From NCBI GenBank assembly GCA_030604405.1, contig JAUVVY010000004.1, positions 1 through 64,000 on the forward strand: DNA of 64,000 nt, in the 5' to 3' direction. The first letter of the stretch is position 1. Each line of letters starts with the position of its first letter. Made by a program: the position numbers and the translations under genes. Of the stretch, positions 1 to 64,000 are shown in pieces. The notes under the pieces were generated by a model that worked only from the letters and a program-made list of their open reading frames with translations, made no database searches and was not told the DNA's origin. Origin of the DNA: a bacterium (GTDB lineage: Bacteria; Armatimonadota; Zipacnadia; Zipacnadales; UBA11051).

Positions 1-1620
1 ACTGCACCTGAGCTGCCGAAGCACACGGGTTGGCATCACCACTGGGGCCATCGGTGATCGTTACCGTGTGCTCTACAGGATTGACCTGCTGGGTGTATTG
101 TCCTGTAGCGCTGACAGTATCATCTTCGGCGCACGTCACCGTCACACTGATGGTGTAGCTGACTATCGCGTCCGTGCGGTTCTCCGGCGCAGTCCAGATC
201 GGGTTCTGAGCACTGGCATCGTCGAAGCTGCCGACACTATTGCCTGCGCTGTCTTCTGCCGTCCAGGCATAGGTCAGGCCGTGCCCACGGCTGTCTTCTG
301 CAGTCACGCTGCACTGCACCTGCGCTGCCGAAGCACACGGGTTGGCATCACCACTCGGGCCATCCGTGATCGTTACCGTGTGCTCTACAGGATTGACCTG
401 CTGGGTGTATTGTCCTGTAGCGCTGACAGTATCATCTTCGGCACACGTCGCCGTCGCACTGATCGTGTAGTCCGCAGTCTCATCAGTCAGATTCGCAGGC
501 GCAGTCCAGATCGGGTTCTGCTTCGTCGCATCATCGAAGCTGCCGACACTATTGCCTGCGCTGTCTTCGGCCGTCCACGCATACACCAGAGTATGGCCTT
601 GCCGGCTGTCTTCTGCAGTCACGCTGCACTGCACCTGAGCTGCCGAAGCAGACGGGTTGGCATCACCACTCGGGCCATCGGTGATCGTTACCGTGTGCTC
701 TACAGAATTGACCTGCTGTGTGTATCCTCCTGTAGCGCTGACAGTACCATCTTCGGCACACGTCACCGTCACACTGATGGTGTAGTTGACTGTCGCGTCC
801 GTCCGGTTCTCCGGCGCAGTCCAGATCGGGTTCTGCTTCGTCGCATCGTCGAAGCTGCCCACATTATTGCCTGCGCTGTCTCTTGCCGTACACGCATACA
901 CTAGAGTATGTCCCTGCCGGCTGTCTTGTGCAGTCACGCTGCACTGCACCTGAGCTGCCGAAGCACACGGGTCGGCATCACCACTCGGGCCATCCGTGAT
1001 CGTTACCGTGTGCTCTACAGGATTGACCTGCTGGGTGTATCCTCCTGTAGCGCTGACAGTGTCATATTGGGCACACGTCACCGTCGCACTGATGGTGTAG
1101 TTGACTGTCGCGTCCGTCCGGTTCTCCGGCGCAGTCCAGATCGGGTTCTGCTTCGTCGCATCATCGAAGCTGCCGACACTATTGCCTGCGCTGTCTTCGG
1201 CCGTCCACGCATACACCACAGTATGGCCTTGCCGGTTGTCTTCTCCAGTCACGCTGCACTGCACCTGCGCTCCCGAAGCAGAGGGCTCGTCCCCACCCCT
1301 GGGACCGTCCGTGATCGTTACCGTGTGCTCTACAGGATTGACCTGCTGTGTGTATTGTCCTGTAGTGTTGATAATATCATCTTCCGCACACGTCACCGTC
1401 ACACTGATGGTGTACTCGACTGTCGCATCCGTCCAGTTCTCCGGCGCAGTCCAGATCGGGTTCTGCTTCGTCGCATCATCAAAGCTGCCGACATTACCTT
1501 CCGCACTCCACTCGTAGTTCAAGTCATGGCCGTGTGTATCCTCGGCAGTCACACTGCACTGCACCTGAGCTGCCGAAGCACACGGGTTGGCATCACCACT
1601 GGGGCCATCCGTGATCGTTA
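1..1620 (-). repeat. Tandem ~105-codon Ig-like repeats inside the giant secreted protein
   Basis: The same block recurs with starts of a shared landmark at 61, 373, 688, 1003, 1318 and 1618, so units are 312, 315, 315, 315 and 300 bp, all multiples of three. Read on the minus strand each unit contains VQCSVTAEDS, YAWTAEDSAGN, VGSFDDA, QNPIWTAPENRTDA, YTISVTVTCAEDD and YTQQVNPVEHTVTITDGP in order, a beta-sandwich-like pattern. Nucleotide identity between units is high, which suggests recent duplication or gene conversion. The array continues past position 1. Confidence 0.85.
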
Positions 1621-3742
1621 CCATATGGATGATCCTGAGCGGATTGCCACTCCAACTCACCCAATCCGACCACCTGCCTGCACTGCACTGCACACGCAAC
1701 GAGATATTGTGATCGGCCTCGGACAAGTCGCTCTTATCAAACTCGGCTGAGCTACCGATCACTCCATCCACATCTGACTTCCACTCATATCCTGTTATCG
1801 TATGTCCCGGCTGGTTGTCGGAACCACTGCCCACAAAGTGCACTGCCTCACCCAGGTCCTGAGGATTAGGCGTCACACTCTCTATTGTCGCCGTCACGGT
1901 GTGATTGATGATCGTGAGCGGATTGCCGCTCCAACTCATCCAATCCGACCACGTACTGCCACTGCACTGCACACGCAACGAGATATCGTGATCACCCTCG
2001 GACAAGTCGCTCTTATCAAACACGGTTGAGCTACCGATGACGCCATCTACATCTGACTTCCACTCATATCCTGTTATCGTATGACCCGGCCAGTTGTCGG
2101 AACCACTGCCCACAAAGTGCACTGCGTCACCCAGGTCCTGCGGATTAGGCGTCACACTATCTATTGTCGCCGTCACCGTGTGATCGATGATCCTGAGCGG
2201 ATTGCCACTCCAACTCACCCAATCCGACCACGTAGCGCCACTGCACTGCACACGCAACGAGATATTGTGATCACCCTCGGACAAGTCGCTCTTATCAAAC
2301 TCGGCTGAGCTACCAATGGCTCCATCCACATTTGACGTCCACTCATATGCTGTTATTGTATGAGCCGGCAGGTTATCCGAACCACTGCCCACAAAGTGCA
2401 CTGGCTGCCCGAGCTGCTGCGGCTCAGGAGTCACACTGTCTATTGTCGCCGTCACCGTGTGATCGATGATCGCGAGCGGATTGCCACTCCAACTCACCCA
2501 ATCCGACCACGTACCTGCACTGCACTGCACACGCAACGAGATATTGTGATCAGCCTCGGACAGGTCGCTCTTATCAAACACGGCTGAGCTACCGATGGCT
2601 CCATCCACACTCGACGTCCACTCATATGCTGCTATCGTATGACCCGGCCAGTCGTCGGAACCACTGCCGACAAAGTGCACTGGCTGCCCTAGCTGCTGCG
2701 GATCGGGAGTCACACTATCTATTGTCGCCGTCACCGTGTGACCTACCAGCGTCAGTTCCACCACTGTCACACCATAGTGGGCCATCCCGCTGTACAGGCC
2801 GCCCCATGCCATCGTGTGATAGCTGTGATCCCACGTGTTGCAGATGTTGATGGTGCCCGCGTCCGTATCGTACCCGAACCCGACCATCGAGTGGCCTGTC
2901 ACCTGAATTATCACTGAGCGACCGGCATCTATCTCCGCCTGGAAATCCTCAAAGGTGAATCCGTTCGTGTTCCCGTCCCAGCCGTAAATACGCTGGCTGT
3001 AGTTGTCCTCTACCGTGTAACCCCGCGACTGGACAAACAGGCGCATACCGTGACACCCGCCGCGTCTGCCGGGTTCGGAGCCCGTATAGTCATGCAGCGG
3101 GGTTCCGTCGGCGTAAAAGTAAAACCACGTGCTCCCATCGGTGGACTCATACCTCCACTGACTCGTCCCCATGTAGTCGGCGGTGCAGTCTCCCAGGGTG
3201 TGTTCAGTCCAATTCCCGACGTAGGGGTCCGGCCCGGGTTGACCAAAGGCAATCCAGTAGTCATCTACATGCCCCTTAATCAGCCGCCCATCTATCCCCT
3301 GATGCGTGGCACTCAGGGGACACTCACCGCCTCCCCAGACCGAGTTGTTCAACGGGAAGGCGCCCGCGTTGGTCGGGCCCGCGTACATATTGTCAAAGGC
3401 GTGAGTATCGTACCAGCCGAACATCATCGCCGCAGAGGTTGCAGAGCACCCGTAGCACCAGTCAAGCGCCGGGAAGCTCGCCAGCGCGTTGGTGGCTCCT
3501 GACGGATGCGGCCGCGGCGGCGGCCCCCTCGGGAAGTCAATGTAGCCGGGCGGTGGTGGTGACGGCGGCACAAGGACCTCTATCACCTCTTTCCCCCGAT
3601 ACATGAACCTGTCCACAATGTAGGGGTCAAGTGGCGACGCGCCCGATGCTGCCGGTGCCTCCACCAAGAGCCCGGCACAAACTGCCAGTAATACTACAAC
3701 TGCAGCGAATGGCAATAGCGTACCGCACGATTGCGAACGCAT
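1..3742 (-). CDS. Giant secreted C39-like cysteine peptidase with PKD-like and Ig-like tandem repeats (C-terminus beyond window)
   Basis: A single open frame runs from an ATG at 3742 off the left edge (at least 1247 codons) with no stop seen on reading. GGGAGGAG lies at 3749-3756, a good ribosome binding site. The product starts with a hydrophobic signal peptide (about residues 1-30, ending near EAPAASG). A papain-fold domain follows: the motif DWCYGCSATS (about residue 85) supplies a candidate catalytic Cys, GHSMVGFGY a candidate His, and NTWD an Asn/Asp, as in C39-like peptidases. After this come four 93-residue PKD-like repeats and five or more ~105-residue Ig-like repeats. Inference: an exported protease or adhesin-like protein held off the cell by its repeat stalk. 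Activity is not shown. The gene follows the chaperone island directly, separated by a terminator-like hairpin, and has the same orientation. Confidence 0.85.
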   Translation of the reverse strand, partial: MRSQSCGTLLPFAAVVVLLAVCAGLLVEAPAASGASPLDPYIVDRFMYRGKEVIEVLVPPSPPPPGYIDFPRGPPPRPHPSGATNALASFPALDWCYGCSATSAAMMFGWYDTHAFDNMYAGPTNAGAFPLNNSVWGGGECPLSATHQGIDGRLIKGHVDDYWIAFGQPGPDPYVGNWTEHTLGDCTADYMGTSQWRYESTDGSTWFYFYADGTPLHDYTGSEPGRRGGCHGMRLFVQSRGYTVEDNYSQRIYGWDGNTNGFTFEDFQAEIDAGRSVIIQVTGHSMVGFGYDTDAGTINICNTWDHSYHTMAWGGLYSGMAHYGVTVVELTLVGHTVTATIDSVTPDPQQLGQPVHFVGSGSDDWPGHTIAAYEWTSSVDGAIGSSAVFDKSDLSEADHNISLRVQCSAGTWSDWVSWSGNPLAIIDHTVTATIDSVTPEPQQLGQPVHFVGSGSDNLPAHTITAYEWTSNVDGAIGSSAEFDKSDLSEGDHNISLRVQCSGATWSDWVSWSGNPLRIIDHTVTATIDSVTPNPQDLGDAVHFVGSGSDNWPGHTITGYEWKSDVDGVIGSSTVFDKSDLSEGDHDISLRVQCSGSTWSDWMSWSGNPLTIINHTVTATIESVTPNPQDLGEAVHFVGSGSDNQPGHTITGYEWKSDVDGVIGSSAEFDKSDLSEADHNISLRVQCSAGRWSDWVSWSGNPLRIIHMVTITDGPSGDANPCASAAQVQCSVTAEDTHGHDLNYEWSAEGNVGSFDDATKQNPIWTAPENWTDATVEYTISVTVTCAEDDIINTTGQYTQQVNPVEHTVTITDGPRGGDEPSASGAQVQCSVTGEDNRQGHTVVYAWTAEDSAGNSVGSFDDATKQNPIWTAPENRTDATVNYTISATVTCAQYDTVSATGGYTQQVNPVEHTVTITDGPSGDADPCASAAQVQCSVTAQDSRQGHTLVYACTARDSAGNNVGSFDDATKQNPIWTAPENRTDATVNYTISVTVTCAEDGTVSATGGYTQQVNSVEHTVTITDGPSGDANPSASAAQVQCSVTAEDSRQGHTLVYAWTAEDSAGNSVGSFDDATKQNPIWTAPANLTDETADYTISATATCAEDDTVSATGQYTQQVNPVEHTVTITDGPSGDANPCASAAQVQCSVTAEDSRGHGLTYAWTAEDSAGNSVGSFDDASAQNPIWTAPENRTDAIVSYTISVTVTCAEDDTVSATGQYTQQVNPVEHTVTITDGPSGDANPCASAAQVQ
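1624..2739 (-). repeat. Four tandem 93-codon PKD-like repeats
   Basis: Four units of exactly 279 bp. On the minus strand each encodes HTVTATIDSVTP, HFVGSGSDN, GHTITGYEWKSDVDG, FDKSDLSEGDH, ISLRVQCS and WSDWVSWSGNPL. The YEW...D.DG and HxIxLRVxxS elements are typical of PKD-type extracellular beta-sandwich domains. The units differ at few positions. Confidence 0.85.
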
Positions 3743-3845
3743 TTTCCGCTCCTCCCGTTGGGGCTCAGTGTCAGCCCCTGACGCGATCACGCCAGGAAAC
3801 GTCGGTGTCTCAAAGCTTCTTACTCTCAGACGACGGCAAGTAACC

Positions 3846-3889
3846 AAAAGGCCCGGCCGCTTGCCGGGAATACTCCGGCGGGCCGGGCT
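3846..3889 (-). terminator. Rho-independent-type terminator downstream of the chaperone island
   Basis: GCCCGGCC (3851-3858) pairs with GGCCGGGC (3881-3888), with an inner GCCGGG...CTCCGGC pairing. Read on the minus strand the stem is followed by TTTT (3849-3846). It lies about 200 bp beyond the stop at 4094 and about 100 bp before the ATG at 3742, so it can separate the two transcription units or act as a leader attenuator of the peptidase gene. Nothing else was recognised in 3743-4093, and the leader matches no riboswitch class known to me. Confidence 0.6.
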
Positions 3890-4093
3890 ATGCGATCATT
3901 CACAATTCTTCTTCCAGCCAGGCCCAGCCAACACTCTACTCTCGCCGCAATGCTACTGGATGGCTATTCGCCACGGCCGACGTATTGCCCTGCCAAATCA
4001 AAAGAAATTTTGCAGCCCTGCCCACCTCACCCACTGAAGACAGTCGAATGCCTCAGCCGAGCCACCGAATACACGCGACCGCACCACAGCCCA

Positions 4094-5137
4094 TCACTCT
4101 TTGCTGGCTCTGTGCTCTTTCAAGAACGCCGGAATGGGGCCGCCTGGATCAAGCACTACCTTGACCCGGATTCCCGTAGGGATATTTCTGGGATTGCGTG
4201 GCAGATGCGGGTTGGCAGCATAAATATCGGGCCAGCGATTCCCGTCGCCGTAAAAGCGTTTTGCGAGCTTCCAGAGTGTGTCTGTATTGGCGAAAACGAC
4301 TTCCACCGGGCTGACAACGTCCAGCGCCTCGGCATTGACCTTGTCTGAGCCTGCAAACGCCTTGGCGAGTGCGACAATCCAATCTCTGTCAGCTTGCGTG
4401 GGGGCCAGTCCCCCAAGGGCTAGCTCTCCCCCAGTCTGCTGCACCTTGAGCTCTCTCAGCCAGTCCTCGTTGGCTTCTAAACAGATATTGGCGAGTCTGG
4501 AGAGGCTCTGGACAGCAATCTCTGAGCCATCCACACCATAAAGCTCGGCTGCTTGCTTGGTTGCCAGAGCGACGGCGAGCTGCTTGTGGGCAGAAGTGGG
4601 CGCATTGCCAACCAAGGAAATAACCCCATCAGATGCCACCGCCTCCAGGTCAGCACCGCTCAAACTGGGGTTGGCCGCCCAGGAAGCCTGAATCGCTGTC
4701 GCAACCTGGCCTTCAGCAGGGCGCGTTAGAGAGCGGTAGGATCTGGGTATCTGTGACCCTAACAGTACCAAGATGCCGAGCGCAACAATGCCCAGAACTA
4801 GGGTGAGACGGCTATTGCGAGCGGCGCGGTCCAGGATACTGGTGGCCTTCTCGATCCCGGCGCGCGCAGCCGAATCGTCTGCATCAATGGCAAGCGCCAC
4901 TTCCCAGCGTGTGATTGCCTGATGCATGTCACCAAGCTGAGCGTGTACTTTCCCCAGTAACACCAGAGCCGGCACAAAAGCGGCGTCGAGTTGGAGTACG
5001 AAAACGAGCATGTCTCGTGCCGCCACCAATCTCCCCGCCTTGGCCTCAGCAAGCGCCCGGTTATATCCCAGGTGCGGCAGCTCGTTCAGCAACTCTGCGG
5101 TTGTGCGATCAGGATAAGCCAAGTCAGTCGACTCCAT
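4094..5137 (-). CDS. Membrane protein: TPR - transmembrane helix - BON domains - LysM
   Basis: A 347-residue protein with four recognisable parts. Residues 20-105 form an N-terminal TPR-like region, presumably cytosolic. Residues 111-129 form one transmembrane helix (LTLVLGIVALGILVLLGSQ). A BON-like domain follows (about 142-212, with DGVISLVGNAPT), and a second degenerate BON-like stretch (about 219-278). A C-terminal LysM (about 279-328, with TDTLWKLAKRFYGDGNRWPDIYAANP) completes it. BON domains bind membranes or lipids and LysM binds peptidoglycan, so the protein could tie the cytosolic chaperone machine to the envelope; this is inference from architecture. It is the last gene of the island, 58 bp after the degenerate Hsp70 gene. 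The start ATG at 5137 has only a weak ribosome binding site. Confidence 0.8.
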   Translation of the reverse strand: MESTDLAYPDRTTAELLNELPHLGYNRALAEAKAGRLVAARDMLVFVLQLDAAFVPALVLLGKVHAQLGDMHQAITRWEVALAIDADDSAARAGIEKATSILDRAARNSRLTLVLGIVALGILVLLGSQIPRSYRSLTRPAEGQVATAIQASWAANPSLSGADLEAVASDGVISLVGNAPTSAHKQLAVALATKQAAELYGVDGSEIAVQSLSRLANICLEANEDWLRELKVQQTGGELALGGLAPTQADRDWIVALAKAFAGSDKVNAEALDVVSPVEVVFANTDTLWKLAKRFYGDGNRWPDIYAANPHLPRNPRNIPTGIRVKVVLDPGGPIPAFLKEHRASKE

Positions 5138-5195
5138 AAGATAGCTGGGCCCAGCCCGAGAGCCATAATGCTCACGTCCGTGGCTGGCTGAGCCA

Positions 5196-6677
5196 TCAGC
5201 TTCGCCTCTTTTTCGTCTTGCGCCTGGTCTTACTCTTGCGCCCGGCCTTGGACGCAGTGGTCTTTGCTCTGCGCCCGGACGTCCGTTCTCTTACCTCTCT
5301 GGCCAGCCTATTGTCAGGATCGAGGCTCAGGCTCTCGCGCCGGCGGTCTCGACATTCTCGCCAGTTCTTGTCCTCGGCATTCCGCTGTGCCTCCTCGGCA
5401 TGAAGCTGCGCCAGTTGCTTCCTGACATCATCGTGCGACGGATCGTAATCCCAGCTTTTCTGGAAATGTTTTCGGGACTCTTGCCACTCCCCAGCCCGGG
5501 CATGGATCAGTGCCTGCTGGGCATGAACGGCGGCCAGTTTCTCTTTGATAGTCTCGCTCTCTGGCGGCTTGTCCTGGAGTTCGCGCTCCAACTCAGCTCG
5601 TTCCGCTGCAAGCAGTTCCGCCTGCGACAGCGGTCGCCAGCAGTTAGATGTGCTCGCGGCATACTTGGCGGCGCCGAGTGCCACCGCATCGGCGGGGGCA
5701 ATAGTTGGCGGCTTACCAAAGCATTCCTCTAACTTCTGGCGGACCAGCGGGGTCTGTGCAGTGCGTCCGAGCACGAGTACGTGGTCGAGGGCCGCGATAT
5801 CCCACTCCGCAGTCTCTGCCGCCGCTCGTGCCAACTCAATGGTGCGATCGACAATGGGAGTTATAAAACGCTCCAGTTGGATGCGCGCCAAAGGGTAGTC
5901 GTCATGGAACGATCGGCCTCGCGAGTCTCTCCCGGGCCCCACCTCGATCTGCGCATCTTCGGCAGTTGACAATAGAATCCTGGCCGCTTCGACACTCGCC
6001 CGCAGCTTTGAAAGAGCGGACGGATCCGACAAGACTCCGACACCGTGCGAGACAGCGTAAAGTTGATCAATATTGCACATGATTGCAGCGTCGAATGCGT
6101 CGCCCGCAAGATGCACATTGCCCTCATGGCTGAGCGCATTAAGTTTGCCGCGAGATTGCTCCACCAGGACCGCCGAAACAGAGAAGAAACTTCTGCCCAG
6201 GCAGTAAACTAGTACCTTACTGGCAGCGTCGTGCTTCGGCAGCGAGCCCAGAGCGGCGGCCAGAGATTCGTCCAACACGGAGACGTTGTCGAAGCCAGCA
6301 GCTTCAACGGCCGAACGCAAGACGGCACGCTGGTTGATGGGATAGATGCTGGGAGCGCAAACGGTCGCACCAGTTACTCGCGCTCCCAATTCCGCTTCAA
6401 GTCTTGATCTAAGAGCGCGGAAGTGGCTGACCGCGTCGTGCTCTCCACTATCCAGAGGCTGCCCCTTCGGTCCGGCCTGCTTGCGAGCGCTGCCCAACCT
6501 TGTCTTGAGGGACTCAATACGCAGGCATCCTTCTGTATCCTGGCGCTGGTGGCTCGGCTCAACGAGCAGGCCCACGTCAACAGCTACTTCATCAAACGGG
6601 ATCCGGGCACCAGCGCCGTCATCAATGGCTACGCGGGAGGCACTGGCCCCGAAGTCTATTCCAATACCATTGCCCAT
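5196..6677 (-). CDS. Degenerate Hsp70-like ATPase-fold protein with TPRs and a lysine/arginine-rich tail
   Basis: The 493-residue product keeps the Hsp70/actin-fold outline but not its catalytic motifs. The N-terminal phosphate loop reads GIDFGASASRVAI (DLGTTNS in DnaK). The second phosphate loop reads VYCLGRSFFSVS where DnaK has VYDLGGGTFDVS. The adenosine-side motif reads LVLGRTAQTP instead of LVGGSTRIP. There is no substrate-binding domain; residues about 360-465 are helical and TPR-like, and the last 25 residues are very basic (KAGRKSKTRRKTKKRRS). It is probably a weak or non-hydrolysing nucleotide-binding scaffold paired with the intact DnaK just upstream (36 bp). The ATG at 6677 is preceded by GGAGGG. 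Confidence 0.8.
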   Translation of the reverse strand: MGNGIGIDFGASASRVAIDDGAGARIPFDEVAVDVGLLVEPSHQRQDTEGCLRIESLKTRLGSARKQAGPKGQPLDSGEHDAVSHFRALRSRLEAELGARVTGATVCAPSIYPINQRAVLRSAVEAAGFDNVSVLDESLAAALGSLPKHDAASKVLVYCLGRSFFSVSAVLVEQSRGKLNALSHEGNVHLAGDAFDAAIMCNIDQLYAVSHGVGVLSDPSALSKLRASVEAARILLSTAEDAQIEVGPGRDSRGRSFHDDYPLARIQLERFITPIVDRTIELARAAAETAEWDIAALDHVLVLGRTAQTPLVRQKLEECFGKPPTIAPADAVALGAAKYAASTSNCWRPLSQAELLAAERAELERELQDKPPESETIKEKLAAVHAQQALIHARAGEWQESRKHFQKSWDYDPSHDDVRKQLAQLHAEEAQRNAEDKNWRECRDRRRESLSLDPDNRLAREVRERTSGRRAKTTASKAGRKSKTRRKTKKRRS

Positions 6678-6712
6678 ATCTACAGCGTCCCTCCAGTAGG
6701 GCGGGATGATGC

Positions 6713-8914
6713 CTACTCGAGCGAAGTGGGCCCCTTGTCGCGCTGCTCAATTGGAGCCTCGGCGTTGCTCTGCTTCAGCACTTCAACCAACTCGTCGGTC
6801 TTGCGAGAGAATTCGTCCGGGCTTCCGTTGCTACGCAAGTTCTGACGCAGTTCGCGAACGAGCGATTGCATGCGATTCTTCGTCCCGGCCTCGAGGTCGC
6901 CATATCTGCAGCGCATTTCGACGTGAAGCAGGAATATCAAACCCTTGAATTCCTTTTCGAGCAGGTCGTCAATCTCCTGTTCCAGGCGCCGACCGTTGCT
7001 CTCATCCTTGTCGTCCAACGCCTGGCGCCCTTGTTTGACAAGAGCTTCAATCTCCCGCTCCGCACTGGAGCTTAGGAACCAGTCGTACTCCTCAAGCGCC
7101 ATCTCCGCCTCCACGATACTCCATAGCAGGCGGCGCGCCCACTGGGGCAGCCGATCCGCGTCTTCTTCTTCACCATTCCCGTTGTCAAACTCAATCTGAG
7201 GCTCTTCTTTACTCCTGATTCGTGGGTCAATCACGACCGCTTGCTCCCGGCCGGAGCCGTCCTGGATTATTGCCCTGATGCTGAGGCATCCATGACGGTC
7301 AATGTCAATGCTGATATCCACCGGGGTCTTTGCAGCCAGAAACAATCCTTCGAGGTCGATATGTGCGGCCCCTAAATATTGTTGGGGATCGTTGGGGTCG
7401 AATTCCTCGACCTGTGCATCGTAAAGAGGCACGAGTACTGCTACGTCACTATCTTGAGCGGTGTGGTATCTGTGAACCAGGGATTCGAGCGTCGGGTACG
7501 CCGTGCCCTTAGGAGCCATCACTTTGTACGCTCCGCCAGCAGCAAGCAGTCCAACAGGTTTTCCCAGAACTGTGTTCTGGATGAGCTCCTGGAAGGAATG
7601 GCCGCACTGGGCACACTGCTGAGCTTCGATGGGATTACTCGCCTCACACTGCGGGCACTTCTTCTCAGGGATCAGTTTTGTACCGCACTTCCAACACGTG
7701 GTTGCATCCGGCGCGTTCTCCTCCTGATCCTCCGGGCAGATGATGCCGAGGATACGGTTGGCCGCAATCCCTGCGCCGAATGCGACACATTCCATAGGAT
7801 CAATATTGCGCATAATCCGCTCAGCACCAAATTCGGCCTCCAAGATTCTCTGTACAAGTGGAATTTGGGTAGAGCCGCCCACCAAGAGCACATGGTCGAG
7901 CTGATCGGCAGTCATAGCCGCTTCGTCCAACGCCTTCCGCACCAGCACCATTGTCTTTTCAATGTCAGCGCGGATCATGCTCTCGAAATAGCTGCGGGTG
8001 ATTTCAACGTCCACGTCGCCACGATCACCATCCGGCAGCGGCACCATCGCCTGCAAGACAATGTCTGCCGACTCCATGTCGCTGATCTGCGTCTTCGCCC
8101 TCTCCGCAGCCCTCTTCAGCAAGACCATAAGGCGGGCGTCGTCCCGAAGATTCTCTACACGATACTCCTTTTCAGTCTCCTCCACGGCATAATCAATAAT
8201 GACCTGGTCAAAGTCGTCGCCGCCGAGCCACATGTCGCCCTCGATGGCTAGTTCGATGAAGTTGACGCCGACAATCGAAATAACTGTGACGTCAAAAGTG
8301 CCGCCACCCAGATCATAGACCAGCACATTTGTCATGTCCCCGAGGTTTGCCCCCGCGCCAAACGCCATCGCAGCGGCCGTGGGCTCGGTCACGAGGGTCT
8401 TCACCCGCAGACCGGCTAGCTCCCCAGCCTCTCTGGTGGCCGCCTTCTGGCTCAGTGAGAAGTATGCCGGCACTGTTATGACAGCATGTGTAACATCCTC
8501 TCCCAAACGTTTCGACGCGTCCTCCCTCATGCGGCGTAGAATCATTGCCGAGACATCTTGCGGACGCAACATCTCGTCACCGAGCATAACCTGCAGATCA
8601 TCACTATCTTCAGGCTTCACGACCCGGTATTCGTTACGCCTTGTGACTTCCTCAACATTGGGATCATCATAGAACCGGCCCATAAGACGCTTGATTGAAA
8701 AAATCGTGTTTTCCGGATTGGAGCCGGCGTTGTCCATGGCTTGCGTTCCAATTAGCGTTTCGTGGGTTTTTCGATGCAGCCCCACGACCGACCGCGTTTG
8801 GCGTTCGCCCGCCTGGTTCAAAACGACTTGACCTCCGTGCTCGTTTTCGAGTGCGACGACCGAGTTAGTCGTCCCAAGATCGATACCTACAGCTACAACG
8901 TTCATGTTAATCAT
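6713..8914 (-). CDS. DnaK-family Hsp70 chaperone with zinc-ribbon insert
   Basis: The 733-residue Hsp70 has a well conserved ATPase domain: GIDLGTTNS (10-18), VYDLGGGTFDVT (199-210), LLVGGSTQIP (343-352) and FGAGIAA (379-385). The short conserved interdomain linker is replaced by a cysteine-rich segment with C393, C407, C410, C420, C423, C434 and C437, which looks like one or two zinc ribbons. The following beta region is a divergent substrate-binding domain, and the C-terminus (about 590-733) is acidic, helical and coiled-coil-like. The start ATGATTAA overlaps the grpE stop by 8 bp, so translation is probably coupled. An alternative ATG lies three codons downstream. Because of the insert and divergent C-terminus this is probably a specialised Hsp70 and not the housekeeping DnaK. 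Confidence 0.92.
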   Translation of the reverse strand: MINMNVVAVGIDLGTTNSVVALENEHGGQVVLNQAGERQTRSVVGLHRKTHETLIGTQAMDNAGSNPENTIFSIKRLMGRFYDDPNVEEVTRRNEYRVVKPEDSDDLQVMLGDEMLRPQDVSAMILRRMREDASKRLGEDVTHAVITVPAYFSLSQKAATREAGELAGLRVKTLVTEPTAAAMAFGAGANLGDMTNVLVYDLGGGTFDVTVISIVGVNFIELAIEGDMWLGGDDFDQVIIDYAVEETEKEYRVENLRDDARLMVLLKRAAERAKTQISDMESADIVLQAMVPLPDGDRGDVDVEITRSYFESMIRADIEKTMVLVRKALDEAAMTADQLDHVLLVGGSTQIPLVQRILEAEFGAERIMRNIDPMECVAFGAGIAANRILGIICPEDQEENAPDATTCWKCGTKLIPEKKCPQCEASNPIEAQQCAQCGHSFQELIQNTVLGKPVGLLAAGGAYKVMAPKGTAYPTLESLVHRYHTAQDSDVAVLVPLYDAQVEEFDPNDPQQYLGAAHIDLEGLFLAAKTPVDISIDIDRHGCLSIRAIIQDGSGREQAVVIDPRIRSKEEPQIEFDNGNGEEEDADRLPQWARRLLWSIVEAEMALEEYDWFLSSSAEREIEALVKQGRQALDDKDESNGRRLEQEIDDLLEKEFKGLIFLLHVEMRCRYGDLEAGTKNRMQSLVRELRQNLRSNGSPDEFSRKTDELVEVLKQSNAEAPIEQRDKGPTSLE

Positions 8915-9485
8915 CCTTTTGCGGCTCGTTGAATGACTCCGGCGCCGTCTGGGTGGCCGTAGTCATTGACGTATTTCTGGCCACTACTACCTTCGCTTTG
9001 CGAAGGATCTCGCCTCGCCACAACCACCCACGCTCGAGCACTTCGAGGATGGTGTTATCAGAGACATCATCACGTTCAATGAAGTCCTCCACCATCACAC
9101 TGCCTGGGACAGGTCGAAGAAGGTCAATGGGGACAACGTGATCCATGGCCAGAAGGCCCTCCAGGGTTCGGCGAGTGCGCTTCACTCGCTTGAACCATTT
9201 GAGGGCTTTAGGCTCGGTGGGATCATCTCTGGCTTCCTCAACTGAAATCATCCGATCGAAATTATCCATTAGCTGTTCGATGATCTCGATATAGAATTTG
9301 CGTTTGGCGGCATCTTGCTGGTGGCGGATTTCGTCGAATTCGTTGTGGAGCTCGTGCAGTTCTTGCTCAGTGTCCTCCGCCCCAGCGCAGATCACGGCCC
9401 AGACGCTGGTCAATTGCTCATCTTGAGCGACGCTAGTCGGGAGGGGTTGCTCGTCAAAGACGAACTCGGCAGGTATCTGCTCCAT
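8907..9485 (-). CDS. grpE: GrpE-family nucleotide exchange factor
   Basis: Over the 192 residues there is an acidic N-terminus, then a long coiled-coil helix (ELHNEFDEIRHQQDAAKRKF) and the GrpE core IIEQLMDNFDRMI. The beta-wing region has VPIDLLRPVPGSVMVED and DNTILEVLERGWLWRGEILRKAKVVVA, matching the GrpE head (G-Y/W-x-L-x-x-R-x-L-R-x-A-x-V-x-V). Role: releases ADP from the partner Hsp70, whose gene overlaps this one by 8 bp. The ATG at 9485 is chosen because GGGGG stands 8 bp upstream, immediately after the stop of the J-like gene. A longer form starting at 9542 would overlap that gene by 44 bp. Confidence 0.85.
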   Translation of the reverse strand: MEQIPAEFVFDEQPLPTSVAQDEQLTSVWAVICAGAEDTEQELHELHNEFDEIRHQQDAAKRKFYIEIIEQLMDNFDRMISVEEARDDPTEPKALKWFKRVKRTRRTLEGLLAMDHVVPIDLLRPVPGSVMVEDFIERDDVSDNTILEVLERGWLWRGEILRKAKVVVARNTSMTTATQTAPESFNEPQKDD

Positions 9486-9498
9486 CTCGCTGGCCCCC

Positions 9499-9930
9499 TT
9501 ATGAATCGAAGCGGACATGCTTCGGCAGCACTGGCGCGTCAAAGAACCGACGGAGATAGCTTAAGGTCACGTCGCGGAACTTGATGGGCGTTCGGAAGCG
9601 AGCCGCTCGCCCTTGATGGAGGTCGGTAAACTCTCGCCCAAGTGTGATCGGCGGAAACGCCGGCTGGATGGCCGGGGGTTCTACCGGCACCTGTCCATCG
9701 TATTGCGCATTCTCAGGGGTATCTGCTTGGTAGTGCCAGAAGTCTTCTTCAATTCGAGAGTCCGAGCGGCGTAACCGCCTCCAGGCATCGGTGATTTCCT
9801 GGTGTCGCTTGCGGTTCTTGGGGTCACCGCTGAGATCAACATACGCCTGCTGAACGTCGGCCATGGTGGCCTGGGGCGTTAGTCCGAGGACTTCGTACGC
9901 ACGCTTTCTGCTATCCAACGGGTCTTTCAT
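9499..9930 (-). CDS. J-domain-like protein lacking the HPD motif
   Basis: A 143-residue protein. Its first 65 residues follow a J domain: RKRAYEVLGLTPQATMADVQQAY (helices I and II), a loop, then HQEITDAWRRLRRSD in place of helix III (KEINEAYEVLSD in DnaJ). The loop reads DLSGDPKNRKR, so the HPD tripeptide that stimulates Hsp70 ATPase is missing (GDP stands there) and helix II is short. The rest is proline-rich with no G/F region, zinc finger or DnaJ C-terminal domain. It lies between grpE and the giant TPR gene, which supports a link to Hsp70. It may be an adaptor that binds without activating. ATG at 9930 follows GAGG; a TTG at 9960 is less likely. Confidence 0.72.
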   Translation of the reverse strand: MKDPLDSRKRAYEVLGLTPQATMADVQQAYVDLSGDPKNRKRHQEITDAWRRLRRSDSRIEEDFWHYQADTPENAQYDGQVPVEPPAIQPAFPPITLGREFTDLHQGRAARFRTPIKFRDVTLSYLRRFFDAPVLPKHVRFDS

Positions 9931-10024
9931 TTTCAGCCTCACTCGACTCAGATTGTGCAAGACAGCTACCGTTATCCTATGCGGTGCTCCACAAGCGCCA
10001 CTAGAACCGCCGGCCCGGGCCGCT

Positions 10025-13000
10025 TTACATCGCGCTCACAGCTCTGAGGTTCTTCATAGCGTGGTCGTTTGTGGGATCAATTTGCAGTGCTTCCATCAGC
10101 AGATTGACGCCGTCCTGAAAGTCAGAAGAGTACGTGCTGTAAGCCTTGTTGCACTTGTCTACACCCCAGTTTGAGAGCATGAGAGAAAGGTCCTTCTTGT
10201 GCTCGGGGGCGCCGGGATCGAGGTCCACTACCTGACGCATTAGTCTCACGGCTGCAGCGTAGTTATCACGATTGAACAGCTTAATTGCGTCATTTCTCAT
10301 GACATGCCCCAAGTTTTCCTTAGCCTTGACATTGTTGGGATGAAGCTCAAGGGCGTACTTGAGATGCTTCTCACATTTGTCCCATTGGTCAGCGTTGCCG
10401 GCGATGATGCCCAAGGTGGCGTAATACTCCGATAGATTGATGCGAAGCCTCTCAGTCTTCACGCTATCAAGCGCTACTTCGAGAATATTGATAGCAGCAT
10501 GCAAGTCGCGGTGATCATCTTTGGGGTCTCCGGGGGGCTTCAAACTCAAGTTCATTCGCTTGAGCTTCCGGATTAGGTTTCTCAACGCCGTCTCCGAAAG
10601 CTTTTTGATTTTCTTGAGATCTCGTTCCGTGTGATCCAGAAGCTGGCCCAAGTTGACAATGTTCGCCTTCTTCAGACCTTCGCATGCCGAGGCGGGAAGC
10701 TCAAGGGTCTCTATCGGTCTGGCCAGCACGTTAGCCCTCGGACCTTTATTGTTCCACCGAGTGGCCTCACGGACCGCGGTATCCTCCACCTGTCCCTTTA
10801 TTTGGTCGCGCAGCGATTTGCGCTCACGAACATGAGATAGACCGGCATGCCAGGTCTCGAGGGCTTGCAGTATATCGCCTGAGGCTGCGATGGCTCTACC
10901 TTGTTCCAGGTGGGCCATAGCGGCTAGATCGTGGCCATCCTTAGAGGAAGCCTGCTGCTCCAGTGCCGGCATCAATATGTCGAGAGCTCTTGCGTACGAG
11001 CCCTCCTTGATCATGGACCAGGCGAGCACCCAAGGTGATAGCGCCCAGTGTAGGTCATCGGTTGTTTCATCTGTCGGATGGGCCGACTCAAGGACGGCGA
11101 ACAGTCTGTTCGCAGTTGGCAACTGGTCGAGATGCTGGAGCATCATGGCACCGCAGATAATGAGCGTATCAACGCTTCGGCCTTCGTCTTGCAACTGCAC
11201 GGCTGCCGCGGCAAGGGCTTCAGCGGCCCGCCGCTCTGCGGATAACTTCGCCGACAGTAGCGTCAGGCGTTCCAGGTCGCTGGCTCGATTGTCATCTCTG
11301 GCGGCATCTGCATATTCGGTCAGGGTTCGCGCCAGATGCTCCAGGAGCTTTGTTTGTAGAGTCGCCACTGCATTGACGGGCACGCTCCCGCAGTATTGCT
11401 CGCGCTCCCTGGTCCAGCGGCTCCAGAACTCATCGTTACTACAAAGCGCGACCCAGTTTCGAATTGCGCCTTGCCAGGCCTTCGCAGCTTCAGTGCCATG
11501 GCCGGCATCTTCCAGCGAACGTGCTGTCCAGTAGTACAATAGCGCCAGAGAGTGGGTCGCTCGCAGGTCATGCGGGTCACGTTGCTGCGCCTCTTCCCAT
11601 AGTTGCGCCGCCTCCTCGTGCCGCCCCGCGCCCACCACAATATAGGCCGCATAACCGCCAAGTGACCGAAGCATTTCCTGCAGCTCAGGGTCTTCCGAAC
11701 CCACGGCCAGCGCCCGTTGCAGGGCATCCACCGCCTCCGCCCAGTTCCCCTCGGCCGCGCGGGTCTGCGCCCAGAATTTGCATACTACCGCCAAAGCCTG
11801 CCGACTGGCCTCCACATCGTCCACGGCTCTTTCAAGGCAACCAGCCGCCTCCGATAGATGACCACAACTGAACTGGACCAGTCCCAAGTAGTAGTGCGCC
11901 ATCGGATGACTATTCTGACTGGCAACTGCGGACAACAATGCCTCAGCGCCCTCCATTTCGCCCAACCTGAGCAGGCAGTAGGACTGCAGCAAGGCCGGCG
12001 CTGCTGCCGCTGTCTGTGGGAGCGGAACTTGAGCGGCGTCGTGCAAGATTTCATAGAGGTGATCGTTGCTATGGACCGCGCCTTGTTGCGGGTTAGTAAT
12101 AGAGGCCGCCTGGCTTGTCGCCGCGCCGCCAACAGGTCTTGGTTGGATCGCCTGCAAGGCCGCGGAGCAGTCGCCGGCCATAGCACATACCGTCGCGTAA
12201 ACAAAGTCCAGCGGCAGGTCGAGATCGGTCCAGGGACCGCTCTGCAACGCGCCTTCGAACGTCTGCCGCGCATGCTGGCCTCGTCCGGCCGCGGTCTGTG
12301 TGAGTGCCAGGTGATAGAGGGCTCGCGTCGCGTGGAGCGGGGTCGGAGCTGCGGCTGCTAGCTCCGCGAGGGCTTCGCTGGCCGCGCCGTGCTCGCCCAG
12401 ATCGGCATTCAGAAGAGCGTCAAAATATCGGCAGGACCAATGTTCGGGACAGGAAAGCAGGCCGAGTTCCAGCAGCATCTGTGCATCGCTGCACTTGGTG
12501 GCGTCGCTCAGGTATGCTTCGGCAGCGCGAAAATACGCATCGCCAACGTCTCTTTTCAGCTTTTCGTCCTCAGGACGCGACTTAAGAGACGCTTCCCAGT
12601 ACTCAGCCGCGCGCGTCCACTCGCCGCCCTGTGCGCACTGACAGCCGGCCAGGTAGCCTGACCGTCGGCGACTGAGAGCGACACGTTCGTCGTCTGGACA
12701 GCGCTCCGAAAGCTTTGAAAATGCTTCAATAGCCTCTTCATACCCCTCGACACTCGCAGCCGCAAAACCTAGATGGAACAGGACGGCATTGCCATCATCC
12801 CCGAGCTGCACCGCACGGCGCAGGTGCGCCAATGCCTGATCCCACTGTTCAGCCGCGCAGCTCAACAAGCCAAGGCGGTGAAACGCGTATGCAGCTTCCG
12901 GAAACGCCTCCGCCACTTTCTCGTAAGTTGCGTTAGCCTCATCGGCAGAATCCCCGGCTTCAGCGGCCCACCCCATAAGCTGAAGGGCTTGCAGATAGAG

Positions 13001-14767
13001 CTCCGGCGACGTATCCGAGACGTCTGCAGCTTGATTCACCACAGTCTGTGCAAGCTCCCCCGCTTTCTGAGCATCTCCACACGCTCCGTGGGACACACCC
13101 AGGGCGAGGGCCACCTCCGGATGAGCATTAGACTCTGCGTAGGCGGTCTGATAGTCGTCCCGGGCAGCCTCGTAGTCGCCGCTGCCGAAGAAGGCATGGC
13201 CCCTCTGCAGGTAGGCCTGCCAGCGCGAGGTGTCAGCGTCGATCGCCAGGGACAGCCATTCAACCGCCTCAGGAAACTCTCCGGCATGCGCCCGTGCACA
13301 GCCGAGGTAGTACAACTCGTCCCAGCCCGCATCCGGCCTCGACGCCGCCTTGGTGAGTAACTCGAGCGCCTGGGCCGTATCACCCGTGCGCAGGTACGAG
13401 CGCGCCAGGCATAGGGTAGCTTTTCGTGGCCGAGAGGGTAAGGCCGCCAGGTTACGCTTAGCCTCCTGGTAGTCACCAAGCAGGAACAATGCTTGGCCCA
13501 GCCCAAGCATTGCCCGCACGCATGATTTGTCCAGTAAGAGCGCCTGATTGTAGTTCTTGACTGCTTGCTCCAGCACACCACGGATCATACAGATGTCCGC
13601 GGTGACGCGGAATATCTCCGGATTCTTCTTGTCAAGTGAGTACGCCGTCTTGAGGGCCTCGTTGGCATCTGCCGACTGCCCCAGAACCTCCAGTACGGCT
13701 GCCAGGTAGGTGTAGAACTCCTTGCGGGTACTGTCAAGCGCAACTGCCTTTGCCAGGCTCGTTTGGGCGGCTTCAAACTGCCCGCAATGAGCCTGTGCTC
13801 GTCCGAGCATAAAGCTATACTGCGCATTTGTCGGGTCACGGGAGACGACTGTCTGCAGTCGTTCGATCGCTTCCTGTGCGCGGGTCGCAATGAGCGTGGC
13901 GCTATTGGGCGGGTCCGTCAATTCCAGCTCATCGCACACGACGACGCAAGTCCAACCTGCCAGGTACAGCGGCTCCGGAGCGTCCGGGCGCAAAGTGACA
14001 GCCTGTTCGAAGGCGTCCAGAGCCGCATCAAACGAACGCTCGTTTACGCGGAGCTTCCCGCTACATAGCGCAATATGATAAGCCGTCTCAGGGCGGCTCG
14101 GATCAAGACGTGTGGCCGTATTGAAGGCCTTTATTGCTTCGACATATTGACCGCCTCCTGCCAGAGCCAGACCCATGTAGAAATGAGCCCATTCGACCTG
14201 GGGATCTTCAGACAACACCAATCGGCATCGCTGCAGATTCGCTTTGAAGGCGTCTCGGTCTGCCCCTTCCTCGACGCGACATTGGGCTTCGACAAAGCTC
14301 GCCACAGTAGGATCGGCCTCGGCCTGTCCCTGCCGAACCTGCGCCAGATAATCCACTGCAACGCGGAAGCCCATATCGCTCTGGGGGTCCTGCTCGACAA
14401 ACCAACGCACCAGGAAGAGGGATATTTCCGCAGACAGAGCACTATATGCGCGCGCAGCCATATATGCGTGTGCAGCCTCGGCCACATCACCTTCAGCCTG
14501 AAGCAGTTGTCCGCGTTGAAGATGAGCCCGGCCGAGGCAGGTGCGATGTTTGCTTGAGAGCTCATCAACAGAACTCAGAATCCGGACCACAGTATCATAT
14601 TCATGCAAGGCCCGCCGGACTTGACCCTTCTCGCCCTGCCGCGCTGCTCGGTCAAGCTTTTTCTGATATCGGGCTGGATTGCCGGGCATTGGCAACAGGC
14701 CGAACAGGAAGCTGGCACGGTCGCGGAAGGTCAAACCTCTGGTTTTAGGTCTGGGCGAGTTGCTCAC
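10025..14767 (-). CDS. Giant TPR scaffold protein with an RNA-polymerase alpha-CTD-like domain
   Basis: About 1580 residues, almost entirely TPR helices (typical units such as AHFYMGLALAGGGQYVEAIK and NALLF/ALFLLGDYQEAKRN-type pairs). At about 1343-1411 (10535-10740) sits a separate domain running RPIETLELP...CEGLKKANIVNLGQLLDHTERDLKK...NLSLK. This aligns end to end with the C-terminal domain of RNA polymerase alpha (RPVDDLEL...LKAE.I..IGDLVQRTEVEL). The DNA-contacting residues of E. coli alpha (R265, N268, C269, K298) are replaced here by S, E, G and T. A few more TPRs follow. There is no signal peptide. A GTG at 14767 is preferred: it follows the PP2C stop by 2 bp and has GGTGG upstream; an ORF start at 14800 would overlap the phosphatase gene. 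Likely the scaffold of the machine. Confidence 0.85.
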   Translation of the reverse strand: MSNSPRPKTRGLTFRDRASFLFGLLPMPGNPARYQKKLDRAARQGEKGQVRRALHEYDTVVRILSSVDELSSKHRTCLGRAHLQRGQLLQAEGDVAEAAHAYMAARAYSALSAEISLFLVRWFVEQDPQSDMGFRVAVDYLAQVRQGQAEADPTVASFVEAQCRVEEGADRDAFKANLQRCRLVLSEDPQVEWAHFYMGLALAGGGQYVEAIKAFNTATRLDPSRPETAYHIALCSGKLRVNERSFDAALDAFEQAVTLRPDAPEPLYLAGWTCVVVCDELELTDPPNSATLIATRAQEAIERLQTVVSRDPTNAQYSFMLGRAQAHCGQFEAAQTSLAKAVALDSTRKEFYTYLAAVLEVLGQSADANEALKTAYSLDKKNPEIFRVTADICMIRGVLEQAVKNYNQALLLDKSCVRAMLGLGQALFLLGDYQEAKRNLAALPSRPRKATLCLARSYLRTGDTAQALELLTKAASRPDAGWDELYYLGCARAHAGEFPEAVEWLSLAIDADTSRWQAYLQRGHAFFGSGDYEAARDDYQTAYAESNAHPEVALALGVSHGACGDAQKAGELAQTVVNQAADVSDTSPELYLQALQLMGWAAEAGDSADEANATYEKVAEAFPEAAYAFHRLGLLSCAAEQWDQALAHLRRAVQLGDDGNAVLFHLGFAAASVEGYEEAIEAFSKLSERCPDDERVALSRRRSGYLAGCQCAQGGEWTRAAEYWEASLKSRPEDEKLKRDVGDAYFRAAEAYLSDATKCSDAQMLLELGLLSCPEHWSCRYFDALLNADLGEHGAASEALAELAAAAPTPLHATRALYHLALTQTAAGRGQHARQTFEGALQSGPWTDLDLPLDFVYATVCAMAGDCSAALQAIQPRPVGGAATSQAASITNPQQGAVHSNDHLYEILHDAAQVPLPQTAAAAPALLQSYCLLRLGEMEGAEALLSAVASQNSHPMAHYYLGLVQFSCGHLSEAAGCLERAVDDVEASRQALAVVCKFWAQTRAAEGNWAEAVDALQRALAVGSEDPELQEMLRSLGGYAAYIVVGAGRHEEAAQLWEEAQQRDPHDLRATHSLALLYYWTARSLEDAGHGTEAAKAWQGAIRNWVALCSNDEFWSRWTREREQYCGSVPVNAVATLQTKLLEHLARTLTEYADAARDDNRASDLERLTLLSAKLSAERRAAEALAAAAVQLQDEGRSVDTLIICGAMMLQHLDQLPTANRLFAVLESAHPTDETTDDLHWALSPWVLAWSMIKEGSYARALDILMPALEQQASSKDGHDLAAMAHLEQGRAIAASGDILQALETWHAGLSHVRERKSLRDQIKGQVEDTAVREATRWNNKGPRANVLARPIETLELPASACEGLKKANIVNLGQLLDHTERDLKKIKKLSETALRNLIRKLKRMNLSLKPPGDPKDDHRDLHAAINILEVALDSVKTERLRINLSEYYATLGIIAGNADQWDKCEKHLKYALELHPNNVKAKENLGHVMRNDAIKLFNRDNYAAAVRLMRQVVDLDPGAPEHKKDLSLMLSNWGVDKCNKAYSTYSSDFQDGVNLLMEALQIDPTNDHAMKNLRAVSAM

Positions 14768-14769
14768 GG

Positions 14770-15519
14770 TTATCCACCTTCTTCCGCTGCGGGTCGGCAC
14801 AGAGCAGCGACTACGGCTGTAACGTCATCGCGAGAGCCTCGTTCCCTGACCAACGCGGCCAAGGCGTTGCCTCTATCTGCAAGCGGCACGGGGAGATTGC
14901 AGGCCTCTGCGATCTCACCGTCCGAAACAAAGCTCGACAGCCCATCGCTGCAAAGGAAAATGATGTCCCCCGGTGCTATCTCGCATTCGAACACATCCGC
15001 ACCACTTGGGACTAAAGAGCCGAGTGCGGCGAGTAGAAAACGGCGCTGTGGCTTTACGGCATCGACGTCATCGGCAGGGTCGCTTGCAAGCGTCTCAGAG
15101 CCGCTGACGTGATCGTTAGTCAGTTGCTCGATCGCTCCGTTCCTGACTAGATAGGCGCGGCTATCACCGATGTGTAGAAAGAAGGCGCTGGTCGAGCGCA
15201 CCAGGCATGCCGTCAGCGTTGTGCTCATTCGATTGCAGCCCGGATGTTCGGCGCCGACCTGCCTGACACGGACATCGCACTGCTCGGCAGCAAGTGACAT
15301 AAGTTCGAGATCGGTGCCTGGCTCGGCGGCGAGCGCGGGGCTCTTGAAGAATTCGAGCAGGGCATCTATAGCGGTGTGGCTTGCCAGTTCACCCGCCGGA
15401 CCGCCACCAACGCCGTCTGCAACGGCCAGCAAACCGATCTCGGGAGCTACGCAAAAGGCGTCCTCGTTGACGGTTCTGTGCGGGCCCTGAGTTGTGATGC
15501 CGTGAGCTTCCATTTGCAT
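14770..15519 (-). CDS. PP2C-family Ser/Thr protein phosphatase
   Basis: The 249-residue product is a stand-alone PP2C catalytic domain. It keeps the metal-binding and catalytic motifs in order: NEDAF, ADGVGG, HIGDSRAYL, LCSDGLSSF and the final RGSRDDVTAVVA. No transmembrane segment or extra domain is present, so it is probably cytosolic. It sits directly after the kinase gene, so it is the natural antagonist that dephosphorylates kinase targets, including the FHA ligand or the TPR scaffold (inference). Three ATGs are close together (15525, 15519, 15513); 15519 has GGTGG at the best distance, and 15525 would give an ATGA overlap with the kinase stop. Confidence 0.93.
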   Translation of the reverse strand: MQMEAHGITTQGPHRTVNEDAFCVAPEIGLLAVADGVGGGPAGELASHTAIDALLEFFKSPALAAEPGTDLELMSLAAEQCDVRVRQVGAEHPGCNRMSTTLTACLVRSTSAFFLHIGDSRAYLVRNGAIEQLTNDHVSGSETLASDPADDVDAVKPQRRFLLAALGSLVPSGADVFECEIAPGDIIFLCSDGLSSFVSDGEIAEACNLPVPLADRGNALAALVRERGSRDDVTAVVAALCRPAAEEGG

Positions 15520-15521
15520 AA

Positions 15522-16736
15522 TCATTCCACCGAGTTTCTCTGCCAAGCTTTGAGCAATTTCTCTACCACGGACCGGGTCTTAGGCGACAGCGTGGCCGAC
15601 TTGGCATTTTGGAGCGCTTCGATGGCCTGCTGCTTTTGACCCAACTGATGGTACACCATTGCAAGATCAACGAGTAGTTCGTCTGCCGTGTCACAGCGGT
15701 TCATTCCATCTCGGAGCACCTGAAGTGCCTTCCTGAGTAGATACCTCTGAATATAAAACTCCGCAAGCGCGTGAAAACTTTCAACACATGGGTGGCGTTT
15801 GACTATGTCCTCGAGCGCTTGCTCCTGAGCCTTAGGAGTTTCTTCTTTCCACGCTTCGCCGATACCATGTGACACTTGGGTGCGTCCGCGGAAAGCAACC
15901 AGGCTGTCATGAAGCTCTTGCGCGCTCTGCAACCGCTCCTCCACCTCGGGACACAGTGCGCGCATGATGATCGCGCCCAGTTCCTCGGGCACATCTGCGA
16001 TCTCGCACGGTGAGCATGCGTTCCCCCGACAGATTTCCTCGCCATAGACAAGCGCAGGCTTGGGCTTGCCTTCGGCACCAATCGGGCTAAACGGAAGTTG
16101 CCCGGCCGTCATTTCATAAAGGACTACCCCCAGCCCGTAGATATCCGCCCTATGGTCTGCGTAACTTCTCAACAGCTCCGGCGACATGTAAGGGAGTGTA
16201 CCGGCCGTGGTGGAGGCATAGCCGGAAGCATCCAGTAGCCTCGAAATGCCAAAATCGGCGATCTTTACCAGACCGTCGGAGCTCCTGATCATGATATTCT
16301 CAGGCTTAATATCCCTATGAAAGATGCTCTCCTGCTGAAAGGCATTATGAAGGGCTGTCAATCCCACGCAGACCTGGATCACGATGTCGAGGGCCAATCC
16401 GATCTCCAGGGCCACTTGGGCACCGATATTACCGATGCGGGCCCGTAAAGGCTCACCGTCCACGAACTCCATCACAATGACTTCTCTGCCCCCAACCTCG
16501 TGCAGGTCATAGAGCAACACGACATGGGGCTCGTTAAGGGCCCTTATCCGCGCCATCAGTCCCGCTTCCTGGCGAAGCGCCACTTCCTTTTCATCGTCGT
16601 GCGGGATCTTGATGGCTACCGCGCACTTTAGCACGGTGTCATAGGCCCGATAGACGCAGCCAAACGCCCCACAGCCCAGAGGGTTCTCATCCAATTGAAA
16701 GCGAGTTGACAACTTCGACGGTTTTTCGCGTGACAT
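15522..16736 (-). CDS. Hanks-type Ser/Thr protein kinase with C-terminal TPRs
   Basis: A complete bacterial Hanks-type kinase of 404 residues. It has the glycine loop GCGAFGCVYRAYD (21-33), AIKIP with K43, a helix-C glutamate (E57), HRDIKPEN (140-147), DFG (161-163) and GTLPYMSPE in the activation segment. Residues about 310-400 form TPR-like helices (FHALAEFYIQRYLLRKALQVL, LAMVYHQLGQKQQAIEAL). There is no membrane span and no PASTA sensor, unlike PknB, so the signal probably comes through the TPR region. The gene precedes the phosphatase and follows the FHA gene by about 90 bp. An AAAGGA site lies 12 bp before the ATG. Confidence 0.95.
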   Translation of the reverse strand: MSREKPSKLSTRFQLDENPLGCGAFGCVYRAYDTVLKCAVAIKIPHDDEKEVALRQEAGLMARIRALNEPHVVLLYDLHEVGGREVIVMEFVDGEPLRARIGNIGAQVALEIGLALDIVIQVCVGLTALHNAFQQESIFHRDIKPENIMIRSSDGLVKIADFGISRLLDASGYASTTAGTLPYMSPELLRSYADHRADIYGLGVVLYEMTAGQLPFSPIGAEGKPKPALVYGEEICRGNACSPCEIADVPEELGAIIMRALCPEVEERLQSAQELHDSLVAFRGRTQVSHGIGEAWKEETPKAQEQALEDIVKRHPCVESFHALAEFYIQRYLLRKALQVLRDGMNRCDTADELLVDLAMVYHQLGQKQQAIEALQNAKSATLSPKTRSVVEKLLKAWQRNSVE

Positions 16737-16827
16737 TCCAGTTGTCCGTCCTTTCGGCTGTCGAGCGCTCGTCGGCCGCCGTCACAGTACTCTTCACCAC
16801 AACCGCAGCTCCGGTGCCGGCCGTTCT

Positions 16828-17223
16828 TCAAAGCTCATTGGCCTCGTCCTTCTCCTCGTCTGCAGGCAAGTTGCCGGTCCCACGCCGCAACTCCAAGAGC
16901 GTTGAACCGACAATGATCTGGTCTGCATAATTGAGTTTCGTCTTAACCTCGATGACACGCCCGTTCACGATCGTGCCATGGGTGCTGCCAATGTCTTCCA
17001 GGAAATACTGATCGCCCTCGCGAGTAAGTCGCGCATGTTGACGTGAGACGGATGAGTCCAGCGAAATTGCGATCTCTGCCGCCTCGGAACGCCCCAGCAG
17101 CCACGAGTCGCCTTCGAGGACAAACCATTTGCCGTCTTCAGGACCGTTCATGGCCTCAAGCGCATCCGTCTGAGGCGCCAATTCAAAGCCGAGCTTGTGG
17201 AGAATCTCCGTTCGATAACCCAT
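16828..17223 (-). CDS. FHA-domain protein (phosphothreonine reader)
   Basis: A small 131-residue protein that is mostly one FHA domain. The core shows WLLGRS (phosphopeptide-binding Arg), SVSRQHARL and DIGSTHGTIVNGR, the three hallmark blocks. FHA domains bind phosphothreonine peptides, so this protein probably links kinase output to the unfoldase or scaffold. The N-terminal 30 residues carry no known motif and the last 15 are charged. ATG at 17223 is favoured, with GGGAG 7 bp upstream; an ATG at 17229 would overlap the Clp stop as ATGA. Either way the gene is translationally coupled to the unfoldase gene. Confidence 0.92.
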   Translation of the reverse strand: MGYRTEILHKLGFELAPQTDALEAMNGPEDGKWFVLEGDSWLLGRSEAAEIAISLDSSVSRQHARLTREGDQYFLEDIGSTHGTIVNGRVIEVKTKLNYADQIIVGSTLLELRRGTGNLPADEEKDEANEL

Positions 17224-17225
17224 CT

Positions 17226-19532
17226 TCATTCTCCCTGGCTATCCGGTTCACTTGTCAACGAGAAGCTCGTCTGCTCGCCCTGGCGTGTTGCGTAGATTGT
17301 GGCTCCCGGTGGCGGCTGGGTCTCCAGAGTGAACTGCGCTAACGGCTTTCGCAGGAGCCGGTCCACGGTCCGTCGTAGCTCGCGCGCTCCGTAGGTCTCA
17401 TCGTAACCGCGCTCGGCGAACAGGTCGGCCAGGTCTTCGGCCACCTCCAAGCGAAGCTGACGTTGTGCCAGCTCGTTCTCAATTTCCGACACCACCAGGT
17501 CCACTATCCGCCGCACTGTCTCGCGAGACAGCGGCTGGAAAACGACAACTTCATCAATTCGGTTCAAGAGTTCTGGTGGAAACGCTTGTTCAAGGGCCTT
17601 TTCCGCCACCGCCTTTGTCGCTTCATGCTGAGCCTCCGGAGCCTCCTCAGCAGGGGACTGGAACCCGAGCGGACGGCGTGCTGCCGCCACTTCCCGGCTC
17701 GCCAGGTTGCTCGTCATGATGATAATTGCATGGGAGAAGTCAACGGTGCGGCCGCGGTTGTCTGTCAACCTGGCATCGTCAAAAACCTGCAGAAACAGAT
17801 GCATGACATCGGGATGCGCCTTCTCGACTTCGTCCATCAGGATCACGGTGTAGGGCCTGCGTCGCACTGCGCCAGTCAACTGCCCCTCTTCATCATGTCC
17901 TATATAGCCGGGTGGCGCCCCAATGAGCCTCGCGACATTGTGCGGCTCTCTGTACTCGCTCATATCAATGCGTACCAAATGCCGCTCCGAGCCGAAGAGT
18001 GCCGCAGCCAGGGCCTTGGCCACTTCCGTCTTGCCCACGCCTGTTGGCCCCAGGAACAGAAGCACGCCGTCCGGGCGGTTGGGGAAACCAAGTTCGCGTC
18101 CCGCGATCACACACTCGGTGACTTTGGCAAGGGCTTCGTCTTGGCCGAGCACGCGTGTAGCCAATTCGCTTTCCAGGTGAAGCAGCCCCTCGGCATCCTC
18201 CTTGCTAAGCACACCCACCGGGATGCCCGTGGCCTGCGATATGACGCGAGCGACGATAGCCGTAGTCAAGACCCGCTCCCCGACCTGGCCGCCGCTGCCA
18301 GTCAGCGACTGTATAGTCAATTCAGCGCAGGCACGGTCCAGGATATCCACAGCTTTGTCAGGCAGGAAGCGATCCCCGATGTAGCGTTCGGCCAATCTGA
18401 CAACTTCTTCGAGAACCTCGTCTCCAATGGTGATTTGATGGTGCTCTTCCAAAGTAGGCCTGAGTCCGCACAGCATTTCCACCGTTTCCTCAGGTGACGG
18501 CTCAGGAATCGTCACAATTTCGAAGCGACGTGCCAGGGCGGCGTCATTCTCGACATGCCGATGATACTCTTCGGTAGTGGTCGCCGCGATGCACGCGATC
18601 TCCCCCCGTGCCAGTACCGGCTTGAGCATATTGGAAGCATCAATCGTCCCCGAGCCCGCCGCTCCTGCTCCCAGCAGTGTGTGCATTTCATCGAAAAACA
18701 GCACGATATCACCGCTGTCGCGCGCTTCCTGCAGGATAGTCTCGAGGCGCTTCTCAAATTCGCCGCGATACTGTGTGCCCGCTACCAGCGCCGACGGGGC
18801 GAGTTGAACGATACGCTTACCGCGAAGCGGCCGAGGCCCGTCCTCACTGATCGCCCGCTGCGCAAGTCCCTCGACCACACAGGTCTTCCCCACGCCCGGA
18901 TCGCCGATAAGAAGAGGATTGTTCCGCTCATGACGGGCAAGCACCCTGACGACGGCCAGCATTTCGGCCTTCCGGCCGATGACGGGACGCAGTTCGCCGC
19001 GCCGGGCCAGGTCGCACAGATCACGGCCGAATTCGTCAATGTATGGAGTCCGACTCCGGGTCCGTTCGACCGAGCCGGCTGAACTTGGCGCGGACGCGTC
19101 GTCCTCGATCACTTTCGCCATTGCATCCTGTGTTGCCATACCGAGGTCACACATTATGCGAACCGGAATACTGCGCCCCTCGAGAAGAACAGCTTCGAGG
19201 ACATTTACCGGCGACACCGCGCCCTTGCCGGACTGTTCAGCGAGGCTCTGGGCAAGCTGCATTATCCGGGTGGTTCTGGGCGTGACTTTCAGGCTGTCGC
19301 CCCACAAAGGTGGCTCGTCCCGCGAAGGCAACTCACCCAGATGCTGTCGGAGCACCTTGCGATCGATCTCCAATCTGCTCATCATTCTTTCCAACTGGCG
19401 ATTGGGGATCTTGCACAGCGCGAGCACGATGTGTTCAACACCGAGGTAAAAGTGCTGCCGGTCCCTGGTCTCGGCTGACGCGATCTGAATAACAGTGAGC
19501 GCGTCTCTGGAGAGATTTGAAAAGCCTTCCAC
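17226..19532 (-). CDS. Clp/Hsp100 AAA+ unfoldase, ClpA/ClpC-like without middle domain
   Basis: A 768-residue double-AAA+ protein. Residues 1-140 form a Clp N-domain with two repeats. The first ATPase module has GDPGVGKT (210-217) and FFDE (279-282); the second has GPTGVGKT (495-502) and MDEVEKAHP (566-574). The long coiled-coil middle domain of ClpB and the short one of ClpC are absent, so layout is closest to ClpA. RRPLGF (619-624), at the place of the ClpP-docking loop, has the (L/I/V)-G-(F/L) tripeptide, so pairing with ClpP is possible; no clpP is in the window. The start is GTG at 19532 with AGGAGGGG 7 bp upstream. First enzyme gene after the sigma/anti-sigma pair. Confidence 0.93.
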   Translation of the reverse strand: MEGFSNLSRDALTVIQIASAETRDRQHFYLGVEHIVLALCKIPNRQLERMMSRLEIDRKVLRQHLGELPSRDEPPLWGDSLKVTPRTTRIMQLAQSLAEQSGKGAVSPVNVLEAVLLEGRSIPVRIMCDLGMATQDAMAKVIEDDASAPSSAGSVERTRSRTPYIDEFGRDLCDLARRGELRPVIGRKAEMLAVVRVLARHERNNPLLIGDPGVGKTCVVEGLAQRAISEDGPRPLRGKRIVQLAPSALVAGTQYRGEFEKRLETILQEARDSGDIVLFFDEMHTLLGAGAAGSGTIDASNMLKPVLARGEIACIAATTTEEYHRHVENDAALARRFEIVTIPEPSPEETVEMLCGLRPTLEEHHQITIGDEVLEEVVRLAERYIGDRFLPDKAVDILDRACAELTIQSLTGSGGQVGERVLTTAIVARVISQATGIPVGVLSKEDAEGLLHLESELATRVLGQDEALAKVTECVIAGRELGFPNRPDGVLLFLGPTGVGKTEVAKALAAALFGSERHLVRIDMSEYREPHNVARLIGAPPGYIGHDEEGQLTGAVRRRPYTVILMDEVEKAHPDVMHLFLQVFDDARLTDNRGRTVDFSHAIIIMTSNLASREVAAARRPLGFQSPAEEAPEAQHEATKAVAEKALEQAFPPELLNRIDEVVVFQPLSRETVRRIVDLVVSEIENELAQRQLRLEVAEDLADLFAERGYDETYGARELRRTVDRLLRKPLAQFTLETQPPPGATIYATRQGEQTSFSLTSEPDSQGE

Positions 19533-19564
19533 TCAGGTCCCCTCCTTCACGATCGGTCTGATAT

Positions 19565-20440
19565 TCAGGACGAGTCATTGTGATCGCCCTGCGAGCGCCT
19601 GCGTTCTTCGGCGTCATGCGAGGGGTCTTCCGATCGCTCCCGGTGCCTGGCGCCGCTGACTTGGCGCGGCAGTGGGCTGGTCGTTGTGGTTGTGGCGGCG
19701 AGCCCACTTGTCTCGACGCCCCGGGGCGCGGCACGAATCTCGAACCGGCCGCCAAGCGACTCCGGCGGCAGAAATCCCGGCTGTACGGACAAGACGCTCA
19801 AGTCAACGCGCATTTCTATGATGCCAACTCTGGCCTCCGCTTCGCCAAGTACTATGACACCGGCATCGTCAATGATAGCTAGCGTCAGTGCCCCAAGGGT
19901 GGGCGCCGTCTGGACAACCTCCAGGGATAAATGAAATTGACGTGACTGATCGATGCGTGGCCCATCCTGGCACAAGAATGTCATCGCTTTGCCCATCTGT
20001 TGACCGTTGGCATCGAGAGCCTCCACGCGTAGTTGGTGCACTGGGCGCGCGCTCATGTCATTTGGCAGTATCAAGTTATCAATTCGCCGAGAGATATGTG
20101 CCAGACCTGCCGCTGCCGCCTCCGGCCAATCAACTAGCATGTTGATTAGCTCCACAAGCCGGCACTCGCCCCCATCGCTGACACCCAGGGCTGCCATCAG
20201 TGTATGCGCCGCCCCCCGGCACGTGCCGCAGAGCGTCAGATGATTGACGACCTCCAGAAGCTCGTCCCGAGATGCCTTCCCGTTTATGTATCTGAATAAG
20301 CACTCACGGTCGGGATGTGTCTCGCTAACTGGCCTGACCGATTCTGCCAACGCCGACTCAAAGGCCTGAGAGACAGCGTCGGCCAGTTCGATGCCGCTGA
20401 CTACACGCTCATCATTGCGGCTAGTTCCATCGTCATCCAA
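19565..20440 (-). CDS. Putative zinc-finger (zf-HC2-like) anti-sigma or adaptor protein
   Basis: A soluble protein of about 291 residues. Near residue 60-95 it has RYINGKASRDELLEVVNHLTLCGTC, in which HLTLCGTC matches the H-x3-C-x2-C of zinc-binding anti-sigma domains. No transmembrane helix follows. Instead there is a helical region, then a beta-rich stretch (about 160-250) and a charged, disordered tail (RHRERSEDPSHDAEERRRS). The sigma gene lies 122 bp upstream, the usual arrangement of sigma and anti-sigma pairs. Start choice: TTG at 20440 has GGGAGG 6 bp upstream, whereas the longer GTG start at 20455 overlaps that site. The exact partner is inferred from context only. Confidence 0.65.
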   Translation of the reverse strand: MDDDGTSRNDERVVSGIELADAVSQAFESALAESVRPVSETHPDRECLFRYINGKASRDELLEVVNHLTLCGTCRGAAHTLMAALGVSDGGECRLVELINMLVDWPEAAAAGLAHISRRIDNLILPNDMSARPVHQLRVEALDANGQQMGKAMTFLCQDGPRIDQSRQFHLSLEVVQTAPTLGALTLAIIDDAGVIVLGEAEARVGIIEMRVDLSVLSVQPGFLPPESLGGRFEIRAAPRGVETSGLAATTTTTSPLPRQVSGARHRERSEDPSHDAEERRRSQGDHNDSS

Positions 20441-20562
20441 TGGCTTCCTCCCCACTCTTGGGGTGATTATGAATTAGAACAATACATGGTAAACAACGTT
20501 CGTTACAGCCGATTCCTTTCTTGATCCTCATCCTCTGCATTTCTTTGTATGCTCGCCGTGCG

Positions 20563-21453
20563 CTAGGAATGGTGTCTTACATCATGGAGGCGCTTCTTCA
20601 TCTCAGCGGTCAATTCGGCAACCAGCTTGCGCAGCGCCTCTTCCAGGATTTCGTCAACCTCTGCTTCTGACAACTGAAATGTGTCGCCAATCTCCGAAAT
20701 GCTCAGCCCCTCCAGCCATCGCGAACCCGCTATGCTGCGATGCTGATCACTCAGGTCGAGCTCCCCGATTATCTCGCTGACAGTATCAATAAGCTGGTCC
20801 AGGTGCTCATCCACTAAGTGCTGCATCAGACGGCCAAGTATGTCCCCGCGCCGCAGCCAATTGTTCAATTGGCCTGTGGTGGGCGGAGCCACCCCGCAGA
20901 GCTGGGCATGGGCCGCCAACTGGCCCCCAATTTCCGGAAGCGTGCAGCCATCTACGTAGTACGCCACGAAGGCCAGTCTCTTGAACAGCGCAAGCAACTC
21001 CTGGCCTTGTTGCGCGGTAATGCTATCAGTCAATACGTGTTCGAGCTCGGAGGAAAGCCAATCGAACAGCATCTTGTGCGCGACGCTGTCCTGTTCGGTT
21101 AGAGACACAGAACCCTCCGGTTCGTCCTCGGCAAGCTCCTGGTTCGGCGCTTCTGGGCCCTGACGACGTGTCCAGTCATTCCCTACATTATTGGCGATCT
21201 GATAGAGCCAGGAGGAGAATGCGCTGCGTTCTTCATATCGGTTCGACGAGAGCGCCACCCAGGCGCGGATGAAGGTCTGTTGACACAGATCCTCGGCGTC
21301 ATTGAAGCTGCCAGTCCGACGATAGAGAAAGACGAATATCCGTTTTCGATATCGCACCCACAGATTGTCGAAAGCTTGTCTGTTACCGCCAATAGCCAAG
21401 GCCACAAGTTCGCGTGTGCCTTGCTCCTGACCAGTCTCGCTCATAGAATTCAT
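20563..21453 (-). CDS. ECF-type sigma-70 family RNA polymerase sigma factor
   Basis: About 296 residues, long for an ECF sigma (usually 160-200). Region 2 is clear at about 15-85: AFDNLWVRYRKRIFVFLYRRTG, DAEDLCQQTFIRAWVAL and SAFSSWLYQIANNVGNDWTRR. Region 4 is at the end: LSISEIGDTFQLSEAEVDEILEEALRKLVAEL, a helix-turn-helix. Between them lies an insert of about 140 residues, including LPEIGGQLAAHAQLCGV, which itself resembles a helix-turn-helix. It heads the chaperone island and probably directs RNA polymerase to its promoter. ATG at 21453 is used; a TTG at 21474 is the other option, and ribosome binding sites are weak for both. Confidence 0.85.
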   Translation of the reverse strand: MNSMSETGQEQGTRELVALAIGGNRQAFDNLWVRYRKRIFVFLYRRTGSFNDAEDLCQQTFIRAWVALSSNRYEERSAFSSWLYQIANNVGNDWTRRQGPEAPNQELAEDEPEGSVSLTEQDSVAHKMLFDWLSSELEHVLTDSITAQQGQELLALFKRLAFVAYYVDGCTLPEIGGQLAAHAQLCGVAPPTTGQLNNWLRRGDILGRLMQHLVDEHLDQLIDTVSEIIGELDLSDQHRSIAGSRWLEGLSISEIGDTFQLSEAEVDEILEEALRKLVAELTAEMKKRLHDVRHHS

Positions 21454-21766
21454 GGCTTTCGTTGACCTATGCAAATGGCGAACGAACGATCAATCTGACG
21501 GCACGCAGCACCGGGCGGACGGTGCTAAAGGTACTATGACACCTATTATCTTTCCCCGATGAATCACAACAGTATTCCACAGCTTGGCTTCACTTCCCTG
21601 CTTTGCGGCCGCGTGAACCGAGCATGTTTCGAGCCCGTCCCCTGCCGGCAAGGCAACCACAAAACACTTCAAGAGACTGTCCCGGAGCGACGCACCCGCC
21701 CGTGATAGCCTCTTGGCGTTATACCTGCGTGCATGGGAGAATAGCGCTTCGGCAGGCGTTGCGCTG

Positions 21767-22618
21767 CTATCGGCCGCAGGTGAAGCCGCTGCCGGTCTTG
21801 CGCCCGAGACGGCTGTCGTCCACCATCTCTTCCAGAAGCCCCGCCGGCTGGTACTTGTCACTGCTCAGCCGCTCGCGCAGGCTCTCCATGACCGCCAGAG
21901 TGATGTCATTGCCAATCAGGTCCGAAAGCTCCAGCGGCCCCATCGGGAAGCCGCACCCCAGCTTCATCACGGTGTCAATGTCCTCAGCGGAAGCCACCCC
22001 CTCTTCCAGGAGCACGATCGCTTCGTTGATCATCGGCATTAGCAGGCGATTGCACACGAAGCCGGGACTGTCCTTGACCAGCACGGGGACCTTGCCGATG
22101 GCCACGGCCAGATTCCCAACGGTTTCAGCCGTCTCGCTGCTGGTCTCCGGCGTCAGCACCAGCTCGACGAGCTTCATGATCGGGGCAGGATTAAAAAAGT
22201 GCAGACCGACGAAGTTTGCGGCACGCCCACTAGCCTGACCAAGGTCGGTCACTGAGAGGCTGGATGTATTGGTGGCGAAAATAGTATGAGGCGGGCAAAT
22301 GCTGGCCAGTTCAGCCAGCAAATCCGCCTTGACGGCGAAATCCTCGATAATAGCCTCAATTACAAACTGGCATTGCGCGGCAGGGGCCAGGTCGTCAGCG
22401 ACCTGTATGCGGGCGAGGCTGGCGGCAACATCGTCAGCCGTCATCTTGCCCTTCTCGACAACCTTCTGCAGGCCTTTTTCCATCCGCGGGACGGCGCTGG
22501 CCGCGACCTCGGGGACCTCATCATACAGGAGCACTTCAAAGCCGCCTTGGGCGAAGGTCTGCGCGATGCCTCCGCCCATGGTGCCGGCGCCGGCCACGAG
22601 AACCCGTTGAATATTCAT
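21767..22618 (-). CDS. hbd: 3-hydroxybutyryl-CoA dehydrogenase
   Basis: Catalyses NAD(P)-dependent interconversion of acetoacetyl-CoA and 3-hydroxybutyryl-CoA in the cytosol. The 283 residues match the family's usual size. The N-terminus has the Rossmann motif VLVAGAGTMGGGIAQ; the middle has ATNTSSLSVTDL and the catalytic-His block GLHFFNPAPIMKLVELV; the C-terminal domain has KDSPGFVCNRLLMPMINEA and GCGFPMGPLELSDLIG. ATG at 22618 is preferred (AGGGGG 8 bp upstream). It is 241 bp downstream of the thiolase gene on the same strand; two hairpins lie in the gap. Confidence 0.95.
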   Translation of the reverse strand: MNIQRVLVAGAGTMGGGIAQTFAQGGFEVLLYDEVPEVAASAVPRMEKGLQKVVEKGKMTADDVAASLARIQVADDLAPAAQCQFVIEAIIEDFAVKADLLAELASICPPHTIFATNTSSLSVTDLGQASGRAANFVGLHFFNPAPIMKLVELVLTPETSSETAETVGNLAVAIGKVPVLVKDSPGFVCNRLLMPMINEAIVLLEEGVASAEDIDTVMKLGCGFPMGPLELSDLIGNDITLAVMESLRERLSSDKYQPAGLLEEMVDDSRLGRKTGSGFTCGR

Positions 22619-22781
22619 GCGAACGCCCCCTGTGAGGTGTCTGACCTGCATTATTCACGAGTGAAATGCAACATATAGCAGAATTGAACAGGCAGGCCGT
22701 TTATGACTACATAGAGCGGTTTTTGGTAAGCGCCGGAAAATAACACACTGTAATCACCCTAACGACCTCGGGCTGGAAGCT

Positions 22782-22833
22782 GAGAACGCTGTCGCGTTCT
22801 CACCTGAGTGCGGCAAACAACGCCACACTCAGG
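22782..22833. repeat. Two adjacent perfect hairpins between thiolase and hbd genes
   Basis: GAGAACGC (22782-22789) pairs with GCGTTCTC (22794-22801) across a 4-base loop. CCTGAGTG (22803-22810) pairs with CACTCAGG (22826-22833). Neither strand has a clear U-run, so intrinsic termination is uncertain. They could be processing or mRNA-stability elements, or a weak terminator after the thiolase gene. Confidence 0.5.
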
Positions 22834-22858
22834 CCGAGCCACGGATTAGTAATTCGGG

Positions 22859-24040
22859 CTAGATCCGCTCGACGATGGTGCATACGCCGAGGCCGCCGCC
22901 ACAGCACAAGGTGGCCATGCCGACGGTCACATCCTGCCGCTGCATTTCGTACAGAAGTGTTGTCAGAATCCGCGCGCCGCTGGCGCCGATGGGATGGCCC
23001 AGCGCTATCGCCCCGCCGTTGACATTGACCTTCTCAAGGTCCCAGCCGACTTCTTGAGTCAGTGCTAGAGTCTGGGCGGCGAACGCCTCATTCGCCTCGA
23101 TCAGCTCGATGTCATCGAGAGTCATGCCGGCATCAGTCAGCGCCAGCTCAATGGCGCGTGCAGGTGCGATGCCGAATTCGTCCGGGGCCCGCGCAGATTC
23201 GGCCCAGGCGACCATCCGCGCCGGATTGTCCAGGTTGATGCCGGCGGCTACGTCCGCTGAGACCACCACTGCAGCCGCCGCGCCGTCGTTGAGACCGGAG
23301 GCGTTGCCGGCAGTGATAGCGCCATCATTGAGGAAAACCGGTTTGAGCTTGGCCAGTATTTCGACCGTGGTGCCGGGACGGGGATGCTCATCAGTGTCTA
23401 TCACAATCGGGTCGCCCTTGCGCTGTGGGACCTCGAGGCTGGTAATCTCTGCCTCAAAGCGGCCTTCTTTCTGGGCGACCTCGTAGCGGCGTTGGCTTGC
23501 GGCGGCGTATTCATCCTGGGCCTGACGCGATATGCCGCGTTGCTGGGCGAGTCTGTCCATCGCAGCACCCATGTGCTCGCCGCTGAAAGCATCTTCCAGG
23601 CCGTCGCTGAGCATGCAATCAACCAACTGATAATGGCCCATGCGGCTACCCCAGCGTGTGTCTGTGTCGGCAAGGGGCGCTCGGCTCATGCTCTCCATGC
23701 CGCCCGCTACGGTGACTTGTCGTCGGCCGCAGAGAATCGATTCGGCCGCCATGGTGATCGCACGCAAGCCGCTGCCACAGAGCATGTTGATGGTTGCTGC
23801 CGGTGTGGTGACGGGAATGCCGGCGCCGATGGCCGCCTGCCTGGCCGGGCCCTGTCCCAGCGCAGCGGAGATCACGTTGCCCATTAGCACATCTTGGACC
23901 TGCTCGGGTGTGATGTTGGCCCGCTCTAAGGCCGCCTTAATGGCGTGCGCGCCGAGCTCCGTGGCCGCTACATCTTTCAGCACGCCGCCGAAGCTCCCGA
24001 CAGCCGTCCGCGCTATCGCAGCAATTACTGCCTCTGTCAC
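22859..24040 (-). CDS. atoB: Acetyl-CoA acetyltransferase (thiolase)
   Basis: Condenses two acetyl-CoA to acetoacetyl-CoA, or the reverse. The 393-residue protein has all three thiolase signatures: NMLCGSG with nucleophile C88, [14 protein letters not shown] with H349, and CCGGGLG with C379. NEAFAAQ is also conserved. The GTG start at 24040 overlaps the CoA-transferase stop by 4 bp (GTGA), so the two are translationally coupled. Context (CoA-transferase, SDR reductase, Hbd) points to acetoacetyl-CoA use or synthesis. The symbol is by family; the physiological direction is unknown. Confidence 0.95.
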
Positions 24041-25605
24041 TGCAGCTCACCTATCCTTTGCGCAAGCCCCATCACCTCAGGGCGGAAAATCTCTTCCGGC
24101 ATGGTCGTCAGATCATCGGATACTTTGAGCTCAAATCCGGTCTGGTCAAGGATGTCCTTTTGCAGGTCCACGCCGGGGGCGATCTCGATCAGCACCAAGT
24201 GCCCATCTTGGAGTGTAAAGACAGCCCGCTCGGTTACATAGAGCACTTGTGTCCCGCGCTCTGCTGCGTACGGGCCGCTGAAAGTGACGTGCTCGACCTC
24301 GGGCACCAGCTTCTTGACCTTGCCCTCCTTAACAATGCGCAGTTTGGCTTCGCTTATCTCTACCTTGAGTCCAGCCGCGGTGAAGGTGCCACAGAAGATC
24401 ACGCGCTGAGCGGTCTGGGTGATGTTAATGAAGCCGCCGCATCCTGTCAGGCCGCCGCCGAACTTGCTGACATTTACATTGCCGTGGGTGTCTATCTGGG
24501 CGCTGCCGAGGAAGGCCAGGTCCAGTCCGCCACCATCGTAGAAATCGAACTGGCTGGGCTGATCGATGACGGCATCCGGGTTGGTCGAGGCGCCGAATGA
24601 AAGCCCCCCGGCCGGCACGCCGCCGATTGCGCCCGCCTCAACAGTTTGCACCATCTCCTCGATGATGCCCTCCTCGTTAGCTACGTCGGCGACGCCCTCC
24701 GGCATCCCGATGCCAAGGTTGATGACAGCGCCTGCGAACAGTTCCACTGCGGCTCGTCGGACGATGATCTTGCGCTCGCTCATCTCCATCGGCTCGATGC
24801 TTTGCAGGTCGATTCGCAACTCGCCGCAGTAGGTCGGGTTGTACTCCTCAGCAAAGGTCTGGTGGTGCTCGTGGGGCTCGGCGACGACTATCGCGTCCAC
24901 CAGAATCCCCGGTACCTTTACGGTGTGTGGGTGGAGCGTGCCGGCCGCGGCGAGCCGTTCGACCTGGGCGATGACTATGCCGCCGGAGTTCCTGGCAGCC
25001 TGCGCGATCGGCAGCATCTCCCCGTGCATGGCCTCGCGTTCCATCGAGATGTTGCCCCTGCTGTCAGCGGTGGTGCCGCGAATGAGGCCCACGTCAATAG
25101 GCGTGGCTTTGTACCACAACCACTCGCGCCCGCCCAGCTCGATCAGTTCCACCATGTCCTCGGTGGTCCTTTCGTTGAGCTTGCCGCCGCCGTTGCGAGG
25201 GTCAACGTAAGTGTGCAGGCCGATGTGGGTGATGGCCCCCGGCCGCCCCCCGGCGATATCTCTGTAGAGGTGTGCAATGACCCCTTGCGGCCAGTTGTAA
25301 GCCTCAATCTTGTTCTCCACCGCTAATTTGGCCAGACTCGGCACCAGGCCCCAGTGGCCACCGAAGACGCGTCTTACAAGACCTTCCTGGCCCAGATGAT
25401 TAACGCCGCGACCGGCCCCGTCGCCCTGACCTGCGGCATATAACACCGTCAGACCGGTTGGTGAGCCGGTCTGGCGGAACCGATCCTCGATAGCACGGTT
25501 CAGCGCCTCCGGACTGCCGGCGCCCACAAAACCTCCCACGCCCAGCGTGGCGTTGTCCGGAATAAGCTTGACGGCTGCTTCGGGTGTCATGACTCTTGGT
25601 GGCAT
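24037..25605 (-). CDS. Fused alpha-beta family I CoA-transferase (acetate/acetoacetate type)
   Basis: The 522-residue protein joins the two subunits of a family I CoA-transferase in one chain. The N-terminal half has the CoA-binding loop [14 protein letters not shown]. The C-terminal half has [13 protein letters not shown] and then TVEAGAIGG, whose Glu is the expected covalent-CoA residue. Layout resembles YdiF and propionate CoA-transferases. Coupled to the thiolase gene, it probably moves CoA between acetoacetate or short-chain acids and acetyl-CoA. ATG at 25605 has GTGAGGTG upstream; a GTG at 25620 would sit inside that site. Confidence 0.9.
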
Positions 25606-25643
25606 CTGTTCACACCTCACTACCTGTTATCGCGCGCGGTTCC

Positions 25644-26402
25644 CTACATGTACAAGCCGCCATTGACCGCTAGCACCTGTCCAGTTATGTAACCGGCCTG
25701 GTCTGATGCCAGAAAGACCGCGGCGGCGGCGATGTCCTCAGCCTGGCCCAGCTTGCCCATCGGGATCTGGGCGATCACCGCCTGGATGACCTCACCGTCC
25801 AAAGCTCTGGCCATGCCTGCATCAATATAGCCCGGGGCAATCGCATTGACGGTGATATTTCTGCGGGCAACTTCCCTGGCGACCGATTTCGTCAGGCCGA
25901 TAATGCCCGCCTTCGATGCCGCATAATTCGCCTGACCGATGTTACCCGACTGGCCGACGACAGAGGATATGCTGATGATGCGCCCGCTTTCCCGCTCGCG
26001 CATGTGGTTGATGACCGCATGCATGCAGTTGTAAGCGCCAGTCAGGTTCACGGCAATCACCGCGTCCCAATCGCTCTTGTCGAGGTTCTTGATGGTGCGG
26101 TCCCTGAATATCCCGGCATTATTAACCAGGATGTCCAAATGACCGAAATGGTCGAGCACCTTTGCGGCCATCGCGTCCACCTGGCCCTGGTCGGTGATAT
26201 CGGCGCAAACGGCTATGGCCTCCACGCCAGCCTGCTTAAGTGCGGCTACGACCTGTTCGGCGTCGGCGGCATTGTCCTCGCCGGGCAGATCAACGTAATT
26301 CACGGCCACCGAGCAGCCCTCCTCTGCGAAGGCCATTGCCATAGCCTCGCCCAGGCCACGTGAGGCACCGGTAATCAGCGCGGTCTTGCCATCAAGCAAC
26401 AT
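25644..26402 (-). CDS. SDR-family 3-oxoacyl reductase (FabG/PhaB-like)
   Basis: A classical short-chain dehydrogenase of 252 residues. It shows TALITGASRGLGEAM (cofactor loop), NNAG, SISSVVG with the catalytic Ser, YAASKAG (Tyr and Lys), NAIAPGYI and a C-terminal QVLAVNGGLYM. FabG reduces 3-oxoacyl-ACP, while PhaB-like members reduce acetoacetyl-CoA. Being first in the operon with CoA-transferase and thiolase, 38 bp ahead, makes acetoacetyl-CoA a plausible substrate. Start ATG at 26402 has GGAGGA 8 bp upstream. Confidence 0.9.
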   Translation of the reverse strand: MLLDGKTALITGASRGLGEAMAMAFAEEGCSVAVNYVDLPGEDNAADAEQVVAALKQAGVEAIAVCADITDQGQVDAMAAKVLDHFGHLDILVNNAGIFRDRTIKNLDKSDWDAVIAVNLTGAYNCMHAVINHMRERESGRIISISSVVGQSGNIGQANYAASKAGIIGLTKSVAREVARRNITVNAIAPGYIDAGMARALDGEVIQAVIAQIPMGKLGQAEDIAAAAVFLASDQAGYITGQVLAVNGGLYM

Positions 26403-26462
26403 CTGTCTCGTCCTCCGATCGTTGTCTTGTGTGCGCCGGCGACTGCGAGTCTGTTGAGAGAA

Positions 26463-27578
26463 CTAGCGTGCTTCCACCTCGGCGACCCACATCAGATCAG
26501 GTCTCTGAACGGTGCCACCGCCTGATAGTTGATAGACGCGAAAGCGGTCCGTGGTCACTTCATCGAAGCAGAAAGTAGTGCACCGGGCCGGAGTAAAGCC
26601 TTGCTTGGGAGATGTGTACACCGTCTTCCAGTCTCCGCCCTCGGGCACCTGAATCTCTATGTTCTGGCTGGTATGGCAGGTCGAGCCGGAATAAGACCAG
26701 TAAACGGTCACTTCCTTAATCGGTTTGGGCTGTGGCAGTTTGATCTCAATCCAGTGGGGCTGATCGTCTTCCGCCGAGGCCCACGTGACATCATTGCCCG
26801 CGCCCTCACCCGTGAGCATGTTGAAGCCGTCGGTCAGCGGTGCCACCGACGGGTAGTAGCTCATGTAATGGCTATCCACCTTAACCTCGACGGTGCCCGC
26901 TTCCGCCTGCACCCAGTTGGCGCTGGCGAGTTTTTCCAAAGTGGCTTTGAGGTGCAACTCATTTGACTGCGGAAAGGCATCTGCGATCTTGACGCTGACC
27001 TCGTGGCTGCCATATTCCAGATTGGCGAGGTTGAGAGCAATGCCGACTTGCCGCTCGCTGACCTGAGTGACGGATACTCTGTCGTCCACGATCAACTCCC
27101 CATCCAGAACGACCTTCAGCGAGCTCAAATCCAGCGCGTTTTCGCGGTCGGCCACACCCCATTCCAATACCTGTAGCGGAGTCAGCGTCGCTCTGATGTC
27201 CAGGACCGTGCGAGCCGGCAGCGCCTCACCATCGCCCTTGATGCCAAGCAGTACAGGCGGCTTTTCATCGTAGAGGTCCAGCTCGGGCGGCGGATTGATG
27301 ACCAGGAACAGCTCCGTGCCGCCAAGCTCCCTGGGGTTGAGAGACAGGACTATGCGGTCGCCTTCGAGCTCATACTCCGCCCGCTGCCACTTGCCGCCCT
27401 TGGCCTTGATCAAGATCGCCATGTTCTCAGACGCCTGCTGAATCGGTGGAGCGACCCGTACCGGCACATTGGTGGTCAAGATGTAGATATCGGCACACAC
27501 GGGGCGTGTGGCAGCGCCAGCAGCGATGAGCAGGGCGGATATTACGTACAAGTGTGTCAAGAATCCTCGTATTGTCAT
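26463..27578 (-). CDS. Secreted protein with C-terminal discoidin (F5/8 type C)-like domain
   Basis: A signal peptide (GFLTHLYVISALLIAAGAATRPVCA) opens this 371-residue protein. Residues about 30-200 look beta-rich and Ig-like. The C-terminal 150 residues read as a discoidin domain: SYYPSVAPLTDGFN, HWIEIKLPQPKPIKEVTVYWS, DWKTVYTS and DRFRVYQLSGGG. Such domains bind glycans. No catalytic domain is present. The ATG at 27578 has AAGGGG upstream; it is transcribed away from the aldehyde dehydrogenase gene. Confidence 0.8.
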   Translation of the reverse strand: MTIRGFLTHLYVISALLIAAGAATRPVCADIYILTTNVPVRVAPPIQQASENMAILIKAKGGKWQRAEYELEGDRIVLSLNPRELGGTELFLVINPPPELDLYDEKPPVLLGIKGDGEALPARTVLDIRATLTPLQVLEWGVADRENALDLSSLKVVLDGELIVDDRVSVTQVSERQVGIALNLANLEYGSHEVSVKIADAFPQSNELHLKATLEKLASANWVQAEAGTVEVKVDSHYMSYYPSVAPLTDGFNMLTGEGAGNDVTWASAEDDQPHWIEIKLPQPKPIKEVTVYWSYSGSTCHTSQNIEIQVPEGGDWKTVYTSPKQGFTPARCTTFCFDEVTTDRFRVYQLSGGGTVQRPDLMWVAEVEAR

Positions 27579-27760
27579 GATCATCCCCTTCGTCGGTTTG
27601 CAGCTAGCTGCGGAACAAGATATTGCAGAGTTCTACGCGCTAGCTGCTTTCTCCTGCTCAGAATCTCCTGCCGTTGAAGCTCTGCCGCGTATCTGTGGCA
27701 GGTGTCGGCGCACAGAGAACGAAAAGGTATGTGCACATACGACAGGGAGGAGATAATCTG

Positions 27761-29239
27761 ATGAGTGCGGACAAGCGGATGTATGTAGGTGGCAAATGGG
27801 TTGCTAGCAGCTCCGGAGAGCGTACTGAATCGGACAATCCGGCGACGGGTGAGGTAATCGGCACGGTGCCGCGAGGCAATGTCGCTGATGTAGCGGCGGC
27901 AGTAGCGGCGGCCAGGCAAGCGTTCCCGGCCTGGCGCGATACCCCGCCGGACGAGCGCGGGCGATGGCTGCTGAAGATCGCTGCGGCGATACGCGAGCAC
28001 GCAGACGGATTGGGCGTCCTGCTGGCTCAGGAAAGCGGGCACTATCTGGGCAAGGCCCAGGGCCTGGTGGAATTCACCACCCAGAATGTCGAGTTCCACG
28101 CCGGCCTTGCAGACAAGGCGCGCGGCTCGACCATACCCACCGGCCCGGGCAGGCTGGCCATGACGAGGCTCGAGCCGGTCGGGGTTACCGGGCATCTGGT
28201 GCCGTGGAACTACCCGCTGTTTCTGATCACGCGCAGCGTAGCTCCGGCGATCGCGCTGGGCAATACGGCGGTCATCAAGCCCTCCAGCCTGACCCCGCTG
28301 ATCGCGGTCGCGCTTGCGGAGGTTGTTGACGAAGCGGGCCTGCCTGCGGGAGTGTTTAACGTGGTCACAGGCATCGGCTCGGAGGCCGGCGCTGCACTGT
28401 CCGAGCATCCCGATGTGGGCAATATTACGTTCACCGGCTCAATCGAAACGGGGCAACTGGTGATGCGAGCGGCGGTCGCTAACATGACCAAGCTGACGCT
28501 GGAACTCGGCGGCAAGACGCCGGTTGTCATCTTCCCCGACGTGGGGGTGGAGATGGCGAGCGAGGTCGCGATGCAGGGCGTGTTGTCACGCTGCGGGCAG
28601 GTGTGCATCGCCGGGACGCGGCTGATAGTCCACGACGACATCTACGACGACGTGGTCTCGCGGCTGGCCGAACGGTTCGCGCAGGTCAAACTTGGTGACA
28701 CGATGGACCCGGCGACGCAGATGGGGCCGCTGGTGTCACAGGATCAGCGCGAGCGCGTGGAGCAGTACGTGGAGATCGGCAAACAGGAGGGGGCCGAGCT
28801 GGTGACCGGTGGCGCAAGGCCGGACGATCCCGAGCTGCAAAATGGCTATTTCTACCTGCCGACACTGTTTGCAGATGTCAGCAACGACATGCGCATCGCC
28901 CAGGAGGAGATCTTCGGGCCGGTGCTCGCCGTCATCCGGTTCAGCGACGAGGACGAGGCGGTCCGAATTGCCAATGACAGCGACTTTGGCCTGGCGGCGG
29001 CGGTCTGGTGCAATGACACGACCAGGGCGATGCGGGTCGCCACACGGCTGGAGGCGGGCGGCGTGTTCGTCAACGAGTGGATCGGCGAGGACTTCAAGGC
29101 CCCGCACGGGGGATATAAGCTCAGTGGCATTGGCCGCGAGAACGGCTTTGAGTGCATCGAGCAGTACACCGAGGTCAAGCACATCGCCGTCAGCCTGCTG
29201 GACGAAAAGCCCGAGAACTGGTGCGATGCGCCGCTGTAA
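27761..29239 (+). CDS. NAD(P)-dependent aldehyde dehydrogenase
   Basis: Oxidises an aldehyde to a carboxylic acid; the substrate is unknown. The 492 residues are of normal size and carry the family marks: PWNYPLFLI, FTGSIETG, LELGGKTP (general-base Glu), SRCGQVCIAGTR (catalytic Cys), EEIFGPVLAV and the C-terminal KAPHGGYKLSGIGRENG. Nearest named types are betaine-aldehyde and similar dehydrogenases. ATG at 27761 has GGGAGGAG 7-8 bp upstream; an earlier in-frame start at 27674 lacks one. It is convergent with the epimerase gene, 11 bp away. Confidence 0.93.
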   Translation: MSADKRMYVGGKWVASSSGERTESDNPATGEVIGTVPRGNVADVAAAVAAARQAFPAWRDTPPDERGRWLLKIAAAIREHADGLGVLLAQESGHYLGKAQGLVEFTTQNVEFHAGLADKARGSTIPTGPGRLAMTRLEPVGVTGHLVPWNYPLFLITRSVAPAIALGNTAVIKPSSLTPLIAVALAEVVDEAGLPAGVFNVVTGIGSEAGAALSEHPDVGNITFTGSIETGQLVMRAAVANMTKLTLELGGKTPVVIFPDVGVEMASEVAMQGVLSRCGQVCIAGTRLIVHDDIYDDVVSRLAERFAQVKLGDTMDPATQMGPLVSQDQRERVEQYVEIGKQEGAELVTGGARPDDPELQNGYFYLPTLFADVSNDMRIAQEEIFGPVLAVIRFSDEDEAVRIANDSDFGLAAAVWCNDTTRAMRVATRLEAGGVFVNEWIGEDFKAPHGGYKLSGIGRENGFECIEQYTEVKHIAVSLLDEKPENWCDAPL

Positions 29240-29250
29240 CCGGCGGCCTG

Positions 29251-30420
29251 CTATGCCATCTCTTCCAGGAGCTGTGCAATCAGCAGGAGCCCACGCGGCA
29301 GGTGGTAGAAGCCCTTCCACATCGAGCCTTTCAGTGTCAGGGCCGGCTCGCCGGTGCGGTGCAGATAGCCCAGCCATTCGCCGTGCTCCGGGTCGGGGAA
29401 ATGCTCCCACGTCCAGGCGTGGACGCGCTCGAACCATTCCAGCATATCGGCGCGGCCGGTGAGATGGTGCGCCAGCAGCAGTGCATAGAGCGCCTCCACG
29501 TGCACCCACCACAGCTTCATGTCCCACTCCAGATACGGCGAGGGCAAGCCGGCGAAATCGAGGAAATAGAGCAGCCCGCCGTGCTGCTCGTCCCAGCCTC
29601 TTTCCAGTGCCCACTCAATGATGTCCACCGCACGCTCGCGAATGTCCTCATCTCCCCTGTGCCGCGCCTCGTGGAGCACGAACCAGGCCGACTCCACAGC
29701 ATGGCCCGGGTTGAGCACGCGCCCGTCGGGAGTGTCGGCCAGCGTACCGTCCGGCCAGACATTCTCGAACAGCGCTCTTGCTTCAGGATGCGCGTGCAGA
29801 TCCAGGATCCGATGGAGCATCTCGTCGCCGATTTCGTCGTATCGCGGGTCCGACTCTGCGGCACGCAACTCCTGCATCACATTGAGCAGGATCATTGGCA
29901 CCGCATGCGTGACCAGCCGCGGGATTTCGGGGTAAGTGAGGCTGTCGAGGTCAGGCTGGCGGGACAAGTCCAGGGTGCGCCAGAATAGCTCCTGGGCCTG
30001 CTGCAGTGCTTCCCCCTCGCGGCTGGCACGGGCGTATTGGCACAGGGCGCAAACAGCGAAACATTCCGAGAAGATGCCCCACGGGAGCGTAGTCCGCCGA
30101 CCGTCAGCGGTGACGGCGAAGTACATGCGGCCGGTCTCGTCGAAGCAGTGCTGCCGGATGAACTGTACTCCGCGGCGGGACGCTTCCAGCCACTCGGGAC
30201 GCGGCTCGACCGAGTTATAGATGCGCGCGAACATCCACACGAACCGCCCTTGCAGCCACACGTACTTGGTGGTGTCGTAGAGCGTGCCCTGGCGGTCGAA
30301 GCAACTGAAAAAGCCGCCGTGCTCCGGATCGGGGGAGCGCTGCTCCCAAAACGGGATCACGTTCGCGGTCAGTTCGGTGCGGTAGAGATCTGCCAATTCC
30401 CGTGCGCGTTCGGCATCCAT
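29251..30420 (-). CDS. AGE-family (N-acylglucosamine 2-epimerase-like) sugar epimerase/isomerase
   Basis: A 389-residue alpha/alpha barrel enzyme of the AGE superfamily, which includes N-acylglucosamine 2-epimerase, mannose isomerase and cellobiose 2-epimerase. Visible blocks are HGGFFSCFDRQG near the N-terminus, KYVWLQGRFVWMFARIYN, NPGHAVESAWF with the active-site His, and KLWWVHVEALYALLLAH. The precise sugar is not decidable from sequence. Start ATG at 30420 has GAGGTGAG upstream. It is last in a minus-strand string with the URO-D-like, aminotransferase and sulfatase-like genes. Confidence 0.9.
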   Translation of the reverse strand: MDAERARELADLYRTELTANVIPFWEQRSPDPEHGGFFSCFDRQGTLYDTTKYVWLQGRFVWMFARIYNSVEPRPEWLEASRRGVQFIRQHCFDETGRMYFAVTADGRRTTLPWGIFSECFAVCALCQYARASREGEALQQAQELFWRTLDLSRQPDLDSLTYPEIPRLVTHAVPMILLNVMQELRAAESDPRYDEIGDEMLHRILDLHAHPEARALFENVWPDGTLADTPDGRVLNPGHAVESAWFVLHEARHRGDEDIRERAVDIIEWALERGWDEQHGGLLYFLDFAGLPSPYLEWDMKLWWVHVEALYALLLAHHLTGRADMLEWFERVHAWTWEHFPDPEHGEWLGYLHRTGEPALTLKGSMWKGFYHLPRGLLLIAQLLEEMA

Positions 30421-30504
30421 CGGCTCACCTCAGAGGCTCGCAAAGTGGACACACAAGGCGATCCTGATGCCCCTGTGTTCGTCGCCTTCGTTCCGGCATG
30501 GTCT

Positions 30505-31620
30505 TTACTCATATTGCCCGTGTTCGGCGACGGTTTCGACCATTGCCACTAGGTTGTCCCATTTGGCGTCGGCCGGGATCTCGTCTGCGGTGACCATCAC
30601 GTAGGCGCCACCCGGCATTCCTTCCTCCAGGCAGCGCAAGGCCTCTTTGCGGGCTTCCTCCACTGTGCCGAAGGCCAGCACCACACAGTCGAAATTTCCC
30701 ATCGCGCAGAACTTACCCGGATATTGCTGCTTCGCCTCGGCGAGAGTAATGTCGCCTTCGTTTTGCTCGAAGGTCTCGATGTAGTCAGGGCCGGATTCGA
30801 CCATCATCGGCAGATACTTGCGGATCTTGCCCAGCGTGTAGAAGCCCACGTACTTGCCCGGCTGGCTGTGGACGATCTCGCATGTTTCGACCATGTCCGG
30901 CAGGATCCACTCTTCGAACATCTCCGGGCTCATGCCGGAGCCGGTGGCCCAGCAGATGTCGTAGTACAGCACCTCGTTGGGAGCTTGCAGGAAGGCCTCC
31001 AGACTGCGGCAGGTGAGCTGCCCGACCAGATCAAATATCTCGTGCAGCAGGTCGGGATAGTCATACAGGTCCATCAGTATCTCCGCCAGGCCGCGTACAT
31101 TGCCGACCTGGGTGAACGGGCAGCTCATGGCTATGCTGGCGACGCCATCTTCGCCCATGTACTCCCAGTGCTCGCGGGCGCTCGTGGTGTCAATCTCGTA
31201 GGGGCTGGCCAGGGTTGCCTCCAGATAGTCGCGGTATATCTCCCAGTCTTGTCGCTCCTTAATCTCGTACACAACCTTCTTGTTAACCATGGGGTCGTGC
31301 GGGACCATCCCCCATACTGTCTGCGAGCGGAGTTCGCCTTTAGGGGTGTAGAGCACTCCGTCGCTGATGCGGCGGCCCTCCGGCCCTTGTGTCTCCGTGC
31401 TTTCGCCCCGGTAGGTCTCCGGCAATTGCGTAATGACGCTGACGCTGTGCATCCCGCGGAAGTCGGTTGAGCCGAGCCGCTGATGGAGCTCGAAAACGTC
31501 CTTCCAGGTGCCCCGTCCCAATATGGCATTGGCGAAGCGGTTATAGATGAGCGGCGCCACCGGCACCTGATCCGCTGTTCCACCGCGCACGGCGGTCAAG
31601 AATGCTTCTTTTCTGGTCAT
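30505..31620 (-). CDS. URO-D/MtaA-fold protein, first paralogue (metal motif missing)
   Basis: A 371-residue protein of the uroporphyrinogen decarboxylase superfamily, which also holds corrinoid methyltransferases (MtaA, CmuA). The start TRKEAFLTAVRGG and the barrel pattern match. At the expected zinc site the family has H-x-C-G; here the segment reads GFYTLGKI, so the metal ligands are absent, although FCAMGNFDC follows. Heme-type URO-D activity is therefore unlikely, and the function is unknown. ATG at 31620 has AAGGAG 7 bp upstream and follows the aminotransferase stop by 14 bp. Confidence 0.82.
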   Translation of the reverse strand: MTRKEAFLTAVRGGTADQVPVAPLIYNRFANAILGRGTWKDVFELHQRLGSTDFRGMHSVSVITQLPETYRGESTETQGPEGRRISDGVLYTPKGELRSQTVWGMVPHDPMVNKKVVYEIKERQDWEIYRDYLEATLASPYEIDTTSAREHWEYMGEDGVASIAMSCPFTQVGNVRGLAEILMDLYDYPDLLHEIFDLVGQLTCRSLEAFLQAPNEVLYYDICWATGSGMSPEMFEEWILPDMVETCEIVHSQPGKYVGFYTLGKIRKYLPMMVESGPDYIETFEQNEGDITLAEAKQQYPGKFCAMGNFDCVVLAFGTVEEARKEALRCLEEGMPGGAYVMVTADEIPADAKWDNLVAMVETVAEHGQYE

Positions 31621-31634
31621 TTTTGCGCTCCTTT

Positions 31635-32846
31635 TTACGATGTCATAACCTGACGGATAGCTTTCACCTGCGCGCGCAGGCTGTCCGGGTCCACGGCATG
31701 GTGAGTCCACAGGCTGAATGTGCGCTTTGCTGCCTCTTCTGCTTGGGGGCAGGTTCCCGAGTCGTAGCGAACATAATCCGGCAGCGGGCAGCCCAGCGAA
31801 GTCCGCCGCTGCTCGTTCATCTCCTGGAAGACCGCCTCCAGGTAGTTGACCTCCGAATACGCGCCGACGCCGGTGTCGTGCTCCTCGCTCAGCCGCCGGT
31901 TCAATTCCTCCACCGTCATGCTTTCGACCATCACGTGGAAATTCCAGTATATCGGGTCCGTCTCCGGGTACACATACTGCAGTTGCAATCCCGGCACGTC
32001 ATCCAGCTCCTCGTGGATGATAGCCACCAGCTCCCGCCGCCACGTGTTGAACTGCTCGATCCTACTGAGCTGCGCCACGGCAACAGCGCCCTGCAGGTCG
32101 GTCATGCGGTAGTTATGCCCGAAGCCGAAGTGCCCCCGGTTGCATACTCCGCCTACCGGCTCGGGAACCGGCCGCTCCAGCGCATACCGGTACCAGGGCA
32201 TGCCGCAGTTGGCGTAGAGCATTGCACGTTTGTAAGCCTCCGGGTCATCGGTCGCGATCATACCCCCCTCGCCGGCGGTAATGTGCTTGCCCTGCTGCAG
32301 ACTGTAACTGGCGCAGTCGCCCAGCGTGCCGACTTTCCGGCCCTTGTAGGTCGGGCCATACGCTTGGGCGCAGTCCTCCATCACCGCCAGGTTGTGGGCT
32401 TCAGCCACTTCGAGAATGGGGTCCATGTCTGCCGGCTGGCCGGCCAGGTGAACCACCACCACGGCCTTGGCATTTGGGGTGATGGCCTGCTCGATGGCAT
32501 CAGCGGTGATGATGAGATTGCGCGGGTCAACGTCGGCGAACACCGGCACTCCACCCAGGGCCACGACCGACATCGAGGAGGCGATGAACGAACACGGGGG
32601 GCAGATAACCTCATCGCCGGGGCCGATCCCAAGCCCGGCCAGCGCAGCCTCGTTGCCGCCGGTGCCTGCACTCAGCGCCAGGACGTATTTGCGGCCCAGC
32701 CACTCGCCAAAAGCATCCTCGAAGCGCGCCACGAACGTATCCTCATCGTCAGCCCGCCATAATCTCTGTGAATCGAGCACCTGCTTCACATTGGCTAAGT
32801 CGTCTTCTCCGAAAATGTCGCGGTCGCCGAACAAGTACTCGGACAT
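31635..32846 (-). CDS. DegT/DnrJ/EryC1/StrS-family PLP aminotransferase
   Basis: The 403-residue enzyme follows this sugar-aminotransferase family. It has SAGTGGNEAALAGLGIGPGDEVICPP near the N-terminus, EDCAQAYG (PLP-binding Asp) and SLQQGKHITAGEGG, where the Lys forms the PLP aldimine. GHNYRMTDLQGAVAVAQL is also typical. Members aminate keto-sugars or keto-inositols; a role in modified-sugar synthesis fits the neighbouring epimerase. Start ATG at 32846 has AGGAG 11 bp upstream. Confidence 0.93.
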   Translation of the reverse strand: MSEYLFGDRDIFGEDDLANVKQVLDSQRLWRADDEDTFVARFEDAFGEWLGRKYVLALSAGTGGNEAALAGLGIGPGDEVICPPCSFIASSMSVVALGGVPVFADVDPRNLIITADAIEQAITPNAKAVVVVHLAGQPADMDPILEVAEAHNLAVMEDCAQAYGPTYKGRKVGTLGDCASYSLQQGKHITAGEGGMIATDDPEAYKRAMLYANCGMPWYRYALERPVPEPVGGVCNRGHFGFGHNYRMTDLQGAVAVAQLSRIEQFNTWRRELVAIIHEELDDVPGLQLQYVYPETDPIYWNFHVMVESMTVEELNRRLSEEHDTGVGAYSEVNYLEAVFQEMNEQRRTSLGCPLPDYVRYDSGTCPQAEEAAKRTFSLWTHHAVDPDSLRAQVKAIRQVMTS

Positions 32847-32957
32847 CTGAAGCCACTCTCCTATACCTGAACAGAATACACGGTGCGCGGACCTGCGTTG
32901 CGAGTTCGAGACATGGCGCGAGCTTCAAGGCAAAGCACCTTCGACCTTCGCGTTATA

Positions 32958-34358
32958 CTACCGAGCCAGGTCAGAGTCGTCAAGTGGTTCCAGAGCAAGC
33001 CGCCTCGGGTTCTTAGCGATGAACTGACGCAGGCGCTGGTCAAGCTGTTCTACAATGTGTGGATGCTCGTCGGCGACGTTTACCGTCTCGTAGCGGTCTG
33101 TGCGCAGGTCGTACAGTTCACGGCGCGGCAAGGAGTTGAAGAAATCCACCTTGTCCTTGATGGTCCCATCCTTCTCGTTGCGCCATGGCGACGCGCACAG
33201 ACAGGCGATGTCCAGCCACGTCTGATCTTCGTGATAGTCGGCGGCTCCGCGGCGGATATACTTGTACTCATCGGTGCGGATGGCCAGTTCGGGCGAGACC
33301 CAGGTGCCGTGCTGCTTTGTAGCGCCCCCCGTCAGCAACAGCGCGTCGTGGATGGATGCTTGTTCGCCGCGGGCCATCGGCAGCCAGGATTTGCCATCCA
33401 GGTTGTCCGGCGCGTCAATGCTGGCCATGTCGAGCACGCTGGGCATGAGGTCTATGTGCCCGACTATGCCGGAGACGCGACTCCCCGAAGCGCACTTCAC
33501 ACCAGCCGGGGGCTTGAAGATCAGAGGCACGCCCACTGTCGTCTCGTAGGGCTCGCGATGTTCGAATGGGGCGTTGTGCTCTTCCATGTCCTCCCCGTGG
33601 TCGGCGGTGACGATGATCGCAGTCTGATCATATACGCCGGTCTCGCGGAGGATGTTGAATACCTCGCCCACAGCATTGTCAACGTAGCTGAGTTCGCCGT
33701 TGTAGAGGTCAATCTTTTCGCGGGACACGTCGGTGAGACGTTCTGTCCATCCCCAGTGTGGGTGGTAGCCCCTACCATTCACGTCAACTTCCTCCGGCTC
33801 CGGGCCTCCGGTGTGCATGGTGCGATAGGGCTCGGGCTGGTTGTAGGGCTGGTGGGGATCCCAGTAGTGGAGCAACAGATACCAGGGCTGCTTATTGGCA
33901 TATTGGCGCAGCCACGGCAGCAGCGGCTCATTGAGGTCACTGGCGACAAGGTGGCAGGGATGGGAGCCCTGGGGCGCCCAGATGTTGACATACCAGTGGA
34001 AGCCGCGCGCGAACCAGCTTGGATAGCAGCCGAAGTCGTGAAGGTTATCGAAGGCGGCGGTGCGGTATCCATTGTCGCGCAGGATCTCGGCAAGCACCGG
34101 CGTCGTGTCGTCGAGGCGCTGGTCGGGCTCATTGGGGTGGCTGAACAGTGTCCCCACGATGCCGTGGGTGCTGGGATCCTGGCCGGTAGCCATCGTCGTG
34201 AAACTGGGCATCGTATGGGCGGTATTGGTCACACAGTTCTCACACAGTACCCCCTCAGCCGCGAGAGCGTCAAGCTGTGGGCTGGTCTTACGCGGATACC
34301 CGTAGCAGCTAAGGTGATCTCGACGTTGAGTATCCAGCACTATTACCAGGAAGTTCAT
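32958..34358 (-). CDS. Sulfatase/alkaline-phosphatase-superfamily hydrolase without the sulfatase Cys/Ser
   Basis: A 466-residue protein of the sulfatase fold. The N-terminus VIVLDTQRRDHLSCYG and the metal motif TADHGEDMEEH are typical. The formylglycine signature C/S-x-P-S-R is replaced by T-M-P-S-F (T49 in the nucleophile position, Phe for Arg), followed by TTMATG. A classical formylglycine sulfatase needs Cys or Ser here. Thr is used as nucleophile by other members of the superfamily (nucleotide pyrophosphatases, LtaS), so it may be a phosphoesterase or inactive. No signal peptide is seen. ATG at 34358 has GGAG 8 bp upstream; it probably heads the operon that runs on to the epimerase. Confidence 0.85.
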   Translation of the reverse strand: MNFLVIVLDTQRRDHLSCYGYPRKTSPQLDALAAEGVLCENCVTNTAHTMPSFTTMATGQDPSTHGIVGTLFSHPNEPDQRLDDTTPVLAEILRDNGYRTAAFDNLHDFGCYPSWFARGFHWYVNIWAPQGSHPCHLVASDLNEPLLPWLRQYANKQPWYLLLHYWDPHQPYNQPEPYRTMHTGGPEPEEVDVNGRGYHPHWGWTERLTDVSREKIDLYNGELSYVDNAVGEVFNILRETGVYDQTAIIVTADHGEDMEEHNAPFEHREPYETTVGVPLIFKPPAGVKCASGSRVSGIVGHIDLMPSVLDMASIDAPDNLDGKSWLPMARGEQASIHDALLLTGGATKQHGTWVSPELAIRTDEYKYIRRGAADYHEDQTWLDIACLCASPWRNEKDGTIKDKVDFFNSLPRRELYDLRTDRYETVNVADEHPHIVEQLDQRLRQFIAKNPRRLALEPLDDSDLAR

Positions 34359-34377
34359 CGTACCAACTCCGAATGAC

Positions 34378-34695
34378 GTGTTGAGGGCCCTGTCCGCTTT
34401 CAAGATGACGGGAGCAGAATTCGAGTCATACCTGCAGAGTTGGCTAACCCTCTATGGCAAGCCGCCAATGCTCAAAGGGATCGAACTCGACTGGAGCACT
34501 GATCCCCTCAACAAGGTCATCCGCATCAACAGCGCCGGCCTCAATCGCGACGACCAGTACAAGATCGTTGCAGATGAGGTTACACTAACACGCGCCTGCT
34601 GGGCGGTCCCGCAACATATCCAGTATCATCTGTTGCCCGACACCGTCGCCGCGGCGGTCCTCCAACATATCGAGCAGGGCAACTGGCCACATTGA
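34378..34695 (+). CDS. Small hypothetical protein
   Basis: A 105-codon frame (GTG at 34378, or 96 codons from an ATG at 34405) between divergent and convergent minus-strand genes. Codon use has the GC-rich third positions of its neighbours, which favours real coding. The product is soluble and mixed in character (for example ELDWSTDPLNKVIRINSAG and VPQHIQYHLLPDTVAAAV). I do not recognise a family. No good ribosome binding site precedes either start, so it could be a decayed remnant. Confidence 0.45.
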   Translation: MLRALSAFKMTGAEFESYLQSWLTLYGKPPMLKGIELDWSTDPLNKVIRINSAGLNRDDQYKIVADEVTLTRACWAVPQHIQYHLLPDTVAAAVLQHIEQGNWPH

Positions 34696-34764
34696 GTGAC
34701 TGATTGAGCGTCCCGCGGCTATGCGGCTTGCCGCAGATTTGCGAAGGTCAATAGGCCGTCGGGC

Positions 34765-36216
34765 TCACTGCCCGAATTCAGCCTCTGCTTGGGCGTAGAT
34801 CTTGTCTAACTCCCGCTGCTTGTCATCTGGGAGATGGTATGGCTCGAAGCTGCTGATGCGCTCCAGGGCCTCCTCGCGGGCGCGGTCCTTGAGTGTGGTG
34901 CGATGGCTCAGCCACGAGTTCAGCTTCTCCCGCACAATCCGCTCCGGAGATGGCACAATATTGCGGAAACGTTTGACCGTATTAGGGTGGCTGATAAAGG
35001 TGTCATCGCCCAGAGCGACCTCGCGACATTCCTCGTACAGGCCCTCCATGTTGATGATGTCCGGATGCGGATCGAATGCTTCGATCGTCTCGCGAATATA
35101 GTTGACCATCTCCACGTCAATAACCATCTGCACGCCGCTGTAGAGATCATCCACGCACAGCACGCCCGCGTAGCCGAAGTTGCGTGCCCCCTGCATGGCG
35201 CCCATCAGCCCACATGCCATCTTCTCCATCGCCGCCTGCTCGTCCACCGCCGCACTGCTGGTCTCCAGGAGCACGTGCGGGATAGAGTACACTTGCGGCC
35301 CGCAGCCAGATAGTCCCCATTCGACTTGCGAAGCCAGGTAGTGGAACAGGTGCAGCCTCGGGGAGCCAAAGGCCCAACAGGCATTGCGCAGGTCAGTCGG
35401 GATGCCCACGCCCATGATCACCGGCGCGTGTATCTCTGGGTCAAAAAGGTTCAGAAGCATGTGGATAGCCAGCGACTCGGCCAGGGTCATGGTGGCACAG
35501 CCGACCGCCGTCACCGGCTTCATGATGCCGATCATGACATAGTCGAGAATGCGGAAATTGATGTCGCGATGCTTCTTCCAGTCGGGATAGAAATCCAGGA
35601 AAATGCTCAGGTCCTTGGGGTCAACGCACATTGCGCTGGGCACGGTCAGAGTGACATCAAACCTGCGGCCCACCACCTGGTGCATTTCGTAGATGTAGCG
35701 AGTCTGCTCGGGCTGCTGGTAGTCGTAGGGCCGGATGTTATCCGCTATCTCAAAGCAGATCTTGAAGCAGGTAATAGCGCGCATCAGCGGCGGCAAGTCC
35801 TGGGGCATACACGGGTACGAGCCGCCAATGCCGAAGGAGTTGGCCAGTTTAATCAGGTCGCGCAAGTCCTGGCAGGTGGCAGGGCGCACCTGTTCGGTCT
35901 CGATGTCCAGAACCGACATGGAAAAGCCGGCGATGCTGATTTGCCATTCATCCGACGGCGCTGCCCGGTCGGCTTTCTCCTGTTCCTGCGACTTGGATGA
36001 AATGAAACGCTCAAGGTATTCGTGCGTCAAAGCGGGCTCGAAGTACACACGATCCCCATCAATGCGCAAGCCCGCTTTGCCCTTGAGCTTTTGCAGGAAT
36101 GGCTCATGTGCCGCCACGAAGCCCACTTCGTCCAACAGCTTCGTGGCCGTAGCGCAGCACTGCTCGACAATGTCCGGCGTGAGGTCAATCCCGTAAGTCG
36201 GATACAGGTATTCCAT
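34765..36216 (-). CDS. MttB-family (trimethylamine-methyltransferase-like) protein
   Basis: About 483 residues matching the MttB superfamily (TIM-barrel corrinoid-dependent methyltransferases). Visible blocks include GIGGSYPCMPQDLPP, FDVTLTVPSAMCVDP, VGCATMTLAESLA, PVIMGVGIPTDLR and FGYAGVLCVDD. No in-frame TAG is read through, so this is a non-pyrrolysine member; such members act on other quaternary amines or unknown substrates. No corrinoid protein or RamA-type activator is seen nearby. ATG at 36216 (or 36219) follows GGAGGGG. Confidence 0.82.
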   Translation of the reverse strand: MEYLYPTYGIDLTPDIVEQCCATATKLLDEVGFVAAHEPFLQKLKGKAGLRIDGDRVYFEPALTHEYLERFISSKSQEQEKADRAAPSDEWQISIAGFSMSVLDIETEQVRPATCQDLRDLIKLANSFGIGGSYPCMPQDLPPLMRAITCFKICFEIADNIRPYDYQQPEQTRYIYEMHQVVGRRFDVTLTVPSAMCVDPKDLSIFLDFYPDWKKHRDINFRILDYVMIGIMKPVTAVGCATMTLAESLAIHMLLNLFDPEIHAPVIMGVGIPTDLRNACWAFGSPRLHLFHYLASQVEWGLSGCGPQVYSIPHVLLETSSAAVDEQAAMEKMACGLMGAMQGARNFGYAGVLCVDDLYSGVQMVIDVEMVNYIRETIEAFDPHPDIINMEGLYEECREVALGDDTFISHPNTVKRFRNIVPSPERIVREKLNSWLSHRTTLKDRAREEALERISSFEPYHLPDDKQRELDKIYAQAEAEFGQ

Positions 36217-36588
36217 CATCTTCCCCTCCGTAGCCGTATCATACACTGCCCACAAGTGCAAGGAAGACCGCAGTAGTGCGAGTTAAAAGAAGGTTTGCCT
36301 CTGTCGCGTGGCACAGACTTTCTGCCCTGTGAGTGCCGTTGGCGTACTCGCCGGCAGAATGTCAGAATTCGGGTGAGCGTCACTGCCAACGGAGTCGGGC
36401 TGCCCTTCGACTGCGCTCAGGACCTGCGGAAAGCGCGACCTACGCGACAAGGGTGTGCAGAGGCGTCATTTCCCTGCGGGTGCATCGTGCCACACCATAC
36501 TTATTATTCGAAAATGTGGGTAATGCGATATCACTGTCTTAGACGTCAGAACAGGAGAGAGATTCCGACTGTACTTCGCAATCCCACC
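36217..36588. other. Intergenic stretch with a short dispersed motif
   Basis: No gene was found. It contains CCCTTCGACTGCGCTCAGGA (about 36410-36429), a short motif whose relative appears inverted near 63177-63196. It serves as the upstream region of the methyltransferase gene. Confidence 0.5.
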
Positions 36589-39500
36589 TCACGGCCTGCC
36601 CGTAAAGCTGGCAACGGTCACCACTTTCGCCTGCGGCACTGTAAGCTCTACGTCGGTCATGGCCTGCACCTCGTACAGATGCGGCCCGCGACGCTCCACG
36701 TAGGTGACGGTCGGTATGTGGTAGCTGTCCCCGGGGCCGATGTCGCTGACCCAGTACAACCTTCTCCCGTCGCCATCGAGGTCGGCGAATATCTCGTTCA
36801 GGTCGCCTTCGACCCCCTCGACTGTGAATGCGTTGCCGCTGCATTTGACGATGCGCAGGCCCACCGATTTGTCCTCGTTGTACAGCCAGCGGCCCTGGTG
36901 CTGTCTGCCATCAACGCGACCCAGTTTAGCCAATTTCAGCACGCTATTGTCGCTGTCAATTTCTTCGACATAGCCCATCTGGATCAGGAACAGAGTGTCA
37001 CCGAATTCCAGAGTTGTGCTGCCGTCGCCGACGCTGGCCCGCACGGTGGTGTAGCTGGTCTGTTGCAGTTCATTGCCCAGGATGACGACCCGGTCAATAT
37101 AGGCCTCGGGCAGGCCGAGTTCAACATCAATCGTTATCGTGTTGCGCTCGTGGTCCACGCTGAGCACCTTGCCGGATGGCGACGGCTCCGCCCGCAGCTC
37201 GAAGTCACCGCACCGCAGCTCGGTACCATTCACCAGGCAGGCGCGTATCACGCCTGTAGCATCCAGGGTAACCATCGCAAATTCAGCAGTCGCCGCCAAC
37301 TCTTTGTCACCAGCTTGCCACGTGCACTGCTCCACGGGATCGAGGGAACTGTGAATCAAGTCCTGCAGGTCGTCGTAGCCGACGGAGATGCCGACCGTCC
37401 GTTCGCCGGCTTTGACCGGCGTCAGGCGATCCACGCTCGTGATTGCCGCTTCGCCCAGGTGCGGCTCGGAGACAGAGATGAAAGCCGAATACAGACCCTC
37501 CTCCTCGTCCGCCTGCTCGTCAAGCACGTTGCGGCCCAACACATATTGCAGTGTATCGGGATGCCTGGGCTTGAGTTCGGCCTCTGCGTCGGCGAGGATC
37601 ACCTCATCGGCGCAGCCTGCCGGCATCGTCATCGTCAGCGCCAGGTCCTCATCGGGTTTGCGCCAGGTTGCGGACCATGCCCCCTCCGGCCTCATCCGCC
37701 GCACATTGAACAGGTACTGGAAGCCGCTGGTGCGAATGTCGGCCATCCGAGGCGCTTTGGCTTCTACGTCAGTAGTCAGGACGCTGTCATGGACCAGGGC
37801 GTAGCTCTGCCCTAGCGCAGTGACCATCATGCTGAACTCGTCAGCGGGCTTGTCCAGATCGAAGATTTCGGATATCCACCGGCTGCCGACAGCTCCCGAA
37901 GCCTCCCACTTCATCGTCTTTGCCACGTCGCCCACGGATACATCCAGAACGTTCTCGCCGGCGTTGTAATCGTACACATAGAGCATCAGCTTGTACTTGC
38001 CGGCCGGTATCTCCGGGATCTTAACAGTCATCAGCGCGCTGGTTTGCTTCGTCAGGATGGTATTGCCGCCGCCATACGTGCACCAGCCTTCGGCCGACCG
38101 CGTACCGTAGTTGGGCGTGTCTTTGATGACATCATCGGTCTCGCGCAGCGGCACCACAACGCCCTGAGACTGCATTCGCATCTGCGTTGTAGGCTGGCCC
38201 CCGAATTCAACTTCTTCGCCCATCAGCGTGCCCTTTGTCTGCACGGGACCGGGCTCTGCGCCTGCCACAGTGAATTCGGGAAACGGCGGCCCATGGAAGC
38301 TGTAGTCGTGCTGGTAGCCGCCCTGCACCCGGAAGATGTCGAGCAGGTAGGAAGTCTCCGACGAGATGTCTATCAGCGCCGCCGTCCGCCGGTAGAGCGA
38401 ACAGGTACTGGGATACGTGGCAGTTTCGGCGGAGGCGTCCATGAGCTGGACCTGCGGGGTGCCGGCCAAGGTGTTCAGATGGCCCCGGTTCATAGTCTCG
38501 TGCCTGTGCTGGTCCACGACCACGCAGTAGTGGCTGATGGTATTGTTGGTCCAGTAGGTGCACTTCGGCAGCCAGTGGGCCGGATAGCCCATGTCGGTGA
38601 GCATTGGCCGGTCGTGGGCGGTCATCTCCATGGTCAACCGGTCGAAATGGCCGTGCCCGCCGCCGGAAAAGCCGTAGTACATCGAAACCCCGCGCTTGGC
38701 CTCGCCTTCCCCGGCCTCAAGTATTGCCAGACCGTAGCCGCCGACATTACGTGTTTTCAGCCCCAGGTCAGTGCCTTCTTCGGCTACGATTGTGCCGACT
38801 TCTTCTTCATCAAAGTATTCGTCGAAGAGATCCTGGGATCGCGCCTTCATAATGGTCAGAGCCTTGGCGTGGCGGGGGTCTTTGTAATGGGTGAACGCCC
38901 GGCCCTGCAGACCCGCACTCCAGCCTATCCGCCCCGCGCCTAGTATCGAGCCGCAGTCACCTATAGACGGACCTCCCCTCCCGCCGATCAGAAGCTCAAG
39001 CCCGATGTCAGCCATCTTCTTGACCTTCGGGTTGCTCCAGATGTCCACGCCCAGCTTGGGCAGCAGCTCGGCGATGGCGTAGAAGTTGCTGCACCAGCCG
39101 GATGAATAGCTTGGCGAGCTTTCCCCGCCGTGGCCGTCGCGGTAGAAGCCATTCCACAACAGGTACTCCACATCGCCGCTGCCTGTCATTATCCATTCCC
39201 GCATCTGCTCTGTCGTCGGGCCCTTTTCCGGGTCGTCGTTGTCCAACACGATCGCGACAAAACAGAGCGCGCGCTGGTACATGCCGGTATTGCCGCGTAT
39301 GAAGCCCCGCATGATGTCTTCGCCCATCACATTGAGCATTTTCGTCTCCATCAGCTCGCGCGGATCCTCAATGCCTTTTTCCTTCAGGAAGGCCCCCAGT
39401 TCCGGCGCATCATCCAGCGCCGGATAGATCGCGTCATACGCTGTAGCCAGGTTACTGATGACACCGGTGGACCAGATGTAGTCGAGTATCCGGCCATTGA

Positions 39501-40185
39501 TGCGGGACGGCCATCGGTGGTGGTAAGCCTGGACACGGTAGTCATAGCTTTCGTAGTCCTGTGCGACCTTGGCCAGCAACACGGCACACTTGTGCGCGTA
39601 GATCGGCTCCTCGCTGAGCAGATACGCGCGTGCCAGGGCACGTATCGCAGGCAGCACCTCCGCTTGCCAGCGATGCCAGAAAACGTAGTGGCCCACAAAG
39701 AAGTAACGGGTGCCTTGCTCGTCTGTCCACCCAGCGCCGTTATCTACAAAGCCCGGGCCTGTTTCGGGTTCGTCGGTTACGCTATCGGGGTTCCAGCCGG
39801 CAAAATCATTAGACGGATACTCCGTCCCACAGACCGAGCATTTGACCTTGAACGGTCTATCACTGCTCTTGATCCACGGGTAGTGACCGCCTTTTCTAAA
39901 GATCTCCTTGCCACATTTCGGGCAGCCGTTGCCGAAAGACACGTTAAGCGCCCTGAGCTGGCCCGGTGGTGGCACGAAATCCCATAGTTCCTCAGCAGAC
40001 ATCTCCACCCACCGCGCACTCGACGCTTTCGCCGACGTCACCTGCGCCTTGGCCCAGTCGTACTCTTCGATTTTCTGCCGCACACGAGCCATCAGTTCAT
40101 CATCATAGTAGCTACGCCCGGTCTTGGCGTATGTCATGCCGGCCAGGAATATCAGGCAAAGTATCACCGCTGTTTGTCTCATCAT
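36589..40185 (-). CDS. Large secreted heparinase II/III-like protein
   Basis: The 1198-residue protein has a short signal peptide (MMRQTAVILCLIFLAGMTYA). A two-CxxC zinc-ribbon-like element follows at about 85-125 (CPKCGKE...CSVCGTEYP). An alpha/alpha toroid covers about 130-500, and a heparinase II/III-type beta domain starts near 520 (GGGHGHFDRLTMEM, LTDMGYPAHW, YWTNNTISHYCVVVDQ). A carbohydrate-binding-like section lies near 700-800, and a long C-terminal beta region ends the chain. Heparinase-type lyases cleave uronic-acid polysaccharides; substrate is unknown. Related C-terminal sequence occurs in the partial gene at 63217. ATG at 40185 or 40182; ribosome binding site weak. Confidence 0.82.
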   Translation of the reverse strand: MMRQTAVILCLIFLAGMTYAKTGRSYYDDELMARVRQKIEEYDWAKAQVTSAKASSARWVEMSAEELWDFVPPPGQLRALNVSFGNGCPKCGKEIFRKGGHYPWIKSSDRPFKVKCSVCGTEYPSNDFAGWNPDSVTDEPETGPGFVDNGAGWTDEQGTRYFFVGHYVFWHRWQAEVLPAIRALARAYLLSEEPIYAHKCAVLLAKVAQDYESYDYRVQAYHHRWPSRINGRILDYIWSTGVISNLATAYDAIYPALDDAPELGAFLKEKGIEDPRELMETKMLNVMGEDIMRGFIRGNTGMYQRALCFVAIVLDNDDPEKGPTTEQMREWIMTGSGDVEYLLWNGFYRDGHGGESSPSYSSGWCSNFYAIAELLPKLGVDIWSNPKVKKMADIGLELLIGGRGGPSIGDCGSILGAGRIGWSAGLQGRAFTHYKDPRHAKALTIMKARSQDLFDEYFDEEEVGTIVAEEGTDLGLKTRNVGGYGLAILEAGEGEAKRGVSMYYGFSGGGHGHFDRLTMEMTAHDRPMLTDMGYPAHWLPKCTYWTNNTISHYCVVVDQHRHETMNRGHLNTLAGTPQVQLMDASAETATYPSTCSLYRRTAALIDISSETSYLLDIFRVQGGYQHDYSFHGPPFPEFTVAGAEPGPVQTKGTLMGEEVEFGGQPTTQMRMQSQGVVVPLRETDDVIKDTPNYGTRSAEGWCTYGGGNTILTKQTSALMTVKIPEIPAGKYKLMLYVYDYNAGENVLDVSVGDVAKTMKWEASGAVGSRWISEIFDLDKPADEFSMMVTALGQSYALVHDSVLTTDVEAKAPRMADIRTSGFQYLFNVRRMRPEGAWSATWRKPDEDLALTMTMPAGCADEVILADAEAELKPRHPDTLQYVLGRNVLDEQADEEEGLYSAFISVSEPHLGEAAITSVDRLTPVKAGERTVGISVGYDDLQDLIHSSLDPVEQCTWQAGDKELAATAEFAMVTLDATGVIRACLVNGTELRCGDFELRAEPSPSGKVLSVDHERNTITIDVELGLPEAYIDRVVILGNELQQTSYTTVRASVGDGSTTLEFGDTLFLIQMGYVEEIDSDNSVLKLAKLGRVDGRQHQGRWLYNEDKSVGLRIVKCSGNAFTVEGVEGDLNEIFADLDGDGRRLYWVSDIGPGDSYHIPTVTYVERRGPHLYEVQAMTDVELTVPQAKVVTVASFTGRP

Positions 40186-40510
40186 CGCTCAATCGCCACC
40201 TGTCTTGTGCGCATTGCTGAAGCCCACTATTTGAGACCTATAGCTATGTACTATTCGCCACGGTTGCCATTCGTACCTCGCAGGAAAACGGTATCGGCGG
40301 CGGGGCACAAGTCCCCGCCCTACAGAATGCCCGTTGTTGTAGGGCGCGGGCTTGTACCGCGCCAATCGTGTAATAGCTGTTTTGTGACAAACACGACAGC
40401 AGTTTCGACAAACAGCACTCGAATCCTGACAGGTATGACAGGGTGTAGCGGCGAATTGTGGAGGCTGACGGCCCAAAGATCATTGTACGGACAAGAGCGG
40501 CGACCACCTT
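40186..40510. other. Divergent intergenic region
   Basis: Lies between the heparinase-like gene (minus) and the second URO-D-like gene (plus). It holds the long palindrome listed separately at 40299-40363. No gene or clear promoter was recognised. Confidence 0.5.
40299..40363. repeat. Imperfect palindrome with 26-base arms
   Basis: The left arm (40299-40324, GGCGGGGCACAAG...) pairs with the right arm (40338-40363, ...CTTGTACCGCGCC), with about five mismatches, around a 13-base loop. It sits between divergent genes and can form a strong cruciform or RNA hairpin. It resembles REP/MITE-type intergenic palindromes of environmental genomes; no other copy was seen in the window. Confidence 0.7.
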
Positions 40511-41599
40511 GTGATTGCAAAGCAGCGCGTCAAAGCGGCACTTTCGCACCGTGAACCCGACCGCGTACCGGTGGATTTCTGGTCCACGACCGAGACGGAT
40601 ACCAGGCTGCTTGAGCACCTGGGCCTGGCCAACCGCGAAGAGTTGCTGGAGGCTTTCGGCGTTGACTTTCGCTACATCCCCGGCCCCGAGTACACCGGCC
40701 CTCCGGTGCAGATTCAGGACGACGGCACAAGCTACGACCTGTGGGGTGTACCGCGCCGTCAAGTCGGCATCAAAGGCGACGGCTGGGAGCAGATCTACTG
40801 GGAAGTGGTGAGCTACCCCCTGGCCGACTGCGCATCAGTGGCGGATGTGGACGCCTACGACAAGTGGCCGTCACCCGACTGGTTCGATTATTCGGTCATC
40901 AAAGAGCAGTGCGCGGGTTGCGACGATTATTGCGTGGTCTTTGAAGGCGACCGGCTCAACCGCATCGCACAGCTCAAACCGGCCATGTACCTGCGCGGCG
41001 CCGACCAGATCCTGATTGACATGGGCGTGGCTCCCGACATCTTCGATGCCATCGTCGGCCGCATCAGCGAATTCTACCTCGAGTACCAGCGCCGCATCCT
41101 GCAGGCCGCTGATGGCTCGATTGACCTGCTGATGACGGGTGATGACTTCGGCATGCAGAACGGGCCGATCATGGCCCCGGAGCAGTGGCGGGCCAGACTC
41201 AAACCCGGCTTTGCGGCATTCATCGAGCTGGCGCACCAGTACGGAGTGCCGGTGATGCACCATACCTGCGGCTCGGTGTTCGAACTCATCCCCGATTTCA
41301 TAGACTCCGGGCTGGATGTGCTGCAGAGCCTGCAGCCGGAGGCGCGCGAAATGGACGCGGCCCGCATCAAGAAGCTTTACGGTGCCGACCTGGCCTTCCA
41401 GGGAGGCATCAGCATCCAGCGCACGCTCCCCTTCGGCACGCCTCGCGAAGTGCGCGAAGAGGTAATACATCTATTTGATGCGATGAAGCCCGGGGGCGGA
41501 TTCTTCGCCGGCACCAGCCACAAGATTCAGGCCGATACGCCGGTCGAGAATGTCGTGACTCTGATCGAAGCGTACCGCGAATTTGGCACTTATGCGTAA
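40511..41599 (+). CDS. URO-D/MtaA-fold protein, second paralogue (metal motif present)
   Basis: A 362-residue URO-D-superfamily protein. It begins KQRVKAALSHREPDRVPVDFW, typical of the environmental URO-D-like group, and carries VMHHTCGSV, so the H-x-C zinc ligands of MtaA-type methyltransferases are kept. DLAFQGGISIQRTLPFG and GGGFFAGTSHKIQADTPVEN are also typical. Likely a corrinoid or thiol methyltransferase and not a heme-pathway enzyme. The GTG start at 40511 has a weak ribosome binding site. It lies 54 bp before the next secreted-protein gene on the same strand. Confidence 0.85.
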   Translation: MIAKQRVKAALSHREPDRVPVDFWSTTETDTRLLEHLGLANREELLEAFGVDFRYIPGPEYTGPPVQIQDDGTSYDLWGVPRRQVGIKGDGWEQIYWEVVSYPLADCASVADVDAYDKWPSPDWFDYSVIKEQCAGCDDYCVVFEGDRLNRIAQLKPAMYLRGADQILIDMGVAPDIFDAIVGRISEFYLEYQRRILQAADGSIDLLMTGDDFGMQNGPIMAPEQWRARLKPGFAAFIELAHQYGVPVMHHTCGSVFELIPDFIDSGLDVLQSLQPEAREMDAARIKKLYGADLAFQGGISIQRTLPFGTPREVREEVIHLFDAMKPGGGFFAGTSHKIQADTPVENVVTLIEAYREFGTYA

Positions 41600-41653
41600 A
41601 GCCGACAGCATTGAGAGTATAGCGCCTGTATTCTATAAAAGGGGTATCTGACC

Positions 41654-44600
41654 ATGAAATGGCCCAAAGCGACACCAGTTCTGATGACAATGATGGTGCT
41701 GTTGCAGGTATGTGGGGTAGTGCTAGCCGCGGAAGTACCAGAGATGCCGCCGTTGAAGACCTTCTATACCGAGGTGCCGATCGCTCACGGTGGCGCTCCT
41801 AATTGTATCATCGCCGTGCCGCCGGGAGATGAGTATGCGCAGCTAGGCCAGCAGATCGCCGCTGCCATAAAGAAAGCCTCCGGCGCCGACGTTGCGGTGC
41901 AGGATGCCTCCGCCATGTCACCTGAAACGCTCCAGAACTCGAACATGATTCTGCTCGGCTACTTTGCCAACAATCTGCTGGTCGAGTGGCTTTACGACGA
42001 GTACTTTCTGTGTCTCGACGCGAAATGGCCCGGGCCTGGCGGCTATACCATCCGCACCATACACGACCCGCTCGGCAAGGGCACCAGCTTCGTCTTTCTG
42101 GGCGGCTGCGACGTAGAATCCGTGGGTAAAGCCGTTGAGGATTTCATAGCATCCCTGCCGGAAAAGGGCGACGTTGCTATTCCGCACACGGTCAAAGTGG
42201 TACTGCCCGACGGCTCTTTGCCTTACAAGCCTACCCCCGACCGCGTAGAGAATAAGGTCGCCGAGGCGAAGACCAGGAGTTTCCGGGCCGCGGCCGACAT
42301 CATGTGCAGCGGGGGCATGGACTACTACCGCACCGGCAACCCGGAGGGCCTGGAGATCTTCAAGCAGCTCGTCCCCGTGTTGCGCGAGCTCATTATCAAA
42401 CTCGGCACTGTCGGTGACGCGCGCGGGGCGATATACCTGGTCAACGTGTCGGACGTAATCGAGGAAGCGCCGCAGTTCACTGACGAAGACCGCCGAGCAG
42501 CAACGGAGCTTCTGTGGCAGTTCGCCAACAGGTTCATACATGCCGGGCAGACTGTCGAAGATAGCCCGAGACCCGCCGGCAACAGTTGGAACGCCCGTGT
42601 CGCCTGGGACATCGGACGCTATTGGATGAAATACTATCAACTCGATGTCGGCGGCCTGTGGACCTGGGCACACACCCGCTTCAAGAGCCAGGCCAAATTC
42701 TGGCGCTCGGCTGAGGACTGCCCCAGCTACGGCTCCGCCACCATGTTCGACATCATCTACTACGTCCTGTCGGCCCACTATTACGAATACTTCGAAAGCG
42801 GCAGGGCCAGAAAAATGGCCGACTACGGCGTGGCGATTATCACTAACCTCGGCGGCAGCTCCGGCTTCGGCGACATCTCCAGCCTCGGCAAGGCCCACCA
42901 CTGGCCCCAACTGTTCCAGGTATGCGCCTGGAAGTACCAGGACGGCCGCTACCTGTCTGCCTACAATACTACTCCCGGCCTCAGCGTGACCAGCAGCGAC
43001 CTTTTCTACAACCACTATTTCCAGAACGAGGTCGAGCCGGCCGCGCTGAAAGATACGCTGGGGGTGCAAGTTGTGCCTCTGCCTGACTGGGTATATGAGC
43101 ACCGCCAAACAGCGCTGAGCACTGCGCCGCCAGTCATGAATCCCGTCCTCGACGCCGATCCCACTCCGCCGCAGCAAAAGTGCTTTGACAAAATCGCCTT
43201 CCGCACCTCCTTCGACCGCAACGACCAGTACCTGCTCCTCGGCGGCATATCGCACGGCTACCACGCCCATCCAGATGGCAATTCGATCATTACCTTCACC
43301 GACAACAACGGCTTCTGCATCTTCGACAGCGGCTACTTTGTCCCTGACACCATCGAGCACAATACGGTAGTCATCTTCCGGGACGGCCTTTTCGAACCGG
43401 TGCCACGCCTGACCGGCCTCGCTGCGCTGAGCGACTTTGACGACATCGGCATGACGCAGACCTATCTGCGAGGCTACAACGGGGCCGACTGGTATCGCAA
43501 CATCATCTGGAACAAGGAAAAATACTTCCTGGTCATTGACGAGATACAGGCGCAGGAGCCCGGCACCTACGGCCTGCAGGCGGTGTTCCGCACTTTCGGC
43601 GACCTCGACGTTGGCGTGGATCGTGTCGAGGCTATGAACCAGGGCACGGCCTTCAATCTGCTCAGCGCCAGCCGTGCCCCCCTCAAGATCGCTGGTACCA
43701 TGCCTCCGGTCAGCGGCAGACATGCTATCGTCCAGACCAAGGCTGCCGAGCTTGACCAGGGTGACAAGTGCTACTTCATGAGCTTGCTGTACTCGCGCGA
43801 GACAGCGGAGGCCTGGCCATACGAGATCGTGCCGGCATCAGAAAGCTCGGTGATGGTCAAGAGCCCCGACGGCTACGCCATCGCCGGCACGGGGCGCGCC
43901 GAGCCACTTGCGAAGATGCAGGTGGATGCCGCCGTGTTCTATATTGAACGAGATGGCTTCGCTCTAGCTGGCGGGAAGAGGCTGAAGGCCGGGCCGACGT
44001 GGTTCGAGGCCAGCCGACCGGTAAACATTCAGGTCAAGCTCGGCAAGCAAGCGGCCGGCAGCATCGAGGCACAAGAGGACTGCACCGTCCGCCTGCATGC
44101 GAAGGGTGATGAGGTCAAGCTCGACGGCAAGCCGGTAGCGGCCCAGCGGTCGGCAACAGGGATGCAATTTGACCTGCCCGCCGGCAAGTACGCGCTCACC
44201 TACACGCCCGGCGACACCACCATAGACATCGGCTCGTGGCAAGCTGCCTATGCCGCCCTCAGCCGGCAACACGAGCAAGCCTTGGCGGCAATGGGCGTCA
44301 CTGACGCGACCGGCGAGCAGATGGCCGCCGCATGGCAGGTCGAGAACAGTTCGACATCAACCAGAGCCGTGTACGTCAATGAGCGGGGCGAGGTCGTCAA
44401 CAACCTTGCCCGCACCGGCAAACTGTCACACTGGGCCGAGGCCTCACGAGCCTTACTGGGCCTGCGGAGAGTGATAGACGACAACCCCGAGACCTATGTA
44501 TATGTGCCCAGCCGCAATCCATGGGCCGGCGACCTGCCCAAGGATGTGGGCGTGTACTGGAGTGTTCCGGTGCAGCTCGGCAGCCTCCATGTCGAGTACG

Positions 44601-45913
44601 CACCCAACTATCCGCTGCCTCCCGGCGATGGCCAGGCCATCCAGGCCTGGGACGGGGAAGACTGGTACAACATAGATGCCGATGCCCGTGTCAATCCAGA
44701 CAACCCGAACGAGTGGATCCACAGCTTCGAGCCTATAGCAAGCACGCGTATCAGGGTCCTTGTCACAGATTGCGAGGGGCAGCCCGGCTTCGCGGAATTG
44801 AAGGTGTTCGCCGTCCCGGACGCGGCCCCGGCCAGGGACTTCCGAACTCCCCTCACTACCAAAGAGCTGGCCGTATTTGACTTGGATGGCGACGGCAAGG
44901 ATGAGGTCATTGCCATCGCCGGAACCTCGGTAAAGTGCATCAACGGTGACGGCCAGGTGCTGTGGGAACAGCAGACCGAGGGCGTCGGGCTAAGTGTGGA
45001 CGCCTATGACCTTGACGGCGATGGGCACGGCGAAGTTGTGGTCGGCGACGATGCTCACAAACTGTATTGCTTCGACTACCAGGGCAAAGAGCGCTGGGCC
45101 ATCCTTTCACCGGCGGATTCATACACCCCTGTCGTCGAGCCCAAGACCGGCATGGTCGGAATAGTGCGCTGTGCCGACATTGACGGCGACGGCGACGGTG
45201 AAATCGTCATCGGCAGCCACAACTGGCTGGATTACGCCCTCGACCACGAGGGCAAAGTGCTCTGGAAGCGTGTCAATGTCCATAAGCCGACCTCGATTGC
45301 GTTTGCCCCGCTGGGCGATGGCACTCTTGGCTCGCTGGTCGGCTCCACCTACAACTCCGCGAGCTTCTACGGCCCTGCAGGCGAGGGGCTGACGGGCATC
45401 AGTGTCGGCTACCACGGCGCCGCCATGAGTGTGGTCGGTGCCGACATGGACGGCAATGGCCTGGCCGAACTTGCTGTCGGCTCCCGCGTCGGCGGGCTGC
45501 ACGTCAAGGAATACAAGTCTGACAAGCTCTGGGAAAAATGCATGGGCGCCGAGGTCACACAGGTCGCAATGGCGGACCTGACCGGCGACGACAAGCTCGA
45601 ACTCATCGCCGGCTCGAAGAACTTCTATCTACTGGCCGCCGATGTGGATGGCAACATCCTGTGGAATTGCAACGTCGGCGAGGCGATACTCGACCTGGCG
45701 GTCGGTGATATTGATGGCGATGGCAAGCTGGAGATCGTCGTCGGCACCGAGGGCGGCATGGTGCGGGTCATCGACGCCGAGGGCAATATTGCAGGCACCT
45801 TTAAGACCGGCGATAATGTAACTGGCGTAGCTCTAGCCGACCTCAACGGAGACGGCACTATGCAGATCGTGGCCGGAGCCGATGACGGCTATGTCTATGG
45901 CAATATCAAGTAA
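41654..45913 (+). CDS. Very large secreted heparinase-II/III-like protein with discoidin-like and FG-GAP repeat modules
   Basis: The 1419-residue product begins with a signal peptide (about 1-25). An alpha-glucuronidase-N-like or related alpha/beta domain covers about 30-195, a helical toroid about 210-500, and a heparinase-type beta domain from about 515 (LLGGISHGYHAHPDGNSIITF, CIFDSGYFVPDTIEHNTVVIF). A discoidin-like module lies near 900-1060. The last ~350 residues carry FG-GAP/PQQ-like propeller repeats (DLDGDGKDEVIAIAG, DLDGDGHGEVVVGDD, DIDGDGKLEIVVGTE), which bind calcium in other proteins. Likely an extracellular polysaccharide lyase with binding propeller. The RBS is AAAAGGGG. Confidence 0.85.
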   Translation: MKWPKATPVLMTMMVLLQVCGVVLAAEVPEMPPLKTFYTEVPIAHGGAPNCIIAVPPGDEYAQLGQQIAAAIKKASGADVAVQDASAMSPETLQNSNMILLGYFANNLLVEWLYDEYFLCLDAKWPGPGGYTIRTIHDPLGKGTSFVFLGGCDVESVGKAVEDFIASLPEKGDVAIPHTVKVVLPDGSLPYKPTPDRVENKVAEAKTRSFRAAADIMCSGGMDYYRTGNPEGLEIFKQLVPVLRELIIKLGTVGDARGAIYLVNVSDVIEEAPQFTDEDRRAATELLWQFANRFIHAGQTVEDSPRPAGNSWNARVAWDIGRYWMKYYQLDVGGLWTWAHTRFKSQAKFWRSAEDCPSYGSATMFDIIYYVLSAHYYEYFESGRARKMADYGVAIITNLGGSSGFGDISSLGKAHHWPQLFQVCAWKYQDGRYLSAYNTTPGLSVTSSDLFYNHYFQNEVEPAALKDTLGVQVVPLPDWVYEHRQTALSTAPPVMNPVLDADPTPPQQKCFDKIAFRTSFDRNDQYLLLGGISHGYHAHPDGNSIITFTDNNGFCIFDSGYFVPDTIEHNTVVIFRDGLFEPVPRLTGLAALSDFDDIGMTQTYLRGYNGADWYRNIIWNKEKYFLVIDEIQAQEPGTYGLQAVFRTFGDLDVGVDRVEAMNQGTAFNLLSASRAPLKIAGTMPPVSGRHAIVQTKAAELDQGDKCYFMSLLYSRETAEAWPYEIVPASESSVMVKSPDGYAIAGTGRAEPLAKMQVDAAVFYIERDGFALAGGKRLKAGPTWFEASRPVNIQVKLGKQAAGSIEAQEDCTVRLHAKGDEVKLDGKPVAAQRSATGMQFDLPAGKYALTYTPGDTTIDIGSWQAAYAALSRQHEQALAAMGVTDATGEQMAAAWQVENSSTSTRAVYVNERGEVVNNLARTGKLSHWAEASRALLGLRRVIDDNPETYVYVPSRNPWAGDLPKDVGVYWSVPVQLGSLHVEYAPNYPLPPGDGQAIQAWDGEDWYNIDADARVNPDNPNEWIHSFEPIASTRIRVLVTDCEGQPGFAELKVFAVPDAAPARDFRTPLTTKELAVFDLDGDGKDEVIAIAGTSVKCINGDGQVLWEQQTEGVGLSVDAYDLDGDGHGEVVVGDDAHKLYCFDYQGKERWAILSPADSYTPVVEPKTGMVGIVRCADIDGDGDGEIVIGSHNWLDYALDHEGKVLWKRVNVHKPTSIAFAPLGDGTLGSLVGSTYNSASFYGPAGEGLTGISVGYHGAAMSVVGADMDGNGLAELAVGSRVGGLHVKEYKSDKLWEKCMGAEVTQVAMADLTGDDKLELIAGSKNFYLLAADVDGNILWNCNVGEAILDLAVGDIDGDGKLEIVVGTEGGMVRVIDAEGNIAGTFKTGDNVTGVALADLNGDGTMQIVAGADDGYVYGNIK

Positions 45914-45964
45914 CTGCTGAAAGCCCTGTTTGCCGGAGGGCAGGAGAACGAACTGGGTTACACT

Positions 45965-46504
45965 GTGGACAGCTTAATGTGGGCTTTCGGCGCACTACTG
46001 ATGGCATTCCTGTGTCTCGGAAGTCTCAGGGGCTACCTTCGAACGCGCATGCTGAGCTATCTGCTAATCGGCATCGGCACCGGGCTTATGGCTGTGTCAA
46101 TAGTTTTGGGGGAAGCTCTGCCACATGATATTCTGTTCTTTGCCGGGTTCGTGATTGGTGAGGCCGGCATTGTGTGGCTTTACACAGGCGAATCCGGGAA
46201 ATGGTGGGAGTTAGCGGACCGCGCGACTATCTTGGAAAGGCTGCTCGGGGACATCGAGTTGGATGCTCAGGCCTTGGCCGTCGTCCGCCAAAGCCCACCA
46301 ACCATGTCTAGAAAAGCAGCACTGCTTAGCGGCGTCGCGGCGCTCCTATTGGGTCTGGGTTCGGCGCTACTTGCACGCGCGTACGCCTGGGATTCAACCG
46401 GCTTGCTCTTGGGCATTTATTTGGGCGTTCCTTTCACGCTCTACGGGATCGCCTCATTGGCTACTGCTTTCTTTCTCATTAGGGAGCCATGGTCCTCGCT
46501 GTAA
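45965..46504 (+). CDS. Small integral membrane protein of unknown function
   Basis: About 179 residues (175 if the ATG at 45977 is used). Four or five hydrophobic helices are evident, for example WAFGALLMAFLCLGSL, YLLIGIGTGLMAVSIVLG, ILFFAGFVIGEAGIVWLY, AALLSGVAALLLGLGSALLA and LLLGIYLGVPFTLYGIASLATAFFL. A soluble loop lies between helices 3 and 4 (about 78-112). I do not recognise a family. It follows the giant secreted protein gene by 51 bp, with AGGAGA upstream of the start region. Confidence 0.7.
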   Translation: MDSLMWAFGALLMAFLCLGSLRGYLRTRMLSYLLIGIGTGLMAVSIVLGEALPHDILFFAGFVIGEAGIVWLYTGESGKWWELADRATILERLLGDIELDAQALAVVRQSPPTMSRKAALLSGVAALLLGLGSALLARAYAWDSTGLLLGIYLGVPFTLYGIASLATAFFLIREPWSSL

Positions 46505-46661
46505 GCTCCCGGGGCAGTCCCGCTGCCGATTCGCACTTCTCAGGCGCACAGAAACAGTCTGCCGGTCAGCACTGACGGCAGTCGTCCGGTCAGCGGCGGC
46601 CGCGCTCCCAGCCTCCCCCACGCAAAGTCGCCACCACAAATGAATAATTATGCTCTCCTTT

Positions 46662-46681
46662 GTCTCTATGCAAGTAGAGAC
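46662..46681. promoter_or_regulatory. Perfect 7-bp inverted repeat ahead of the ECF sigma gene
   Basis: GTCTCTA (46662-46668) and TAGAGAC (46675-46681) flank a 6-base spacer, 20 bp before the ATG at 46702. It could be an operator or a leader hairpin near the ribosome binding site (AGAGGGA). An AT-rich stretch (AATGAATAATTATG) lies just upstream and may hold a -10 element. Confidence 0.5.
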
Positions 46682-46701
46682 GAGCCGTAGAGGGAACGCT
46701 T

Positions 46702-47274
46702 ATGAGGCCACTGCAGCGGTGGCGCGAGCAGAGACTGCTGCGCCGGGTAAGCAACGGCGACAGAGACGCCGCCGGCCAACTCGTAGATGCGCATTACGAG
46801 GCGGCGTACCACTGGCTGCTGCATTTGTGCGGCGACAGCGAACAGGCAGCCGACTTGACCCAGGACACGTTTCTGCAGGTCTGGGAAGGCCTGGAAGGCT
46901 TTGAGGGGCGCTCTTCGCTGAAGACGTGGGTGCATCGCATCGCCTACCACGCCTTCCTGCGAGCGCAGCGTAGCCCGGAGCCTGAGAAGGCGCCGCTGTC
47001 AGAAGCTGCCAACGGCCCTGCGGCGGATCAGCCGATGCTCGCCCGGGGCGCCGTGCAGCAGGCCCTGGCTCAGCTTCCGCAGGCGCAGCAGTCGGTCGTG
47101 CTGCTGCACTATATCCAGGGCCTTACGTGCGCCGAGATTGCCCACGTGCTGGACATCCCCCTGGGCACGGTGCTCTCCCGACTGCACGCTGCCCGAGGCA
47201 CACTGCGCGAAGTTCTCTCCGACGACCCGTCGCCATCGAGACAGGAGGTCGAAGCTGATGTGGCTCAGGAGTAA
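46702..47274 (+). CDS. ECF-type RNA polymerase sigma factor
   Basis: A 190-residue sigma factor of usual ECF length. Region 2: AAGQLVDAHYEAAYHWLLHLCGDSEQAADLTQDTFLQVW, then SSLKTWVHRIAYHAFL. Region 4: LAQLPQAQQSVVLLHYIQGLTCAEIAHVLDIPLGTVLSRLHAARGTL, a clear helix-turn-helix. The downstream membrane protein gene begins inside the last 17 bp of this one with its own AGGAGG, the usual layout of sigma and its membrane regulator. ATG at 46702 follows GAGGGA. Confidence 0.95.
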   Translation: MRPLQRWREQRLLRRVSNGDRDAAGQLVDAHYEAAYHWLLHLCGDSEQAADLTQDTFLQVWEGLEGFEGRSSLKTWVHRIAYHAFLRAQRSPEPEKAPLSEAANGPAADQPMLARGAVQQALAQLPQAQQSVVLLHYIQGLTCAEIAHVLDIPLGTVLSRLHAARGTLREVLSDDPSPSRQEVEADVAQE

Positions 47275-49735
47275 TGACCGACAACTGAGAGCATTATTGG
47301 GGAGTGGCCCGCAGGAGCCGGTCCCGGATACACTGCGGGCGCGGCTGCAGGCGGATGTTGAGACGCGCTTTGGACAGCCTCGTGCTGCACCAGGTATTTT
47401 GCGTCGTGCCGCGAAGACGATTCGCAAAAAGCCGCTGCTAGCTGTGGCTGCGGTGCTGCTGGTCGCGCTCTTCATCGCCACTCCGGTGCTGGTCGCGACC
47501 AACTGGGAGACAGAAAGGTTCGTCTGGGCGGCGAAGACAGCGCTACAGTTAAGGGAATTCGCAATAACTTATGCGCGCGGTATGGTGGGTGCAGCTACCG
47601 GCTTCCCGCTGCCGCAGCCGCTGGGAACAATAGCGGACGGCCTCGATCACAGGGCAAGCCTCTTGCGGACGTTCGAGGGCTACGGAACGTTGCTCCTAGT
47701 CCAGGGCCCTGATCGTCCCCGCGGCACAAACTTGCCAGACGTTATGCAAACCCGTTTCTATGCGATAGATGAGGACAACAACCAATGGCTGATTGAGGTA
47801 AGCTGGCACGACCCCCCGGAAGCAGATAAAGAGCGGGGTATGGGACACCGGGTGCACCTTTGCAATGGCGGGGTCCTAGCGGAAAAATCCGTCGAAGCGA
47901 GACGCTGGAACCTGAGAGATGCAAAGGAGCCTGGTAACCGCCATGAAACACTCATGCGCGATGGTCTGTGCTTGCGTGAGTGGGGCAACAACTCATGGCG
48001 CAGATCCTTCTTGCAGCTTTCCGATCCTGCCGTTAGCGAGGAAACAGTTGATGGGGCAAATTGCTACAGAATCGCTGGGGACATGCTCACACCATATCCT
48101 GGCTACAGCGTCGGTATGATCATCTGGGCGGACCCTGACAAGGGGTTCGCAATCCGCAAGTGGGCGCACCTGTATATTCGTGATGGGCAGGTCTTCGAGG
48201 ACGTTATGGCCCACGCCTATGATCTGCGCGAATACGCGCCCGGCTTGTGGCTCCCGCAGCGTACCAAAGTCGTTAGGTGCACCCATCAAGGCGTCGCAGA
48301 GCGCACTCTGGACAAGGCGCATATCTACGCATTTACCGACGTCAAAGTCAACGACCCACTAAGTGAAGACTACTTCAGCCCGTACGTGTTCAAAGGTGCA
48401 CGTCCCGAGATCCCATATAAACCAAAGACACTTGATGATGACCCCGAGGAAACCGAGCGCAGGGAGACCCTCTTGAGACAGCTCTTAGAAGCGCAGGCCG
48501 ATCCCGCCGCCCTTATCGAGCCATTGCCACAACTGCTCCGTACTCCGAACGTCTTGGTGGCTGTCCTCAATGCAATGGCACGAGTCAGGACCGCACACAT
48601 CGTCTCCGCGCACGGGGAAATATGGTTCTCACGGGATCATGGTCTGCGCAGGGAGTACGGTCGAACAGTGCGTGTATCAACCTCGGAGGCCCTCTGGGAG
48701 TACGACACTGACACCAACAAGGTCACTATTGCAGACCCGGAGCCGGATCCCGGTAAGGAGCTACTCGAAGAACTATCGGGCTCGCGTTGGCTCGATGCAC
48801 TTCGGGAGGGCGCCTCCAGCCTTCGGTTTCGCGTGTCTGAAACGGTATTGGATGGCACGCCCGTGAAGCGCATTGACGCCAAAGATAGTGAAGCTCGGGT
48901 GATAGGAACGATTTGGATAGATGCAAGCACAATGCGCGTGATCGCAATTGACGAGTGGGACCTCCAGGAGGATGCAAGCCGGACCACATACGTGCGGTCC
49001 GAAGTAGAATACGACATGCCCCTAGACGCGGCGTTGTTTACCTTTGAGCCACCGGCAGATGCGACTATTGTGGATTGCCGTATCGACTCGGAACTCCGGG
49101 AGGTCATACAGCAAGCCATAAAGGCGGTTAAGACACTTCCAATGCATGAGATTGGAGAGGAGGCGCCGCTATACCACAACGACACGCGCAGATTCTACGG
49201 CTTCGACAAGTGGGAGGGGTGGCGGCAGAACGGCGTCGGAGAGCGAACGGAGTATGTCAATGGTACAGTGAATGGGGCCACGCCGCAACAGCGATGGGCG
49301 TACAGCACCAAAGCCAAAGACGGCTATATTACGGATCGGGATCCGTCGTCCAATTCATTCTTTACTAGCCAGGCTCACGCATGGTTGCGGGGCCTTCAGA
49401 CCGGCCGAGCTGGCGGGTATCCCGCGGATGCAAAACCCGAAGTCATCCGCGGAGAGAAGGATGGCCGCAGATTGGCGCGCGTAGTTGGGTATTTTACCTC
49501 CAGGCCCCCTTCAATTGAGAAGAAGCAATTGCCGGAAAGGTCAAAGGAAGTGCTCACGCTGGACCTTGACGCGAAAAGGCTAGTAGAGCGTGAGCTTTAT
49601 ATTTGGCTAGACGACCAGTGGCGCTTGGCCGAGCACGTCGAATTGGACTACCCGGACGAGTTGCCACCCGGCATATTCGAACCCGATCCCCCCGCCGGCG
49701 TGCACCTCGACGACCTGCGGAATGTCGCTAATTGA
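47258..49735 (+). CDS. Membrane protein with LolA-like modules, putative regulator of the ECF sigma factor
   Basis: About 825 residues. A short N-terminal cytosolic segment with RxLRALLGSGPQEPVPDTLRARLQADVETRF resembles anti-sigma N-termini but lacks H-x3-C-x2-C. One transmembrane helix follows at about 60-83 (PLLAVAAVLLVALFIATPVLV). The outside part has two or three repeated beta-rich sections like LolA (outer-membrane lipoprotein sorting) domains: CYRIAGDMLTPYPGYSVGMIIWADP; VKRIDAKDSEARVIGTIWIDA; and a third more divergent one near 650-800. ATG at 47258 has AGGAGG 8 bp upstream and overlaps the sigma gene by 17 bp. A lipid or envelope-sensing anti-sigma is likely but unproven. Confidence 0.72.
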   Translation: MWLRSNDRQLRALLGSGPQEPVPDTLRARLQADVETRFGQPRAAPGILRRAAKTIRKKPLLAVAAVLLVALFIATPVLVATNWETERFVWAAKTALQLREFAITYARGMVGAATGFPLPQPLGTIADGLDHRASLLRTFEGYGTLLLVQGPDRPRGTNLPDVMQTRFYAIDEDNNQWLIEVSWHDPPEADKERGMGHRVHLCNGGVLAEKSVEARRWNLRDAKEPGNRHETLMRDGLCLREWGNNSWRRSFLQLSDPAVSEETVDGANCYRIAGDMLTPYPGYSVGMIIWADPDKGFAIRKWAHLYIRDGQVFEDVMAHAYDLREYAPGLWLPQRTKVVRCTHQGVAERTLDKAHIYAFTDVKVNDPLSEDYFSPYVFKGARPEIPYKPKTLDDDPEETERRETLLRQLLEAQADPAALIEPLPQLLRTPNVLVAVLNAMARVRTAHIVSAHGEIWFSRDHGLRREYGRTVRVSTSEALWEYDTDTNKVTIADPEPDPGKELLEELSGSRWLDALREGASSLRFRVSETVLDGTPVKRIDAKDSEARVIGTIWIDASTMRVIAIDEWDLQEDASRTTYVRSEVEYDMPLDAALFTFEPPADATIVDCRIDSELREVIQQAIKAVKTLPMHEIGEEAPLYHNDTRRFYGFDKWEGWRQNGVGERTEYVNGTVNGATPQQRWAYSTKAKDGYITDRDPSSNSFFTSQAHAWLRGLQTGRAGGYPADAKPEVIRGEKDGRRLARVVGYFTSRPPSIEKKQLPERSKEVLTLDLDAKRLVERELYIWLDDQWRLAEHVELDYPDELPPGIFEPDPPAGVHLDDLRNVAN

Positions 49736-49783
49736 CGCCGTATGCAATGCCGACAATATAATGCGAATTGAGCCAGGCAAGTA

Positions 49784-50875
49784 CTAACCACACAACTGCT
49801 CGCACAGGTCGCCGACGAGCCGGACCAGGCTCATGTCGCCATCGGGCGGGACCTGGTCGGCTACGCCCAGGATGAATCTGCCGTACTCCCAGTGGTGCTC
49901 GACCACCAGTTCTACCTGCCGGCGCATGTCGTCAGCGCTGAACGGCGGCGCGAACATTGCCCCGGGAATCCCGCCGAACAGGATTATGTCCGGTCCCGCC
50001 ACCTCGCGCAGGTCCTCCACACCCACATCGCCCGTCGGCTTCGGCGTGATGGCCTCCACGAAGTCCAGTCCGGTCTCGGCCAACAGCGGCAGGATGCCTC
50101 GCACCGTGCCATCGAGGTGAGCGCCGACCTGCTTGCCGGCCTCGTGAAGCTGCTCGATGCGCCGCACGTAGTAGTCGAACTGGTAGCGCTTGAACCACGG
50201 GGTCATGACTTCGCCGGTGAGGTTGTCAGGCAATTCGACATAGGGCGTATCCCAGCTTGACATGGCGTCATAGGCGACATCGGCAGCCCGCCCCAGCGCT
50301 TCCAGGGTCAATTTCAGTTCTTCTGGCGCATCGGCCTCCAGGTAGGCGAAGTTCATCACCCCGCTCCACTCCGCCAGCATCTGCGAGACGGGCGAGCGCG
50401 GCGGCAGCACTGTCGGGTGGCCGTGTCCATTTGCCAGCCGGTTCAACTTCTCGAAGCGCTCGTAGTCTGGTGTTGAGTGTGTGGCATCGGCGATGTAGCG
50501 CAGCACCCGCAGGTCGTCCGTCGTCGCCACGGGGAATTTGACCGGCGCGGAGCTGGCTGTTTTCGGCAGAAACTTTTGCTGGCCCCGGATCTCTCCCACG
50601 GGCGTATGCCAGCGCGTGGTCGTCAGGTGACCGTCCTGCTCGGTGGTTATCTCGACGTTTTCGTAGGTGTTGGTGGTCGCCCAGACGTAGCCGAGGTAGT
50701 AGCCGACATTGTGGTCCACATGCAGCTTAATGAAGCCCTCGTCGCCCTCGTACTCGGCTGGCACGGCAGCTTTCAGCTCCTGGCCATGGTACCAGTAGGT
50801 CAGGTCCGCAAACCAGGGCATTATGTCTGGCCGCTGCCCATTCAGGACGGCGAGCAGTCGCTGCCGGAAGTTCAT
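49784..50875 (-). CDS. URO-D/MtaA-fold protein, third paralogue (Cys replaced by Asp)
   Basis: A 363-residue URO-D-superfamily protein beginning MNFRQRLLAVLNGQRPDIMPWFADLTYW. The metal site reads VGAHLDGTV, so the His remains and the Cys is replaced by Asp. FVEAITPKPTGDVGVEDLRE and DIILFGGIPGA are typical of the family's C-terminal half. Function is probably methyl transfer or unknown; it lacks the usual heme-enzyme surroundings. ATG at 50875 is preferred over the upstream start at 50899; GGTGG precedes it weakly. Convergent with the membrane protein gene, 48 bp apart. Confidence 0.82.
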   Translation of the reverse strand: MNFRQRLLAVLNGQRPDIMPWFADLTYWYHGQELKAAVPAEYEGDEGFIKLHVDHNVGYYLGYVWATTNTYENVEITTEQDGHLTTTRWHTPVGEIRGQQKFLPKTASSAPVKFPVATTDDLRVLRYIADATHSTPDYERFEKLNRLANGHGHPTVLPPRSPVSQMLAEWSGVMNFAYLEADAPEELKLTLEALGRAADVAYDAMSSWDTPYVELPDNLTGEVMTPWFKRYQFDYYVRRIEQLHEAGKQVGAHLDGTVRGILPLLAETGLDFVEAITPKPTGDVGVEDLREVAGPDIILFGGIPGAMFAPPFSADDMRRQVELVVEHHWEYGRFILGVADQVPPDGDMSLVRLVGDLCEQLCG

Positions 50876-51050
50876 CGCACCAATACCACCCGCGTTCACC
50901 TCGTCAGACTTTCTTGGATGTACGCGCCCCGCCTGCCCTGACTACTCGCGAGTGCGTGCAGAGATTATCGCTACATCAGGTGGCAATGAGAGGCCCCAGT
51001 GCATGTCCTTCAAACCCCCACGCGCAAACTGCCTGTCACCCGCTATGCCG

Positions 51051-53255
51051 TCAGAAGACAGGCAGGTTGATCGGGCGGCTCCCGCTGGATCCGTCCGGCT
51101 CCACCACCGCCGGCTCCAGGTGCACGCCCTGTGGCCAGAAGACCACAACCCCACCCTCAGCAGCCAGTGCCTCATAGTCAGTATCCAGTCGGCGTCTCAG
51201 CGACTGGGAGTTGGCGATCCAATCCAGGACTAGCTGGCGGTAAACGAGCGGGAGAGTTCGCGCATTCCAGGCAGGCAGCGGTCGGGCGGATACGCGCGAC
51301 TGTCCGCCAGGCCCGGCCAGGACCGCCGCGCCCCCCGGCGTAAGATGCGGCGAACGGCAGCCCAAAGCCGGCAGGCGCAGAATTGCATCGGTGCCAACGG
51401 GTTGCTTCGGATAGCGATCGCTGGTGAATGTCCACACGGGTGTATCCTCTTTGCCAGGCGCCAGGGCCGGCAGCCCTGTCGCGACCTCCAGGGCCCAGAT
51501 CAGATGGCCTAACGGCGCCTGCTGCGCTGAGACCAGCAGCAGCTTGTCAGCGGCGGCGCTGGCGGCTTCGGGCCGCAGGCCGGCCGGTATCTGCCCGGGC
51601 ATCTCCCGCAGACATGACCACACCGGTCCAGCCGACACCAGTTCGTCCGCCAGGTGCGGCGACATCGCATACGGCCAATACCACCAGAGTACCGAGCCAT
51701 CCAGCGGCTCTGGCATCAGTTCCAGCGGCGGAGCATAATTGAGAACACCGCCACCGTGAGTGACTATCGCTTCCTCGCCGGCCCTGAGCACAAGCTCAAA
51801 GCCGCTGATCCGCCAGATGCCCAGAGCCAGCTTGTTCGCCGGCGTTTGCTCTCGCCGTGGCGTTCCCGGTCTGAGGCGCAACAGCGAGTAGATCAGCTCA
51901 AGCTGCTGCTGAGTCAAGTGCGGGGATTTGATGTAGCCCTGTTCTCTGTGGGATACCTGCTCGGGCGTGACAGTTTCCAACAGGCGGCTGGCGGTTACGA
52001 AGCGGTCGGCATCTGCATCGCTCGCTCCCTCCGCCGCTGCTCCCAGGATAACCAGCGCTTCTCCGCCGGCGCTATTGTAAGCACGCAGGCCGGATGCCGC
52101 CAGGGCCGCGGCAATCTCTGCAACCGGGGCCGACGGGTCGGCACGTACCCCGATGTCGGCCTGGGCTGCCTCCGGGTCAGCGACGAGCGCCAAGCCAGGC
52201 CGCTCACACAGCCTTTCAATGAGGCTTTTGGCCGTAATCGGCGAAGGCAGAGCCGCTTGACGCGGAGGAGCAGAGGGGGCGATCCCAAGGCGCTCAAGTT
52301 CGGCCCTGGCGTGTTCCGGCGCCTTGCCGCGGCCGTACTCCGCCAGATGGTGCAGCAGCGTCACTGCCTTCGGACTATCCACATAGGAAATGGCAGTTAC
52401 TACGTCGCGATAGTCTCGATAAATCTGTACCATCAGCGACAGATATGGCAGGACAGCCTCGTCGGTCACGTGCAGAAGTGCGCGGCGGCAGGCGTCATCG
52501 CTCGGACGATAGAGACTGCCATCCGCCAGCTCAACCGGCTGCAGATACTTCTCGCCTTGATGGCGTTCGCCGTGGAAAATCTGTGCATACTGCTCTTCCA
52601 GGCGAGCCGCGTCGCGGGGGAGGACGCTGACTGTCATGGTCTGTGAGGAGAGAGTGATCGGCGCACTATCCAGCTTGTGCCCGTCAATCACGATAAGCTG
52701 GCCTTCAACCGTATATTCACCAGGCTGGGCAAAGTCGTACCAGTAGCTGACAATGGTCTCGTACCGCTTCGCCACGCCCGCGGGAAACGTCGCGACCATT
52801 CCGTCCATACGCGAGGGCGGTGGCTGATAAGGGCGGCCGACGCGGCGGCCATCTGCAGTGGTGACGGCGAAATGAATTGCTTCGTCCACACCGCCAATGA
52901 AGGGCAGGACTAGATTCTTCTCGCCGGAAGCAATTATGCTGAGGCGTGCAATCAGCGGCTCGCCGGCGCTTATCTGCGTGCCCGGCCAGAGCACAACCGA
53001 CAACTGCAGATCGCCCGGCTGTAGAGCCGGAGTGTGCGACCGCCCGGCTTCAGGCGGCCGTCTGACCAGTTCCTCATCGAAGATCCATTCGACCCATCGC
53101 CTTGGAAAAGGCTTTGCATACGGCTCGACGGGTTGAGCCGCAGCCGTCCGCTCGTCAAACGCGGTCACGGCCAGGCACGTGATTATGATGCACATCACAA
53201 CCACGGTCACACAGATGCGTAACGCGGTAAGTGGAGCAGCATTTGGCATCCTCAT
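51051..53255 (-). CDS. Secreted protein of unknown function with an STN-like stretch
   Basis: A signal peptide (RICVTVVVMCIIITCLAV) starts this 734-residue exported protein. The first part (about 50-200) is beta-rich (GDLQLSVVLWPGTQISAGEPLIARLSI). A helical, HEAT-like part follows near 240-320. About residues 335-390 (LALVADPEAAQADIGVRA...LAASGLRAYN) resemble an STN (secretin/TonB short N-terminal) fold. I recognise no enzyme family. The ATG at 53255 has AGGAGG 8 bp upstream; a longer reading frame upstream looks non-coding. Confidence 0.7.
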   Translation of the reverse strand: MRMPNAAPLTALRICVTVVVMCIIITCLAVTAFDERTAAAQPVEPYAKPFPRRWVEWIFDEELVRRPPEAGRSHTPALQPGDLQLSVVLWPGTQISAGEPLIARLSIIASGEKNLVLPFIGGVDEAIHFAVTTADGRRVGRPYQPPPSRMDGMVATFPAGVAKRYETIVSYWYDFAQPGEYTVEGQLIVIDGHKLDSAPITLSSQTMTVSVLPRDAARLEEQYAQIFHGERHQGEKYLQPVELADGSLYRPSDDACRRALLHVTDEAVLPYLSLMVQIYRDYRDVVTAISYVDSPKAVTLLHHLAEYGRGKAPEHARAELERLGIAPSAPPRQAALPSPITAKSLIERLCERPGLALVADPEAAQADIGVRADPSAPVAEIAAALAASGLRAYNSAGGEALVILGAAAEGASDADADRFVTASRLLETVTPEQVSHREQGYIKSPHLTQQQLELIYSLLRLRPGTPRREQTPANKLALGIWRISGFELVLRAGEEAIVTHGGGVLNYAPPLELMPEPLDGSVLWWYWPYAMSPHLADELVSAGPVWSCLREMPGQIPAGLRPEAASAAADKLLLVSAQQAPLGHLIWALEVATGLPALAPGKEDTPVWTFTSDRYPKQPVGTDAILRLPALGCRSPHLTPGGAAVLAGPGGQSRVSARPLPAWNARTLPLVYRQLVLDWIANSQSLRRRLDTDYEALAAEGGVVVFWPQGVHLEPAVVEPDGSSGSRPINLPVF

Positions 53256-53661
53256 AGCCGGGGCCTCCTGCGCCACGAGAAGCTGGCGGTAGATCCTGTT
53301 ATTGGTCTCGCTAACGCCTCGACATCGCAAGCCGTTCCATCCGCAATCGCCGTCGCCCGCCTGACCAGCCCGATCCGCTGCCGTGTCGCCTCGCCGAGAC
53401 TGCAATGTCATTCCCAGCCTCAGGCAAGCAGTTGCGAAGCAAGAATACATCACTATCCAGTTTCCCCACAAGGTTAGCAACTACCTGTTCTCGAAGTAGC
53501 ATTCGGCGCAAGTACTCACGTTGGGGCTTGTCCTAACCCCCTAGCCCCCTTCCCGGGTACCCGCGCCGAAGGCGTGGGTGAGGAAGGGGGAATCAAAGGG
53601 GGTTAGATAAGTAGTTAGCATTTGACATCACCGGCCATTCTCTCGGTAAGGGAGGCGACCT
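53256..53661. other. Divergent intergenic region with a palindromic repeat
   Basis: No gene was recognised between the two divergent coding regions. It contains the repeat copy at 53532-53606 described separately and presumably the promoters of both genes. Confidence 0.5.
53532..53606 (+). repeat. Dispersed palindromic repeat, copy 1
   Basis: Begins CCTAACCCCCTAGCCCCC and ends GGAATCAAAGGGGGTTAG, so its ends are inverted repeats of each other (CTAACCCCC / GGGGGTTAG), with an inner palindromic part (CCGGGTACCCG). The same ends occur in opposite orientation at 57769-57845. The length of about 75 bp and the lack of coding capacity suggest a MITE- or REP-like element. Confidence 0.75.
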
Positions 53662-55377
53662 ATGTCCGCACGTCAATATCTTCTGGTACGCTCGCAGCAA
53701 AGGGAAAACACCTATGGGCCTTTTACGGGTGAGATACTCAAGGCAGAAGGGCTTATGGGATTCGAGACGGTTGATCTGGACGCCTCGGCTATGCCGGTGC
53801 TCCAGCCCCGCGACCTGGTGGTGCTGACGCGATGCTTTCTGTGGAACTCCGAGATTGACATGCTTTATAGTGCAGTAGAGGCCGGCACGCGGCTGGTCTG
53901 CCTGCAGCCATCGCCACGTCTGGCCGAGCGTTTCGGCTGGGAGAGCCAGAGTCGCGTGATCCATCCCGGCTGGGTAACCATAAGAGCAGGCTATCCCGGC
54001 TCTGGGACCCCGATCCAGGCACATGTGCCGATAAGCGCGTTCAAACCCGTCGCTTCCTGCGATGAATCCACATATATCGCCGACGCGATGTGTGCCGACT
54101 GGTCGTGTGGCAATATCCCGGCCGCCACCTGTCAGGACGTGGGCAAGGGGAAGGTCGCTCTGTTCTTCTATGACCTGCCGAAAGCGGTGGCCCGCATTCG
54201 CTGTGGCAATCCCGATCTGGCATCTCTCGTAACCCACGGGCACTGGGAAATGATACACGCATTCAATCTCTTTGTGGACCATCTAGACGGCCGCGTCTCA
54301 CATCTGCCCCAGGCGGACTTCCACTGCCAACTGCTCGCCAGGGTACTCACCGATATCTGCGCCTATCCGCTGCCACGCTTCTGGTACTACGAGCAAGCAC
54401 AACACCGAACCGCAGCAGTCTTCCAGAGTGATGACGATGGCTCGACGCCGGAGCAGTTCCAAGAGCTTTCCGAGGCCCTCATGCAACGTGGCGGGACTGC
54501 GACTTTCTATCTCATGGAAGATACCAAGCTCTCAGATCAACAGGTGCAGGCTTTGCGGGCAAAGGGCCATACCTTCGGCCCTCACGTCAATGCCCACTCT
54601 TCGGGTGAGGACTTTCGTCTCGGCCTTCCCGCACAATTGGTCAAGGAGACGCAGCTTTTCCGCAGCCGCTACGGCAAAATGAGCAGCACCATCCAGAGCC
54701 ACTGCGCCCCGTGGTACGGATACATGGACTGGGTGCCGCTGCACGTTGAAAACGGCTTCCGGCTGCTTTTTGCTTTCATAGGCAATCCGATGAACCTGTT
54801 CAACAGATACATGTGCGGCTCCGGCCGGCCGATGCGGTTTTTCGACGTTGACGGCACGCTGTACGACTGCTGGCAGCAGCCCCTGGTCACAATGGACGAC
54901 GGCTCTATCAAGGAGAGAATCTCAAACAACTACCCCCAGCTTATCGAGCAGTTCGCAAGCCTGCTTCGCAATGCGCTGGAGAAGAACCATACTGCAATCT
55001 CAATACTTTCGCACCCGGTGAGTTTTTCCACCTACAGCAAGGTCTTCATGGCACCGGCCTTCGATCTTCTGGCGCAGGAGAATGTGCCAATCTATAATGG
55101 GGATAAATGGTGCGAATTCCTGGATCGCCGCGACGCGGTTCGAATCCAGCACAGCATAGGCGAGGACAAGGAAATCCGCTACACCGTTTCAAATCTCGCC
55201 GGCAGCCTTCCGCTGATGCTGCCGGTTACACACGCAGAGGGCGAGATGCCCGAGGTGCTGGTTGATGGCGTTCGTGCTGAAGGCGTGCTTCAGCGGCGAC
55301 TTCAGCAGGACTATCTATTCGTGCCCCTTGAAGCAGCCGAAGCCGGCGAAGAAATCGAAGTTGCGGTACGAGAATAA
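53662..55377 (+). CDS. NodB-like polysaccharide-deacetylase-family protein
   Basis: In this 571-residue protein the middle part carries NodB-type metal motifs: QSDDDGS where the family has TFDDG, and GPHVNAHSS, an H-x3-H motif. The Asp-His-His metal triad is thus kept. The N-terminal 200 residues are an alpha/beta region (LVVLTRCFLWNSEIDMLYSAVEAGTRLVCLQPSP) like a class I amidotransferase or ThuA fold; the last 100 are beta-rich. No signal peptide is visible. It could deacetylate a carbohydrate or be a cryptic relative. ATG at 53662 has GGGAGG 7 bp upstream. Confidence 0.75.
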   Translation: MSARQYLLVRSQQRENTYGPFTGEILKAEGLMGFETVDLDASAMPVLQPRDLVVLTRCFLWNSEIDMLYSAVEAGTRLVCLQPSPRLAERFGWESQSRVIHPGWVTIRAGYPGSGTPIQAHVPISAFKPVASCDESTYIADAMCADWSCGNIPAATCQDVGKGKVALFFYDLPKAVARIRCGNPDLASLVTHGHWEMIHAFNLFVDHLDGRVSHLPQADFHCQLLARVLTDICAYPLPRFWYYEQAQHRTAAVFQSDDDGSTPEQFQELSEALMQRGGTATFYLMEDTKLSDQQVQALRAKGHTFGPHVNAHSSGEDFRLGLPAQLVKETQLFRSRYGKMSSTIQSHCAPWYGYMDWVPLHVENGFRLLFAFIGNPMNLFNRYMCGSGRPMRFFDVDGTLYDCWQQPLVTMDDGSIKERISNNYPQLIEQFASLLRNALEKNHTAISILSHPVSFSTYSKVFMAPAFDLLAQENVPIYNGDKWCEFLDRRDAVRIQHSIGEDKEIRYTVSNLAGSLPLMLPVTHAEGEMPEVLVDGVRAEGVLQRRLQQDYLFVPLEAAEAGEEIEVAVRE

Positions 55378-55779
55378 CGCTACTAAATCGGGCGCAGTCA
55401 CCTGCTTGCTCTTTCCCCTTGCCGATAGCTTGCACAGCACATGGTCCGCTGGCATCAGCTCCTGGTAGATCATCCCGAAGCACCTCTGTTGCGCATCGCG
55501 TTGTCCTTGCATAGCGGCCTGCCGCCTTCCAATCGCTGCGCCATCAACTTCCCAAACCTATTGCAGTACACTCGCGACTTGACATCTGCCCCAGTCCCCT
55601 ATAATCTGTGACAAGCTTTTGCAACAGTCTCACATTGCATATCACGCATCACACTGGGCAGGCGATGACACTGGCAACTGAACCGCCGTAAGCAGCAGGC
55701 AGGTTGAGTTCGAACCGGGGAAATACCATCTCACTGAGCGAAGGCAACTTCAGCAGAAGTCTCTCAAGGAGTGATTGTC
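55378..55779. other. Upstream region of the beta-propeller gene
   Basis: No gene was seen. It holds the promoter candidate at 55579-55605 and a block of about 55 bp (55579-55632) that resembles 58668-58722 ahead of the beta-helix gene. Confidence 0.55.
55579..55605 (+). promoter_or_regulatory. Sigma-70-type promoter of the beta-propeller gene
   Basis: TTGACA (55579-55584) and TATAAT (55600-55605) are both perfect consensus elements with a 15-bp spacer, slightly shorter than the preferred 17. The gene starts 174 bp downstream, leaving a long leader. The same arrangement, TTGACA-15-CATAAT, precedes the beta-helix gene, which supports function. Confidence 0.65.
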
Positions 55780-57699
55780 ATGGGATTAGTAGGGGCAATT
55801 GCAGTGGCACTCAGCTTACTGGTTGGTGCCGTCAGTGGCTTCGCCCAGACGCCAGAGGATATCACGGATCACGGCGTGCCGGTGTCCGCAGCGGAGAACC
55901 GTGGTCATACGCTAGCTCTGGACGCCGAAGGCAATCGGGTGGTGCTGGTCTGGCAGATGAACGGTGGCACCAAGTATCAACTGGTGATTTATGCCGACAC
56001 CGGTCAGACCCGGCAGATCCCGGTGGAGCCGTATGCCGGCGATAACGCGTTTGCGAGGTGGCACTCCACCCGCGGCCTGTGGTACTCGCAGTATGGGAGC
56101 CACTTCTACGAATTCGACCCCAGGACGCTCAGCTTCAGCTTCGGAGGTGAGACACCGTCCCGCTGTGCGATGTCAATGCACGAGGACAGCTCCGGTCTCA
56201 TCTGGGCCGCTGTTTACCCCAATGCGTATCTGGTCAGTTTCAACCCCGATACCCGCGAGTTGGTCAACCACGGGCAGTTGAACGAAGAGACCTGGGGACA
56301 GTATCCGAGTTATATGGCTGTAGATGAGGCAGGCTGGGTTTACGTCGGTATCGGCAACACACTCGGCCAACTGGTAGGTTTCAATCCGGCCACCAAAGAG
56401 CGTCGCGCCTATGTTGCGCAGGAGGACCGCAAGCAGGGCGTCGGCCGTGTCTTTCTCGGGACCGACGGCCAGGTGTACGCCGGCGTACCCAACGCGGGCT
56501 GGGGTTGGCATGTGATGTCTGCAGGTGAGGCCACGGCAATAGACGCAGAAGAGCCACCAGTGAAGCCACATCCGAGACGGGGCGGCGGATCCAGCGTTGT
56601 ACGGGAATGGCCCGATGGCAGCAAGATCAGCAAACTCGACCTCGAGGGCAGGGTCCTCGGCGTAATCGAGGCAGATGGCACCGGACGCAAGGTGGCCTTT
56701 GACTATCAGACACCCGGGACCGGTATCGCTGTCATGTACGCAGGCGCCGATGCGAAGATTTACGGCAGCACAGCCCACCCCTCCAGGCTATTCACCTACG
56801 ATCCGGCCAACGATCAACTGCTCTTCTATCCCAATGCAAAGGTAGCGTTCAAGAGCCTGCGCACCCAGGGCAACTATCTCTTCGGCGGCCACTACAGCGG
56901 AGGCGTGCTCTGGCTGATAGACACTGCCAGGCCGCTTACCCTGACACCCGTACCCTCGGTCTTCGGCCAGCAGATAGCCGTTGAAGAACCCGAAGAAGGC
57001 GCCGGAAACAACCCGCTGCAACTTGGGCGCTTTCAACCCAACGTGAACATACCCCGTAACGCCTTCGCTCATCCGGACGGCAAGCACATCATGATCAGCG
57101 GCCAGCCCGGCTACGGCTTTGTGGGCGGCGGGCTGATAATCTACAACCTGGAGACCACAGAAATCACGCAACTTGCCCACGAAGACTTGCTTGCCGGCTA
57201 CAGTACCATGGCCATCGCGGCGCTGCCCAATGGCGATCTGATCTGCGGCACCAGCCCGCGTGGCGGCCACGGCACCAACACGGTACACGACAATGCGGCT
57301 CTCTATATCCTCGACTGGCAGACTAAGAAGGTGACCTGGCAGAGCGAGCCTCTGGAGCAGATGAAATCGATGCAAAGCATGATAGCCGGGCCCGATGGGC
57401 TCTACTACTGCGTCGGCAGTGATGGCGAACTTCTGGTCTTTGACGCCCAGAGCAAAGAAGTCGTGCACCACGCCAGCCTGGCCGAGTACGGCCGCCACAC
57501 CACGAATCAGGCCATCGTACTGGGCCCGGACGACAAAATCTACCTGGCCCTGAGCAAGGCGCTACTGCGGATCACGCCGGGCAGCTTTGAAGTTGAGGTG
57601 CTTGCCACGCCGCCGGATGGCATCGAGGCCGGGCTGGGCATCATCAACGGACGCATCTATTTCGCGAGCCGCGCGCACCTCATGAGTATCAGCCTGTAG
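55780..57699 (+). CDS. Secreted beta-propeller-type protein
   Basis: A signal peptide (LVGAIAVALSLLVGAVSGFAQ) is followed by about 600 residues of repeated four-strand blades, as in ligand-binding propellers: HTLALDAEGNRVVLVWQ, YQLVIYADTGQTRQIPV, GLIWAAVYPNAYLVSFNPDT, GWVYVGIGNTLGQLVGFNPAT, LYYCVGSDGELLVFDAQSKEVV. No catalytic residues could be identified, so binding or scaffolding is the safest call. The ATG at 55780 has AAGGAG 9 bp upstream; a GTG at 55771 is the alternative. Confidence 0.78.
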   Translation: MGLVGAIAVALSLLVGAVSGFAQTPEDITDHGVPVSAAENRGHTLALDAEGNRVVLVWQMNGGTKYQLVIYADTGQTRQIPVEPYAGDNAFARWHSTRGLWYSQYGSHFYEFDPRTLSFSFGGETPSRCAMSMHEDSSGLIWAAVYPNAYLVSFNPDTRELVNHGQLNEETWGQYPSYMAVDEAGWVYVGIGNTLGQLVGFNPATKERRAYVAQEDRKQGVGRVFLGTDGQVYAGVPNAGWGWHVMSAGEATAIDAEEPPVKPHPRRGGGSSVVREWPDGSKISKLDLEGRVLGVIEADGTGRKVAFDYQTPGTGIAVMYAGADAKIYGSTAHPSRLFTYDPANDQLLFYPNAKVAFKSLRTQGNYLFGGHYSGGVLWLIDTARPLTLTPVPSVFGQQIAVEEPEEGAGNNPLQLGRFQPNVNIPRNAFAHPDGKHIMISGQPGYGFVGGGLIIYNLETTEITQLAHEDLLAGYSTMAIAALPNGDLICGTSPRGGHGTNTVHDNAALYILDWQTKKVTWQSEPLEQMKSMQSMIAGPDGLYYCVGSDGELLVFDAQSKEVVHHASLAEYGRHTTNQAIVLGPDDKIYLALSKALLRITPGSFEVEVLATPPDGIEAGLGIINGRIYFASRAHLMSISL

Positions 57700-57768
57700 G
57701 GATACCTGGCGAACGACATATAACACACCTATGGCGCGCCCGCTAGCGCCAATCGCGAATGAGCCACC

Positions 57769-57845
57769 CTATCCCCCTTTGATTCCACCTTCCCTGGTAG
57801 CGGCTACCCACACCTGTGGGGTGGGTGAGGGGTAGGGGGCTTAGG
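57769..57845 (-). repeat. Dispersed palindromic repeat, copy 2 (inverted)
   Basis: On the minus strand it begins CCTAAGCCCCCTACCCC and ends GGAATCAAAGGGGGATAG, nearly the same ends as the copy at 53532-53606, but the interior differs (CACCCACCCCACAGGTGTGGGT). It lies just downstream of the propeller gene. Confidence 0.7.
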
Positions 57846-58145
57846 TTGGCAAGCGCGGTCGCCGATATGCACCGGGCCAAACTCAACCAGGCCCGTGAAC
57901 AGCTCGACCTGCCTGAAGCCCCATTCTATCCTGATCACCACCAACTCATCGGTTGTCCTGCCCGGCATTATCGCCGCCGAATCAGCCGAGGCTGGGGGTA
58001 TTCAAATGCAAGTGCCGTGCGTGCGGCCCAATTCCGAGCGAGTGGAAGGGCAGTATCCTGAGAATCATTAGTCCGCGTTATGCGTGAATCGCTTTGTTTC
58101 TTGCCAATCCAGCGGACGCCTACAACACCGGCAGGACGTTTACCC

Positions 58146-58285
58146 CCCTGAGCACGAAGCCCGTAGCATCAGGGCCTCATCGCTTTTTATCACATTTTTT
58201 TCACATTTACTCCCCCACAGCACCCCCTTGCGGTCAGTCGTCGTCACCCTGACCCCCCTGAGCAAAGAGGCCCGTGTTTTCAGGG
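58146..58285. repeat. Pair of related CCCTGA...TCAGGG hairpins, 110 bp apart
   Basis: Unit 1 (58146-58174) and unit 2 (58256-58285) share CCCTGAGCA...GCCCGT...TCAGGGCCTC. Each pairs CCCTGA with TCAGGG over a loop of 17-18 bases. The first is followed shortly by TTTTT (58184-58188) on the plus strand, so it could terminate transcription from the propeller gene. Confidence 0.55.
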
Positions 58286-58667
58286 CCTCCTGGCCGCTTG
58301 CCGCTAAATTCCTTGTCTGGTAGGGGGTCAGCACTGACCCCCCCCAGCAACGGCTTGTAGCACCCCATACCACGATAAGTTATTGCCCCCAGCCCCGCTG
58401 CGCCACGGCTTCGTTGCTGGTGGGGTATAGCCCAAAAAGGCCTCTGCAGAATTGACAAAACGGCGCTACGGCGAAGTTAGCTCATGGTCAGTACTGCTGC
58501 AGCTTAATAGCATTTTGCTGCCTGTTCCTGCCCGATTCTTGACTGCGCCACAGCTTTCCGGTGCATTAGCTCTTCACAGTTGCTGTGCCGGCGAACTGCG
58601 GAATATCGCACAAGCGGCATTGGACGCTGTCGCCTTCATCAGTGTACAATTCCAGCACACACCTGCA

Positions 58668-58694
58668 TTGACATCTACCCCCTCCCGACATAAT
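58668..58694 (+). promoter_or_regulatory. Sigma-70-type promoter of the beta-helix gene
   Basis: TTGACA (58668-58673) and CATAAT (58689-58694) with a 15-bp spacer. About 55 bp around and after it align with the region before the propeller gene (TTGCARCAGTCTCA shared). The gene starts 104 bp downstream. Confidence 0.6.
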
Positions 58695-58798
58695 CTATGG
58701 CAGACTCTTGCAGCAGTCTCATGTAACAAATCCGGGATCGCGCCGGGCGCCGGGAATCCTGGACCAGGTTCGCGAAGCAACGAGAGGAGTGTCGCATC

Positions 58799-61339
58799 GT
58801 GCATGTGCTCAAGTGGATATCACTTGCCTGTGTCGTGACGCTGGCGATGCTGATCGCCGCACTGCCGGCGGCAAGCGGTGGGGTGTTCGTGGCAAAGAAT
58901 GGCAACGATGCCTGGTCCGGCACGCTCGCCCAGCCAAACGCAGCGAACAGCGACGGCCCGCTCGCGACTCTGATCCGCGCGCGGGATGCGATTCGCGAGA
59001 TAAAAGCCACGGACGCGGATGCGCAACTGACGGTGACGGTTCGCGCCGGGACCTATCACTTGGCGGAGCCGCTGATGCTGACGTCCGAGGATTCCGGCAC
59101 TGCCCAGCGACCGGTGCGATGGCAGGCGCATCCGGGAGAAGAGGTGATCCTGAGCGGCGGGCGGCCGATCACCTCTGAGTGGCGGACCGCAGACGGCAAG
59201 ATCTACACGACCCAACTCCCCGAGGTGGCCGATGGGAACTGGTACTTCCGCCTGGTCCGTGTGGGCGAGGACTGGGCCGTCCGTGCCCGCTATCCGAACT
59301 ATGACCCCGAGAATCCGTACACAGGCGGCTGGTTGTTTGTGAAGCCATTCGCTGAGGCCGAGGCCCGGTTCGGCAAGGTAGTGGAGGGTATCCACGGTGT
59401 GGGCGACATGATGCAGTGGCGCGTCCGAGTGCCCGCCAGCGGCGACTACAATGTGTTCCACTACTACGCCGCGCACAACGAGCCCTGGGGCATAGTGGAC
59501 ATGGGCGGGCGAACGACCTTCAGCGTTGACGAAGGCGAACCGGTGGTATTGCAGAGCCTGCCGGACACCGGCAGCTTCAATAGCTTCAAGTGGTCCCCGA
59601 AGAACGCGACGCTTCGCCTGGAGAAAGGCGAGCATACGATCCGCTGGACCAACATCAAGGGCGGGGGGATCAACTACGACGCTTTTGTGCTGTGCGATGA
59701 TCCAGAGTGGACCCCCGAAGGCGCGCCCCCGAAGGGGCCAGCCGTCGGCAGGCACATGATCGTGGTGGATGCGGAGAGCTTTGTGCAGAGCAAGGGCGAA
59801 GAGCTCTCCGTCGCCGTTCGGGGCCGCAAGCCCGACTTCGGGTTCGCGCCGGGAGAGCTGAAGGAGTGGCCCAGGTCGAAGCAGATCGAGATGCACGTCT
59901 TCCCGGCCCAGAGCTGGGTGAATTCGATTGAGCCCATCGCCGACCTCGACATCGAAAACGGGACCGGCACCCTCGTCGGCCGGATCATGGAGTTGCGTGT
60001 CGGCAATCGTTACTTCCTTGAGAATATCTTCGAGGAGCTCGACACTCCGGGCGAGTGGTACCTCGACCGCGAAACGGGCGTGCTCCACTACTGGCCGACC
60101 GAGCCGGACTTCGCCGAAAAGGCGATAGTGGCGCCGGTTCACGATCGCATCATTCATATCAGAGGCGGGGCTGGGGCGGGCCCGGTGCGGAACATCGAGA
60201 TAGCCGGCTTCACGTTCATGGACACCAGCTACACGCCCCACACCGGCAACCCGTACGGCCCCCCTGACGCAGCAATCTGGATTGAGTATGGGCGCGACTG
60301 CCTGATCGAGAACTGCCGCTTCACGCGCCTGGGTGGGAGCGCGCTGAATCTGGTCGGAGATGTTCGGGGCAACAGGTTCCTGGGCAACACCGTCGAGTAC
60401 GTGGGCCAGAACGGTGTCTACATGTATGGCGGTGGCGCCAGCACATGTCCGATGGAGAACACCGTAGCCGGCTGCCACATACACCACATTGGCCTCATCT
60501 ACAAGAGTGTCGGGGGTGTTCACATCGGTCCGCGCAATCCGGCGCTGGCTCAGCAGCCGGGCAATCTCATCGCCCACAACCTGATCACCGACGTGCCCCG
60601 CTATGGCATCGGAATGCTGATGAACCAGGGCAACAACGTGGTCGAGTTCAATGAGATCCGCCGCAGCAACCTGGAGACGAATGACACCGGAGGGATCGCG
60701 ACCTGTGTGCGCAACCGGGAGGCGGCGGGCAATGTCTTCCGCTTCAATCTGGTGATGGACTCCATCGGCCTGCAGACCACCACTGAGGGGGAAATACTCA
60801 CGCCGTTCTTTACGTGGGGCATCTACCTGGACGACGACTCAAGTCACGCGCAGGTGTATGGCAACATCTGCGTGCGCAACTACCGCGGCGGCGTGGTCAT
60901 TCACCGCGGCCAGAAGAACGTGATCGAGAACAACATTTTCGTGGACTCCAACCTGGCGGAGGCGGAGTTCATGGACTGGGGCGGGCAGATGGTGGGAAAC
61001 GTCTTCCGTCGCAACATCTGCTACCGCGTCAAAGGGGCCGGCGACATGATCCGCTTCACCGGTCCATTCGGATGGACCGACCAAGTGCTGGCCGAGTGCG
61101 ACCGCAACCTGTACTGGAACGCTGCGGACGAGCCCTCGTTCACGTTCGGGGGCAAGTCGCTGGAGCAATGGCGTGAGATGGGCTACGACGAACACACCGT
61201 CGTCGCCGACCCGATGTTCAGGGCCCCGGAGAACGATGACTATACGCTTGATGCAAAATCGCCCGCCTTCGAACTGGGCTTCCAGGCAATCCCGGTGGCG
61301 AGGATCGGGCTGAACGGGTACGACCGCAGCGAATACTGA
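58799..61339 (+). CDS. Secreted right-handed beta-helix (pectate-lyase-like) protein
   Basis: The 846 residues begin with a signal peptide (ISLACVVTLAMLIAALPAASGG) and FVAKNGNDAWSGTLAQPN, typical of parallel beta-helix enzymes and GH141-like proteins. An inserted beta-sandwich lies near 175-310 (EARFGKVVEGIHGVGDMMQWRV). The long helix then has repeated rungs, for example AIWIEYGRDCLIENCRFTRLGG, VGQNGVYMYGGGAST, NNVVEFNEIRRSN and QVYGNICVRNYRGGVVIHRG. Probably acts on extracellular polysaccharide; the substrate is unknown. GTG at 58799 has GAGGAG 9 bp upstream. Confidence 0.82.
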   Translation: MHVLKWISLACVVTLAMLIAALPAASGGVFVAKNGNDAWSGTLAQPNAANSDGPLATLIRARDAIREIKATDADAQLTVTVRAGTYHLAEPLMLTSEDSGTAQRPVRWQAHPGEEVILSGGRPITSEWRTADGKIYTTQLPEVADGNWYFRLVRVGEDWAVRARYPNYDPENPYTGGWLFVKPFAEAEARFGKVVEGIHGVGDMMQWRVRVPASGDYNVFHYYAAHNEPWGIVDMGGRTTFSVDEGEPVVLQSLPDTGSFNSFKWSPKNATLRLEKGEHTIRWTNIKGGGINYDAFVLCDDPEWTPEGAPPKGPAVGRHMIVVDAESFVQSKGEELSVAVRGRKPDFGFAPGELKEWPRSKQIEMHVFPAQSWVNSIEPIADLDIENGTGTLVGRIMELRVGNRYFLENIFEELDTPGEWYLDRETGVLHYWPTEPDFAEKAIVAPVHDRIIHIRGGAGAGPVRNIEIAGFTFMDTSYTPHTGNPYGPPDAAIWIEYGRDCLIENCRFTRLGGSALNLVGDVRGNRFLGNTVEYVGQNGVYMYGGGASTCPMENTVAGCHIHHIGLIYKSVGGVHIGPRNPALAQQPGNLIAHNLITDVPRYGIGMLMNQGNNVVEFNEIRRSNLETNDTGGIATCVRNREAAGNVFRFNLVMDSIGLQTTTEGEILTPFFTWGIYLDDDSSHAQVYGNICVRNYRGGVVIHRGQKNVIENNIFVDSNLAEAEFMDWGGQMVGNVFRRNICYRVKGAGDMIRFTGPFGWTDQVLAECDRNLYWNAADEPSFTFGGKSLEQWREMGYDEHTVVADPMFRAPENDDYTLDAKSPAFELGFQAIPVARIGLNGYDRSEY

Positions 61340-61745
61340 GGAGCCCGCCCAAGCCGGGCGCTTGCTGCCAGGTCTGAACGGAGCGGGACACAACGAGCGG
61401 CGTGGAAAGCTACGCCGGCGGACTAGCTCCGTGACAGCGACGTGCGGAGGAAACCATGTTGCGGCAGCTTCTGTCCATGACGTTGCTGTTGACCCCATGC
61501 GCAGCGGCCACTTGATCGTGTCACTCTCTTTGGCCTTCCCACACAGCACCCCTTGAAGCCGGATTCTTCCCCACCACACGCCCGGTTTCCCTCGGCGACT
61601 TCGCAGGTACAAGTTGTCCTCGCCACGGTGTCCACCGAGCTATCAGGGGCGCGTCGTGATCACGATCATTCGTCCTCAGCAAGTCATATCACGCATGGGC
61701 CCATATCGCGGCACTTCGCCACGCTGGACTGCTCCGACGCGCACG
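61340..61745. other. Intergenic stretch between convergent genes
   Basis: I see no gene, promoter or repeat that can be supported here. Confidence 0.4.
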
Positions 61746-61931
61746 CTATGCCTTCTTCCCGGATAGGTGCTGCGCTATGTACACGCCTATTAGCACCCAC
61801 CCGGAACACCAGACAAAGAGAGATACCATGTCGTGCTCTGAGCCCCATGTGGTCACGGACAGTATCGGCGCCAGCACGACACTGGCTGCACCAACGAAAA
61901 CCGCCCAGCGTGGTATTCTCCCATACATTAT
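61746..61931 (-). CDS. Small membrane protein (61 residues)
   Basis: Begins MYGRIPRWAVFVGAASVVLAPIL and has two hydrophobic helices (WAVFVGAASVVLAPILSV; MVSLFVWCSGWVLIGVYIAQHL) with a short basic end (SGKKA). ATG at 61931 has GGGGAGA 7 bp upstream. It follows the membrane-TPR gene by 55 bp. No family recognised. A longer in-frame reading exists upstream but is a different frame of the neighbouring gene. Confidence 0.6.
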   Translation of the reverse strand: MMYGRIPRWAVFVGAASVVLAPILSVTTWGSEHDMVSLFVWCSGWVLIGVYIAQHLSGKKA

Positions 61932-61986
61932 TGCTCTCCCCGTGCCGGTCATCCGCCCGGCGTTGTCGTAGGTCCACGTAGTCACA

Positions 61987-62718
61987 TCACCGCTGCTGAT
62001 CGGCTTTGGCGTTTTCCGAAGTCGTCTCCAGCTTGCTTGCAGCCACGTGTGCGAGCCAAGTGTTGGGATACCTGTCTGCGATCTGTTGGAGCAACTGCTG
62101 CCCGTCCTTTTCTTCTCCGGTGACCGAGGCTGCACGAGCGGCAGACATTAACGCTTTGCCGGCTTGCGGTGAGTGGCGGTGCGGCCCAGCGCCGCGCAAG
62201 AAGCGTTTCACTGCGTCTTGATAGCGTCCGGCGCCCTCGAGGGCACTGACATGTCCTGCCCATATCTCAGCCTCGGTCTTAGGCAAGTGCGGTGTCCAGT
62301 CGGATATCCATTTGTAGGCAGTGACGCGCTGTTCATCGGACCAATTCTCACTGGTCATGGCCTCCAGAAGTGTTCGTGCTCTAGCTTCCACAAGCCACAG
62401 AAACGTGAGAAACAGGACTCCCAGCCCACCACCTATGAGCGCTCCGGCAGAGGACTCCCTGCCAGGGGCCAACAGCGCTGCCAACACTGTTATCAACATG
62501 CCACAGAGCGGGGCGATCGCTTCCTTCACGATTCGAGTAGAAACGCGTTGACCATTGCCTTGAAACGGCCAAAGGAAGAGGCGACAGGCGACAACGAGTG
62601 CGAATGTGAAGCCCCCACCAATTTCCAGGTGGCCGCCATAGAGAAGTGCGAGCATTGTCGCAACGAAGACCGCGTACATGACAGCCAAGGCAGCACAGAC
62701 CTTTGCGTCAGCAAGCAT
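61987..62718 (-). CDS. Membrane protein with C-terminal TPR-like region
   Basis: A 243-residue protein with about four N-terminal hydrophobic helices (VCAALAVMYAVFVATMLALLYGG, GGFTFALVVACRLFLWPF, APLCGMLITVLAALLAPG, AGALIGGGLGVLFLTFLWLVEA). The cytosolic-type C-terminal half (about 115-240) is helical and TPR-like (WAGHVSALEGAGRYQDAVKRFLRG, QLLQQIADRYPNTWLAHVAASKLE). Function unknown. GGGGGGAG stands 6 bp before the ATG at 62718. Confidence 0.8.
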   Translation of the reverse strand: MLADAKVCAALAVMYAVFVATMLALLYGGHLEIGGGFTFALVVACRLFLWPFQGNGQRVSTRIVKEAIAPLCGMLITVLAALLAPGRESSAGALIGGGLGVLFLTFLWLVEARARTLLEAMTSENWSDEQRVTAYKWISDWTPHLPKTEAEIWAGHVSALEGAGRYQDAVKRFLRGAGPHRHSPQAGKALMSAARAASVTGEEKDGQQLLQQIADRYPNTWLAHVAASKLETTSENAKADQQR

Positions 62719-62809
62719 ACGTATCTCCCCCCTTCGTCAGCTTTGAAGGGCGACGAGATGAGGCGCAACCGTACATATGTTGAATGCCGATGTTGATTGG
62801 ATGAGTTCG

Positions 62810-62962
62810 CTAGCGGCGCAATTTGGGCCAATCTGATACTATCCCCGGCTCCTGGTGGTCTTCGGTGACCCAATTGTCACCCAGGCCCTGTTCGGGCAAA
62901 GCGACGGCCCAGCCACAGGCAAATAATGCGAGAAGCATTACGACGGTCAGGAGCTGCTTCAT
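62810..62962 (-). CDS. Small secreted peptide or lipoprotein (50 residues)
   Basis: A 50-codon gene: ATG at 62962 with GGAGG about 10 bp upstream. A signal peptide MKQLLTVVMLLALFACGWA occupies the first part, with a possible lipobox (LFAC) or a type I cleavage after AVA. The mature part is short and polar (LPEQGLGDNWVTEDHQEPG). It follows the partial heparinase-like gene and precedes the membrane-TPR gene on the same strand. Not recognised. Confidence 0.65.
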   Translation of the reverse strand: MKQLLTVVMLLALFACGWAVALPEQGLGDNWVTEDHQEPGIVSDWPKLRR

Positions 62963-63042
62963 GTGTGTGCCTCCTGGTGGCTAATGGACTCATTTGGAGT
63001 CATTGCTTGGCCGATGAGCGGGCCGGTCTCGCTGCGCTCGGC

Positions 63043-63147
63043 CGGCCCCTCCAAACAACTCAACGGCAACGGCTGGGCCGGATAGGGAACCCGAATTTCG
63101 CTGCGCGAAATCCACCCTATTCGGCCCCTCCAAACGACTCAACGGCA
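63043..63147. repeat. 26-base direct repeat, two copies
   Basis: CGGCCCCTCCAAACRACTCA followed by ACGGCA occurs at 63043-63068 and 63122-63147, a period of 79 bp, in the gap between the small peptide gene and the partial heparinase-like gene. Confidence 0.7.
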
Positions 63148-63216
63148 CACAAGCTGTGGTTAGACAAGCTCACCGCCCTGAGCAATGTCGAAGGGCAAGG
63201 CCCGTACCACGGGAGC

Positions 63217-64000
63217 TCAACGGCCTGCCAGCCTGGCCTCGGCATTCTTCGGCAGAGTGAGGTCAACTTTGTCTGCGGCCGTGACTTTATACGCGGTCGG
63301 CCCGAGTTGGGTGACGCTCACAACACCCGGGCAGACCACTTCATCGCCGACGCCGTAATCATAGACATCGAACCAGGAGTCCACCGGGAATTCGACTGCG
63401 AGCTTTTCGGCTGGAGCCTCGGCATGCACTTGGGGGTCAATTACCGCCTGGTTGCGGACGCCGATGATGCGGTATTCAGCGGTGCGGTCGGCGTTGACCA
63501 GCCGCGCGCCGTGATAGTAGCGATAGCGGCCGAGAATAAACGGTGTCGAGGTCTGAACGTGATGGTCGGCGTGGCCGGTGACCTTGCCCGTGCCGATGCA
63601 CGAGTCGAATTCCAGGCGCAACTGTGCTGCGTCGGCGAGGGCTTTGGCTTCCAGTACCTTGTAGGCAATGCGGCGGACCGGGTTGGTGATGTATATGGAT
63701 TTGCCAACGAGTGCCTCGAGGTTAGGCGGCGGGGGCGAGACGGTTACGGTTTCGGTATCACGGTCCACGGCAGTAATGTGGGCGCGATACTCGGCGTTAT
63801 CCGTGGTGATGCCGGATCCGTCCCTGGTCAGCCTGGTGCCGCCGATCAGCACCATGGAGGTCGGCACACCGTTTTCTTCAGAATACAACCCGAAACGGCC
63901 GGCGAACTCAAAGCCGCCCTCGGCAGTGTGCAACACTCCCGCATCGGCGGCAGCGAAGATCGTGTCTGTGCGACCGTTTTGCAGTTCTACGACGCAGCCG
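63217..64000 (-). CDS. Heparinase II/III-like secreted protein, C-terminal part (continues beyond window)
   Basis: The frame is open from 64000 down to the stop at 63217, so at least 260 codons of a longer gene are present. The end resembles the C-terminal beta region of the heparinase-like protein at 36589-40185: SWFDVYDYGVGDEVVCPGVV and TAYKVTAADKVDLTLPKNA compare with YWVSDIGPGDSYHIP and LYEVQAMTDVELTVPQAK there. No catalytic part lies within the window. The internal GTG at 63936 is not the true start. Confidence 0.7.
   Translation of the reverse strand, partial: GCVVELQNGRTDTIFAAADAGVLHTAEGGFEFAGRFGLYSEENGVPTSMVLIGGTRLTRDGSGITTDNAEYRAHITAVDRDTETVTVSPPPPNLEALVGKSIYITNPVRRIAYKVLEAKALADAAQLRLEFDSCIGTGKVTGHADHHVQTSTPFILGRYRYYHGARLVNADRTAEYRIIGVRNQAVIDPQVHAEAPAEKLAVEFPVDSWFDVYDYGVGDEVVCPGVVSVTQLGPTAYKVTAADKVDLTLPKNAEARLAGR

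Follow-up and report, generated by a model that had tools for sequence, protein, structure and literature searches.

A modular, probably secreted papain-fold peptidase with a repeat-built stalk in an Armatimonadota bacterium

At one end of the 64,000-nucleotide stretch of an Armatimonadota genome analysed here (the window), a very long open frame built largely of tandem repeats runs on the minus strand beside a set of chaperone genes, which raises the question of what it encodes, how its repeats evolve, and whether it is tied to its neighbours. An earlier note on this DNA had described a giant, secreted, repeat-built peptidase; the confident papain-fold model and the predicted Ig-like beads reported below support that description, secretion being probable. 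On balance, we consider it probable that the gene product is an exported, modular cysteine peptidase of papain fold with a bead stalk and an FlgD-type tail for export or anchoring.

Open frame, contig join and catalytic domain

The minus-strand open frame comprises 1282 codons, 1247 of them counted from the ATG at position 3742 (5' part of the gene, 1–3742), and leaves the contig at window position 1 with no stop, bearing out the frame of at least 1247 codons reported earlier. Position 1 is the genuine end of the contig (C54). A second contig of the same genome, C31, opens with an exact, in-frame 120-base overlap to this end (window 1–120, minus strand, covering the end of unit B5 and the start of B6; identical to C31:1–120), and carries the remainder of the gene on its plus strand (G000:C31:1–2303) up to a stop at C31:2303, thereby supplying the C-terminus that the earlier note had proposed to look for. 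Within the joined array, the nearest other copy of the overlap is identical at 117/120 positions. As the join depends on a single 120-nt overlap within a repeat, units may be missing from the middle of the array, and the joined length of 1974 aa is a minimum. The joined order is signal peptide, papain-fold domain, four PKD units, at least eight Ig-like units, and finally a tail of 440 aa with FlgD_ig at its end. Residues ~1–36 (3635–3742, minus strand) show a charged start, a hydrophobic run and AxA-type sites, while the AlphaFold2 (AF2) model over this region gives a helix at 12–25 with low confidence; the N-terminus is likely a Sec signal peptide by these sequence features, and would direct the peptidase out via Sec.

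The domain that follows (residues ~80–334; 2741–3505, minus strand) was assigned to a C39-like papain fold from profile matching, modelling and alignment column counts. Peptidase_C39_2 (PF13529) matched the window protein at E = 2.6e−4 and 22.0 bits, just below the gathering cut-off of 24 bits, and the protein was absent from a whole-genome PF13529 search at E ≤ 0.01. At the same time, the profile matched 58/58 sequences of alignment A3 (the window's own plus 57 of 79 related loci) at E ≤ 0.01, the best at 1.4e−11; these matches bear out the C39-like domain that had been placed ahead of the repeats. The AF2 model (pLDDT 89.2, pTM 0.85) has a papain fold, and VIA-align, with which the best Z is usually 7–8 for models lacking a clear match, aligned it to staphopain (1pxv_A; Z 11.8, rmsd 3.5, 150 aligned) and to 3erv, a C39-like peptidase (Z 10.8, rmsd 2.9, 145 aligned), with SpeB, PCAT1 and chymopapain also among the rows. 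Foldseek returned no match for this model at E ≤ 0.001, and among PDB sequences the catalytic profile matched only 3erv, at E 0.66, which serves as a lead rather than as evidence.

By position and motif, the presumed catalytic residues are Cys99, His284 and Asn302. Cys99 and His284 are invariant in both A3 (58/58) and a second alignment, A1 (14/14). In A3, Cys99 is invariant partly through selection, since the scan pattern that found those loci contained that Cys; the members of A1 were found without a Cys-containing pattern and agree with A3 at this position. At position 302, 50 of the 58 A3 sequences have Asp and the other 8 have Asn, and 12/14 sequences of A1 have one or the other; the third catalytic residue is not universal, because two more distant members (L019 and L020) have Thr there. 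Papain-like enzymes usually carry a Gln shortly before the catalytic Cys; a conserved Gln was looked for in the columns just before Cys99, and none was found. Taken together, the modelled fold and the Cys, His and Asp/Asn positions place the domain among papain-fold proteins, with proteolysis itself predicted: the domain would cleave protein with Cys99, His284 and Asn302.

Of the known families, Peptidase_C39_2 (e.g. PDB 3erv) shares the papain fold, the Cys and His positions and the GC-x-x-TS motif region (Z 10.8), but the window domain taken alone falls below the Pfam cut-off, spans ~330 aa with insertions, and is borne on a PKD/Ig stalk. The bacteriocin-processing peptidases of MEROPS C39 (PCAT1, ComA; Z 9.5–10.6) have the same fold and are fused to an ABC transporter with a cytosolic place, whereas the joined frame has a signal peptide and no ABC transporter part; Pfam detected no transporter domain in either the window part or the C-terminal part.

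The repeat stalk: fold, function and recombination

Tandem Repeats Finder resolved the rest of the window portion into two arrays (period 279, 4.0 copies, 1628–2741; period 315, 5.2 copies, 1–1622). The first corresponds to four 93-aa PKD-like units A1–A4 (1628–2740, minus strand: 2740–2462, 2461–2183, 2182–1904, 1903–1628), delimited by the repeat call, PF00801 and pairwise identities, and the second to five ~105-aa Ig-like units B1–B5 (71–1627, minus strand: 1627–1328, 1327–1013, 1012–698, 697–383, 382–71), delimited by the repeat call, AF2 and fold matches. PF00801 (PKD) scored 28.7 bits in two stretches over the four A units together (cut-off 23.5), and two single A units scored 15.6 and 21.1 bits, both under the cut-off. 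The B units matched no Pfam family above cut-off. An AF2 model of B2–B3 (pLDDT 95.1) consists of two all-beta domains, for which Foldseek gave 338 matches at E ≤ 0.001, the best including tandem domains of the Ig, Fn3 and cadherin types; in VIA-align, the PKD domain of 1l0q_A, a surface-layer protein from an archaeon, ranked first (Z 9.2 at rmsd 2.3 over 82 aligned positions), level with rows for cadherin and Ig domains. The modelled B repeats are thus, by predicted structure, Ig-like beads. The protein in this respect resembles PKD/Ig-like repeat surface proteins such as the archaeal S-layer protein 1l0q, its A units being PKD by profile and its B units Ig-like by fold, and differs in that the B units belong to no Pfam family above cut-off. 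Whole-protein Pfam/NCBIfam matches on the repeats to FGF-BP1, Fumarate_red_C, Tub, RF-1, MsrP and ChrR were rejected as spurious, with 0 stretches passing individually.

If the protein is a surface enzyme, its beads, four PKD and at least eight Ig-like, may form a stalk that keeps it away from the cell. Adhesins often contain long arrays of Ig-like domains, and cadherin and titin tandems are among the structures matched by the B units, which raises the alternative that the papain fold is catalytically dead and serves as a binder, making the whole protein an adhesin. The Thr at position 302 in two distant relatives would fit such a reading; against it stand the retention of Cys99 and His284 in every sequence of both alignments and of Asp/Asn at 302 in 58/58 and 12/14, as well as the fact that three companions sharing the C-terminal tail are S8 peptidases. 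We therefore regard an adhesin as unlikely, and retain an ordinary modular secreted peptidase with a recombining stalk as the best reading.

The earlier note had called the 279-bp and ~315-bp units near-identical and their length change ongoing. The units are indeed tandem and homologous, yet they fall short of near-identity: at the DNA level they agree at 88–92% among the four 279-bp units, 81–91% among B1–B7 and 71–78% for the last unit, B8, with identities of 0.70–0.88 at four-fold degenerate sites across both sets. Maximum chi-square analysis pointed to mosaic units, the observed value being reached by ≤7/2000 permutations in 7/9 triples and by 76 and 613 of 2000 permutations (no signal) in the remaining two, where the triples were hand-picked and the counts are uncorrected for their number. 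In addition, the eight B units of the window protein cluster together, apart from the seven B-type units of a same-genus relative (41% mean identity to one another). These two patterns, read from sequence, support a change of stalk length through recombination, but the units are too diverged to reveal such change as ongoing. The stalk would evolve through unequal exchange between units, and unit number therefore probably varies.

The assembly trouble at the repeats against which the earlier note had cautioned is real, in that the contig ends inside the array at the 120-nt overlap, and a genome search with window 1–4200 found matches on two contigs only, C54 and C31. Moreover, B6 resembles a mosaic of B1–B4, and short-read assembly can also create mosaics. 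It is nevertheless very unlikely that the array, or the mosaic pattern, is largely an assembly artefact, given that the units differ by 8–29% of bases, well beyond read error, that the frame stays open over both contigs, and that the same-genus relative carries its own seven units of the same type.

Chaperone genes next door

The peptidase had also been described as lying directly downstream of a chaperone island and, speculatively, as its client. Orientation and order hold, but the immediacy does not: 351 nt (3743–4093) separate the genes, compared with gaps of ≤64 nt, or overlaps, inside the chaperone set. The single terminator-like site in this gap (3868–3852) is no more than expected by chance (0.7 in shuffles). 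The neighbour, at the end of the chaperone set and outside the peptidase system (4094–5137, minus strand), carries BON, TPR-like and LysM-like Phage_tail_X stretches (PF04972, E 1e−12; PF05489, 22.2 bits vs a cut-off of 22; PF14559, 23.3 bits vs a cut-off of 25).

Among 60 related genomes, the peptidase domain was matched in 18. A search there for two genes of the chaperone set, the immediate neighbour and the one for the Hsp70-TPR protein, gave short weak matches only, in 9/60 genomes, for the immediate neighbour, and Hsp70-type frames at 25–37% identity plus one 65-residue TPR match at 44% for the Hsp70-TPR protein. Only one of the 18 peptidase-bearing relatives (G016) has peptidase and Hsp70-TPR matches on one contig, ~78 kb apart. 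An Hsp70 lies near the peptidase in 2/99 related loci (some loci being one contig twice), both from Caldisericales, with the Hsp70 36% identical to the large Hsp70 of the window and ~2.9 kb away; at least 5 kb of upstream sequence was present in only 49/79 loci. For the genes and loci covered, the linkage in other genomes that the earlier note had suggested checking is thus not conserved. A client relationship, with the neighbouring Hsp70/GrpE/DnaJ-like/TPR set keeping the peptidase unfolded for export, is suggested by shared strand and adjacency, by the nature of the neighbours (Hsp70, GrpE and DnaJ-like proteins) and by a further Hsp70 on C88, which makes the set an extra one, but is highly improbable given the spacing, the failure to find the two searched neighbour genes as such in 60 relatives, and the rarity of a nearby Hsp70; we rejected it and regard the chaperone genes as coincidental neighbours.

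Relatives and the C-terminal tail

The catalytic domain has relatives in many phyla, where they are joined to other stalks and ends. The C-terminal stretches of 59 relatives include Por_Secre_tail (15), FlgD_ig (13) and dockerin (5), and an ungapped offset scan found internal repeats (≥70% identity over ≥60 aa) in 14/79. Tail counts among the 79 whole frames are lower bounds, because the HMMER bias filter dropped the same-genus L071, whose cut tail alone matches positions 1–252 of the tail model.

In the window protein, FlgD_ig (PF13860; 32.1 bits, cut-off 27) occupies residues 377–445 of the last 460. No Pfam or NCBIfam name covers the full length of the 440-aa tail, which nine large proteins encoded in this genome share at their C-termini, running to the stop codon in each; three of these proteins are subtilisins (S8 peptidases). 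The tail was matched in 61/61 genomes searched in the phylum, and no recognised export machine was found for it. The tail may export or anchor the peptidase as it may the other large proteins.

Cargo of the type IX secretion system (T9SS) offers a close comparison: those 15/59 relatives end in its Por_Secre_tail (TIGR04183), and the window protein's own end is also of beta-sandwich type. At the same time, TIGR04183 was absent among matches to the window protein's tail at E ≤ 0.1 (one of the nine tails in the genome matches it, E 1.4e−4), and SprA had no match in the genome itself (96.88% complete) and exceeded its cut-off in 0/61 genomes of the phylum, as against 3/6 control genomes listed (judged by title, 2 Bacteroidota and 1 Cloacimonadota). 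Canonical T9SS cargo was accordingly rejected for this genome. The best PorV pieces in the genome reached 33 bits against a 90-bit cut-off, with PorV under cut-off in 5/5 Armatimonadota genomes listed and over it in 3/3 controls. Pfam calls the PorV-like protein TraF_2; a ~1000-aa SprA-like gene was not found beside it, the 970-aa neighbour being a glycoside hydrolase family 2 protein. Proteins of ~1000 aa weakly matching SprA occur in many Armatimonadota genomes, and the SprA model found this family in 0/7 genomes of the window's own family. In a separate genome (G008), a weak PorV piece is found ~2.2 kb from a similarly weak SprA piece.

We tentatively propose, as one possible reading, that the tail is a phylum-wide export and surface-attachment signal of Armatimonadota, borne by several large proteins in each genome, subtilisins among them, and recognised by an outer-membrane machine distantly or not related to the type IX translocon, of which the ~1000-aa SprA-like proteins are one candidate part. 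A published study of extracellular peptidases in Zipacnadia (PMC10290634) concerns the same class as the window genome; C39 is not mentioned as a term in its main text, and its peptidase list sits in the supplement. In the portion of the literature covered by our search, no description of a C39-like peptidase or of this tail in Armatimonadota was found.

With this peptidase, a lineage known chiefly through metagenomes gains a further probable protein-degrading enzyme, one that follows a common pattern: the catalytic domain is retained in different phyla, and stalk and anchor are exchanged. The most interesting part is the tail, which lies outside the window. Since it was matched in all 61 genomes searched, on peptidases among others, with no recognised machine, the crossing of the outer membrane by large proteins becomes directly testable.

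The split peptidase gene and its catalytic domain

A repeat-built peptidase frame, the main observation of the earlier note, proved largely right: the gene begins with an ATG at position 3742 on the minus strand and runs as an open frame off position 1, with repeats behind a C39-like domain. Position 1 is the end of the window's contig (C54), and the first 120 bases of a second contig of the same genome (C31) are identical to this end and carry on the reading frame to a stop codon at C31:2303. The nearest other copy of the 120-base overlap in the array has 117 matching bases. In a k-mer assembly, a break of this kind is typically the sign of a shared stretch that can continue in more than one way, and because the two contigs meet inside the repeat array, the 1974 aa of the joined frame is a minimum length.

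By eye, residues 1–36 form a putative Sec signal peptide, and a papain-fold domain is predicted at residues 80–334 from structure comparison and an AlphaFold2 model (58 sequences; pLDDT 89.2, pTM 0.85). The Pfam family Peptidase_C39_2 scored 22.0 bits, just under its cut-off of 24. Foldseek returned no match to the catalytic domain model at E ≤ 0.001; a second-look aligner placed it closest to staphopain (1pxv_A, Z 11.8), SpeB (4d8b, Z 11.6), the C39-like 3erv (Z 10.8) and the PCAT-type peptidase 6mpz_D (Z 10.6), values near one another and all above the Z of 7–8 that, per the aligner's note, models lacking a clear match usually reach.

Scanning bacterial and archaeal genomes with the catalytic domain yielded 196 relatives; the 79 loci kept span, by record title, Armatimonadetes/Zipacnadia, Cloacimonadota, Dehalococcoidia, deltaproteobacterial groups, Bacteroidetes, Acidobacteria, methanogens and others. 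Cys99 and His284 were invariant (58/58) in an alignment of the window protein with 57 of these loci, found with a pattern that includes Cys99, and position 302 was Asp in 50 proteins and Asn in 8. The same Cys and His were likewise present in 14/14 proteins of a second alignment, of the window protein with 13 loci that a scan with the whole domain had recovered; here position 302 held Asp in 11 proteins, Thr in L019 and L020, and Asn in the window protein itself, so the Thr is a matter of these two distant relatives, not of the window protein.

A stop codon lay inside the locus in 60/79 frames. The C-terminal 260 aa were scanned in 59 of these (all but L115, which has a masked stretch): 15 matched Por_Secre_tail, 13 FlgD_ig and 5 Dockerin_1. 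Internal repeats of ≥70% identity over 60 aa were carried by 14/79 relatives. Since C-termini and repeats differ in this way among relatives, the catalytic domain is a head carried on varied stalks and ends. The window's peptidase is ordinary in kind. Some dockerin-ended relatives may belong to cohesin-dockerin complexes. Dockerin-like repeats were seen by eye at the ends of L112, L117, L118, L134, L135 and L144. In L072 this catalytic domain is followed by short repeats rich in glycine, serine and asparagine, in an open frame that spans 2991 aa or more.

The repeat units

The four 93-aa units (A1–A4), taken together, matched PKD at 28.7 bits against a cut-off of 23.5 (Pfam). The ~105-aa units are B1–B5, whole in the window, and B6–B8 on C31; none of those scanned matched a Pfam family over cut-off. 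The predicted structure of B2–B3 consists of two beta domains (pLDDT 95.1) and matched 338 chains at Foldseek E ≤ 0.001; in the second look, a PKD domain from an archaeal surface-layer protein came top at Z 9.2, level with cadherin and Ig entries.

The earlier note had called the tandem units near-identical. Their kinship is clear, but DNA identities of only 88–92% among the A units, 81–91% among B1–B7 and 71–78% between B8 and the other B units mean that near-identity does not hold; 12–30% of four-fold sites differed across all unit pairs. In a 17-unit tree, a branch split the window's eight units from the seven of a same-genus relative (support 83/90; present in 78% of bootstrap trees, with 0/500 shuffles as low), and units of the window shared 79% identity on average and those of the relative 41%, against 47% between the two sets. 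In maximum chi-square tests on nine hand-picked unit triples (2000 permutations), seven triples gave 7/2000 or fewer, and the remaining two gave 76/2000 and 613/2000. This pattern fits exchange between units in the window lineage, although mosaic units could also have come from the assembly. For ongoing length change, the Cloacimonadota relatives L080 and L090 are stronger candidates than the window gene, with ~193-aa internal repeats that are 100% and 98% identical over 60 aa.

The neighbouring chaperone genes

An extra chaperone set lies beside the peptidase (4094–14800, minus strand; Pfam), comprising an Hsp70 with a zinc ribbon, a shortened Hsp70 with TPR, GrpE, a DnaJ-like protein (under cut-off) and a TPR protein of 1591 aa that carries a domain of the RNA polymerase alpha C-terminal type. 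The proposal that the peptidase is a client of this set, or linked to it as a pair, was not supported. The peptidase starts 351 nt past its neighbour's end; genes inside the set overlap or lie 64 nt or less apart. Among the whole genomes of 60 relatives, searched with the peptidase domain and two of the six neighbour genes, the peptidase domain matched in 18, the nearest neighbour gave short weak matches only, in 9, and the Hsp70-TPR gene matched Hsp70-type frames at 25–37% identity, with a single TPR stretch at 44%; neither of the two neighbours searched, the nearest one (a BON protein) and the shortened Hsp70, had a close relative in these genomes. The large Hsp70, GrpE, DnaJ-like and 1591-aa TPR genes were sought in related loci: across 99 of these (1.2 Mb, some contigs twice), tblastn with all six neighbour genes gave a match in two, both Hsp70-type, and the identical search recovered all six in the window.

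The C-terminal tail and proposed export

The frame ends in a tail of ~440 aa (C31:981–2300, outside the window) with FlgD_ig at its end. FlgD_ig occurs at nine places in the genome, eight above cut-off, and the whole tail is common to all nine proteins (25–32% identity to the window protein's tail), each ending at its own stop codon. Outside the tail, the eight companions contain S8 subtilisin domains (three proteins), a PD40 propeller, and modules of Ig or carboxypeptidase-regulatory type; two of them had no Pfam match there at E ≤ 1e-5. Pfam and NCBIfam names cover only the last ~70 aa of the tail and none of the remainder. A tail model matched 61/61 genomes of the phylum (own plus 60 relatives, genus to phylum) at E ≤ 1e-10, with lower bounds of 1 to 29 matches per genome among the matches listed. 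Best E values ranged from 6.9e-167 to 1.3e-27 and were 1e-60 or lower in 57/61 genomes (exceptions G033, G047, G049 and G051), a stronger match than the 70-aa FlgD_ig part alone would give. The full tail ended the frames of five of the 79 peptidase loci (L073, L074, L087, L089, L105); 12 further loci had partial matches, and L071, cut by a contig end, added a match at positions 1–252.

The most economical reading is that the peptidase would be exported from the cell, with the stalk as a spacer setting its distance from the cell and the tail exporting or anchoring it, beside subtilisins bearing the same tail. This is consistent with the extracellular peptidases reported from 57 Zipacnadia genomes (PMC10290634). 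As to a machine that would read the tail, SprA was over cut-off in 0/61 genomes. Long frames in 28/61 gave weak SprA matches, nearly all of them (34 of 35 rows) between model positions 587 and 710; none turned up in the seven genomes that belong to the window's own family. Nine of the proteins (871–1202 aa; for example L154:6139–9141, minus strand, with further frames in L156–L163) were mutually homologous by BLAST, and two tested had no Pfam match. This ~870–1200 aa family, whose members come from distant genomes within the phylum, is a possible outer-membrane translocon. The tail is the part worth following.
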